This document shows positions 1 through 40,730 of a stretch of 40,730 bases of DNA, one piece after another (the stretch's first letter is position 1; the number at the start of each line of letters is the position of its first letter). The stretch lies in the NCBI GenBank assembly GCA_944325815.1, contig CALVBV010000004.1, forward strand, positions 1 through 40,730. The letters run 5' to 3'. The position numbers and the translations under genes were made by a program. The notes below the pieces were generated by a model, which was given only the letters and a program-made list of their open reading frames with translations, ran no database searches and was not told the origin of the DNA. The stretch is from Candidatus Gastranaerophilales bacterium. GTDB lineage: Bacteria; Cyanobacteriota; Vampirovibrionia; Gastranaerophilales; Gastranaerophilaceae.

Positions 1-63
1 GGTCGAAATCTTTGATTTCGGGGAGGGGTTAGACATTAAGTTAATATTTTTTACTTCTAAATA
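1..63. repeat. Fragment of palindromic repeat module
   Basis: Bases 4-20 form a hairpin CGAAATC-TTT-GATTTCG followed by a G-rich stretch. The same hairpin with an AGA loop recurs at 11808-11824, so this is a dispersed intergenic module cut by the window edge. The rest is AT-rich and I see no gene in it. Confidence 0.6.
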
Positions 64-83
64 TTATCTTGGACAGTTGTGCC
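64..83. repeat. Solo terminal inverted-repeat copy of a MITE-like element
   Basis: TTATCTTGGACAGTTGTGCC matches 18 of 20 bases of the right end of the 212-bp element at 35973-36184. The sequence to its left does not resemble that element's interior, so this is either a different family member running off the window or a solo end. Confidence 0.5.
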
Positions 84-330
84 TTTGTGGGAGAGGGCCG
101 GGGATGGGTGATGATGGCGTGAAGCGTGAGGCGTGAGGCGTGAAGCGTGAAGCGTGAAGAGTGAAGGGTTCGTTAATGAAGTGATTAAGAAATATATAAC
201 TACTCTTCAACTATTCAACCTTTCCACTTTTCAACATTTATAACTTCTCCTCAACTCCTAAACTACTCAACTTCTAAACCTTTCTGTAATGTGGTAGACT
301 GAAGTCTATCCTACTTCTTCTCGACTCTTC
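84..330. repeat. Composite intergenic repeat array (copy 1)
   Basis: Seven heptamer units of the GCGTGAA type lie at 117-165. They are followed by GGTTCGTTAATGAA, one octamer unit (AGTGATTA), then a pyrimidine-rich ladder of TTCAAC/CTCAAC/CTAAAC words with period about 8. A palindromic module TAGACT-GA-AGTCTA closes it at 295-308. The same modules in the same order recur at six other places in the window. No coding sequence is evident. Confidence 0.85.
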
Positions 331-349
331 AACCCTTTAGAGTCTTAAC

Positions 350-378
350 TTTACAAATCTTAACAAAACGGATATAAT
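350..378 (+). promoter_or_regulatory. Strong sigma-70-type promoter for the FkbH-like gene
   Basis: The -35 TTTACA (350-355) is separated by exactly 17 bases from a perfect -10 TATAAT (373-378). The predicted transcription start is near base 385. This is the best promoter match I found in the window. Confidence 0.75.
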
Positions 379-384
379 CACTAT

Positions 385-438
385 AGAGCCGTTGGTTGGG
401 CGGCAACCCAATAAATATCTATAGAAAGGGCGGAGGTT
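385..438 (+). promoter_or_regulatory. Folded 5' leader with possible pseudoknot, overlapping the ribosome site
   Basis: The predicted leader is about 54 bases. TTGGG (396-400) can pair with CCCAA (407-411), leaving loop CGGCAA. The loop bases CGGC (401-404) are complementary to GCCG (388-391) just upstream, giving a compact H-type pseudoknot. A competing pairing is GGTTG (394-398) with CAACC (404-408). The Shine-Dalgarno GGAGG (432-436) follows. It resembles no riboswitch class I can name, and regulation is only inferred. Confidence 0.4.
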
Positions 439-2163
439 TTGGATAATTTTGTTAATCTGAATAATGTAAAGCTTATTATCTGGGATTTGGATAATACTCT
501 CTGGGACGGGGTTTTGGAAGAGAGTGAAATAAAAATCAGAACGGATGTTACGGATTTTATTCTGAAAAGCGTAAACAGAGGAATCATGCATTCAATTTGT
601 TCCAAAAATGATTTTGAAAAAGTCAGAACTACATTTTATCAACTCGGACTGGAAAATATCTGGAACTGCTTTCTTTTCCCGTCTGTCAATCAGTTTCCAA
701 AAGGGGAACGGATTAAAGAAATAATCAGCAGTATGCAGTTAAGGGATGAAAATACTCTCTTTATTGACGATAACTCCTTTAATCTCAATGAAGCAAAATT
801 CTACTGCCCTGATATCTTAACGATTGATAACCCTTCTTATGTTATTAAAAACTTGTATTTTGTAAATTCATTTGATATTAATTGTTCACGGCTTAAGGAG
901 TACAAAATTCTTGAAAAGAAAGCGATTGCAAAATCGCTTGAAAATTATTCAAATGAGGAGTTTCTAAAAAGGAGTAATATCAGGATTTGTATAAAGGATG
1001 TAACGCCTGATATTGAACCCAGAATTTGTGAGCTTGTTAGAAGAACAAACCAGCTTAATTTTACAAAAAACAGAAATTTGGAATTTAACCCCCAAAATGA
1101 GAATAAATGCGTAATTGTTGAGGATGATTTTGGAAACTACGGAATCTGCGGATTTTATTCTTTGAACAAAGAAAAAAACGAGCTTGAGCATTACCTTTTC
1201 TCCTGCAGAATCCTCGGAATGGGAATTGAAAAATATATCTATAACAAACTTCAATACCCGAATATCAATATTGTAGAGCCGGTCTCATCAACACTCGAAG
1301 GCGAAGCCGGCTGGATAAACGAGGTTAGCGATTTGGATACAAAGCAGAAGGAAAATAAGTCTGATTTTAATGTTTTATTCAAAGGGCCGTGTGATTTGCT
1401 GTCTGCAATAGATTACATTAAAACTGATTGTAATATTGATACGGAATTTCCTTATTATAACGAGAATTTTCAGTATATTCTTGAGCATACGCATATTGCT
1501 TATATTGTTCAGACACAAAAAGAATCTCCGGAAAAATTGCACGAGATTTGCACACGCTTTCCATTTCCTCCCGCAGAAAATTTTAAAACAGAGTTTTTTA
1601 ACCCCAAGTACAATGTTATATTTTTGAGCCTTTTAACATCTCTTCACTGCGGACTTTATATTAACAACAACGACGGAACCTATGTTGTTTTCGGTTTTTC
1701 CAATGTTGATATAACCAATCCGGATAATTGGGTAAAAACTCTGGAGAATGTTCCTAAGGAATTTCACGAAGCAAATTTAATTCAACTCAGAAAATTTAAG
1801 GAAAATTATACTTTTGCAGGCGTGGTTCCGCAAGAAGAGATTCTAAAGAATCTTGAATACATAAAAAACAATATTTCTCCTGCTACAAAGCTTGTTCTCA
1901 TACTTGGAAGCGAAAAAGAGACTTCTAAGACAGAGCGGGGATATGAAAATCTTGCGCAGAGGCATGCGCTGATTAATCCAATAATAGAAGAGTTTGCAAA
2001 AAAGAATAATATTGAAACTATTAACCTCACGGATTTTATAGAATCTGACGAGGATTACACTACCTGCATAAATCATTTTTCCAGAAAAGTTTATTTAAAG
2101 CTCGCTAATAGATGTTCTCATTTGATACACGCAGGGTCTGCGCTGTCTATTAGGCCGTCATAA
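439..2163 (+). CDS. FkbH-like HAD-IIIC protein with GNAT-like and SGNH-like domains
   Basis: 574 aa. The N-terminal HAD phosphatase-like domain carries the DxDxT motif as WDLDNTLW (D16, D18) and a second acidic motif FIDDN near residue 110. An FkbH-type GNAT-like region follows, with ELVRRTNQLNFT around residue 198. The C-terminal third ends in a block with INHFS, resembling the final Asp/His block of SGNH hydrolases. FkbH proteins load glyceryl or similar acyl groups onto carriers, or modify cell-surface glycans; the substrate here is unknown. In FkbH relatives I recall, the SGNH-like part precedes the HAD domain, so the order looks permuted. The start is TTG at 439; it lies only two bases after GGAGG, which is unusually tight, but no other start exists after the in-frame stop at 412. 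The 3' end overlaps the convergent downstream gene by 46 bases. Confidence 0.75.
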   Translation: MDNFVNLNNVKLIIWDLDNTLWDGVLEESEIKIRTDVTDFILKSVNRGIMHSICSKNDFEKVRTTFYQLGLENIWNCFLFPSVNQFPKGERIKEIISSMQLRDENTLFIDDNSFNLNEAKFYCPDILTIDNPSYVIKNLYFVNSFDINCSRLKEYKILEKKAIAKSLENYSNEEFLKRSNIRICIKDVTPDIEPRICELVRRTNQLNFTKNRNLEFNPQNENKCVIVEDDFGNYGICGFYSLNKEKNELEHYLFSCRILGMGIEKYIYNKLQYPNINIVEPVSSTLEGEAGWINEVSDLDTKQKENKSDFNVLFKGPCDLLSAIDYIKTDCNIDTEFPYYNENFQYILEHTHIAYIVQTQKESPEKLHEICTRFPFPPAENFKTEFFNPKYNVIFLSLLTSLHCGLYINNNDGTYVVFGFSNVDITNPDNWVKTLENVPKEFHEANLIQLRKFKENYTFAGVVPQEEILKNLEYIKNNISPATKLVLILGSEKETSKTERGYENLAQRHALINPIIEEFAKKNNIETINLTDFIESDEDYTTCINHFSRKVYLKLANRCSHLIHAGSALSIRPS

Positions 2164-3749
2164 TCATTATCAATTCCGTCCGTGCATGATCCGATTGAAT
2201 CAAATCCTTCTGCCCTTGCGTTGAACTTAAGCCATTTGTCAGGAATACGACCCCATTGATAGAGGAAAAAGTCTTTATAAAACTTTGCAAATTCGGGATT
2301 TTTCAGAATAATCATATTCTCATCATTTTTACTCTCACCGCTGAATGAAAAATTCATTGAACCGAGGATTAAGTATTCATCATCAATAATCATTGTCTTG
2401 GAGTGCATTTTCCCTGCGTAGTTTTCGGTTTTGACCGGAATCCCTGCGTTTCTGAGCTCTTGATGCTTGGAGTGTTTGGTGGAAGCATTCAGGGCATCCG
2501 CAATTATTCTTATATCAACGCCTCTTGAATGTGCTTTTATAAGTTCCGCGGTTAATTCTCTATGCGTAATAACAAAAGCCGGAATATAAATATACTTCTT
2601 TGCGTTTTTTACAAGAGGAATAACTCCGTTAGTTACGGCTCTGTCCTGCGGTGAGAAAAATATTTGCATATTATCAAAATCCTGCTTGGGAACTGAGATT
2701 TTGTCTGTATGAAACTTCCCGTTGAACATTTGTTCAAATTCTTTTTTGTAGATTTCTGCGGCCCTGGCTGATTTTATCACAATAATGCAGTTTGTGTTAT
2801 AGCCTGACATATCCGTATGCGAAAGGTTGGCAGAGCCCGTAATTACGGTTTTGTTATCGAATATATAAAATTTGTTATGCATTGTACTTCCTGCATCTTT
2901 TGAAACTCCGTCATTTTGGTTTGCGGAAATAAGTTTAACAAAATCAAATGTATCGGGGTAAATATTCTTACCTTTAGAATCAATATCATAAACCAATCTT
3001 ATCTTAACACCCCGTGAGATTGCATCTTTTATGGCTTTTTCAATTTTCGGGGTTGATGAGTAACCGTAAATTGCAATATCAATTGTATTTCGGGCATTAT
3101 TTATTCCGGCGAGAATTTCTTTACAGATCTCGCTTGAGCAGTTTCTGTCCGGCTTAAGCTTTGTAGTACTGTCAGAGACTATAATTTTGATATTATTAAA
3201 ATCTATTGAAGAATCATAAGACTTTGGCGCCGTTAAAGCAGTCTGATTATTTTCAAGCTTTTTAACATATCTTTTCCTGATGATGATTCCGTCTCTGCGG
3301 GATGAGATTGGGTAAACCTTATCATTATCAATAATTACATAGCTTCCCCGGCGGATGGATTTTATCAGTTTGTCAAAAGCATGCCGGTTTGTAAGCTTAC
3401 CGTTTTCCATACAGTAGGGAGAATTTTTGAATCTTGCAGCATAACTGTATTTTAAATAGATTAAATCATTGTCTCCAAGTTTTACTTTTCTGCCTTCAAG
3501 AATATTTTTAGCCCAATATTTTGCAAAATTATCAAGAATAAAGGCTTCGTCTTCAGTTATTCCCAAATTTTTCTGATTGTCTTTGAAGCTCTCAAACCCT
3601 TTAAGATGAATCACTGCGCCATTATCAAGTTCAATTTCAAACGGATTAACCACATTTGTAACACGGTAGTAATCCTCTTTGGGTGCAAAGAAGATACCGA
3701 AAATTACAAATGCAAGAATTAGAATAACAACGCTTAAATTTTTCAACAT
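2118..3749 (-). CDS. Membrane-anchored nuclease-like/phospholipase D-like protein with MopE-type C-terminal motif
   Basis: 543 aa. An N-terminal hydrophobic segment (residues 5-23) suggests a signal anchor. Residues about 30-150 look like a divergent staphylococcal-nuclease-fold region. Two PLD/HKD motifs follow: MHNKFYIFD (H291, K293, D298) and MHSKTMIID (H449, K451, D456), the pair needed for one active site. The extreme C terminus, C522-C541, is CTDGIDNDYDGLIDSADPAC, matching the Asp-rich disulfide-bounded metal-binding motif of MopE-type surface proteins. Likely an exported phosphodiesterase acting on nucleic acid or phospholipid. The ATG overlaps the stop of the upstream deacetylase by one base (TAATG), so translation is probably coupled. 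The MopE motif is encoded inside the overlap with the convergent FkbH-like gene. Confidence 0.8.
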   Translation of the reverse strand: MLKNLSVVILILAFVIFGIFFAPKEDYYRVTNVVNPFEIELDNGAVIHLKGFESFKDNQKNLGITEDEAFILDNFAKYWAKNILEGRKVKLGDNDLIYLKYSYAARFKNSPYCMENGKLTNRHAFDKLIKSIRRGSYVIIDNDKVYPISSRRDGIIIRKRYVKKLENNQTALTAPKSYDSSIDFNNIKIIVSDSTTKLKPDRNCSSEICKEILAGINNARNTIDIAIYGYSSTPKIEKAIKDAISRGVKIRLVYDIDSKGKNIYPDTFDFVKLISANQNDGVSKDAGSTMHNKFYIFDNKTVITGSANLSHTDMSGYNTNCIIVIKSARAAEIYKKEFEQMFNGKFHTDKISVPKQDFDNMQIFFSPQDRAVTNGVIPLVKNAKKYIYIPAFVITHRELTAELIKAHSRGVDIRIIADALNASTKHSKHQELRNAGIPVKTENYAGKMHSKTMIIDDEYLILGSMNFSFSGESKNDENMIILKNPEFAKFYKDFFLYQWGRIPDKWLKFNARAEGFDSIGSCTDGIDNDYDGLIDSADPACIK

Positions 3750-4621
3750 TATACTTCTACAGGAGTTTGAATATCTTTATAGTTAGTAATCTCAAACCCG
3801 AGCTTTTCAATTTCTTTTTTTAATTTTTTATTTCTCGTAATCTGAAATTCCGTAAAATGATTATCAATCTTGCCGTCTTCGTACCTGCAAGGATGAATCA
3901 GAGCTTCTGCAGTAATGTTATCTTTTTTTATTGCCTTGAGCCCATAAGAAACCGTAAGGCTGTTCATCATTGAAGTATAGGCAACTCCAATCAGGTAATC
4001 ATTTGTATTGAGTCCGTATTTTGGAACTGTATTTTCGTTTATCAGCGTAAATACATTGAGCAGAGCAACTTTGATTAAGTTGAGCGGATACACGCGGTTC
4101 AAATGCTTGAAAACGTCAGGCACAATGTATGGTTTTTCAAATTGTGTTCTAATCTGGTTAATCCCGTATTCTTTTGCGAGCCTGCAAACCAAATCGAAAA
4201 TCCTCGGGATTGAATGCGTGTGCACGTGTGAATCAATATGAGTGACAAAAGTTTTTGCCTGAATATCTTCAATCTGTGCACGGAACTCTTTTTCCAGCTG
4301 TTCCATAAAAGTGTTGTCTTTTGTGTTTAAAGATTTTATAAGAAGCTGCCCGAAAGAGTTGTTAAAATTCCCTTCACTGTCAGTTAGTGTATCTAAATCC
4401 CTGCAGAGAGATTTCCCTTCAATAATATTAAGGTGCACGCCGACTCCCAAATCCGGGCAGGCAGGAATAATGTCATTAACAGCCTCTTCAAAAGCTTCTC
4501 CGTTTGCAACAAGACTTGCACTTTTGAGTATTCCTTCCGTGTATCCTTCAAGGACTGCTCTGTTAAATGCATGCGACATGCCAAAATCGTCCGCATTGAG
4601 TATGAATCTTTTGGATGCCAA
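3749..4621 (-). CDS. ChbG/HpnK (YdjC) family carbohydrate deacetylase
   Basis: 290 aa, normal length for the family. NADDFG (D11, D12) at the N terminus and HIDSHVHTH (H128-H136) are the metal-binding signatures of YdjC-type deacetylases, which remove N-acetyl groups from chito-oligosaccharides or from glycolipids such as hopanoid glucosamine (HpnK). It lies divergently next to a polyprenyl-phosphate-type glycosyltransferase, which fits a role in modifying a lipid-linked or surface sugar. The start is TTG at 4621, supported by AAAGGAG four bases upstream. Its stop overlaps the start of the phospholipase D-like gene. The exact substrate cannot be read from the sequence. Confidence 0.85.
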   Translation of the reverse strand: MASKRFILNADDFGMSHAFNRAVLEGYTEGILKSASLVANGEAFEEAVNDIIPACPDLGVGVHLNIIEGKSLCRDLDTLTDSEGNFNNSFGQLLIKSLNTKDNTFMEQLEKEFRAQIEDIQAKTFVTHIDSHVHTHSIPRIFDLVCRLAKEYGINQIRTQFEKPYIVPDVFKHLNRVYPLNLIKVALLNVFTLINENTVPKYGLNTNDYLIGVAYTSMMNSLTVSYGLKAIKKDNITAEALIHPCRYEDGKIDNHFTEFQITRNKKLKKEIEKLGFEITNYKDIQTPVEV

Positions 4622-4677
4622 AGTTTCTCCTTTATTTTTTGATAATTTAATTGTATTATAATATAACGAGGATTACA

Positions 4678-5640
4678 ATGAGCGATAGCAAAACAAGATT
4701 AGCAATAATAATTCCGTGTTTTAATGAAGAGCTGGTGGTTAAATCAACTGTTGAAACGCTTTTGAAGGTTCTTGACGGAATAATTGCTAAAGACAAAATA
4801 TCTTCCGACAGCTATATTTATCTTATAGATGACGGTTCAAAAGACAGTACTTGGAATATTATAGAAGAACTGCATACAAATTATGGTTCAAGGGTTAAGG
4901 GTACAAAATTTATCAGAAATTACGGCAACCAAAAGGCTCTTATTGCAGGACTTTTAGGGGTTAAAGAAATCGGATGCGACTGCGTAATTTCAATTGATGC
5001 CGACCTGCAGCAGGATGAAAATGCAATTGAGACCTTTATTGACGAGTTCCATAAAGGCGCAGACATTGTATCGGGTATCAGAAATGACAGAAAAACAGAT
5101 TCTTTTTTCAAAAAATATTCGGCTCTTTGTTTTTACAAGCTCATGAATCTTCTGGGGGTTAAAATTCCTCCAAATCATTCTGATTTTAGGCTCGTGAGCG
5201 CAAGAGGGCTGGAGATTTTAGAAAAATATCAGGAAGAAGGGCTTTTCCTGCGCGGATTTTTCCACGAAATCGGGCTTAAAACAGCTTATGTACATTTCGA
5301 TGTCAAGCCGAGAGCTCTTGGCTCTTCAAAATTCAATTTCTTTAGTTTAACAAGCCTTGCGCTCAACGGAATAACGGCTTTTAGTATTGTGCCTTTGAGA
5401 ATAATTGCCGCAATTGGTGTGCTGACAGTTCTGGGAAGCTTTTTACTTGCGATGGAAGTTGTAGTAGAAAAATATATTTTCCACACAACTCCAGGAGGCT
5501 GGGCAACACTCGTAATCCTGCTTGCATTTTTCGGCGGGCTTCAAATCTTCTGTCTGGGTATAATCGGGGAGTATATGGGCCAGATTTTTAACGAAGTCAA
5601 AGCAAGACCGAGATATATTAAAGATAAAGAGCTGTTATAA
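4678..5640 (+). CDS. Family 2 glycosyltransferase, DPM1/GtrB type, with C-terminal membrane helices
   Basis: 320 aa from ATG 4678, which is preceded by GAGG; an in-frame TTG at 4651 has no ribosome site and is not preferred. The GT-A fold signatures are IIIPCFNEE, YLIDDGSKDST and the SIDADLQQ metal-binding DxD motif. Two hydrophobic segments in the last 100 residues (GVLTVLGSFLLAMEVVV and WATLVILLAFFGGLQIFCLG) match bactoprenol glucosyltransferases, which put a hexose onto undecaprenyl phosphate at the inner membrane. Divergent from the ChbG-like deacetylase with about 56 bases between them. Likely role: O-antigen, teichoic-like or lipid glycosylation donor synthesis. Confidence 0.87.
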   Translation: MSDSKTRLAIIIPCFNEELVVKSTVETLLKVLDGIIAKDKISSDSYIYLIDDGSKDSTWNIIEELHTNYGSRVKGTKFIRNYGNQKALIAGLLGVKEIGCDCVISIDADLQQDENAIETFIDEFHKGADIVSGIRNDRKTDSFFKKYSALCFYKLMNLLGVKIPPNHSDFRLVSARGLEILEKYQEEGLFLRGFFHEIGLKTAYVHFDVKPRALGSSKFNFFSLTSLALNGITAFSIVPLRIIAAIGVLTVLGSFLLAMEVVVEKYIFHTTPGGWATLVILLAFFGGLQIFCLGIIGEYMGQIFNEVKARPRYIKDKELL

Positions 5641-5721
5641 TTCTTTACAATTTAGTCAATTTTTTTACCCGAATTGTTTTTATTTATATATAGGGAAAAA
5701 TAAGCTTTTAGGAGTTTTATT

Positions 5722-5964
5722 ATGGCAATCGGGGCAAGAGATTATATTGACAAACTTTTGGTCAAAAAATATGCAGATGAAAAAGTAGATAACCATGAGA
5801 CAATGGAATCGATGGTTAATCCCGAAAAAATGCTTGAAGCAATGAATGACGTTGCAGCTATTCAGAGAAATATGTTTATGCTCTCTCAACGGCTGAGCAA
5901 TGCCTGCTATGCAATTAATGCAAAGGCTGCACGTTATCAAAAACGCGAAGCTAATGAAGGCTAA
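5722..5964 (+). CDS. Small conserved-looking protein of unknown function
   Basis: 80 aa, hydrophilic, probably all-helical, with no signal peptide or membrane segment. TAGGAG stands eight bases before the ATG, a good ribosome site, and codon use resembles that of the neighbours. A central run (MVNPEKMLEAMNDVAAIQRN) and a basic C terminus suggest a small coiled-coil or nucleoid- or ribosome-associated protein, but I recognise no family. The stop overlaps the stop of the convergent isomerase gene by four bases, which supports both gene ends. Confidence 0.7.
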   Translation: MAIGARDYIDKLLVKKYADEKVDNHETMESMVNPEKMLEAMNDVAAIQRNMFMLSQRLSNACYAINAKAARYQKREANEG

Positions 5965-7034
5965 GTTTTCAAGATTTTAGTTAAGCCTTTGGGATGATCG
6001 ACATTGCGTTTGAGTATTAACGCCGTTTCAAGCGCTAACTGTTGGCAGATAACGACATCTGCAAACATTTGCTGGATTTCGTTATCACATTCTATGTTTA
6101 TGTTAATATCCGGTTTAACATCAGCCTCAACAGGCCCGATTATAACAAGACGCGGATGGTAGTCATGCTTAATTTTGTTAAGATTCACTGAAGAACGCTC
6201 TGATATTTTATCAACCGCAATATAAATCAAAGTTCCGCGATTATTAAAAACGGCAACATGACCGTGCATAAACTCACCTAAAATAGCTGCGCTTATATTT
6301 TTATAAGATGTCTCCTTAATCTTTAAGGCAGCTTCTTTTGCAAGAGCATAAGAAATTCCGTCTGCGGTTATTACGATTAAATTTTCTTTTGCCAGAATCT
6401 TTGCGAGTTTTTTTATTTCTTCGCGTTTGTTTAGAGCCCTTTCTATAATTATCGGAAGATAATTTAAAGATTCTTTATAAACTTTTGTCTGTTCTGTTGA
6501 ATGGTGAAGCATCTCAACCAGTTTTAGCGAAATTAAAATAAGACAAAGCATCTGGGAAGTAAAAGATTTTGTTGCCGCAATCCCTTTTTCTTTTCCGGCG
6601 AAACATGCGACTTTATAATCACACATATTCCAGATTGTTGAGCCTTCACTGTTTGTGATACACAGTGTCGGAAGCGAGGTTGTCTCTTTAACCCTTTGTG
6701 CGGCCTTTACAGTATCGCTGGTTTCTCCGGATTGGGTTATAAAAATATAAAGAGTATTCTCATCATGCGGAATGACACTTTTGAGTAAAAATTCGCTTGA
6801 GTATATTGCTCTGGTTTCAATCTTTGAAATTTTCTCCAAAAGTTCTACCGCAAATCTTGCGCAATGATAAGAAGAGCCGCTTGCAACAAGTACTATCTTT
6901 GTAATATTTTGCGGTAAATCTATTTTTATCTCACCGGTTTTGGGGTTTATATATTTCATTAAAATATATGGAATAATATCTTTTTGTTCAAGAATTTCAA
7001 ATTCCATATTGGTATTTGTTTTGTGTTTAAACAT
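5961..7034 (-). CDS. Stand-alone GlmS-like tandem SIS isomerase/deaminase
   Basis: 357 aa from ATG 7034 (GCGAG upstream); a TTG two codons earlier is less likely. Two SIS domains carry the GlmS isomerase hallmarks ASGSSYH, FITQSGETSDT and KGIAATKSFTSQ, and a C-terminal lysine region HPKGLTKILKT. The glutaminase domain with its N-terminal Cys is wholly absent, so it cannot use glutamine by itself. The GlmS motif GELKHGP is GEFMHGH here: the catalytic His is kept but the nearby Lys is lost. Candidate roles are an AgaS/NagB-II-like amino-sugar-phosphate deaminase or isomerase, or an ammonia-dependent GlmS. Its position among sugar-modifying genes fits amino-sugar metabolism. Confidence 0.8.
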   Translation of the reverse strand: MFKHKTNTNMEFEILEQKDIIPYILMKYINPKTGEIKIDLPQNITKIVLVASGSSYHCARFAVELLEKISKIETRAIYSSEFLLKSVIPHDENTLYIFITQSGETSDTVKAAQRVKETTSLPTLCITNSEGSTIWNMCDYKVACFAGKEKGIAATKSFTSQMLCLILISLKLVEMLHHSTEQTKVYKESLNYLPIIIERALNKREEIKKLAKILAKENLIVITADGISYALAKEAALKIKETSYKNISAAILGEFMHGHVAVFNNRGTLIYIAVDKISERSSVNLNKIKHDYHPRLVIIGPVEADVKPDININIECDNEIQQMFADVVICQQLALETALILKRNVDHPKGLTKILKT

Positions 7035-7087
7035 AATCAAAGCTCGCTTTTCTATATTTTTATTTTAACATACTTTTGACAAATTTA

Positions 7088-7726
7088 TCAGGGGCTGGAC
7101 GAAGCCAGACAGGTAATGTTTGTCAGACCGTTTTGTTTTAAAGTTTTTATCATTTCTTCAAAAGTTGAGCCGGTTGTACAGATGTCATCAAGGATTAATA
7201 TAGGCAGACCCAAATCCTTGCTAATGTCTGCTTCAAATGCACCTGCAAGATTTTGAAGCCGTTCCGGCCGGGATAGTTTATATTGCGGCTTTGTATCTTT
7301 AATCCTTTTTATCAAACCAAAGTTCGGAATGTTTCCGGACAGCTTGCAAAATTCCTCGGCCGTCAGTTCCATGTGATTGTATTTCCGTTTTCTGAGTCTG
7401 TTTTTATGCTGCGGAACCGGAATTACCTGAAAAGTTTCTTTAAGATTAAGGTTGGAAAAATACCCATACATAAATTTTGCTAAAAAGAATGCCAATTCTT
7501 TTTGACGATGGTATTTTAACCCGCGGATAAGTTTTTGAAGTGTTTTATCGTAAACACCGCAAGTATAGACATTGATTCCGTCAATGATTACGTTTGGTCT
7601 GAAATCAGAGTACATTAGTGTATTATAGCAGTCCGGACACATTTTGAGAGAATATTTAGACTTGTGGCAGAAATAACACTTCTTTTTGTATATTAAATCA
7701 AGAAATGAGAAAAAAAGTTTTTCCAT
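7088..7726 (-). CDS. comF: ComF family phosphoribosyltransferase-like protein
   Basis: 212 aa from ATG 7726. The N-terminal zinc-finger pairs CYFC (C17, C20) and CPDC (C30, C33) and the C-terminal PRPP-binding loop ILDDICTTGST are diagnostic. ComF proteins act in natural transformation (ssDNA uptake with ComFA/PriA-type helicases) or, as GntX, in gluconate use; the role here is not fixed by context. An in-frame ATG at 7750 would place the -10 box inside the gene, so 7726 is preferred. There is no Shine-Dalgarno sequence, and the start appears leaderless. Confidence 0.87.
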   Translation of the reverse strand: MEKLFFSFLDLIYKKKCYFCHKSKYSLKMCPDCYNTLMYSDFRPNVIIDGINVYTCGVYDKTLQKLIRGLKYHRQKELAFFLAKFMYGYFSNLNLKETFQVIPVPQHKNRLRKRKYNHMELTAEEFCKLSGNIPNFGLIKRIKDTKPQYKLSRPERLQNLAGAFEADISKDLGLPILILDDICTTGSTFEEMIKTLKQNGLTNITCLASSSP

Positions 7727-7732
7727 ATTTTG

Positions 7733-7738
7733 ATTATA
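7733..7738 (-). promoter_or_regulatory. -10 box giving a predicted leaderless comF mRNA
   Basis: On the minus strand TGT-TATAAT (extended -10) is followed by six bases (caaaat) and then the comF ATG, placing the transcription start at or next to the A of ATG. No purine-rich ribosome site is present. Confidence 0.6.
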
Positions 7739-7750
7739 ACACGGTCCCAT

Positions 7751-8019
7751 AAACTGCCTAGGCTATATGTTGTATAATCCTCTATTGTGTCTACACTGCT
7801 TGCGCGAGTAAGTGCATAAACGTATTATATGGCTCAAACGTTCATATTATATGGGGTTTAGTGATTTTCTAGACCATGTGGTCTATATCTTATAATCTAC
7901 CTCAAATGCCGGAAAATCAATCCTCGTATTGATGAAAATATCATCTAAAAGAAGGTAATATACATAGTGTAGACTTATACAAATATATGAAATTTATAAA
8001 TAAAGAGGGAGAAGAGAGT
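7751..8019 (+). promoter_or_regulatory. Regulatory intergenic region with several candidate operators
   Basis: The direct repeat TATTATATGG occurs at 7823-7832 and 7845-7854, exactly 22 bases (two helical turns) apart. A perfect inverted repeat TAGACCA-TG-TGGTCTA lies at 7870-7885, just before the -10 TATAAT at 7891-7896. GTCTACACT (7789-7797) and its inverse AGTGTAGAC (7966-7974) frame the region and share the TAGAC half-site. A second -10 TATAAT is at 7773-7778. It drives the response regulator gene; the cognate DNA-binding protein is unknown. Confidence 0.6.
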
Positions 8020-8724
8020 ATGAGACGCGAGTTTAAGAAAAAGTCAAGAGTTTTGCTCATTGATGACAACTACGAACATTTAGCAGGGATTAGGGAATTA
8101 TTAAATTTAGAGGGAACTTTTGATGTTGTAGGGATAGCGACAAACATTACGGTCGGTCTTAATTTGATTAAGAAGTATCAGCCGGAAATTGTACTTCTTG
8201 ACATGAATATGCCGGAAAAAGACGGGCTTCAAGGCATTTTAGAAATCGCAAAACTTGATTTGGGAACAAAAGTTCTTGCACTTTCAGGGTATGATGATGC
8301 GGATTTGATTTTTAGGGCTATGAAGTTGGGTGCAAAGGGCTATGTGTTGAAAACAATGGCTTCTGCCCAATTAATTTATGCAATAGAAGAAGTTTTAAAC
8401 GGCAAGATTTATCTTCCGCTTGCGCTTTCTTCCCGTTTCTTTGAATACTTCCAGCAGTCATTCAGACAGGAAAGCGAAAAAGAAGAGGTTGAAGAAGAAA
8501 ACCTTCTCAGTTATCTGACCCAGAGAGAAGAAGAGGTTTTGGAACTTTTAACACAGGGTATAACATATAAAGGTGTTGCAAGCAAATTGTTTATATCTGA
8601 AACAACCGTAAAAACACACGTAAACAATATTTTCCAGAAATTACAGGTAAATGACAGAACACAGGCTGTTTTGTACGCTATTAACAACGGCTTTTTGACA
8701 AAGAAGGTTAAGATGGCGGTGTAG
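8020..8724 (+). CDS. NarL/FixJ-type response regulator
   Basis: 234 aa from ATG 8020, which follows a strong purine-rich site (GAGGGAGAAGAGAG); an upstream in-frame ATG at 7987 lacks one. The receiver domain (residues 10-130) has the acidic pair DD at 15-16, the phosphoacceptor D61 in VLLDMNMPE and a K in YVLKTMAS. After an acidic linker (EKEEVEEE) comes a LuxR-type helix-turn-helix, LTQREEEVLELL through TTVKTHVNNIFQKL. It is followed by a histidine kinase and flgB-flgC-fliE on the same strand, so it plausibly controls flagellar or surface genes. Its own promoter region contains palindromes that could serve autoregulation. Confidence 0.9.
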   Translation: MRREFKKKSRVLLIDDNYEHLAGIRELLNLEGTFDVVGIATNITVGLNLIKKYQPEIVLLDMNMPEKDGLQGILEIAKLDLGTKVLALSGYDDADLIFRAMKLGAKGYVLKTMASAQLIYAIEEVLNGKIYLPLALSSRFFEYFQQSFRQESEKEEVEEENLLSYLTQREEEVLELLTQGITYKGVASKLFISETTVKTHVNNIFQKLQVNDRTQAVLYAINNGFLTKKVKMAV

Positions 8725-8847
8725 TAGAGGTTTAGAAGAGAAGAAGTTATAAATGTTGAATAATAGAAGGGTTGAATAGTTGAAAAGTAGTTTAAATCTT
8801 AATCACTTCATAAACGCACCCTTCACGCTTCACGCCTCACCCTTCAC
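8725..8847. repeat. Composite intergenic repeat array (copy 2), between regulator and kinase
   Basis: It begins directly after the regulator's TAG stop. Order: a purine-rich ladder (GTTTAGAAG, GTTGAATAGTTGAAAAG), one octamer unit (TTAATCACTTCA), then four heptamers CCCTTCA/CGCTTCA/CGCCTCA/CCCTTCA at 8819-8846. This is copy 1 in reverse complement. It ends 20 bases before the kinase ATG and would be transcribed as a spacer within the operon. Confidence 0.85.
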
Positions 8848-8866
8848 TTAAATAAAAAAGGTTTCT

Positions 8867-10090
8867 ATGAAAAAAATCGTAAGACAGCAGAATTATTTAA
8901 AAGAACTTATAGAATCTCAAGAAAATAAGTTTTTAAGCAAACGGGCGCTTCGCGCCCTAATGCGTGCTGTTTTGGAACCGCTTCTTGACAAGCCGGAGGC
9001 GGGGGTGGTGCTTTATAGAATCATTAATACAGACGGTGTTGCAGGCCTGCTCAAACGACTTGAGTTTTCGGAAATAGAATCGTATGATTTTTCTGACGAG
9101 AGCGGAAATCTTAGAGAAAAAGTCTGGGCAAATACGGAATTTCTCTGTGTTTTGACTCACAGGTTTGTTGCAATACTCATCTGGGACGCTAATACCGGCG
9201 AAGAAGAGAGCGTCCGGTATTATTCTGTCGTTAATTCAAACCAACAAAATGAGGCGCTTGATATAATTAACAGAAACACGATTATAGACATTGGCAAATA
9301 TCAGGAACGCTTTAAGCCCGACAGGCGTGATAACAAACTGTTGAATCAGTCTTTCAGGCGTATTTTATCCAATCTTGATGAAGAGAGCCGCGAAGCTGTT
9401 TTGGGGTTTGCAGAAGGAGAGAATAACGGGAGAAGTGAATACACAACAAGCGTACGCGGATGCGCGCATGAAGTAAGAAACCAGCTTTCAATATGTGATT
9501 TGTATTCTGAAATAATCAGGAAATATTGCGAGAAAAACGAGATTAAAGACGAAACAATTATGAGTGCGGTTGATTGTATAAAAAGGGCCGTTAAGATGGC
9601 TAACAATTCTCTGATTGCATTAAAATCCGGAAATACGCTTAATTTAAAACCACAAAAATTAAAACATCTGATTAAAACTGCAAAAGATTTGACGAAAGTA
9701 TATTTTGAATGCAAAAATATTGAATATATCATAGAGAATAATGCAGACTGCGAGATTCTTGCAGATGAAGATAAATTTTTGGCAATAGTTATAAATCTTG
9801 TAAAAAATGCGGCAGAGGCTTTTAGTACGGAAGAAACTAAAAATGGTAAGTATATTAAAATTAAAACAGAGGCAGCAGGAGATTTTGCGACAATAAGAAT
9901 CTCTAATAACGCAGGTGTGATAACAAATCCGGATAAAATTTTTGAGGAGGGTTATACAACTAAATCTTTCGGAAGCGGGTTAGGCCTGCGGATATGCAAA
10001 CAATCAGCAGAAGAAATGTTCGGACAGTTGGAATTAAGTCACAGCGGAGAGGATTACACAGAGTTTGTAATCCGTATAGGCTTGGTCTGA
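8867..10090 (+). CDS. Cytoplasmic sensor histidine kinase, likely partner of the NarL-type regulator
   Basis: 407 aa, no membrane segment. An N-terminal region of about 190 residues is unrecognised and might be a sensory domain. The H-box CAHEVRNQLS gives phosphoacceptor H201. The N-box LVKNAAEAF (about 310) and the G-box GSGLGLRI (from G369) complete a HATPase domain. The ATG at 8867 follows AAAAAGG. The stop TGA lies ten bases before flgB, whose Shine-Dalgarno GAGGAG overlaps the stop, so kinase and flgBC-fliE are almost certainly co-transcribed. This resembles flagellar kinase/regulator pairs (FlgS/FlgR, FleS/FleR) in logic, but the regulator is NarL type rather than an NtrC-type activator. 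Confidence 0.85.
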   Translation: MKKIVRQQNYLKELIESQENKFLSKRALRALMRAVLEPLLDKPEAGVVLYRIINTDGVAGLLKRLEFSEIESYDFSDESGNLREKVWANTEFLCVLTHRFVAILIWDANTGEEESVRYYSVVNSNQQNEALDIINRNTIIDIGKYQERFKPDRRDNKLLNQSFRRILSNLDEESREAVLGFAEGENNGRSEYTTSVRGCAHEVRNQLSICDLYSEIIRKYCEKNEIKDETIMSAVDCIKRAVKMANNSLIALKSGNTLNLKPQKLKHLIKTAKDLTKVYFECKNIEYIIENNADCEILADEDKFLAIVINLVKNAAEAFSTEETKNGKYIKIKTEAAGDFATIRISNNAGVITNPDKIFEEGYTTKSFGSGLGLRICKQSAEEMFGQLELSHSGEDYTEFVIRIGLV

Positions 10091-10100
10091 GGAGATAATT

Positions 10101-10583
10101 ATGGATTTAATCACAAACAGAACAATAGAGATAACAAAGCTTGGAATGGATGGGTTGATGGAGAGGCAGCATGCAGTTGCTTCAAATATAGCAAACGTAA
10201 TGACGCCGGGATTTCAGAGGCAGGAAGTCGCGTTTGAAAGCCAGCTTGCGGAGATTATAGAGAAAGAAGATTTGAAAGACTATATAAAAGGACAAAACAG
10301 TATTGAATATAAACCTCCTATGGTTGATGTTTTTACGGGCGAGGTTCATCAGTACAGAACACCTACAATGCAGGAAAAAGCTTATTTGAAATCTAATACA
10401 ATGGCACAATTTGACCCGCAGGTTGTAACGGATATATACAGCGGTTCGGATTCCAGCGGGAACAATGTTGAACTTGAGCGTGAAATGATGGATTTGGCTA
10501 AAGTAGGTACAAGATATACAGTGCTTTCAAATCTGGAGAGAATGCAATTTACAGGCGTTTCGGAAGCAATTCGGGGACAATAA
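10101..10583 (+). CDS. flgB: Flagellar proximal rod protein FlgB
   Basis: 160 aa. The N-terminal rod signature ASNIANVMTPGFQRQEV (residues about 27-43) is FlgB/FlgC-type, and the C terminus has the expected amphipathic helix (VGTRYTVLSNLERMQF). FlgB forms the proximal rod of the basal body with FlgC and FliE in the periplasm, exported by the flagellar type III system without a signal peptide, as here. It is a little longer than typical FlgB (about 130-140 aa), with extra residues in the middle. First of a flgB-flgC-fliE unit with 18-base spacing to flgC. Confidence 0.92.
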   Translation: MDLITNRTIEITKLGMDGLMERQHAVASNIANVMTPGFQRQEVAFESQLAEIIEKEDLKDYIKGQNSIEYKPPMVDVFTGEVHQYRTPTMQEKAYLKSNTMAQFDPQVVTDIYSGSDSSGNNVELEREMMDLAKVGTRYTVLSNLERMQFTGVSEAIRGQ

Positions 10584-10601
10584 CCGGGATAGGAGAGAAA
10601 T

Positions 10602-11108
10602 ATGAGTTTTAATATATTTGATATAGCAGGTTCCGGCATGACTGCACAGAGGGTAAAAATAGATACCATTGCGAGTAATATTGCAAATATAAATACCACC
10701 CGTCAGCCGGACGGCGCCAAGGGTGTTTACATAAAAAAGGATGTAGCTTTCAGAACTATTTATGAAGACACTGTTAATCGAGGACCTTCAAATTTTTCAA
10801 GCAACAGTCCAGACGCTCAATTTGACCCGAGAACGGGAAATATGCTTATAAACGCAAATGTGGCTTTAAATCACGGTATGCTTACCGGCGGTGTTCAGGT
10901 AGATGAAATTTATGAGGCGGATAATGCAGTAAAAACAATATATGACCCTTCCCATCCGGATGCTGATGAAGAGGGGTATGTAGATGTTCCGAATATTAAT
11001 ATTGTAGAAGAAATGGTCGGTATGATATCTGCTTCCAGAGCTTATGAAGCTAATGCAACAGTAGCAGAGAACGTTAAGACTATGATGCAGAGCGCTATGA
11101 ATATTTAA
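10602..11108 (+). CDS. flgC: Flagellar proximal rod protein FlgC
   Basis: 168 aa. The N terminus MSFNIFDIAGSGMTAQRVK followed by ASNIANINTTR is the conserved rod-protein helix and signature; the C terminus VEEMVGMISASRAYEANAT is the classic FlgC/FlgG-type closing helix. A GGAG ribosome site stands just before the ATG. The middle insert around residues 50-110 is typical of FlgC. Co-transcribed with flgB and fliE; product incorporated into the flagellar rod. Confidence 0.95.
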   Translation: MSFNIFDIAGSGMTAQRVKIDTIASNIANINTTRQPDGAKGVYIKKDVAFRTIYEDTVNRGPSNFSSNSPDAQFDPRTGNMLINANVALNHGMLTGGVQVDEIYEADNAVKTIYDPSHPDADEEGYVDVPNINIVEEMVGMISASRAYEANATVAENVKTMMQSAMNI

Positions 11109-11124
11109 CGCCTGAGGAGGAGAG

Positions 11125-11544
11125 ATGGATTTTTCAACAGGAATAAGTGCGTATAATACAAATTATAACTTAAACGCAATAGATGATTATAACAAATTTT
11201 TACAGGGTAATGCGTCGTTTGATGTGGAAAACAATGTTCCGGATTTTGAATCAGTCCTTCAGAAGGCTTCTGCCGATATCCCGTTAAGAGACAAGTACGA
11301 CCCTGTCGGGCTTGGGAATTTTATGAACCAAATAGGCGGTGCGTTTGAAAACAGCTTAAACACGGTTAATGACTTAAGGCTTGATGCGGACAGAAAACAG
11401 GAAGATTTGGCAATGGGCGGCTCAACCAGTATACACGATGCTATGATTGCGGCTGAAAAAGCGTCTTTAAGCATGCAGATGGCTATACAAGTAAGAAATC
11501 GTCTGGTGACTGCATATACGGATATTACTTCTATGGCTATATAA
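11125..11544 (+). CDS. fliE: Flagellar hook-basal body complex protein FliE
   Basis: 139 aa. The C-terminal signature (MIAAEKASLSMQMAIQVRN, then AYTDITSM) is diagnostic of FliE, which sits between the MS ring and the rod. The N-terminal about 45 residues are longer and more polar than in short FliE proteins. GAGGAGAG precedes the ATG. Last visible gene of the flagellar run; a repeat array begins immediately after the stop codon, so the operon may end here. Confidence 0.92.
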   Translation: MDFSTGISAYNTNYNLNAIDDYNKFLQGNASFDVENNVPDFESVLQKASADIPLRDKYDPVGLGNFMNQIGGAFENSLNTVNDLRLDADRKQEDLAMGGSTSIHDAMIAAEKASLSMQMAIQVRNRLVTAYTDITSMAI

Positions 11545-11890
11545 TGAAGACTGTTGAAAAGTGGAAGGGTTGAACGGTAGTGTGGGAGAGGGCCGTGGAG
11601 AGGGGTCTGCTTGGGTTTAGGAGTTGATAAGTTTAGAAGTTTAGAAGAAGTTATAAATGTTGAAGAGTGGAAAGGTTGAAATCCCCTCTCCCCTTGTGGG
11701 AGAGGGCCAGGGAGAGGGGTCTGCTTGGGTTTAGGAGAGAAAAAGTTTAGTAGTTTAGAAGAAGTTTTTTTGTATTCTTCTTTATTCAACCCCCAAACAC
11801 CCCTCCCCGAAATCAGAGATTTCGACCCTCCCACAAGGGGCGGGTTAAGCTTAATCACTTCATTAACGCACCCTTCACGCTTCACGCCCA
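11545..11890. repeat. Composite intergenic repeat array (copy 3)
   Basis: It starts immediately after the fliE stop. Purine ladders (GTTGAAAAGTGGAAGG, GTTTAGAAG) alternate with palindromic modules: CCCTCTCCC-CTTGT-GGGAGAGGG at 11684-11706 and CGAAATC-AGA-GATTTCG at 11808-11824. One octamer unit (TTAATCACTTCA) and two heptamers (CCCTTCACGCTTCA) close it. The ladder-module-ladder order suggests insertion of the G/C-rich module into a ladder. Short open frames across it consist of repeats and are not credible genes. Confidence 0.85.
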
Positions 11891-11969
11891 AAAGCTTGCC
11901 GCGGCGCTGCTGCGTTAAACATACTGGTAAGTAAAAAATGCCTTTTTCCGGATTTTTTTTCTTTTGGTA

Positions 11970-11975
11970 TATAAT
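11970..11975 (+). promoter_or_regulatory. -10 box upstream of alaS
   Basis: TATAAT lies 34 bases before the alaS ATG, giving a leader of about 27 bases that includes AAGGGA as ribosome site. The -35 region is not convincing. Confidence 0.45.
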
Positions 11976-12009
11976 TAATTAAGGAATACTATTTTATAAG
12001 GGATTAATT

Positions 12010-14658
12010 ATGCTAAAAGGAAATGAAATCAGAAAATTATACTTAGATTATTTTAAAGATAAACATCAGCATACTATTGTGGAAAGTTCAAGCCTTGTGC
12101 CGGATAACCCGACAGTGCTTCTTACAACAGCGGGTATGCTCCAGTTTTTACCGATATTTTTAGGGATTCAAAAATGTCCTTATGAACCGGCAAGAGCAAC
12201 ATCCTGCCAGAAATGCGCAAGAGCGGGCGGGAAGGATTCGGATATAGAAAATGTCGGAAGAACCCCAAGACATCACACCTTCTTTGAAATGCTCGGTAAT
12301 TTTTCTTTTGGCGATTATTATAAAAAAGAAGTTATTCCGTGGGCTTGGGAATTTGTAACAGAAGTATTGAAGCTTGATAAAGACAGATTGTGGATTACAA
12401 TTTTTGAGACGGATGACGAGGCTTACGAAATCTGGAGAAGCATAGGTGTTCCGGCTGAGCGTATCAAGAGAAAGGGTAAAAAAGACAACTTCTGGGGTCC
12501 TCCGGGTGCGTCAGGTTCTTGCGGGCCTTGTTCTGAAATTCATTATGATTTAGGCGAACAGTATAAATGTTCGGATGATTGCGGAATCGACACCTGCGAA
12601 TGCGACAGATGGGTTGAAATCTGGAACCTGGTGTTTACAGAGCTTTATCAGGACGAAGAAGGCAATCAGTCTCCTTTAGAGAAGAAAAATGTTGATACGG
12701 GAATGGGTTTAGAGCGTATAACAATGGTTTGCCAGGGCGTTGCTTCAACTTTTGAAACAGACCTTCTTAAACCTATTTTGGATAAAGTGTCCGAGATGAG
12801 CGGAGTTCCTTACAAAAAATCGGAAAAAACGGATATTTCTCTGAGAATTATTACAGACCACGCAAGATGTGTAACATTCCTTATCTCCGACGGCGTAATC
12901 CCAGGTAACGAAGGCAGAAGTTATGTTCTCAGAATGATTTTGAGACGTGCTCTAAGACACGGCAAGATTCTGGGTATGGATTTGCCTTTCTTATATAAGC
13001 TGGTTGATACGGTTGTTGACTTGTACGGCGAGGCTTATCCTGAACTGGTTAAGAATAAGGCTAAGGTTATTGATGTAATTAAGAAAGAAGAAGAAAGGTT
13101 TGCAAAAACTCTTGATAGAGGGTACAAAATGCTTGATGAGTTTATTGCGGACAAAAAAGATATTGACGGCGAAAGCGCTTTCAAACTTTATGATACTTAC
13201 GGTTTCCCATTTGAATTAACCAAAGAAATCGCAGCAGAAAACGGTTTGTCGGTTGATGAGGATGGCTTTAAGGCTGCAATGCAGGAACAAAAAGACAGAG
13301 CAAAAGCTGCAACGGCCAAGATTTCAGTAACAGGCGACATTAAGTATGCAAAAGTTGAAGAACAGGTCGGCTCTACTGATTTTGTCGGGTACGAAGAAGA
13401 CGCCTGCGAAGCTAAGGTTTTAGCTTTGATTGAGGGTGAAGGTTTTGTTGATGTTGTACTGGACAGAACTCCATTCTACGCAGAATGCGGAGGACAGGTC
13501 GGTGACAGCGGTGTTCTTGTTAATGAAAATCTTAAAGCGGAAGTTTTAACAACATTCAAGGTTAATCACCTGTTTGTTCACAGATGTCAGATTGTAAACG
13601 GTGAAATTAATGTCGGTGATTATGTTTTGGCTCATATTGATTCTGAAAGAAGAGCGCAAATTAGAGTTCATCATACATCAGCCCACCTTTTGCAGGCAGC
13701 GTTGATTAAGGTTCTTGGAGATGAAGTTAAGCAGGCAGGATCTCAGGTTGAAGAAAACAGAATGAGGTTTGACTTTACATTCTCACGTGCAATGACTCCT
13801 GAGGAAGTTCAAAAGACAGAAAACATTATGAACGAATGGATTGGCGAAAAACTTCCTGTACAGACAGAGGTTATGGGAATTGAAGAGGCAAAACTCACGG
13901 GTGCAACAGCTCTGTTTGGCGAAAAATACGAAGACGAGGTTCGTGTTGTTTCAATCGGCGGCGCAAAGAAATGTAATTGTCATGGCGGACAATGCAAAGG
14001 CCACCATCATCACAGCGATCATGAAGTTGTGTCAATGGAATTCTGCGCCGGAACTCACGCTAAAAATACAGGTGATTTGAGACTTGTAAAAATCGTTTCT
14101 GAAGGCGCTATTGCGGCAGGAACAAGAAGAATAGAACTTGTTGTTGCCAAAGCGGCTATTGAATATTTGAACAACAAAGCAAAAATTTCCGATACTTTGG
14201 AAGCGAAATTCAAAGTTCATACCGATGAAGTTCTTGAACGTGTGGAAAAAGTTCTGGAAGAAAATAAATCGCTTCAAAAAGAGCTAGAGCAGACAAAAGC
14301 CGAGATGGCAAAAAGCAAGTTTGCAACATTTGTTTCTAAGGCTCAGGAAATTGACGGCGGAAAGCTGTTTATATCAAAGATTGAAAACTTTGACGCTGAC
14401 GCGGTTAAGGCCGGAGTTGAGCTTCTGGCAAGCAAGCTGGGTGAATGCGTAATTGTTCTTGCAAATGAAAGAATGGTTATAGCAAAAGTAACCGAAGGCT
14501 TTGTAAAACGGGGGATTAACGCAGGAAAAATCGTCGGAGAAGTTGCAAGAGCAACAGGTGCAAACGGCGGCGGACGTCCGAATTTTGCACAGGGCGGCGT
14601 AAAAGACCCATCCAAGCTTGATGAAGTTCTTGCAAAAGTGGAAAGCGAATTAAAATAG
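12010..14658 (+). CDS. alaS: Alanine-tRNA ligase
   Basis: 882 aa, full length. The class II catalytic core begins MLKGNEIRKLYLDYF, followed by the editing domain with HTSAHLL and C679-AGTH683, and a C-terminal C-Ala domain with FAQGGVKDPSKLDEVL. It charges tRNA-Ala and hydrolyses mischarged Ser/Gly. Two Cys-rich inserts stand out: C187-x3-C191-x4-C196-x-C198 in the catalytic core after CGPCSEIHYD, and a Cys/His-rich run CNCHGGQCKGHHHHSDH starting at C655, just before the CxxxH editing motif. The second looks like an additional metal-binding insert. AAGGGA precedes the ATG. Monocistronic, flanked on both sides by repeat arrays. Confidence 0.97.
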   Translation: MLKGNEIRKLYLDYFKDKHQHTIVESSSLVPDNPTVLLTTAGMLQFLPIFLGIQKCPYEPARATSCQKCARAGGKDSDIENVGRTPRHHTFFEMLGNFSFGDYYKKEVIPWAWEFVTEVLKLDKDRLWITIFETDDEAYEIWRSIGVPAERIKRKGKKDNFWGPPGASGSCGPCSEIHYDLGEQYKCSDDCGIDTCECDRWVEIWNLVFTELYQDEEGNQSPLEKKNVDTGMGLERITMVCQGVASTFETDLLKPILDKVSEMSGVPYKKSEKTDISLRIITDHARCVTFLISDGVIPGNEGRSYVLRMILRRALRHGKILGMDLPFLYKLVDTVVDLYGEAYPELVKNKAKVIDVIKKEEERFAKTLDRGYKMLDEFIADKKDIDGESAFKLYDTYGFPFELTKEIAAENGLSVDEDGFKAAMQEQKDRAKAATAKISVTGDIKYAKVEEQVGSTDFVGYEEDACEAKVLALIEGEGFVDVVLDRTPFYAECGGQVGDSGVLVNENLKAEVLTTFKVNHLFVHRCQIVNGEINVGDYVLAHIDSERRAQIRVHHTSAHLLQAALIKVLGDEVKQAGSQVEENRMRFDFTFSRAMTPEEVQKTENIMNEWIGEKLPVQTEVMGIEEAKLTGATALFGEKYEDEVRVVSIGGAKKCNCHGGQCKGHHHHSDHEVVSMEFCAGTHAKNTGDLRLVKIVSEGAIAAGTRRIELVVAKAAIEYLNNKAKISDTLEAKFKVHTDEVLERVEKVLEENKSLQKELEQTKAEMAKSKFATFVSKAQEIDGGKLFISKIENFDADAVKAGVELLASKLGECVIVLANERMVIAKVTEGFVKRGINAGKIVGEVARATGANGGGRPNFAQGGVKDPSKLDEVLAKVESELK

Positions 14659-14893
14659 ACGACCCTGTTCCTCCCTTTTGAGGGAGGTTAGGCGGGTGAC
14701 GGCCTTGGTTTAGAAGTTGAGAAGTTTAGGAGTTTAGGAGAAGTTTTAAAAGTTGAACAGTGGAATAGTTGAAAAGTAGTTATAAATTCTTAGTCACTTA
14801 GTCACCCAGTCACTTAATCACTTCCTAAACGCACCCTTCACACTTCACCTGACCATCACCCATCCCCTGCCCCTTCCCTCATTCAGGGAAGGA
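14659..14893. repeat. Composite intergenic repeat array (copy 4)
   Basis: It begins at the alaS stop with palindrome CCTCCCT-TTTG-AGGGAGG (14670-14687), then a purine ladder, four octamer units (14791-14822; TAGTCACT type), two heptamers (CCCTTCACACTTCA) and a closing hairpin CCTTCCCT-CATTC-AGGGAAGG (14873-14893). The last arm abuts the bioD start region and could mask a nearby ribosome site. Confidence 0.85.
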
Positions 14894-14923
14894 CGATAAT
14901 GTATGAGACTCAGGGAAAAAGAT

Positions 14924-15610
14924 ATGGCGAAAAAGTTATTCTTAACAGCAACAGGCACTGATGTCGGAAAAACCTATGTTTCCGCTCTTATTATAAAAAA
15001 GATGCGTGAATCCGGATTTAATTGCGGATATTTTAAGCCGGTAATGAGCGGAGTGGAAGAAGATAATGGCAGGCTTAAGTCAAGCGACGTAAATTACGTG
15101 GTCTCAACCGCAGGAATTCCGGTCAAGCCTGATGATTGCGTAACTTACTGGTGGAAAGAGGCTGTTTCTCCTCATCTTGCGGCAAAGAGAGCCGGAGATA
15201 TTATAGATACTAAAAAAATCAAAGCAGACCTTGAAGAACTTTCCGCAAAATTTGATTATATTCTGATTGAAGGCGCCGGCGGGATTACCTGCCCTTTGAG
15301 ACTTGACGGAGGCGAAAAATATTTGCTCAAAGATTTGATTAAAGAGCTGGAGGCGAATATTGTAATCGTTGCAGACGGCGGGCTCGGAACGATTAATTCA
15401 ACGCTTTTGACGGTTGATTATGCAAGGGCAAACGGAATCGAAATTGAGGGAATTATTTTAAACAATTTTGAGCCTGATAATTTTATGCATCAAGACAATT
15501 TAAAACAGGTTGAATACTTGACAGGAATACCTGTTGTTGCAACAGTTAAGAAGGGACAGAAAGATATTGTTCTTTTGGAGGAATTATGGACTGGCAGAAA
15601 GAAGATTTAA
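14924..15610 (+). CDS. bioD: Dethiobiotin synthase
   Basis: 228 aa from ATG 14924 (AGGGA seven bases upstream). An in-frame ATG at 14903 would add seven residues (MRLREKD), but its only ribosome site lies inside a repeat hairpin. The P-loop TGTDVGKT near the N terminus, FKPVMSG and LIEGAGGITCPL match ATP-dependent dethiobiotin synthetase, which closes the ureido ring from 7,8-diaminopelargonate. The 3' end overlaps bioA by 25 bases in another frame, implying translational coupling. bioB, bioF and the pimelate genes are not in the window. Confidence 0.93.
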   Translation: MAKKLFLTATGTDVGKTYVSALIIKKMRESGFNCGYFKPVMSGVEEDNGRLKSSDVNYVVSTAGIPVKPDDCVTYWWKEAVSPHLAAKRAGDIIDTKKIKADLEELSAKFDYILIEGAGGITCPLRLDGGEKYLLKDLIKELEANIVIVADGGLGTINSTLLTVDYARANGIEIEGIILNNFEPDNFMHQDNLKQVEYLTGIPVVATVKKGQKDIVLLEELWTGRKKI

Positions 15611-16926
15611 AATATATATGGCATCCGTGCTCGCAGATGAAGGATTATGAAACACTGCCGCCTATTGTTATTGAAAAAGGCGAAGGGATTAATCTCTATG
15701 ATATAAACGGTAAGTGTTATAAAGATGTCATAAGTTCGTGGTGGTGCAACCTTCTCGGGCATTGCAATCCGCGGATTAATGAAGCCCTGAAAAAACAGGT
15801 TGATACGCTGGAACATGTTATTTTTGCAAACTTTTCCCATAAACCTGTTATAACTCTATGCCAAGAGCTTATGAAAGTTCTGCCGGAAGGGTTGTGCAAA
15901 TTTAATTTTGCCGACAACGGCTCTTCTGCAATCGAAATGTCTTTAAAGATGAGTTTTCAATACCACTACCAGACAGGAAATCCGCAGAAAAAACGCTTTA
16001 TGGCGCTTACTGACGCTTACCACGGCGAAACTCTCGGTGCGCTTGCAGTCGGCGGGGTTGATTTGTATTCCGAACTTTATAAACCGCTGCTTCTGGATGT
16101 AATAAGAATTGACGGCCCCGATTGTTTCCGGTGCCCTTATGGAAAATGCAGGGATAATTGTGATTGCGGATGTTTTGAAAAAGCAGAAGAAGCGTTTAAA
16201 AAACATGCAGACGAAACTGCTGCAATTATTGTTGAGCCGCTTCTGCAAGGTTCTGCCGGAATGAAGGTTTATCCGCCTCTTTATCTTAAAAAATTAAGAG
16301 AACTGTGCGACAAATACAATGTCCACCTGATTGCAGATGAGATTGCAACAGGTTACGGAAGAACAGGGAAAATGTTTGCTTTTGACCACGCAGGCGTAAG
16401 CCCGGATATTATGTGCCTTTCAAAGGGCTTAACCGGAGGGTACATGCCGACGGCAGTTGCAATTACCACACAGAAAATTTATGACGCTTTTTATGATGAT
16501 TATCTTAAAGGCAAAGCGTTTATGCACTCGCATACTTATGCGGGAAATCCGCTTGCCTGCTCTTGCGCGGTTGAAGTTTTGAAAATCTTAAAAGATGAAA
16601 ATATTATTGAAAAAGCAAATAAGCGTGCAGTTTATTTTAACCAAATAATTAAAGAGAAATTTCTTCCGCTTAAAAATGTCGGCGAGGTTCGCTCGATTGG
16701 ATTAATCAATGCAATAGAACTTGTAAAAAATAAGGAAACAAAAGAACCTCTGGATTCAACCAAAAGAACCGGATATCAGATTTATAAAAAGGCGCTTGAA
16801 AAGGGCGTGATACTCAGACCGCTCGGAGATGTAATCTATTTTAATCCGCCTTTGATTATTGAAGAGGAGGATATGGATTTCGTTACAGATATTGCGCTTG
16901 AATGTGTTAATTCAGTTTTGACTTAA
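15586..16926 (+). CDS. bioA: Adenosylmethionine-8-amino-7-oxononanoate aminotransferase
   Basis: 446 aa, class III PLP aminotransferase. IWHPCSQMKDY is the BioA-specific substrate-site signature at the N terminus; LIADEIATGYGRTG is the PLP Asp block and K280 in CLSKGLTGGYMP is the PLP lysine. A Cys cluster (CFRCPYGKCRDNCDCGCF) in the central region is unusual and may bind metal. GGAGGAATT places the ATG well. BioA supplies diaminopelargonate to the BioD encoded just upstream. Its stop overlaps the convergent disulfide-reductase gene by 20 bases. Confidence 0.94.
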   Translation: MDWQKEDLKYIWHPCSQMKDYETLPPIVIEKGEGINLYDINGKCYKDVISSWWCNLLGHCNPRINEALKKQVDTLEHVIFANFSHKPVITLCQELMKVLPEGLCKFNFADNGSSAIEMSLKMSFQYHYQTGNPQKKRFMALTDAYHGETLGALAVGGVDLYSELYKPLLLDVIRIDGPDCFRCPYGKCRDNCDCGCFEKAEEAFKKHADETAAIIVEPLLQGSAGMKVYPPLYLKKLRELCDKYNVHLIADEIATGYGRTGKMFAFDHAGVSPDIMCLSKGLTGGYMPTAVAITTQKIYDAFYDDYLKGKAFMHSHTYAGNPLACSCAVEVLKILKDENIIEKANKRAVYFNQIIKEKFLPLKNVGEVRSIGLINAIELVKNKETKEPLDSTKRTGYQIYKKALEKGVILRPLGDVIYFNPPLIIEEEDMDFVTDIALECVNSVLT

Positions 16927-18256
16927 GTATTCTTGCAGCGGAAATTAATATATCAATACTTGTTGAAAACGGCGGTGCGTATGTCAAATCTACATCCAGC
17001 AAATCCTCAACCGTCATCCCTCTTATAAGACCTACAGAAACTGTATTAACTTTTTTATCCGCATCGGTTGAGCCGATTGCCTGCGCGCTTAAAACTTTAT
17101 GCGAACGCCTGTCGGCGGTTAGTTTTAACGTTACATTCTGCACTTCAGGCATGTAGCCTGCTTTATCACGTTTGGTTATAACGACAGATACAGTATCAAA
17201 CCCGAGTTTTTGAGCCTCTTTTTCCGTTAAACCGGACATTGACATACTCAAACCGCGGTATCTTACAACCGCCGAGCCTAAAATCCCTTCAAAATCCTCA
17301 ACTCCTCCGCAGGCGTTGATTGCCGCAATCCTGCCTTCTTTGTTTGCGGTAGAACCCAGCGGTACCCACATCGGAGTGTTTGATATCATGTTAACTTTTT
17401 CTGCACAGTCTCCGCAGGCATAAATATCGGGAATATTCGTCTGCATTCTGCTGTTTACCTTAATAGCGCCTGTTACCCCGATTGTAATTCCTGCCTCTTG
17501 TGCGATATCAATTACCGGTCTTACACCGGCTGCGATTATCACCATATCCGTTTCAAAGCCGGATCCTTTTGCAGTCACAACGCCTCTTACCTCTTCTTTG
17601 CCAATAAATTCACTTACTGTATCATCATTAATTATCTTAACCAGATTATTGGAGTTTTCAAGAACATAGCTCTGGATAAGAGAAGAAATATCTTCATCAA
17701 AGACCGGAAGTATAAAAGGCGCACGCTCAACAAGAGTAACGTTTTTGTTGTTCTTTACAAAAGCTTCTACAAGCTCTAAACTTATATATCCGCCGCCTAT
17801 TATTGTAATATTCTGAGCGTTCATCATCCGCTCTCTGATTGCAATACCGTCTTCTACTCCTCTGAGAGTATAAATTCCCTTGATTTCTTTATTCCTGATA
17901 TCAGGAATTACAGGCTTGGAACCCGTTGCTATTATTAATTTATCATATTCTACAAACTGGCAGCTGTTATTTCTGATATTTCGTACAACGATTTTTTTAT
18001 CGGCTGGCAGAATTTTAGTAACCTGACTTTCTATATGCACATTTACACCGCTTTTTTCAAACTCTTCTACTGTTCTTACTATAAGTTTATGCCAGTCTTC
18101 AAAATCCCCTGCAATATAATATGGAAGCCCGCAGGCCGAGTATGAAACAAACTCTTCTTCTGTATATATGTGAACTTCTGCATCAGGCAGAAGCCTTTTT
18201 GATTTAGCAGCAGCCTTTGCGCCGGCTGCAACACCGCCGATTATTATAATTCTCAT
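16907..18256 (-). CDS. CoA-disulfide reductase/NADH oxidase-like flavoenzyme
   Basis: 449 aa. The N-terminal FAD-binding motif IIIGGVAAGAKAAAK is followed by the single redox Cys C42 in SYSACGLPYY, characteristic of CoA-disulfide reductase and NADH oxidase/peroxidase rather than two-Cys lipoamide-type enzymes. A NAD-binding GGGYISLELVEAF block, IYACGDCAE and a C-terminal dimerisation domain complete the family. Expected function: reduction of CoA disulfide or of oxygen species with NAD(P)H in the cytoplasm. There is no clear Shine-Dalgarno; a perfect inverted repeat stands 11 bases before the ATG. Downstream of rseP on the same strand, 47 bases away. Confidence 0.88.
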   Translation of the reverse strand: MRIIIIGGVAAGAKAAAKSKRLLPDAEVHIYTEEEFVSYSACGLPYYIAGDFEDWHKLIVRTVEEFEKSGVNVHIESQVTKILPADKKIVVRNIRNNSCQFVEYDKLIIATGSKPVIPDIRNKEIKGIYTLRGVEDGIAIRERMMNAQNITIIGGGYISLELVEAFVKNNKNVTLVERAPFILPVFDEDISSLIQSYVLENSNNLVKIINDDTVSEFIGKEEVRGVVTAKGSGFETDMVIIAAGVRPVIDIAQEAGITIGVTGAIKVNSRMQTNIPDIYACGDCAEKVNMISNTPMWVPLGSTANKEGRIAAINACGGVEDFEGILGSAVVRYRGLSMSMSGLTEKEAQKLGFDTVSVVITKRDKAGYMPEVQNVTLKLTADRRSHKVLSAQAIGSTDADKKVNTVSVGLIRGMTVEDLLDVDLTYAPPFSTSIDILISAARILKSKLN

Positions 18257-18266
18257 AATTGAATTA

Positions 18267-18282
18267 TTGATAATCTTATCAA
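18267..18282 (-). promoter_or_regulatory. Perfect inverted repeat before the disulfide reductase start
   Basis: TTGATAA-TC-TTATCAA, seven-base arms with a two-base centre, ends 11 bases upstream of the ATG. It resembles an FNR/CRP-type operator (TTGAT...ATCAA), but the centre is two bases longer than the FNR consensus. A dimeric repressor site covering the ribosome-binding region is plausible. Confidence 0.4.
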
Positions 18283-18303
18283 CGAAAACAATTAGACAGA
18301 CGA

Positions 18304-19665
18304 TTATTTTCTTATAAGAAGCGTAATATCGTTAAACAGTACAAATATCATCAGGATTATTAAAAGCGAGAAAAATACAGATGATATAATCTCGATAACT
18401 TTTTCATCAACCGGTCTTCCAATTATTTTTTCTATAATTAAAAATAATAAATGACCGCCGTCAAGCGCAGGAATCGGCAAAATGTTTAAAATAGCAAGGT
18501 TCATGGAAATCAATGCCGCAAGCAGGATTCCGGATGATATTCCATTTTTTTTGATCATATCACCGCCGATTTTTGTAATCGCAGCAACGCCGTGCATATC
18601 TTTTAGAGGGATATTGCCTGTGAATAATTGCCCGAGCGAATACATCATAAGGTAAGTATTATCCCACAAATATTTACAGCTTCCCTTAACTACAGACGGC
18701 ACGGTATTTGTCTTAATCATAGTCTGCTCATAAGCCATAAGCAGACCTATTTCCCCTTTCTCATCTGGATAAATAGGGTTAAGATTAATTGTTTTTCCGC
18801 CTCTTTCCACAACAATATTTATAGGATGAACGCCGTTTGATATGGCTTTTGCAACATCATACATTGAATATTTCCCGTCTGATGTGTAGACCTTTTTACC
18901 GTTAAGTTCCTGCTGAAGCGGTTTTATATTTTCATCAATTTTAATCCCTTCTTTTTTGAAGTATTTTGCACCTTTTGCAGCATACTTGTCCATTGTAATT
19001 ACATCGCTGTCAAGGTTTTCAGGGAGCCGTATTGCAATTCCCGCAGGAATTACCTCTTCTTTAGAGAGACCGGGGTTAAGTGCTTTTAGTTTTTCAAAAT
19101 TTTTATCTATAGTATCCTGAGTTATAACTCCGTTATTTTGTGCGCTGTTTTTTACTATAGTTTGGAAAGAATACACATTGTTAATATCACATCCATTAGC
19201 ACTCAAAATTCTATCACCTTTTTCAAGCCCTGATTGCCAAATACTGGCCTCTTTTGGCGCGCTTATTTCTGCCGCATAAATCTTGTAGTTTCCGGAAGGC
19301 AGTTTGTGTGTCCACACTGCAACAAGCATAACAAGGGCAATTGCGCATAATACGTTTGCTATAACACCCGCTGTTACAACAACAGCTCTCTGCCATACAG
19401 GTTTGTTAATAAATCTCTCTTCTGAATCCTGAGGCAAATCGCAATCCTTCTCATCATCAGGAAAAGAAACATACCCGCCAAGCAAAAACGCGTGTACAAG
19501 AACTTCCACATCACCGACTTTAGTCTTGTACAAAGTAGGGCCGATTGGAAGGCCAAAACCGAATTTTTCGACTTTTATGCCGAAAGCCCTTGCTGAGAGG
19601 AAATGTCCTGCTTCGTGTACTAAAATAAGTATACTTAATAAAATAATCATGATTATTATGGACAT
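18304..19665 (-). CDS. rseP: RseP-type site-2 membrane metalloprotease with PDZ domain
   Basis: 453 aa. The zinc site H17-EAG-H21 lies in the first transmembrane helix (LILVHEAGHF), and the second signature NILPIPALDGGHLL with its Asp is near residue 400. A PDZ-like domain lies between (SGLEKGDRILSANG), with a long extra segment around residues 180-270. The family cleaves anti-sigma factors and leftover signal peptides within the membrane. The ATG follows GGGAGG. In many bacteria rseP neighbours dxr, uppS and bamA; here it is divergent from coaD instead. Confidence 0.92.
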   Translation of the reverse strand: MSIIIMIILLSILILVHEAGHFLSARAFGIKVEKFGFGLPIGPTLYKTKVGDVEVLVHAFLLGGYVSFPDDEKDCDLPQDSEERFINKPVWQRAVVVTAGVIANVLCAIALVMLVAVWTHKLPSGNYKIYAAEISAPKEASIWQSGLEKGDRILSANGCDINNVYSFQTIVKNSAQNNGVITQDTIDKNFEKLKALNPGLSKEEVIPAGIAIRLPENLDSDVITMDKYAAKGAKYFKKEGIKIDENIKPLQQELNGKKVYTSDGKYSMYDVAKAISNGVHPINIVVERGGKTINLNPIYPDEKGEIGLLMAYEQTMIKTNTVPSVVKGSCKYLWDNTYLMMYSLGQLFTGNIPLKDMHGVAAITKIGGDMIKKNGISSGILLAALISMNLAILNILPIPALDGGHLLFLIIEKIIGRPVDEKVIEIISSVFFSLLIILMIFVLFNDITLLIRK

Positions 19666-19711
19666 AAAACCTCCCTTGTTTTTACTAATTCTAACATAAA
19701 ATAAATGCTTA

Positions 19712-19720
19712 TGATATAAT
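19712..19720 (+). promoter_or_regulatory. Extended -10 promoter for coaD
   Basis: TGA-TATAAT is an extended -10. It gives a leader of about 20 bases containing AGGTGA before the coaD ATG. No good -35 is visible, as expected for extended -10 promoters. Confidence 0.5.
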
Positions 19721-19746
19721 TAACTCAAGAAAACAGGTGAAAAGAC

Positions 19747-20223
19747 ATGACTATTGCAATCTATCCGGGCAGTTTTGACCCGATTACAAACGGACATATT
19801 GATATTCTGAAAAGCGGGGCTGAAATCTTTGATAAAGTTATAATCGCAGTCTCTTATAACATTAATAAACAAGGCTTTCTGCCGGTTGATATTCGCGTGA
19901 AACTTATTGAAGAAGCTGTTAAAAATATTCCTAACGTAGAAGTAGATAAGTTTGAAGGACTGACTGTAGAATACGCAAAAAAACGCGGCGCTTCTGTTCT
20001 TTTGAGAGGATTAAGAACCTCCTTTGACTTTGAATATGAACTCCAGCTTTCGCAGACCAACCACTCGCTTTATAATGATATAAAAACCGTATTTTTGATT
20101 ACAAAACCCGAGTACAACTTTATTTCATCATCCTGTGTACGCGAAATCCTTGTGAATAAAGGCGATATATCAAATTTTGTACCGCAGGCTGTTGCAGAAT
20201 ATCTTAATGGTGGTACTTTTTAA
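19747..20223 (+). CDS. coaD: Phosphopantetheine adenylyltransferase
   Basis: 158 aa, standard length. YPGSFDPITNGHIDIL contains the nucleotidyltransferase TxGH motif, and FISSSCVREI the ISSxxxR motif that binds ATP. RGLRTSFDFEYELQ is the conserved CoaD block. It catalyses the penultimate step of CoA synthesis: 4'-phosphopantetheine plus ATP to dephospho-CoA. The 3' end overlaps that of the hybrid cheA gene by 20 bases. Confidence 0.97.
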   Translation: MTIAIYPGSFDPITNGHIDILKSGAEIFDKVIIAVSYNINKQGFLPVDIRVKLIEEAVKNIPNVEVDKFEGLTVEYAKKRGASVLLRGLRTSFDFEYELQLSQTNHSLYNDIKTVFLITKPEYNFISSSCVREILVNKGDISNFVPQAVAEYLNGGTF

Positions 20224-23134
20224 GAACTTTTTCAATTTGTTTTGAAAAATCAACCTGATTAAAGTTGTCCTTTGAAACATAACATTCTATATCCATCCGT
20301 TTCAGCTTTTTAAGTGCAGTTTTTTCCGGCAGCGAGCTGATAACTATAATCGGAATATCTGCGTACATTTCGTCATTTTTCAAAAGTTCTATAAACTCAT
20401 AACCGTCTATTTTCGGCATTGTTAAATCGGTTATTATCAAATCATAATGCGTAAGTTTTAGTTTGACCAAAGCCTCCTGCGCATCCAGAACCGTGTCTAC
20501 CATATACCCTATATTAAGCAGAATATTTTTAATCATTGTTCTGGTCGTAACGGAATCATCTACTATAAGTATGCGTTTGTAAGAAAGCACATCCGCAGGA
20601 AGAAGTTTGGAGTTGGAAGCAATGGCTTTGTTAAAGTCATAATGCATTATATCCTGCATGTTAAGAATTAAGCACAGCTCGCCCGATGCAAGGTTAGTAA
20701 TTCCCGAAATATTTTTAACCTTATAAAGAGGCGGTGATAATTTTTTCTGCAGAATATCCTGATCGCCAAGAAGTTTATCCACAACAAGCCCGATAGTCTT
20801 TTCATCCGCTTCCAGAATCAGGATGGTCTCCTTGTCTCCTCTGGGAACCGGGTCGAGCTTCAATATATCCGACAGATAATAAAGAGGAATAATATTGCCG
20901 TCATATACAATTGAACGGGTGCCGTTGCTGGTATTAATTTCATCCTGTCTTTTTAGGATAAATGTCGTGATAACCTGAATCGGAATCGCAAAGATTTGCT
21001 CGGATATTTTAACAAGGAACACTCTTAATGTTGTAAGTGTTACAGGGATTTCAATATGTACGCAGCTTCCCTTGCCAAACTCAGAGATTACTTTTACTTT
21101 TCCGTTAAGCTGGGAGATTTTTGTTTTGACTACATCAAGCCCTATACCTCTGCCGGAGATACTGGTTATAGAATCTCCTGTCGTGAATCCGGGCCAGAAA
21201 ATGATATTCATTATGGCCTCATCAGTCATTGATTCTATATCTTCCTGAGTCAAAAATCCGCGGGATACCGCACGGTCTTTGATTTTTTCAAGATTAAATC
21301 CCTGACCGTCATCAACTACGTCTATTATAACTTTATTATCATCCTGTTTTGCTGATAATAAAATCTTTCCGACAGGATTCTTGCCGTTTGCAATACGCTC
21401 TTCTTTGGTTTCTATTCCGTGATCAATTGCGTTTCTTAATATGTGAATCAGAGGGGTTTTTATCTCTTCTATAATCTTCTTATCAGCGCAGGTATCTTTG
21501 CCTTCTATTTCAAAATCAATATCCTTGCCCTTTTCATTAGCAATATCCCGAACCATTCTTGAAAAAGAATTAAATACCGTAGATATCGGAAGTACACGGA
21601 TATTCTTAACCATTGATTCCATCTCGTCAATTATCAGGCGCATCTTCATATCATCCTCTTTGGATGCACGGTACAAAGAGTTTAAGTCATATATGGTTCT
21701 TGAAACATTCTGCGTGATGTCTGAAAGAAGCGAGAATACCTGTTTTACAAAAACTCCGGTATACTGGTCGGTACTGCCTGACTGCAGATATTTGCGGTTA
21801 TAATATCTTAAATAATTGGAAGTCTTTAGTAAATCCTTCTGGCAGTTTTCGTTTGCATTCTTTATGGAATCTATTTTCTCAAGGTTTTTCTCTGTCTTAA
21901 TCTTTGTAATAATAAGTTCGCCCAGCTGATTAACAAGCAAATCGAGCTTTTGCGCATTAACATGCAGAGTTTTTATCTCTGTTGATGAGGACGATTTATT
22001 TCCGCTAGATGTCTGTGTGGAAATATTTTTTATTTCGCTTACATCGTTTTCTTTTTTGTAATTAAGCTCAAGAAGCTGTTTCATAATCTCCAGCTGTTGA
22101 AGAATAAGATCGCTGTCTATACTTTCATTCGGCAGAGCGCAGTATTCCACGCCGCTTTTTAATGTCAGCATCATCTGTTCTTCCAGCTGGACGGAATTTT
22201 CTGTTATAAAATCAAGTATTTCAAGAATAATGTTTAATATCTCAAGGATATTAGTATCATCAATATTGGATTTTAACTTTAGGATATCTTCCTTTATCTC
22301 TTTAGAATAAACACAGCTTCCCTGAAGCATTGTAATTTTTTCTGCTACGTCAAAAAATGTTGTACCGCTCTCCTCTGTTTCAATACAGGAGGTCGTAAAT
22401 TTTGCCGCGGCAGAACTCAATTCATTTCTAAGCTCTAAGATTTCACTTATTGTGAAAGTATTTGTTGCATTCATGACAACTTCAAGCTTAGTAAGAATAT
22501 TTTCCAAAGAACTTTTTACTTCGTAGAGGTTTGAGTCTTTTAAATGGTCATATATATTTTGGACTTCTTCTTTTAATATAACAATTTCCTGTGACTCTTC
22601 TTCCGGTACAATGCTGTCAATTATTTCAAAACAATTATTGAAAGCCCTGTTAATCTCTTCTTGTTTTTCGGCGATTCCGGGTGTAATTTCCTGCGATGCA
22701 ATTGAGACAATACTTTCGGAGTCCTGAGCCTCTTTTATTTCGACTTCTAAAATATACTCCAGATTGGAAATGGTTGCGGAGTATTCATCATCTATGATTT
22801 CACGTTCATTTTTTATTGACTCCTGCAAATATCTGGATACAGCCTCCAAAGTTTTGGACATCATTGTTATAACATTCTGATCAAGAGAAAACTTATCATT
22901 ATTTACAGCATCAAAAATATCTTCCATTTTGTGAAGAATGTTTTGAATATTATTAAACCCGACCATCCGCACGGCACCCTTGAGGCTGTGTAAATCACGA
23001 TATACAGAGCCTATCAGATCCTTATCAGTGTGATTATTTTCCAAGGCAAAAAGATTACTGAAAATTCTTTCAATAATCTCTTCGGATTCTACCTGAAAAA
23101 TCGCCATTACTTCCTGATTATTGTCATTCTCCAA
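20204..23134 (-). CDS. cheA: Hybrid chemotaxis kinase CheA with C-terminal receiver
   Basis: 976 aa. The N-terminal Hpt domain has H49 in DLHSLKGAVRMVGF. A long, poorly conserved, mostly helical segment (about 130-390) follows, then the P3 dimerisation region, the HATPase core with ILRNAIDHGIE (about 565) and DDGQGFNLEKI, a CheW-like P5 domain, and a receiver (about 847-976) with D903 in IITDLTMPKIDG. CheA-receiver hybrids occur in cyanobacterial and myxobacterial pilus and other alternative chemosensory systems. TTG 23134 is the longest start; ATG 23107 (codon 10) with AGGA four bases ahead is an equally good alternative. It lies 18 bases after the methyl-accepting protein gene, as one operon. 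No CheR, CheB or stand-alone CheY is in the window. Confidence 0.9.
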   Translation of the reverse strand: MENDNNQEVMAIFQVESEEIIERIFSNLFALENNHTDKDLIGSVYRDLHSLKGAVRMVGFNNIQNILHKMEDIFDAVNNDKFSLDQNVITMMSKTLEAVSRYLQESIKNEREIIDDEYSATISNLEYILEVEIKEAQDSESIVSIASQEITPGIAEKQEEINRAFNNCFEIIDSIVPEEESQEIVILKEEVQNIYDHLKDSNLYEVKSSLENILTKLEVVMNATNTFTISEILELRNELSSAAAKFTTSCIETEESGTTFFDVAEKITMLQGSCVYSKEIKEDILKLKSNIDDTNILEILNIILEILDFITENSVQLEEQMMLTLKSGVEYCALPNESIDSDLILQQLEIMKQLLELNYKKENDVSEIKNISTQTSSGNKSSSSTEIKTLHVNAQKLDLLVNQLGELIITKIKTEKNLEKIDSIKNANENCQKDLLKTSNYLRYYNRKYLQSGSTDQYTGVFVKQVFSLLSDITQNVSRTIYDLNSLYRASKEDDMKMRLIIDEMESMVKNIRVLPISTVFNSFSRMVRDIANEKGKDIDFEIEGKDTCADKKIIEEIKTPLIHILRNAIDHGIETKEERIANGKNPVGKILLSAKQDDNKVIIDVVDDGQGFNLEKIKDRAVSRGFLTQEDIESMTDEAIMNIIFWPGFTTGDSITSISGRGIGLDVVKTKISQLNGKVKVISEFGKGSCVHIEIPVTLTTLRVFLVKISEQIFAIPIQVITTFILKRQDEINTSNGTRSIVYDGNIIPLYYLSDILKLDPVPRGDKETILILEADEKTIGLVVDKLLGDQDILQKKLSPPLYKVKNISGITNLASGELCLILNMQDIMHYDFNKAIASNSKLLPADVLSYKRILIVDDSVTTRTMIKNILLNIGYMVDTVLDAQEALVKLKLTHYDLIITDLTMPKIDGYEFIELLKNDEMYADIPIIVISSLPEKTALKKLKRMDIECYVSKDNFNQVDFSKQIEKVLKKYHH

Positions 23135-23152
23135 GGTTCTCTGCGTCCTTTA

Positions 23153-24199
23153 TTAGTTTTCTACTGCCGAATTTTTAATCTCTGCTGACAATTCGCCGAG
23201 TCGTGATATTTTATCTTCGTTAATTCCGATTGTTTGAACAAGATTCTCTGCAATACGGGTATTTTCTTCATCAATGCTGTTTAAGCGTTCAATGATGTCG
23301 TTTTGTTTCTTGGCGTTTTGATTTAATATATCCAAAGACTCCAGAATTTCTTTTATAAGATTCAAAAGTATTTCGGAATTTGACGAAACATTATTAATAT
23401 CTTTTACAACGGATTCAATCTCTTTAGAGCCTTCTTCTGTAGCCATAACAGTGGAGTTTGTCGTGTACTGTATATTGCTTGTAAGCGATGTAATCTTTGT
23501 AATAGCCTGTTTAGATTCATCTGCAAGTTTTCTGATTTCTCCGGCAACAACCGCGAACCCTTTTCCGTGTTCTCCTGCTCTTGCAGCCTCAACAGCAGCA
23601 TTCAGGGCAAGCATATTGGTCTGTTCCGCAATATCATCAACAACATTAATAGTGTTGCCGATTTGCTGGGAGTGTTCTGAAAGCTCAAGTATAAGTTCTG
23701 CTATCATTTGAATCTTTTGTCTTAAAACAAGCATTTTCCCTGCGTTAGAAGAAATCGCTTCGTGTTCTTTTTCTGAGAAGTTTATTGATTGAGTTACCTG
23801 CTTTTCAGTATTTTTAGAAGTTGTTACAGCTTCTTCCGAAAGCGCTTTCAATTTTTCTACGAGAGTGGAAATATTTTTTGTATTGGAAGTCAAATGTTCA
23901 AAAACTCTTTTCTGGGTTTCTATAGAATTAAGAATTTCGTCGCTCGTTTGGGCGAGTGAATCCGACTGGGAAGTCATGGATTTCTTAATAGTTCTTAATA
24001 TCCACTGTTTTGTTATAAGATGTACTGCAACATTGATTACGGCTATTATTGCCAAAAACACAATCGCATCATAAGGCGGAAGCTGTTTCAGCCTTGCAAA
24101 AAACATAAACAATATGCAGGTTATTATAAGCATTACTATATCTATTGAACATTTTAAATTAAATTTTTGTTTCAATCCTAAATTCCAATCATTAAGCAC
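23153..24199 (-). CDS. Methyl-accepting chemotaxis protein with minimal sensing region
   Basis: 348 aa. Two transmembrane helices (about 19-37 and 45-65) are separated by only about seven residues, so there is no periplasmic ligand domain. The cytoplasmic coiled coil carries the conserved hairpin tip [38 protein letters not shown], here at about residues 190-225, which docks CheA and CheW. It probably senses a membrane or cytoplasmic state, or a partner protein. The GTG start at 24199 is supported by AGGAG four bases away. Upstream of and co-transcribed with hybrid cheA; divergent from the diguanylate cyclase gene. Confidence 0.9.
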
Positions 24200-24282
24200 T
24201 TCTTCTCTCCTATAGTTTTTTTAAAGTATTTATTATATAATCATTTTATAATAAAATTAACAAAATTGGAATATATAAATAT

Positions 24283-25737
24283 ATGGCAAAGATTTTATTA
24301 GTAGAGGACAGCGATACCCAGCTGAAGTTTTTAAAAGAAGGGCTTATCCAGAAAGGTTTTGAGGTAGAGACTGCAACAAACGGCGCAGAAGGGTATAAAA
24401 AGATTTTTGAATATGTGCCGGATTTGGTTGTATCGGATATTCTAATGCCTGTAATCGACGGGTATCAGCTTTGCAGAATGATTAAAAATGTCGATGAGAC
24501 AAAAAAAATTCCGGTCATTCTGCTCACTGTTCTTGATAAAAAAATAGACAGCTTCTGGGGTAAAAAAGCGGGTGCACAGTTATTTTTGTCTAAATCCATT
24601 GATATTAATGAGCTTGCAAGAAATATTAACGCAACGCTCAGAAGATATCCGCTTACGGAGGAGTATAAAGCCTCAATTTCCGTTAACACAAATAAAGACA
24701 ATTCCGCACAAAGCAGGCTTAACACAATTCTAAACGACCTGCTTCTTAAATCCGTATTTGCTAACGAATTTAGAAACCTCAGTGACTTTATGAATTACGA
24801 AAGAATTTTGGTGGAAAAACTCTTTTCTCTTCTGAGTTCTTTTGTAGAATACCATGTTGCGGGAATTTTCTTTGCATCGCCGGATGATTTTGCAGAGAAT
24901 ATTTTGTATATAGACACGCTTGGCAGAAATCTGCCTAAAAGCGTTCTTTCAGATATAGAATACGACTTTTTCCGTAAAATGGAAGAATACAGAACTTTCA
25001 AAAATACAAAATTTGAAGTAGTAAGAATGCTTTTGGGAAATGAGCTTGATTATAAATTTACGGATTTAACGTCCAAAATCATTATCCCTCTGATTTTTGA
25101 TAAGAAGCTTATCGGCGGAATCTGCTTCTATACCCGTCAGGATATGGATTATGCTTCATTCAGATATTTTGATATTATGATAAGCGAACTTCTCGCTATA
25201 TTTAAGATGAAATATCAGTATACGGAAAAAGAATTTATGTCCGTTCTTGACGGACTGACAGGGCTTTATAACAGACGTCAGTTTGAAATCAGCTTAGAGC
25301 AGGAACATAACCGTACAAAAAGACATCCTTCCGATTTCAGCCTTGCAATCCTTGATATTGATTTCTTTAAAAAAGTCAATGATACGCACGGTCATCAATA
25401 CGGGGATTATGTGCTGAAAACGGTTGCGGACTTGATGAAATCTGCATTCAGAAAAACAGACCTGCTGTACAGATACGGCGGCGAGGAACTTGTTATGATT
25501 ATGCCGGAAACCAACATTGAAGGGGCAGTTATCCCTGTTCAGCGCCTGAGGAGGATGGTTGAAGAATATGATTTTAATTACAACGGAGTAAAGGCCAAAG
25601 TTACGGTAAGTATAGGGCTTACAATGAATTATCAGGAATTTAATACTCCGGCTGATATTCTGAAATCGGCAGATGAAGCTTTATATAAGGCAAAAGAGAG
25701 CGGAAGGAACAGGGTAGTATTGTATGAACAGCAATAA
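24283..25737 (+). CDS. PleD-like diguanylate cyclase: receiver, linker and GGDEF
   Basis: 484 aa. The receiver domain (1-120) has phosphoacceptor D52 in VVSDILMPVIDG. The middle about 180-310 looks GAF-like (IIPLIFDKKLIGGICFY). The GGDEF domain has the active-site GGEEL at 399-403 and an intact inhibitory I-site RKTD at 390-393, exactly five residues before it. It should make c-di-GMP under phosphorylation control with product feedback. Placed divergently from hybrid cheA, it is a natural phosphotransfer target. A -10 TATAAT at 24247-24252 gives a short leader; the ribosome site (GGA, 12 bases away) is weak. Confidence 0.92.
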   Translation: MAKILLVEDSDTQLKFLKEGLIQKGFEVETATNGAEGYKKIFEYVPDLVVSDILMPVIDGYQLCRMIKNVDETKKIPVILLTVLDKKIDSFWGKKAGAQLFLSKSIDINELARNINATLRRYPLTEEYKASISVNTNKDNSAQSRLNTILNDLLLKSVFANEFRNLSDFMNYERILVEKLFSLLSSFVEYHVAGIFFASPDDFAENILYIDTLGRNLPKSVLSDIEYDFFRKMEEYRTFKNTKFEVVRMLLGNELDYKFTDLTSKIIIPLIFDKKLIGGICFYTRQDMDYASFRYFDIMISELLAIFKMKYQYTEKEFMSVLDGLTGLYNRRQFEISLEQEHNRTKRHPSDFSLAILDIDFFKKVNDTHGHQYGDYVLKTVADLMKSAFRKTDLLYRYGGEELVMIMPETNIEGAVIPVQRLRRMVEEYDFNYNGVKAKVTVSIGLTMNYQEFNTPADILKSADEALYKAKESGRNRVVLYEQQ

Positions 25738-26725
25738 CTATATCGAACAGAAAAAGAATGCGCATCTGTATTTTAAGCTCGGCGGGAATAAATATGCAAT
25801 AAATTCCGACAATGTGCTTGAAATAATGAAGCTTCCGGCTTTGGAATATCCTCAGAAACTCCCTAACAATGTTATCGGACTTCTCAAGTATAACAACTTT
25901 GTTATTAATGTTGTGGATATTAGATTCTACCTTGATATAAATGTCACGCCATATAACGTTAATAACGAACTTCTTATTGTTAAGACCGATGAAATTATTT
26001 TAGGGCTTATTACAGACAAAGTTATAGGTATTCAGTCTTTTGACTCTGCGCTTACGGATGCACTGCCGTTTGTGGATAATAAAACGGTCGTAGATTCGAT
26101 ATACAAGTACAAAGACGAAACCATCTATATTATAAACATTTATGCTCTGGAAAATATCTTAAAACAGCATGATGTGTATTCATCAACGAATATTCCGGCT
26201 CTTTTCCCCAAGGATGAAGATTCTCTTGCCGTGATGAATGAAAGAACTACGGCAATTTTGGAAAAGGCCGGCATAAAGCTGGCATCGGCAGAATTGTATG
26301 TTAAAAATAAATATATATCGCTGAATTTAAACGAAGATTTTTACTGTATAGCACTTGATTATGTGCGGGAGGTTTTGAAAGATACAGTCATTACTAAAAT
26401 CCCGGGCCTGCCGGATTTTATAGCAGGTGTCATGCATCTTAGGGGGGATTATATTACGGTGATTGACCTGAAGCGTTTTTTGAACCTTCCGGCTTCTAAA
26501 CAGAGTGCCGATAAAAATCCTGTAATTATAATAAAGTGTAATGAGCTTAAGCTGGCGCTTTTAATAGACAGGATAAATGAATTATTTGAATTTCAGGAAA
26601 GCGATATTTCGGAGAGCTCAGAGGGGTATTATTCAAGCGAGTTTATGTATAACAATGTCTTATACACGGTATTGAATGTAGAAAAAATATCTTCTGACAA
26701 AAAGATTATTATAACGGATATGTAA
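25724..26725 (+). CDS. Double-CheW coupling protein
   Basis: 333 aa with two CheW-like domains in tandem. The first covers about 10-150 (NNVIGLLKYNNFVINVVDIR); the second about 190-325 has the canonical LPDFIAGVMHLRGDYITVIDL. Single CheW is about 150 aa, so this is a duplicated coupler, able to bridge receptor and kinase arrays. It overlaps the diguanylate cyclase gene by 14 bases and shares its operon. Together with the divergent receptor and CheA it completes a signalling core. Confidence 0.88.
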   Translation: MNSNNYIEQKKNAHLYFKLGGNKYAINSDNVLEIMKLPALEYPQKLPNNVIGLLKYNNFVINVVDIRFYLDINVTPYNVNNELLIVKTDEIILGLITDKVIGIQSFDSALTDALPFVDNKTVVDSIYKYKDETIYIINIYALENILKQHDVYSSTNIPALFPKDEDSLAVMNERTTAILEKAGIKLASAELYVKNKYISLNLNEDFYCIALDYVREVLKDTVITKIPGLPDFIAGVMHLRGDYITVIDLKRFLNLPASKQSADKNPVIIIKCNELKLALLIDRINELFEFQESDISESSEGYYSSEFMYNNVLYTVLNVEKISSDKKIIITDM

Positions 26726-26811
26726 ATTTCTGTTGCGAGTGATTTTTCCGTATCCTTATAGTGTAAATTAATGATTTTTTATTTCAGGTATATGCTCTTT
26801 TAATACATTAT

Positions 26812-26819
26812 GATAAAAT
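26812..26819 (+). promoter_or_regulatory. -10 box giving a predicted near-leaderless mRNA
   Basis: TGA-TAAAAT (extended -10) ends eight bases before the ATG at 26828. No ribosome-binding site lies between them, so the transcript would start within about two bases of the start codon. Confidence 0.5.
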
Positions 26820-26827
26820 GAATTTAT

Positions 26828-29467
26828 ATGAGGCAGTTTAAAAAGAAGACGATAGCGTTAGTATTGGCTTCGGTCGTAACGGTAGTCGGGGCTTTTGGCG
26901 CAGAGAACTATAAGAATAGCATAATGTCGCTCAAGTTTGACAGCGGCTCTCCTGACAGTGTCAAATTAACTGTGTCGACCAAAAAGGATTATGCAGGTAA
27001 ATTAAACCTGGTAAAGCGTGATGCCGGAACTTATGTTTTAATACTGCCGGATACTAACTGTGAAATAAAAGATAAGGTTACTCTCGGGCATGGGGTACAA
27101 AATTACAGTATAACAACAATGCCTTATACAACCAGCAGCAACGGTTACACCAAAATAACAATAAAAACACTGCCAAATATATTACTTCAAGCGGAAAAAG
27201 CTCTTTATGTGACGGGTGAAACTCCTGCTCAGATAGAAACCGCAGAGTCTTCAAATCCTCCTGAAGCTGCACCGCAGGAAGAGAATATGTATGAACCAAT
27301 TCCTGTGCCTGTTTATGATGAACCTGTTCAAGAACCTGTTGAGTATAGAGAGCAGGAAAGGCCTTCCACAATACATTCCCAAAGCGGGGTCGCTCAAACC
27401 GGGAGTGTTGATATAAGAGAAAGCGTCAGACAATTTGAACCGGGACCGGAAGAGGAAAGCTATGCACAAAGTACGGTCTCAGAGGAGGAATCTTCTGCTG
27501 CATCAAATGTTCCGGCGCAGAGTTCCGGCAATGATATCATTTTATTTGTCTTAGGGTTTCTGCTTATAGGCTGTATCATAATATTTCTCTTCATCCGTGC
27601 TCAAAATAGTATGAAAGACCTGCTTGGAGAGCAGGAAGGCATTGATTTTACAGATGATGCGCCAAAAGCGAAAAAAACAAAAAAAGAAAAGAAGAAAAAA
27701 GAAAAAACTAACATTAAAAAGGCTGTAAGATCGCTGGATAAAATGTATACCAAACCGGAAAAGATGCCAGTGAGCATGATAACTGATTCTGTGCCTGCAG
27801 CTGCCACGACCCCGGCACCGGAAATTGAAGAAGAGCCGAATATTGTGGATTTGGATGAACTTTTCCAGGAAAAAACTAAGTCGGAAGAAAGCCCGGCTAT
27901 TGAGGAAGATGAAGAAGAGAACTCCGCCTTAGAAGAATTTCTCTCTGCGTATAACTTTGATGAGGACGAAGAAGGTGAGGAGGAAGAAGAATCCGGGGGA
28001 TTTGACGAGGAACTTTATGAGAAGTATATTCAAGACGGCAATCTGAAGTTTTCGGGCGACGATATCGACAAAATAAACAAGCTGCTTAATTCTGAAATTA
28101 ATGATGATACATTGAGAAATATTAAAGAATACGCTCTGCCGAGTCCGCAGGAAGAAAAGAAACGTTCACAGGAAGAAATTCTTGCAGATTTGGTTACGAC
28201 TTATGCTATAGATCAGAATATAACATTTACCAAAGAGGATATTGATGCACTAAATAAACTTATATCCGTAGAGCTGGATGATGACTTTATAACCGATTTA
28301 AAAACTGATCCCGGTTTGCTTAAAACAAAGGCGGAAGAAATTGTAAATGAAAATGAGAAGCCTCATAAAACTTCCGAATTACTGACCTTAAATGTAAAAG
28401 ATATGCTTCCTGACTTGTCGGAAGCTCTCAAGAAACAAGGCGGGCGCCGGATTGAATCGGAAGTGAAACCTTCAGTCGTATACTACAGTGAGGGATATGA
28501 CGTGAGTATTCTGTCTTTGAAAGATAAACTTCCGGATTTATCAATCGAACTTCATAATAAAGACGCGTATAAATCCAGACCTTCTGACGAAATAGAATAT
28601 GCAGAATCAGGTTATGATGTTGCTCAAATGCATATCGCAAATGAACTGCCCGATCTGCGTGATGCCTTAAAACATCCGGAAAAGTACGAAAAGAAGCCGG
28701 AAAAAGCTGTTGTTGCTGATGAAGAAACTCTGCTCAAAAATATTACTAATGTTTCGTTCAAACCTTTTTATGACGGCTCGGAGAGTTTTGAGGTAGTAAA
28801 CCAGTTTGACGATTCTAACGCGCCGAGTGTTTCTGATGTACAGAAAGAGTTCAGTCAGTTTGGTGATTTAGAAATTGTGAGAGAAGACGATTACGATGTT
28901 CCGGTGAATGCTGATAAAGAATACGATGATTTTGTGTCTTTGTATGATAACAAATATCTTGATTTTGATAAGCCGACTTTTTTAAACAATTCGGATAAAA
29001 CTCCGGAAGAGCTTGACAAAGAGCTTGATGATATGATTAGGGAAGAGTCTCAGAAAAATATTCGCAAAAGAGATGAGGATACTGAAAAACTGCTTAAATC
29101 AATACAGGAAAAGCAGACAGAAGAACCGGAGGAAGAACCTGTTTCTACAGAGCCAGAGCCTGTGACTATTGAAAAAACCTGTGTGATGGACGGGGTTAAA
29201 TACGACATAGTCGGCGAGGTTGATTTTAATGATAAAATCAGATGTTGTCTCGGGAAAAATTCTGACGGATACACGGTTATAGGTTTTAACGGCGATAATA
29301 CATTCAAGATGAAACAATATGACAGCCTAAATACAGAAAAGATTAAAGCACGTGCGAGCGAAAAGCTTGATGATTATTCTACAAGATATATAGTGCGTGT
29401 AGACAGCCATAAATTTATCGTAAATGTGTCGGAAGATAATCTCGAATTTGTAATGGATTTATGCTGA
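26828..29467 (+). CDS. Large acidic membrane protein with AMIN-like exterior and intracellular repeats
   Basis: 879 aa; no named family recognised over most of it. A signal peptide (residues 1-25) is followed by an AMIN-like beta domain (about 30-110), a Pro/Glu-rich stretch, one transmembrane helix (about 236-256, IILFVLGFLLIGCIIIFLF) and a Lys-rich patch. A long acidic cytoplasmic part follows. Two 60-residue-period repeats, NLKFSGDDIDKINKLL (about 402) and NITFTKEDIDALNKLI (about 462), precede three about 40-residue repeats centred on DMLPDLSEAL (525), DKLPDLSIEL (566) and NELPDLRDAL (605). The architecture recalls FimV, a pilus-associated scaffold, which would fit the chemosensory neighbours. 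There is no Shine-Dalgarno, and a -10 box ends eight bases before the ATG. Confidence 0.7.
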   Translation: MRQFKKKTIALVLASVVTVVGAFGAENYKNSIMSLKFDSGSPDSVKLTVSTKKDYAGKLNLVKRDAGTYVLILPDTNCEIKDKVTLGHGVQNYSITTMPYTTSSNGYTKITIKTLPNILLQAEKALYVTGETPAQIETAESSNPPEAAPQEENMYEPIPVPVYDEPVQEPVEYREQERPSTIHSQSGVAQTGSVDIRESVRQFEPGPEEESYAQSTVSEEESSAASNVPAQSSGNDIILFVLGFLLIGCIIIFLFIRAQNSMKDLLGEQEGIDFTDDAPKAKKTKKEKKKKEKTNIKKAVRSLDKMYTKPEKMPVSMITDSVPAAATTPAPEIEEEPNIVDLDELFQEKTKSEESPAIEEDEEENSALEEFLSAYNFDEDEEGEEEEESGGFDEELYEKYIQDGNLKFSGDDIDKINKLLNSEINDDTLRNIKEYALPSPQEEKKRSQEEILADLVTTYAIDQNITFTKEDIDALNKLISVELDDDFITDLKTDPGLLKTKAEEIVNENEKPHKTSELLTLNVKDMLPDLSEALKKQGGRRIESEVKPSVVYYSEGYDVSILSLKDKLPDLSIELHNKDAYKSRPSDEIEYAESGYDVAQMHIANELPDLRDALKHPEKYEKKPEKAVVADEETLLKNITNVSFKPFYDGSESFEVVNQFDDSNAPSVSDVQKEFSQFGDLEIVREDDYDVPVNADKEYDDFVSLYDNKYLDFDKPTFLNNSDKTPEELDKELDDMIREESQKNIRKRDEDTEKLLKSIQEKQTEEPEEEPVSTEPEPVTIEKTCVMDGVKYDIVGEVDFNDKIRCCLGKNSDGYTVIGFNGDNTFKMKQYDSLNTEKIKARASEKLDDYSTRYIVRVDSHKFIVNVSEDNLEFVMDLC

Positions 29468-30453
29468 AAAAAATCATAGTATTGTTTTGTATTCCGTTTA
29501 TTCTTTGTTCCTGCACGCAAGAGGGATTAACTTTTGCCTCGTGGGGGTCTGTTACAGAGGTACAGATTCTTAACCGCGTAATTTCAGATTTCGAAAAAGA
29601 AAATCCGGATATAAAGATTAATTTTATTCACATACCGCAGAATTATTTTCAGAAATTACATCTTCTGTTTGCCTCGTCTCAGGCACCGGATGTTCTTTTT
29701 ATCAATAATTTATACCTGCCGCTTTATGCCTCGCATTTAGCGGATTTAACAGAGGAGGTAAACTCAAAAGATTTTTATCCTCAAAGCTTAAATGCATTAA
29801 GTATTGAGGGTAAGATTTATGCAATTCCGAGAGATATTTCTACCCTTGTTTTTTATTACAATAAGGATTTGGTTACACTACCGTCAGAGTGGACATTCTC
29901 CGGCTTTATTTCTGCGCTTGAAAGTTCAAAAGGCGATTATGCCGTGAGTTTTGAGCGGGATATTTATTGGGCGATGCCTTATGTTTTAACTCTCCAAGAG
30001 GATGAAGGGATTAAGTTTTACAAGAACTTAGAAGGAAAATATGCGCCTAATCCGTCTCAGGTAGGAAGTTCCACTCTTGCCCAGATGTTTTTGGACGGCA
30101 AAATTGCGCTCTATCTTTCAGGAAGATGGATGTATCCTAAAATCTCAGAAACAGCAAAATTTCCTTTCGGTATAATAAATTTTCCCGGAGAAGTTCCTGC
30201 AGACGCGTCAGGCTGGGCTATTTCAAAGGATTCCAAACATAAAGACGAAGCTTTGAGGTTTATAAAATATCTTTCTTCTAAAGAATGTATCGAATATTTT
30301 GCCCGGACAGGACTTATTGTTCCTGCACGCAGAGATGTTGATTTTAAAGATAATGAAGCGTTTATAAAGAGTATTAAAAACTCCAAAGTAATTGCAGTAA
30401 GCAAAGATTACAAAAAAATTACCGACAAGAAGAATAAAGAATTGTTTAATTAG
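29461..30453 (+). CDS. Extracellular solute-binding lipoprotein, sugar ABC type
   Basis: 330 aa. A signal peptide ends in lipobox LCSC, so the mature protein should be lipid-anchored. FASWGS near the N terminus, PDVLFINN and IPRDISTLVFYYNKDL match family 1 solute-binding proteins (maltose/oligosaccharide type), and GWAISKDSKHKDEALRFIKY is the usual C-terminal motif. It is shorter than typical members (about 400 aa), with an abbreviated C terminus. No permease or ATPase genes adjoin, so it may be an orphan or a sensory binding protein. The ATG overlaps the preceding gene by seven bases, tying it to the AMIN-protein operon. Confidence 0.85.
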   Translation: MLKKIIVLFCIPFILCSCTQEGLTFASWGSVTEVQILNRVISDFEKENPDIKINFIHIPQNYFQKLHLLFASSQAPDVLFINNLYLPLYASHLADLTEEVNSKDFYPQSLNALSIEGKIYAIPRDISTLVFYYNKDLVTLPSEWTFSGFISALESSKGDYAVSFERDIYWAMPYVLTLQEDEGIKFYKNLEGKYAPNPSQVGSSTLAQMFLDGKIALYLSGRWMYPKISETAKFPFGIINFPGEVPADASGWAISKDSKHKDEALRFIKYLSSKECIEYFARTGLIVPARRDVDFKDNEAFIKSIKNSKVIAVSKDYKKITDKKNKELFN

Positions 30454-30490
30454 GCTGTTTATGATATTCTGAACAAGTTAGGAGTATGAT

Positions 30491-31213
30491 ATGGAGAGAA
30501 ATGTAATTTGTATAAAATGGGGTAACAAATTTGGCCCTGAATATGTGAACAAGCTTTACAAAATGGTTGAGAGAAATTTAACTCTTCCTCATCGTTTTGT
30601 TTGTTTTACTGATAACGCCGAGGGCATTGTTGAAGGGGTGGAAATCAGACCGCTTCCGGAATTAAATGACGAGGGGATTCCGGACAGGATGTGGAAAAAA
30701 CTCGGGCTTTTTGCAAACCCGCTTTCTGATTTACAGGGAACTGCGCTGTTTTTGGATTTGGATATTATAATAAGAAGTTCTCTTGACCCGTTTTTTGAGG
30801 TGGAAGGCAGCTTCTTAATCTGCAAAGATTATGATTTCCCGCATGATATTATCGGCAATTCTTCTGTTTACAGATTTGAGATAGGAAAACACGCTGATAT
30901 TATCGAACATTTTTATCAGGAAGGCAAAACTATAAGAGACAGATATAAAAACGAACAGGCATTTTTATCTTATGAAATGGACAGAAAGGGCTTGCTGAAA
31001 TACTGGCCGAAAGACTGGGTAGTAAGCTTCAAACGCCAATGTTTGCATAAGTTTCCGATGTGCTGGTTTAAAACACCGAGAGATCCGGAGGAAGCTAAGA
31101 TTCTGATTTTCCACGGCAAACCGACACCAGAGCAGGCTTATAAAGGCTACTTCGGGAAAATGGGATTCAGATATATTAAACCGACAAAATGGCTTGATAA
31201 GTACTGGAAGTAG
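30491..31213 (+). CDS. GT-A fold glycosyltransferase-like protein
   Basis: 240 aa. The start ICIKWGNKFGPEYVNKLYKMV, here residues 6-26, followed by HRFVCFTDN and the metal-site-like LFLDLDIII, resembles a widely spread family of small putative glycosyltransferases distantly related to GT8. There is no signal or membrane segment, so it works in the cytoplasm. AGGAG lies six bases before the ATG. The acceptor and donor are unknown. Follows the solute-binding gene after 37 bases and converges on the nitroreductase gene with a four-base gap. Confidence 0.75.
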   Translation: MERNVICIKWGNKFGPEYVNKLYKMVERNLTLPHRFVCFTDNAEGIVEGVEIRPLPELNDEGIPDRMWKKLGLFANPLSDLQGTALFLDLDIIIRSSLDPFFEVEGSFLICKDYDFPHDIIGNSSVYRFEIGKHADIIEHFYQEGKTIRDRYKNEQAFLSYEMDRKGLLKYWPKDWVVSFKRQCLHKFPMCWFKTPRDPEEAKILIFHGKPTPEQAYKGYFGKMGFRYIKPTKWLDKYWK

Positions 31214-31217
31214 AGTT

Positions 31218-32087
31218 TTACCTTATAAAATTAGTTATAAGCCGCTTAATCTTGCAGAAGAAGCAGGAATCTTTTTCCCTGAGTTCTTTAATTTCCGTAA
31301 TTTTATAAGGCTCAGGCTGAATCGTTCTCTGATATTTTACGGCAGGAACTCCCAGAAGCATTGCGTAAACCGGTTTGTACCCTGACGGAATTTCGAGCAT
31401 TTCACACAGTTCAGGGAACATTTTAATACAGACTTCTGCAAATCCGCACCAGCAGGTTCCGAGACCCAAATGCTGGGCATAAAGTTCAATATAGCTGAGT
31501 GCAATAATCGGGTCAACCGTAGCGCAGGGTGCTGTAATCGGAGAGGAAACCACTATAAGATGCGGTGCGCCGCGAAAGATTACATCCTCCCCGGCAAGCA
31601 GTGCATCTTTGTAGCGGGAAAATTTATTCATAAGCGGGGAAATTGCTTTGTATGAAAGAGTTTTAATAAGCAAATCCGTCACCTTTTTCCTTATCACATC
31701 CATAACAGATTTTTTCTCTACGATGGAAAAATGCAGCGCGTGAGAATTACATCCTGTCGGAATATAAGAGAGCATTTCTTTAATCTTATTGAGCATTTCT
31801 TCTGAAACTTCTTCGTCTTTATATTGCCTTACGCTTCTTCTGGATTTTATCAAGTCCAATATATCATCATAAGCAGCAGGCGTTGATTCATCTGGATTTT
31901 TCCCGTTAAAAGACAATGCCCCTGTCGGACAAATAGCAAAACAGTGCTGGCAGGAAATACACCGGCTTTCGTCGACCATTTCAGGAAACTTTTCATTATT
32001 AAAATCTATACATCCCGATAAACAATCGCTGATACACAATCCGCAGTGAATACATTTTTCTTTATTAATCTCTATTGTTTTTTGCAT
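31218..32087 (-). CDS. Ferredoxin-nitroreductase fusion protein
   Basis: 289 aa. The N-terminal 2x[4Fe-4S] ferredoxin domain has C12-x2-C15-x2-C18-x3-C22 and C43-x2-C46-x2-C49-x3-C53. A nitroreductase-family FMN domain follows from about residue 75, with RRSVRQYKDEEV at its start and GLGTCWCGF and MLLGVP at the end. Such fusions are common in anaerobes and are thought to take electrons from ferredoxin-linked pathways to reduce nitro, quinone or flavin-type substrates. AAGGAGG gives a strong ribosome site. A C-terminal CFFC pair and basic tail are extra. Confidence 0.9.
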   Translation of the reverse strand: MQKTIEINKEKCIHCGLCISDCLSGCIDFNNEKFPEMVDESRCISCQHCFAICPTGALSFNGKNPDESTPAAYDDILDLIKSRRSVRQYKDEEVSEEMLNKIKEMLSYIPTGCNSHALHFSIVEKKSVMDVIRKKVTDLLIKTLSYKAISPLMNKFSRYKDALLAGEDVIFRGAPHLIVVSSPITAPCATVDPIIALSYIELYAQHLGLGTCWCGFAEVCIKMFPELCEMLEIPSGYKPVYAMLLGVPAVKYQRTIQPEPYKITEIKELREKDSCFFCKIKRLITNFIR

Positions 32088-32160
32088 AATAAAAGCCTCC
32101 TTATATAATTATTATCATAAAAATTAAAAATATTCTTCAGTCCGATAGCGGCGCTTGTGG

Positions 32161-32166
32161 TATAAT
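32161..32166 (+). promoter_or_regulatory. -10 box giving a predicted leaderless mRNA
   Basis: TGG-TATAAT (extended -10) is followed by six bases (aaaact) and the ATG at 32173. No ribosome site is present. Confidence 0.6.
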
Positions 32167-32172
32167 AAAACT

Positions 32173-33078
32173 ATGAAAAAAATTATTATTTGCGGACTTG
32201 GGGCGGTCGGACTTACTTTTGCTGCAAAACTCAACGGGAAATGCAGGTTAAAAATTCTCGTTGACGAACAGCGATTTATGAAATTAAAAAAAAATAAACC
32301 CAAGCTTAACGGAAAAGAATATGACTTTGAATATATTCTGCCTCAGGATGAATTTGAACCGGATTTAATAATCATTTCTACAAAACTTTCCGGCCTGGAA
32401 AGCGCAGTCAGCAGTATTAAAAACTTTGTAAAAAGAGGTACTATAATAATTTCACTGCTTAACGGTATCTCTTCGGAAGAAAGAATTATTTCCGCATATC
32501 CTGAATCAAAGGTTTTGAAATCTTATTTTATCGGACACAGCGCCGTAAGAGAAGGAAATTCCGTAACCCAGGACGGTATCGGGAAAATTGTTATCGAGCG
32601 CGATGATGATATTATCAAAATTTTTGAAGAAACCGGAATTGACTACTCAGCCCCGGAGGATATTGATTACTCGCTTTGGCTTAAATTCACCATGAATATT
32701 TTTTCAAACCAAACATCCGCTATTTTGAATATGACATTTGGTGAACTTAAGCAGAATAAATCTTTTATATCTTTTGCCCGGAAAATCATCCGGGAAGTCT
32801 GTCTGATAGCAGAGAAAAAAGGTATAAAAAATCCGGAGAATCTGGAACAAGATGCCCTAAACGCGCTAGCGGGCATGTGTGATGAGGGCAGAACTTCAAT
32901 GCATCAGGATATTCTTGCCGGCAGGAAAACCGAGGTTGAACTTTTTGCGGGAGAAATCTTAAGGCTGGGAAAAGAACTTGATGTTGAAACCCCGTTTAAT
33001 CAGGTATTGTACGACATGATAAAAATTTTGGAGGAGAGAAATGAACATTGCATTCATTCCGGCAAGGGGCGGGAGTAA
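32173..33078 (+). CDS. Ketopantoate reductase (PanE/ApbA) family protein
   Basis: 301 aa from ATG 32173; a TTG at 32155 is in frame but would contain the -10 box. The N-terminal Rossmann motif is GLGAVGLTFAAKL. The C-terminal domain carries the family Lys in LWLKFTMNIFSNQTSA and the SMHQDILAGRKTEVE block typical of PanE. It reduces 2-dehydropantoate to pantoate with NADPH, a precursor of CoA; some family members act on other 2-keto acids. The 3' end overlaps the CMP-sugar synthetase gene by 38 bases. Confidence 0.85.
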   Translation: MKKIIICGLGAVGLTFAAKLNGKCRLKILVDEQRFMKLKKNKPKLNGKEYDFEYILPQDEFEPDLIIISTKLSGLESAVSSIKNFVKRGTIIISLLNGISSEERIISAYPESKVLKSYFIGHSAVREGNSVTQDGIGKIVIERDDDIIKIFEETGIDYSAPEDIDYSLWLKFTMNIFSNQTSAILNMTFGELKQNKSFISFARKIIREVCLIAEKKGIKNPENLEQDALNALAGMCDEGRTSMHQDILAGRKTEVELFAGEILRLGKELDVETPFNQVLYDMIKILEERNEHCIHSGKGRE

Positions 33079-33787
33079 GTCTATTCCATTAAAAAATATA
33101 AAAGAACTTAACGGCAGACCGCTCATTTATTGGACGGCAAAAGCCGCCAATGATGCAGAATGTATCGATAAAGTTGTTATCGCGACAGACAGCGCGGAAA
33201 TAAAAAATACTGCGGAGTCATTTAACTTCTCCAAACTTGAAGTCTATGAACGCGACCCGGAGAACGCCCGGGACGATTCTTCCACAGAAAGCGTAATGGT
33301 TGAATACATTTCAAAGTCCAATCTTGCCGCTGAGGATTATTTCTTTCTAATCCAGGCGACTTCTCCGATGCTGAAATCAGAACATATTGACGGTATGTTC
33401 AAGTCTTTTCTTGAAAGCGGTGCTGATTCAATGTTCACCGGCGTATTAGAAAAGCAGTTCCATTGGCGGAAGATAGAAAAATCTGATATGCAGGAAGCAG
33501 AAGAAAAAAGCCGAAATTTTAATGAGGGTAAGGGTCAATACAGTTTAATAAAACCTGTTAATTATGATTACCGGAATCGTCCGCGAAGGCAGGAGTTTGA
33601 AGGTTTGATAGCAGAAAACGGCGCTTGTTATATCAACTCCGTCGGAAATGTTCTCCGTGATAACTGCAGACTCTCAGGAAGAATCCAATATTACGAACTT
33701 CCGGCATACACGGCCCATGAACTTGATGAAGAACAAGACTGGATTATTGTTTCCGCACTTATGAGACATTTCAGCCAAGGAACCTGA
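33041..33787 (+). CDS. CMP-sugar synthetase, NeuA/PseF-like cytidylyltransferase
   Basis: 248 aa. IPARGGSKSIPLKNI is the nucleotide-binding signature of acylneuraminate cytidylyltransferases, with VVIATDS and IQATSP as further conserved blocks. It should activate a sialic-, pseudaminic- or legionaminic-type or related acidic sugar with CTP. GGAGGAGAG precedes the ATG, which lies inside the previous gene. No sugar-acid synthase (NeuB) is in the window. The stop overlaps that of the convergent glycosyltransferase by 17 bases. Confidence 0.87.
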   Translation: MNIAFIPARGGSKSIPLKNIKELNGRPLIYWTAKAANDAECIDKVVIATDSAEIKNTAESFNFSKLEVYERDPENARDDSSTESVMVEYISKSNLAAEDYFFLIQATSPMLKSEHIDGMFKSFLESGADSMFTGVLEKQFHWRKIEKSDMQEAEEKSRNFNEGKGQYSLIKPVNYDYRNRPRRQEFEGLIAENGACYINSVGNVLRDNCRLSGRIQYYELPAYTAHELDEEQDWIIVSALMRHFSQGT

Positions 33788-34739
33788 TTAAATCCCTTTT
33801 TTGGTACAAAGTCTTAATTAAAATCTTCAACAAAACAAGATGTAATACAAAAGCGTATCTGAAAACATATATAAAATACCGTGCATATTGTTTTTCTTCC
33901 CAAATGAGTTCGCAGGTATTTTTATATATAGGCATAATTTTGTTTAAAAAATACGCAGGGCTGTTTTCAGTAATTAAATGGTAAACATCCAGGTAGAATT
34001 TCATTCTCTGACAAGCAGTTTTGCAGGAGAAGTTCCTTTGGTCAATATGAGCGCCAAACCAGACGCCTCCGGAATTTATTCGGTATATTGCCATCACTTC
34101 GTCTAAAAATTTTATTTTGCCGTGTTTTGCGAACATCAATCCCAAAAACCAATCGCCTGTAAGTATGTTTGCGGGATATACCTGAGCCGGATTTTCAACA
34201 GCCTCCCAGCGCACCATTATTGAACAATTTTGGATAAAATTAAATTCCAGCAGGTTTGTATAATCAAACGCCTTAACCTTGCTTAACATCTCATAAGAAG
34301 GTACGAAAGTTTCTTTTCTCCTAAATGTATCATAAATACATTTAACTTTATGGAAACAAACCGTATAATCAGGGTTAGCTTCTAAAAAATCAACCTGTTT
34401 TTGCAGTTTATACGGGTCATTCCAATAATCATCACCTTCGCACATTGCCATATATCTGCCCTGTACTCTGGGAAAATTATAAGTTTTAGAAATTGACGAC
34501 CCTTTAGAATACTGATTCTCTTTTTCGTATAACGGTTTTATTATATCCGGATATTCAGACGCGTATTCTTTTATAATCTTGTCCGTGCCGTCTGTAGAAG
34601 CATCATCATGTATTAACACTTCAAAATCGAAATTAGTTTTTTGAGAAACAAATCCGTCAAGGCACTGACGTATAAATTTTGCGTGATTATAAGTTAAACA
34701 GCATACACTTACCAGAGGCTTTTTTTTAGAATTTTGCAT
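33771..34739 (-). CDS. Family 2 glycosyltransferase
   Basis: 322 aa from ATG 34739. VSVCCLTYNHAKFIRQCLDG at the N terminus, LIHDDASTDGT and CEGDDYW (the DxD-like metal site) mark a GT2 enzyme of the capsule or O-antigen type. A hydrophobic stretch near the C terminus (YAFVLHLVLLKILI) could sit at the membrane. A longer reading from 34790 would overrun the -10 box and lacks a ribosome site. Convergent with the CMP-sugar synthetase, suggesting one glycan pathway. Confidence 0.85.
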   Translation of the reverse strand: MQNSKKKPLVSVCCLTYNHAKFIRQCLDGFVSQKTNFDFEVLIHDDASTDGTDKIIKEYASEYPDIIKPLYEKENQYSKGSSISKTYNFPRVQGRYMAMCEGDDYWNDPYKLQKQVDFLEANPDYTVCFHKVKCIYDTFRRKETFVPSYEMLSKVKAFDYTNLLEFNFIQNCSIMVRWEAVENPAQVYPANILTGDWFLGLMFAKHGKIKFLDEVMAIYRINSGGVWFGAHIDQRNFSCKTACQRMKFYLDVYHLITENSPAYFLNKIMPIYKNTCELIWEEKQYARYFIYVFRYAFVLHLVLLKILIKTLYQKRDLIRFLG

Positions 34740-34745
34740 AAAAAA

Positions 34746-34751
34746 ATTATA
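34746..34751 (-). promoter_or_regulatory. -10 box giving a predicted leaderless glycosyltransferase mRNA
   Basis: On the minus strand TGC-TATAAT (extended -10) is followed by six T bases and the ATG at 34739. No ribosome site is visible. Confidence 0.6.
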
Positions 34752-34818
34752 GCATAACAACTCAATTAATTCTGCAGGATTCTTCTCCAAGCCAGATTTA
34801 ATCAGTTCAATCCGCAGG

Positions 34819-35544
34819 TTAAGCTATTGTATCAAAATCCTTAAATTTATCCGGATCAATTTGTACATCCAAATGGTCACTCTCTGTGGAGACTCGGGTA
34901 AAATATCCCGTATTCTTCAATTTTTGTGCCAGTTCTTTTCCGTTTCCGTTTATTCTTATATCAAGTTTTGGATTTTCTGCGTTATGATGGCTTGCATATC
35001 CGCCTTTTACGTGCGGATTTCCATTCTCGCCGGTGCCGAGTGCCGAGGTGATAACTAAATTTTCACCGATTAGACTTGCTACTTTTTCAAGAATTGCACC
35101 TGTTCCCTTTTTTGCAAAAGGTATATCCGTTATAAAAGAGCTTTCTGCAATAGACCAGTTACGCCCGCCTGTAAGCTTTTCCAGATTTGTATCATTTAAT
35201 GCCTTTTTATAAGCCTCAGATTTGGAAAGGTTTGAATATTCGTTATTTATACTCCCTTTGGTTTCATGCTTGGTTACGTTCGTTTTTTTCGATGAGGTAG
35301 GCATTACAAATTTCATATCAGAAAAGTTCCAAAGATTAGGCGTATCAGTCTTATAGTTTGTGTCTGGAAATGTAAATTTGATATCACTGAAATCAAAATT
35401 CCCAAAGTTAAAAAATGACGGCATTGTCCAATTGGTAAACAGCGGCAAGTTAATATTAAAAGACGGCATAATCCAGCCGGAAGTCTGTACATTAAAATAG
35501 CTGTTTTCAAAATTTATATTTTTAAAAGTCGGTACAAAAGTCAT
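34819..35544 (-). CDS. Protein with M15/hedgehog-like peptidase C terminus and Phe/Pro-rich repeats
   Basis: 241 aa. The N-terminal 90 residues hold degenerate repeats of the type GWIMPSFN, NWTMPSFF, FSDIKFTFPDT and FSDMKFVMPTS; there is no classical signal peptide. The C-terminal 110 residues contain SHHNAENPKLDIRI and SDHLDVQI, which fit the His...Asp...His zinc triad of D-Ala-D-Ala peptidase and hedgehog folds. That would make it a peptidoglycan peptidase or a relative that only binds. The repeats may mediate export or surface attachment. AAAGGAG precedes the ATG. The assignment of the peptidase fold is tentative. Confidence 0.65.
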   Translation of the reverse strand: MTFVPTFKNINFENSYFNVQTSGWIMPSFNINLPLFTNWTMPSFFNFGNFDFSDIKFTFPDTNYKTDTPNLWNFSDMKFVMPTSSKKTNVTKHETKGSINNEYSNLSKSEAYKKALNDTNLEKLTGGRNWSIAESSFITDIPFAKKGTGAILEKVASLIGENLVITSALGTGENGNPHVKGGYASHHNAENPKLDIRINGNGKELAQKLKNTGYFTRVSTESDHLDVQIDPDKFKDFDTIA

Positions 35545-35616
35545 ATTAACTCCTTTAAATATATAAAGTATATAAAAATGAAATATTTGCCTTTTTTTTA
35601 CAAAAATTTACAAAGC

Positions 35617-35972
35617 GGATGTGTGATGACGGCGTGAGGGGGGGGAAGGGGTAGGTAGACTTCAGTCTATCATATTACGGAAAGGTTTAGAAGTTGAGTA
35701 GTTTAGGAGTTAGTAACATTTCCTCCCTAATGAGGGAGGTTAGGTGGGTGCTGGCTTTGGTTTAGAAGTGGAGTAGTTTAGGAGTTGAGGAGAAGTTATA
35801 AATGTTGAAAAGTGGAAAGGTTGAACAGTTGAAGAGTAATTATAAATTTCTTAATCACTTAATCACTTAGTCACCTGGTCACCTGGTCACTTCATAAACG
35901 CACCCTTCACGCTTCACCCGGTAAAAGTAGGGTGCAGTTCTACTGCACCAATAAAACCCCCTCTCTCCTTGT
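35617..35972. repeat. Composite intergenic repeat array (copy 5)
   Basis: It contains palindrome TAGACT-TC-AGTCTA (35656-35669), purine ladder words GTTTAGAAG and GTTTAGGAG, CCTCCCT-AATG-AGGGAGG (35722-35739), a second purine ladder, five octamer units (35852-35891), two heptamers and GGTGCAGT-TCT-ACTGCACC (35931-35949). It ends in CCCCTCTCTCCTTGT, where the 212-bp element interrupts what looks like a CCCTCTCCC module. Together with copy 6 it forms a large inverted pair around that element. Confidence 0.85.
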
Positions 35973-36184
35973 GGCACTGCTGTCCAGGATAATTTCATAT
36001 AGAAAGCTGATAATATAAGTAAATATAGGTATCATATACAAAAGGAATCCTGTAGAGACAATAAAGTAAAATGTCATCCCGAACTTGTTTCGGGATCTTA
36101 CCAGAAAACAAGTATAACGCCACGCTGGTAAGATGCTGAACCAAGTTCAGCATGACAAAATAATTTATCATGGACAGTTGTGCT
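35973..36184. mobile_element. 212-bp MITE-like element with 20-bp imperfect terminal inverted repeats
   Basis: The left end GGCACTGCTGTCCAGGATAA (35973-35992) and right end TTATCATGGACAGTTGTGCT (36165-36184) are inverted repeats matching at 16 of 20 positions. No coding capacity. The interior is AT-rich plus a nested 84-bp palindromic element. The ends look like those of a non-autonomous insertion sequence; the parent transposase is not in the window, and the target duplication is unclear because it lies in repeats. Confidence 0.55.
36073..36156. repeat. 84-bp nested palindromic GTCAT element
   Basis: GTCATCCCGAACTTG... at the left and ...CAAGTTCAGCATGAC at the right are 32-base imperfect inverted arms, both running to CTTACCAG/CTGGTAAG. 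Each arm can itself fold (CCCGAAC against GTTTCGGG; GCTGAAC against GTTCAGC). Such GTCAT-ended, doubly palindromic sequences occur as dispersed repeats in several bacterial groups. Confidence 0.6.
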
Positions 36185-36833
36185 AAATGAGGGAAGGGCC
36201 GGGGATGGGGGATGATTGAGTGAGGGGTGAAGGGTGAGGCGTGAAGGGTGAAGGGTTCGTTAATGAAGTGATTAAGTGACTTGGTGACTAAGTGATCAAG
36301 TGACCAAGTGATCAGGTGATCAAGAATTTATAACTACTATTCAACTATTCAACCTTTCCACTTTTCAACTTTTATAACTTCTCCTCAACTCCTCAACCAG
36401 GGCTAGCACCCACCTAACCTCCCTCATTAGGGAGGAACTGTTACAAACCCCTAAACTATTTAACGAATTAATCCAGTCAAACCCCTCTCCCCGGCCCTCT
36501 CCCACAAGGGGAGAGGGGATTTTATTGGTGCAGTAGTAACTGCACCCTACTTTTACCGGGTGAAGTGTGAGGCGTGAGGGGTGAAGAGTTCGTTTATAAA
36601 GTGATTAAGTGACTAGGTGACTAAGTGATTAAGAGTTTATAACTTCTCCTCAACTCCTAAACTTCTCAACTTCTAAACCTTTCCGTAATGTGGTAGACTG
36701 AAGTCTACCCTACCCCTAAGTGACCAAGTGATCAAGTGACTAGGTGACTAAGTGATCAAGAATTTATAACTACTTCTCAACTCTTCCACTATTCCACTTT
36801 TCAACTTTTTAACTTTTTAACTTTTTAACCTAA
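36185..36833. repeat. Composite intergenic repeat array (copy 6), the longest
   Basis: Five heptamers (36218-36252) precede seven octamers AGTGAYYA/GGTGAYYA (36267-36322) and the pyrimidine ladder. Palindromes follow: CCTCCCT-CATT-AGGGAGG (36418-36435), CCCTCTCCC-ACAAG-GGGAGAGGG (36495-36517) and GGTGCAGT-AGTA-ACTGCACC (36527-36546). Then come four octamers (36600-36631), TAGACT-GA-AGTCTA (36694-36707), five octamers (36719-36758) and a final ladder reaching the recG stop. Three nested rounds of the same motif order suggest repeated duplication. No gene is present. Confidence 0.88.
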
Positions 36834-39194
36834 TCAGCCGGCAGAGAATATATCTCCGTCAAAATTTAGGCTCTTAGCCTCTTTGAGAAGAGGATAATCG
36901 TCTATATTATTATTCTTTACGAAATTTATTGCCTCGTACCTTGCCTGTTCCAGAATTTTTGCATCATTTACAATATCGGCAATAATCATATCAGGAAGTC
37001 CGCTCTGCCGCGTACCTAAAAATTCCCCCGGCCCTCTGAGCTGTAAATCTTTTTCCGCAATTACAAACCCGTCGTTTGTCTGGGTCATTATATCAAGCCT
37101 TGCCCTTGTTTCCTGAGATTTGGCAGATGAGGATAAAATACAATAAGACTGTAAATCGCTTCTTCCTACACGCCCTCTTAGCTGATGAAGCTGGGAAAGC
37201 CCAAATCTTTCAGCGTTTTCTATCACAATTACCGTGGCGTTCGGAACATCTACCCCTACTTCTACAACAGTTGTCGAGACAAGAATATCGTATTCGCGGT
37301 TTTTAAACTTTTGCATCACATCTTCTTTTTCGTCATTTTTTAACTTACCGTGCAAAAGACCGATTTTAAATTCCGGGAACACTTCATTCTGCCAGCGCTC
37401 TTTTTCAATAGTAGCAGCTTTTGCAGAAAGCGTTTCACTTTCATCTATAAGCGGATAAACAATATATGCCTGCCTTCCGGCTTCTACTTCCTGTCTTATA
37501 AGGCCGGATATTTGTTTCCCGGAGTTAGTAAGTATTGTAGTAATCGGCTTCCTTCCCTTTGGAAGTTCGTCCAATATCGTTAAATCGAGGTCGCCGTTAA
37601 GAGTGATGGCAAGAGTTCTCGGTATCGGCGTTGCAGTCATTGTCAAAATCTGGGGATTATTCGATTTTTTTCTTAATGCAAGCCGTTGTTTAACACCAAA
37701 TCTGTGCTGCTCATCAATTACAACAGCGCCCAGGTTTGCAAACTCTATATTGTCTTGTATAAGCGCGTGTGTTCCGACAGCAATATCAGCCTGGCCATTT
37801 CTTATATTCGTTTCTGATTCTCTGCGCTGTTTTTTCCCGAGACTTCCTAAAAAAAGTTCAATTCTGAGGCCGAGCGGGGTTAGCCAATTAACTAAATTGT
37901 TATAATGCTGCTGTGCTAAAATCTCTGTCGGCGCCATCAAAGCGGATTGAAATCCGTTTTCAATTCCTGCAAGAAGCATTGCACAGGCAACAACGGTTTT
38001 TCCGCTTCCGACATCACCTTGAAGCAGTCTCTGCATTGGTTTTGTTGAGTTTAAATCATTCAAAATTTCGTTTACAGCCCTCTGCTGAGCACCAGTAAGT
38101 TTAAAAGGAAGCGATTCTATAAACCGCATGACAAGCCCGTCACGCTTTACACTCAGAGGAACAGATGTAAGATTTTTATTGTTTTCTTCTCTTACAAGCG
38201 CAAGCCTGAGCTGGATTAAAAACAATTCCTCAAACACAAGAGAGTACCGCGCGCGCTCTAAAGTTTCATTATCTTTCGGGAAATGAATATTCTCAACAGC
38301 CTCAGATTTTTCAAGCAATCCGTACTTTTTTATTATCTCTGTCGGCAAAATTGTTTTAATTTCTGTCTTAAACTGTTGGATAGTATTAAATATAGCCTTT
38401 CTTAGAGTTTTAATATTCAAATTTTCGCTGAGAGAATAAATAGGCACTATTCGCGCCAAGTTAATATTAGACGGATTAAGAATGTCATCATCCATGATTG
38501 AATAAGCCGGTTTATCAAGGGTCGGCATTCCGTCGTAAGAATTAATTTTCACAAGCCCTGAGACCATTATTCCTGCGCCTTTGGGAAATTGGGATTTCAT
38601 TCGCTCAAGAGTAAATTTGTTGGTTTTTGATGAAAAAAAGTTTAGACTGAGGCTTCCGGAACCGTCTGAAATTTTAACTTTTACAACTCCGAGATTATTT
38701 TTTGTTGTAAAAGCCTCCACTGAGCGTATCGTACCGAAAATTGTCGTCGTCTCGCCCGGAGTCAAGTCGCGGATACGGGTTCTGGTTGAATAATCCACAT
38801 GCTTTCTAGGAAAATAGTAAAGTAAATCTGATACGGTATATATTCCTAGTTTATTCAAAATATACGCAATTTTAGGCCCTACGCCCTTAAGATACATAAC
38901 ATCAGATTTCAGCGTTGTTTTGTTGTGTATCTGAGCCGGATTTGGATTTTGTTCCGAACGGATTACGTTCACGAGATGTTCAAGAGATTTTTTTCGCTGT
39001 GGCAAGGTATCCATTTGATACCTCAAAAAATGCTCTAAAAGAACTTTCCATTTTGGGTTTGAAGAGTTTTTTATTTTTTTTCGCAATTCTCTGCAGATGA
39101 ATGACGAAAAGCTTCCTGTTTTGCCGTTAATATTAATGTATTTGTACTTAACTTCAATTTCTACGGCTTTTTTGATTTGCTCAAGATTCTCCAT
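36834..39194 (-). CDS. recG: ATP-dependent DNA helicase RecG
   Basis: 786 aa. A wedge/OB domain (about 150-290) precedes the helicase core: Walker A GDVGSGKT (about 394), DEQH box (about 494), TATPIPRTL, and QLRGRVGRS in motif VI. RecG reverses stalled forks and branch-migrates Holliday junctions. The N terminus carries about 100 extra residues relative to the roughly 690-aa E. coli-type protein, including AVEIEVKYKYININGKTGSF; similar extensions occur in cyanobacterial and plant RecG as I recall, which supports the lineage inference. The ATG has no ribosome site and follows TATAAT by six bases. The repeat array begins at the stop codon. Confidence 0.96.
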   Translation of the reverse strand: MENLEQIKKAVEIEVKYKYININGKTGSFSSFICRELRKKIKNSSNPKWKVLLEHFLRYQMDTLPQRKKSLEHLVNVIRSEQNPNPAQIHNKTTLKSDVMYLKGVGPKIAYILNKLGIYTVSDLLYYFPRKHVDYSTRTRIRDLTPGETTTIFGTIRSVEAFTTKNNLGVVKVKISDGSGSLSLNFFSSKTNKFTLERMKSQFPKGAGIMVSGLVKINSYDGMPTLDKPAYSIMDDDILNPSNINLARIVPIYSLSENLNIKTLRKAIFNTIQQFKTEIKTILPTEIIKKYGLLEKSEAVENIHFPKDNETLERARYSLVFEELFLIQLRLALVREENNKNLTSVPLSVKRDGLVMRFIESLPFKLTGAQQRAVNEILNDLNSTKPMQRLLQGDVGSGKTVVACAMLLAGIENGFQSALMAPTEILAQQHYNNLVNWLTPLGLRIELFLGSLGKKQRRESETNIRNGQADIAVGTHALIQDNIEFANLGAVVIDEQHRFGVKQRLALRKKSNNPQILTMTATPIPRTLAITLNGDLDLTILDELPKGRKPITTILTNSGKQISGLIRQEVEAGRQAYIVYPLIDESETLSAKAATIEKERWQNEVFPEFKIGLLHGKLKNDEKEDVMQKFKNREYDILVSTTVVEVGVDVPNATVIVIENAERFGLSQLHQLRGRVGRSDLQSYCILSSSAKSQETRARLDIMTQTNDGFVIAEKDLQLRGPGEFLGTRQSGLPDMIIADIVNDAKILEQARYEAINFVKNNNIDDYPLLKEAKSLNFDGDIFSAG

Positions 39195-39200
39195 AAAAAA

Positions 39201-39206
39201 ATTATA
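39201..39206 (-). promoter_or_regulatory. -10 box giving a predicted leaderless recG mRNA
   Basis: On the minus strand TATAAT is followed by six T bases and the recG ATG. It sits directly downstream of the hsp20 terminator, so recG would be transcribed separately. No -35 or extended -10 is obvious. Confidence 0.55.
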
Positions 39207-39237
39207 CTAAAAAGCCGGATATTTTAAAATCCGGCTT
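39207..39237 (-). terminator. Rho-independent terminator of the hsp20-like gene
   Basis: On the minus strand a nine-base perfect stem (AAGCCGGAT with ATCCGGCTT, eight-base AT loop) is followed by a T run, and begins eight bases after the hsp20 stop. This is the clearest intrinsic terminator in the window. Confidence 0.75.
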
Positions 39238-39244
39238 ATGCTGT

Positions 39245-39751
39245 TTATTCTTCATAAGGAATGGTAATAATATATTTGTTCCCCTTACGCTCTTTAGTCA
39301 TCCTGGAAGCATCTGGTTTTTCATCAAGATAAAATGATTGAGAAAAATTCATAATTTTTTCTCCGTGCCGGCTGTTTTTTTCCACTTCTCCGGAGACGGA
39401 TGCAACATTGTCATCAAGTTTGATATTAATATTTTTTTCGTCTCCTCCAAGCGGCTTCAAATCAACAATAATTTTGTATTCCCCCGGTTCTTTTACAAGA
39501 TTCACGAGCATTGGCGCCATTCTTGGCTCAAACGGATTATCCTGAAAAACCCTGTCTTCAAATTTACGGAATTTCTTTTCCTGATGCTGCACCATTTTTT
39601 CCATTTTTCTAATCTGATAATCAGGATTCATCATTCTGTTGAATGTCATATCTACTGCAAAATAGAATGCCAAAAACGCACCGAGAAATGTCGCCAGTAT
39701 TACACCGATAACTTTCAGCCAGTGATGTCCGTGCCGTTCTTCTTCTAACAT
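39245..39751 (-). CDS. Membrane-anchored Hsp20/alpha-crystallin-domain protein
   Basis: 168 aa. A histidine-rich cytoplasmic start (EEERHGHHWLK) is followed by a transmembrane helix (about 12-32, VIGVILATFLGAFLAFYFAV) and a charged linker. An alpha-crystallin-like domain then runs from about 88 to 166, with the YKIIVDLKPLGGDEKNINIKL strand, SGEVEKNS and the closing YIITIPYEE; here these are residues at about 100-168. Soluble Hsp20 holdases lack a membrane anchor, so this would place chaperone activity at, and probably outside, the inner membrane. AAAGGAG precedes the ATG, and a strong terminator follows. Confidence 0.75.
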   Translation of the reverse strand: MLEEERHGHHWLKVIGVILATFLGAFLAFYFAVDMTFNRMMNPDYQIRKMEKMVQHQEKKFRKFEDRVFQDNPFEPRMAPMLVNLVKEPGEYKIIVDLKPLGGDEKNINIKLDDNVASVSGEVEKNSRHGEKIMNFSQSFYLDEKPDASRMTKERKGNKYIITIPYEE

Positions 39752-39864
39752 ATTAAAACTCCTTTCTCTTTCTTCATTTTATTTACCTTATTTGAAACAT
39801 TAAATCAATTGTTCTATCGGGGAATATTTTAAAGAGATTTTGATATAGAGCTTAAGTTCAGGCG

Positions 39865-39932
39865 CCGGAGTGATTAAGTGACTAGGTGATTGAGTGATTA
39901 AGGATTTATAACTTCTCCTAAACTTCTCAACT
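39865..39932. repeat. Composite intergenic repeat array (copy 7, short)
   Basis: Four octamers at 39869-39900 (AGTGATTA, AGTGACTA, GGTGATTG, AGTGATTA) are followed by the pyrimidine ladder (ACTTCTCCTAAACTTCTCAAC). The ladder runs up to the stop codon of the convergent CxxxC-cluster gene. No heptamers or palindromes here, so this is the simplest copy. Confidence 0.85.
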
Positions 39933-40391
39933 TTACCAATCATTAGACCCGTAAACTTTGTATTTATCTATAAAAGCTTGGTGGGATTGTATTAAACGAT
40001 TTAGCTGACGCTGTTCAGATTTGTCGTGCGTTAGCGTTAACCGCGTCTGATAGTCCAGCATTTCTTCTTTTAATTTGCGAACTCTTTGCATTAAATGTTC
40101 CCGCTTTAAAAATATGTCACCTTTAAATCCGCATTCCTCAGGCAAGAATGCTAAGGGTGAATAAGGAAATATGCTGCATATTTCAGGTTTTTCCGGATTT
40201 GTACATAAGCCATTCTGTAAATATTTACAGGAACAAATTGTTATATTTTCGCGTGTTTCAAGCGGGATTAAATAACTCTCAAAAATATCGCCCAACGGCT
40301 GAATCCCGTCACGATACATTATTCTTCGGGAAAAATCAACCGGTATATGCGAACAACATCTTCCGCATTTGTTGCATAAATCTCTATCCAT
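39933..40391 (-). CDS. YkgJ-type CxxxC cluster (zinc/iron-chelating) protein
   Basis: 152 aa from ATG 40391. CNKCGRCCSHIPV at the N terminus (C6, C9, C12, C13), then CSCKYLQNGLC and PEICSIFPY, is the family's Cys-rich metal-binding core. The C-terminal third is a charged helix (VRKLKEEMLDYQTRLTL). Longer frames upstream to 40643 run antisense through a divergent secreted-protein gene and are not credible. TATAAT lies seven bases before the ATG and there is no ribosome site. The biological role of this family is poorly known. Confidence 0.82.
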   Translation of the reverse strand: MDRDLCNKCGRCCSHIPVDFSRRIMYRDGIQPLGDIFESYLIPLETRENITICSCKYLQNGLCTNPEKPEICSIFPYSPLAFLPEECGFKGDIFLKREHLMQRVRKLKEEMLDYQTRLTLTHDKSEQRQLNRLIQSHQAFIDKYKVYGSNDW

Positions 40392-40398
40392 AATTAAT

Positions 40399-40404
40399 AT
40401 TATA
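40399..40404 (-). promoter_or_regulatory. -10 box giving a predicted leaderless mRNA
   Basis: On the minus strand TATAAT is followed by seven bases (attaatt) and the ATG at 40391. No ribosome site intervenes. Confidence 0.55.
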
Positions 40405-40476
40405 CATTTAATATAGGATTGGCAAAGCAGAAATTTTGTACTATCATGATTATTATATATAAGAAGGAGACGAAAT

Positions 40477-40730
40477 ATGAAGAGATTAGTTCTGGCATTA
40501 GGATTACTTTTTGCAGTAAATAGTATCGCAATGGCTGATGGTAATGCCTTTACTCCGCTAAATTTTAACGATACACAGTACGGTACACCCGCAGTTTCAA
40601 GGACTTCACAATCCGGGCTAGTAACAACAAGCGAAGAAGCCATCGGAAACGGAAATATTCAAAATGCAATTCAACAGCTTGAAAATGCACAGGTCGATAT
40701 TAGAAATGACCTTTTAAACTGCAAAACTAA
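40477..40730 (+). CDS. Start of a secreted protein, cut by the window edge
   Basis: 84 codons are visible. AAGGAG stands seven bases before the ATG. The product starts MKRLVLALGLLFAVNSIAMA, a clear Sec signal peptide with a likely cleavage after AMA. The mature part is polar and Gln/Asn/Thr-rich (NIQNAIQQLENAQVDIRNDL). I recognise no family from this fragment. Divergent from the CxxxC cluster gene. Confidence 0.75.
   Translation, partial: MKRLVLALGLLFAVNSIAMADGNAFTPLNFNDTQYGTPAVSRTSQSGLVTTSEEAIGNGNIQNAIQQLENAQVDIRNDLLNCKT

Follow-up and report, generated by a model that had tools for sequence, protein, structure and literature searches.

An AMIN-type membrane protein with a long acidic tether and tandem FliO-like units in Gastranaerophilales

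What kind of protein places two unrelated families of repeats on a long acidic chain behind a single membrane helix, and what might it do next to a set of chemotaxis genes? This question is raised by an 879-aa protein encoded in the 40,730-nt stretch of Gastranaerophilales DNA analysed here (the window). The DNA comes from an uncultured member of this group of non-photosynthetic relatives of cyanobacteria, and the best named relatives of a gene neighbouring the focal one came from Gastranaerophilales metagenome-assembled genomes. The features of the window and of the focal protein are as follows.

20204-24199, minus strand: CheA-REC hybrid kinase and MCP-like protein (Pfam)
24283-25737, plus strand: REC-GGDEF protein (Pfam)
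25724-26725, plus strand: tandem CheW, upstream neighbour in 21/32 genus genomes
26828-29467, plus strand: focal protein, 879 aa (open reading frame list, orthologues)
26828-26899, plus strand: predicted signal peptide, residues 1-24, among the better-kept stretches of the protein (sequence)
26903-27214, plus strand: AMIN-type periplasmic domain, residues 26-129 (model, structural ranking and Pfam matches in members)
27215-27529, plus strand: periplasmic linker, Pro/Glu/Ser-rich, residues 130-234, low predicted order
27530-27598, plus strand: transmembrane (TM) helix, residues 235-257 (hydropathy; helix 235-266 in the model)
27839-27874, plus strand: conserved acidic motif NIVDLDELFQEK, residues 338-349
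28001-28147, plus strand: module A1, residues 392-440 (E 4.5e-10 against A2)
28163-28342, plus strand: module A2, residues 446-505 (profile-profile match to A1)
28376-28438, plus strand: module B1 with LPDL, residues 517-537, holding the best-conserved block of the protein
28493-28603, plus strand: module B2 with LPDL, residues 556-592
28610-28720, plus strand: module B3 with LPDL, residues 595-631
28748-28771, plus strand: NVSFKPFY motif, residues 641-648, second among the blocks in conservation
29171-29335, plus strand: FliO-like unit 1, residues 782-836 (profile comparison, all-beta model)
29336-29464, plus strand: FliO-like unit 2, residues 837-879 (profile comparison, all-beta model)
29461-30453, plus strand: solute-binding lipoprotein (SBP_bac_8), whose start overlaps the stop of the focal gene; a near-invariant partner (Pfam, neighbourhood)

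The preliminary description of this locus had seen an acidic cytoplasmic chain behind one membrane helix, and this was confirmed: a Lys-rich segment comes after the helix at residues 235-257, and residues 258-879, the cytoplasmic part, carry a net charge of -72 with 25% D/E. It had also assigned the protein to no known family, and scans of the whole protein against Pfam and NCBIfam indeed gave nothing reliable, with no end-to-end family match and no Pfam match for the focal protein itself. Sequence searches of the PDB with profiles of the whole protein, the N-domain, the C-domain and the repeats gave no credible match, and a promoter and terminator scan of the DNA found no more sites than in shuffled sequence. 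Two folded domains had been overlooked, one in the periplasm (26-129) and one at the C-terminus (782-879).

Residues 26-129 modelled alone reached a mean pLDDT of 94. Foldseek with this domain alone returned nothing below E 0.3, and AMIN surfaced only in VIA re-alignment, in which the AMIN domain of AmiC (4bin; Z 6.8, 93 residues, 3.2 A) ranked first and that of PilQ (4av2; Z 6.1, 84 residues, 2.7 A) second; Z-scores of 6.1-6.8 are modest alone, with unrelated receptors coming next at Z 5.9. Pfam AMIN (PF11741) matched 5/31 members (best E 0.0016), and the domain is predicted to lie in the periplasm behind a signal peptide, as expected of AMIN. Each of these lines is modest, and they agree on an AMIN assignment. 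The domain would share its fold with the AMIN domains of PilQ and AmiC, although beyond that fold a secretin (PilQ) and an amidase (AmiC) have nothing in common with the focal protein.

At the other end, residues 782-879 are all-beta in the model (pLDDT about 84-88). The window protein itself has no Pfam FliO match. Among its relatives, Pfam FliO (PF04347) matched 6 of 20 members, two of them above the curated cut-off of 22 bits (28.5 bits for L113 and 27.0 bits for L111), and NCBIfam FliO aligned over the same C-terminal region with a score under its cut-off. In profile-profile comparison with a same-order FliO alignment, the two C-terminal halves gave E-values of 4e-5 and 2.7e-7, against 0.49 for the AMIN-type domain and 0.008 or worse for column-permuted controls, all of them values from single pairwise comparisons and not from database searches. 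The matches in relatives together with the profile comparison suggest that the C-terminus consists of two tandem FliO-like units. Lectin and propeller blades brought up for the C-domain by Foldseek with the whole model (E 0.05 or worse) were taken as a generic beta meander.

A FliO is already encoded beside fliP in this genome, so the focal protein is a divergent, extra FliO-domain protein. The conventional FliO (146 aa, L172:8282-8722) is encoded directly before fliP, fliQ and fliR (G000:C29); it has the FliO beta unit in common with the focal protein, but only one such unit, and neither AMIN domain nor tether. Like a FliO, the focal protein combines one TM helix with a cytoplasmic beta-sheet domain, yet about 520 residues separate the two, and its gene sits with a lipoprotein gene rather than with fliP in a fliOPQR-type cluster. 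A further FliO-like protein of 267 aa (G000:C23, L171:6423-7226), with signal peptide, TM helix, FliO and then IPKIEIP-type repeats, is encoded away from the export-gate genes.

The genomes are flagellated and export gates are present. The gate at G000:C29 (L226:11090-15197) encodes a FliMN_C protein, FliO, FliP (212 aa), FliQ, a 122-aa secreted protein with no Pfam match, and FliR. The focal genome has a second FliP gene, in the cluster at G000:C22 (L213:3634-10046), which encodes FliP (252 aa), FliQ, FliR, FlhB and FlhA without FliO. FliP was matched in 116/117 family genomes; the C29-type gate is near-universal in the family, while two FliP genes occur in 48/116 genomes and are strongly associated with CheW; 54 genomes of the family combine a single FliP with the absence of CheW. 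In one genome a 577-aa flagellin with a GLUG motif (L220:5591-7324, G207:C2) lies just downstream of a fliO-type fliOPQR cluster.

FliO is known to be structurally diverse and to occur outside flagellar operons as well, and AMIN-FliO proteins of Campylobacterota, Myxococcota and other phyla serve the export gate; in Campylobacter jejuni the AMIN domain of FliO supports FlhB stability and amphitrichous flagellation (PMC12403147). The focal protein shares with them a periplasmic AMIN domain, one TM helix and a cytoplasmic FliO beta domain. It differs in having two tandem FliO-like units where they have one, about 520 residues with genus-specific repeats between the TM helix and these units, a gene that is not beside fliP and is followed by a lipoprotein gene, and a conventional FliO in the same genome. 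Our literature search brought up no paper that treats FliO together with Gastranaerophilales, and the tandem units, the very long tether with its docking repeats and the pairing with a lipoprotein gene appear to be undescribed.

The repeats within the tether are as the preliminary description had them, two A modules of about 60 residues and three LPDL-bearing B modules, except that B1 is a short one in which about 20 residues match. Profile-profile comparison of orthologue alignments linked A1 with A2 (E 4.5e-10) and the B modules with one another (B1/B2 E 2.1e-8, B2/B3 2.3e-11, B1/B3 2.5e-7), with the remaining 32 segment pairs at E 0.018 or worse; no relationship between A and B emerged, in line with the view that the two families are unrelated. 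Three LPDL motifs arose in 0/20,000 shuffles of the cytoplasmic part. Among 32 orthologue sequences, window included, three intact copies of LP[DN][LMF] were present in 20, two in 11 and one in 1, and B1 was intact in 32/32. The LPDL segments had been described as helices, for which the model gives weak support (pLDDT about 37-62). The three best-conserved 10-residue blocks, 521-530 (LPDL1), 641-650 (FKPF) and 551-560, have pLDDT values of 37-51, and the motif blocks overall combine top conservation with pLDDT 37-57. High conservation at low predicted order is more in keeping with binding motifs than with a folded domain, which suggests from sequence and model that LPDL may act as a docking motif, as first proposed, and that the conserved short motifs of the tether probably dock other proteins.

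Orthologues or fragments were found in 32/33 other same-genus genomes searched, with 33-71% identity to the window protein in the alignment used. Absence of the repeats from orthologues would have told against the preliminary description; the repeat region was present in 32/32 extracted sequences. When an order sample of 241 genomes was searched with a profile of the repeat region, 19 same-genus genomes were matched and nothing convincing was found outside the genus; a marginal match in G067 (E 6e-4) has no LPDL motif and was dropped as chance. The A and LPDL repeats are thus, as far as the profile reaches, a genus-level feature. The tandem-FliO domain was matched in 115/117 family genomes, two of them only weakly, and the focal protein is a member of a protein family that spans the order and varies in its tether; in most of the order's families the lipoprotein gene comes directly after it. 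In other lineages this tether is short, or acidic with other repeats, or (families f2 and f3, judged by eye) replaced by an SDR-like segment. Three relatives in family f6 (L138:5902-8790, L113:6967-9093 and L150:5533-8304) have a tether with acidic tandem repeats of another kind, for example QQAEPIEEVVPEQEITAEDFE, and the f2/f3 proteins at L112:5434-6981, L114:5240-6592, L115:6763-8376 and L118:2842-4146 show an AMIN-type domain, a TM helix and, by eye, a degenerate SDR/Rossmann-like segment.

We tentatively favour, as somewhat less than an even bet, the explanation that the protein is a scaffold of the inner membrane, anchored to the wall, with a head derived from FliO and docking motifs that are particular to the genus. 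This is proposed by analogy with the polar landmarks FimV/HubP, in which the region between the TM helix and the C-terminal domain sets species-specific function (PMC12918733). FimV/HubP share with the focal protein a wall-binding-type periplasmic domain, one TM helix, a long, acidic, variable region and a small conserved C-terminal domain, and their hosts are likewise flagellated. The preliminary description had called the protein FimV-like, and a true FimV/HubP homologue diverged beyond recognition would have this layout (PMC12918733); the likeness stops there. Where FimV/HubP have a LysM-like periplasmic domain and a TPR-type FimV domain, the focal protein has an AMIN domain and an all-beta tandem FliO domain, with no sequence match between them: LysM gave no match at E <= 1 in 31 orthologues, and the FimV/TPR C-terminal domain gave none at E <= 1 among the Pfam and NCBIfam matches listed. 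We rejected FimV kinship on the AMIN/FliO-type ends and the absent LysM/FimV matches, and regard hidden homology as very improbable. That the protein is instead the dedicated FliO of a flagellar-type gate, for example of the fliPQR-flhBA cluster at C22, would suit its FliO-like units, the export-gate role of AMIN-FliO proteins in other phyla (PMC12403147) and the lack of a fliO next to fliP in that cluster. We nevertheless consider it improbable, with the 146-aa FliO already beside fliP at C29, the 267-aa FliO-like protein at C23, and a C22-type FliP in only 48/116 family genomes against a tandem-FliO protein in nearly all.

The remaining alternatives draw on the neighbouring genes. The preliminary description hinted that the LPDL motifs might recruit the adjacent tandem CheW and CheA, and the motifs are conserved and poorly ordered in the model. 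The tandem CheW adjoins the focal gene in 21/32 same-genus genomes that have both, a count from coordinates in which contig ends may hide a few; the two are unlinked in the rest of the genus, for example 12-13 kb apart on one contig in G010 and G026, and the LPDL region was undetected in other CheW-bearing genera. Beside CheA-REC, the small MCP-like protein has only the MCP signalling domain in Pfam. About half of the family genomes lack CheW, and all of the CheW-less genomes tallied (57/57) keep the protein family. Adjacency in only 21/32 genomes and retention in all 57 suggest that chemotaxis is not the core role, and the implied chemotaxis partner is further weakened by the near-invariant neighbour being the lipoprotein; we hold a chemotaxis dock to be slightly less probable even than a dedicated FliO. 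In 30/30 family loci from 12 genera the next gene downstream, overlapping or no more than about 40 nt away, is that of the lipoprotein, and it also directly follows in 7 loci of two further families. Stop and start usually overlap, and the lipoprotein may be the true partner of the focal protein. The window lipoprotein has a lipobox-like LCSC; lipoproteins of this genus have about 330-375 aa, compared with about 400-470 in the order's other families. An ABC permease gene was found neither beside the window gene nor beside its counterpart in the order relative examined. Such an orphan lipoprotein could sense a ligand and contact the AMIN-type domain, with the signal passing through the TM helix to the tether and FliO-like head and chemotaxis proteins as one possible output in this genus; genes for REC-GGDEF, CheW, CheA and MCP proteins are adjacent in the window. 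Against such an envelope sensor, families f2, f3 and f4 have the genes for the AMIN-TM protein and the lipoprotein apart, the near-complete genome G015 keeps the focal protein without the lipoprotein, and the known role of AMIN-type domains is to bind the wall, not to act as receptors. We consider the sensor unlikely, though the strongest of these alternatives; the scaffold role, for its part, does not explain the near-invariant lipoprotein link.

The architecture of AMIN-type domain, TM helix, acidic tether and tandem FliO-like units is well supported, while binding to peptidoglycan, location in the cell, docking and client identity are what we infer. As a scaffold, the protein would bind peptidoglycan through its AMIN domain, probably at the septum or the poles, and cross the inner membrane with its single helix. 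The acidic tether of about 520 residues, with VDLDELF, two A modules, up to three LPDL modules and FKPF, would allow multivalent docking of cytoplasmic clients. The head of two tandem FliO-like beta units probably descends from FliO, an assembly factor of the flagellar-type export gate, and it likely continues to face that gate or some other membrane complex. The choice of clients would depend on the genus-specific repeats, around a family core of AMIN domain, TM helix and tandem FliO that is usually encoded with the lipoprotein.

In its widest form, which we regard as doubtful, the proposal is that Gastranaerophilales have an order-wide, wall-anchored landmark family that evolved from FliO and not from FimV, does not depend on chemotaxis, usually has an orphan lipoprotein encoded alongside, and gains lineage-specific multivalent docking repeats such as A and LPDL in a variable acidic tether between its AMIN-TM part and its tandem FliO. 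If this is right, evolution would have recruited a flagellar export-gate factor to serve as cytoplasmic head in a FimV-like scaffold, and a lineage next to the cyanobacteria would have reached the FimV layout by convergence. It would extend the published structural diversity of FliO and its occurrence outside flagellar operons, and it would offer, for an uncultured animal-gut group, specific and testable candidate docking motifs (LPDL and FKPF) together with a candidate partner lipoprotein.
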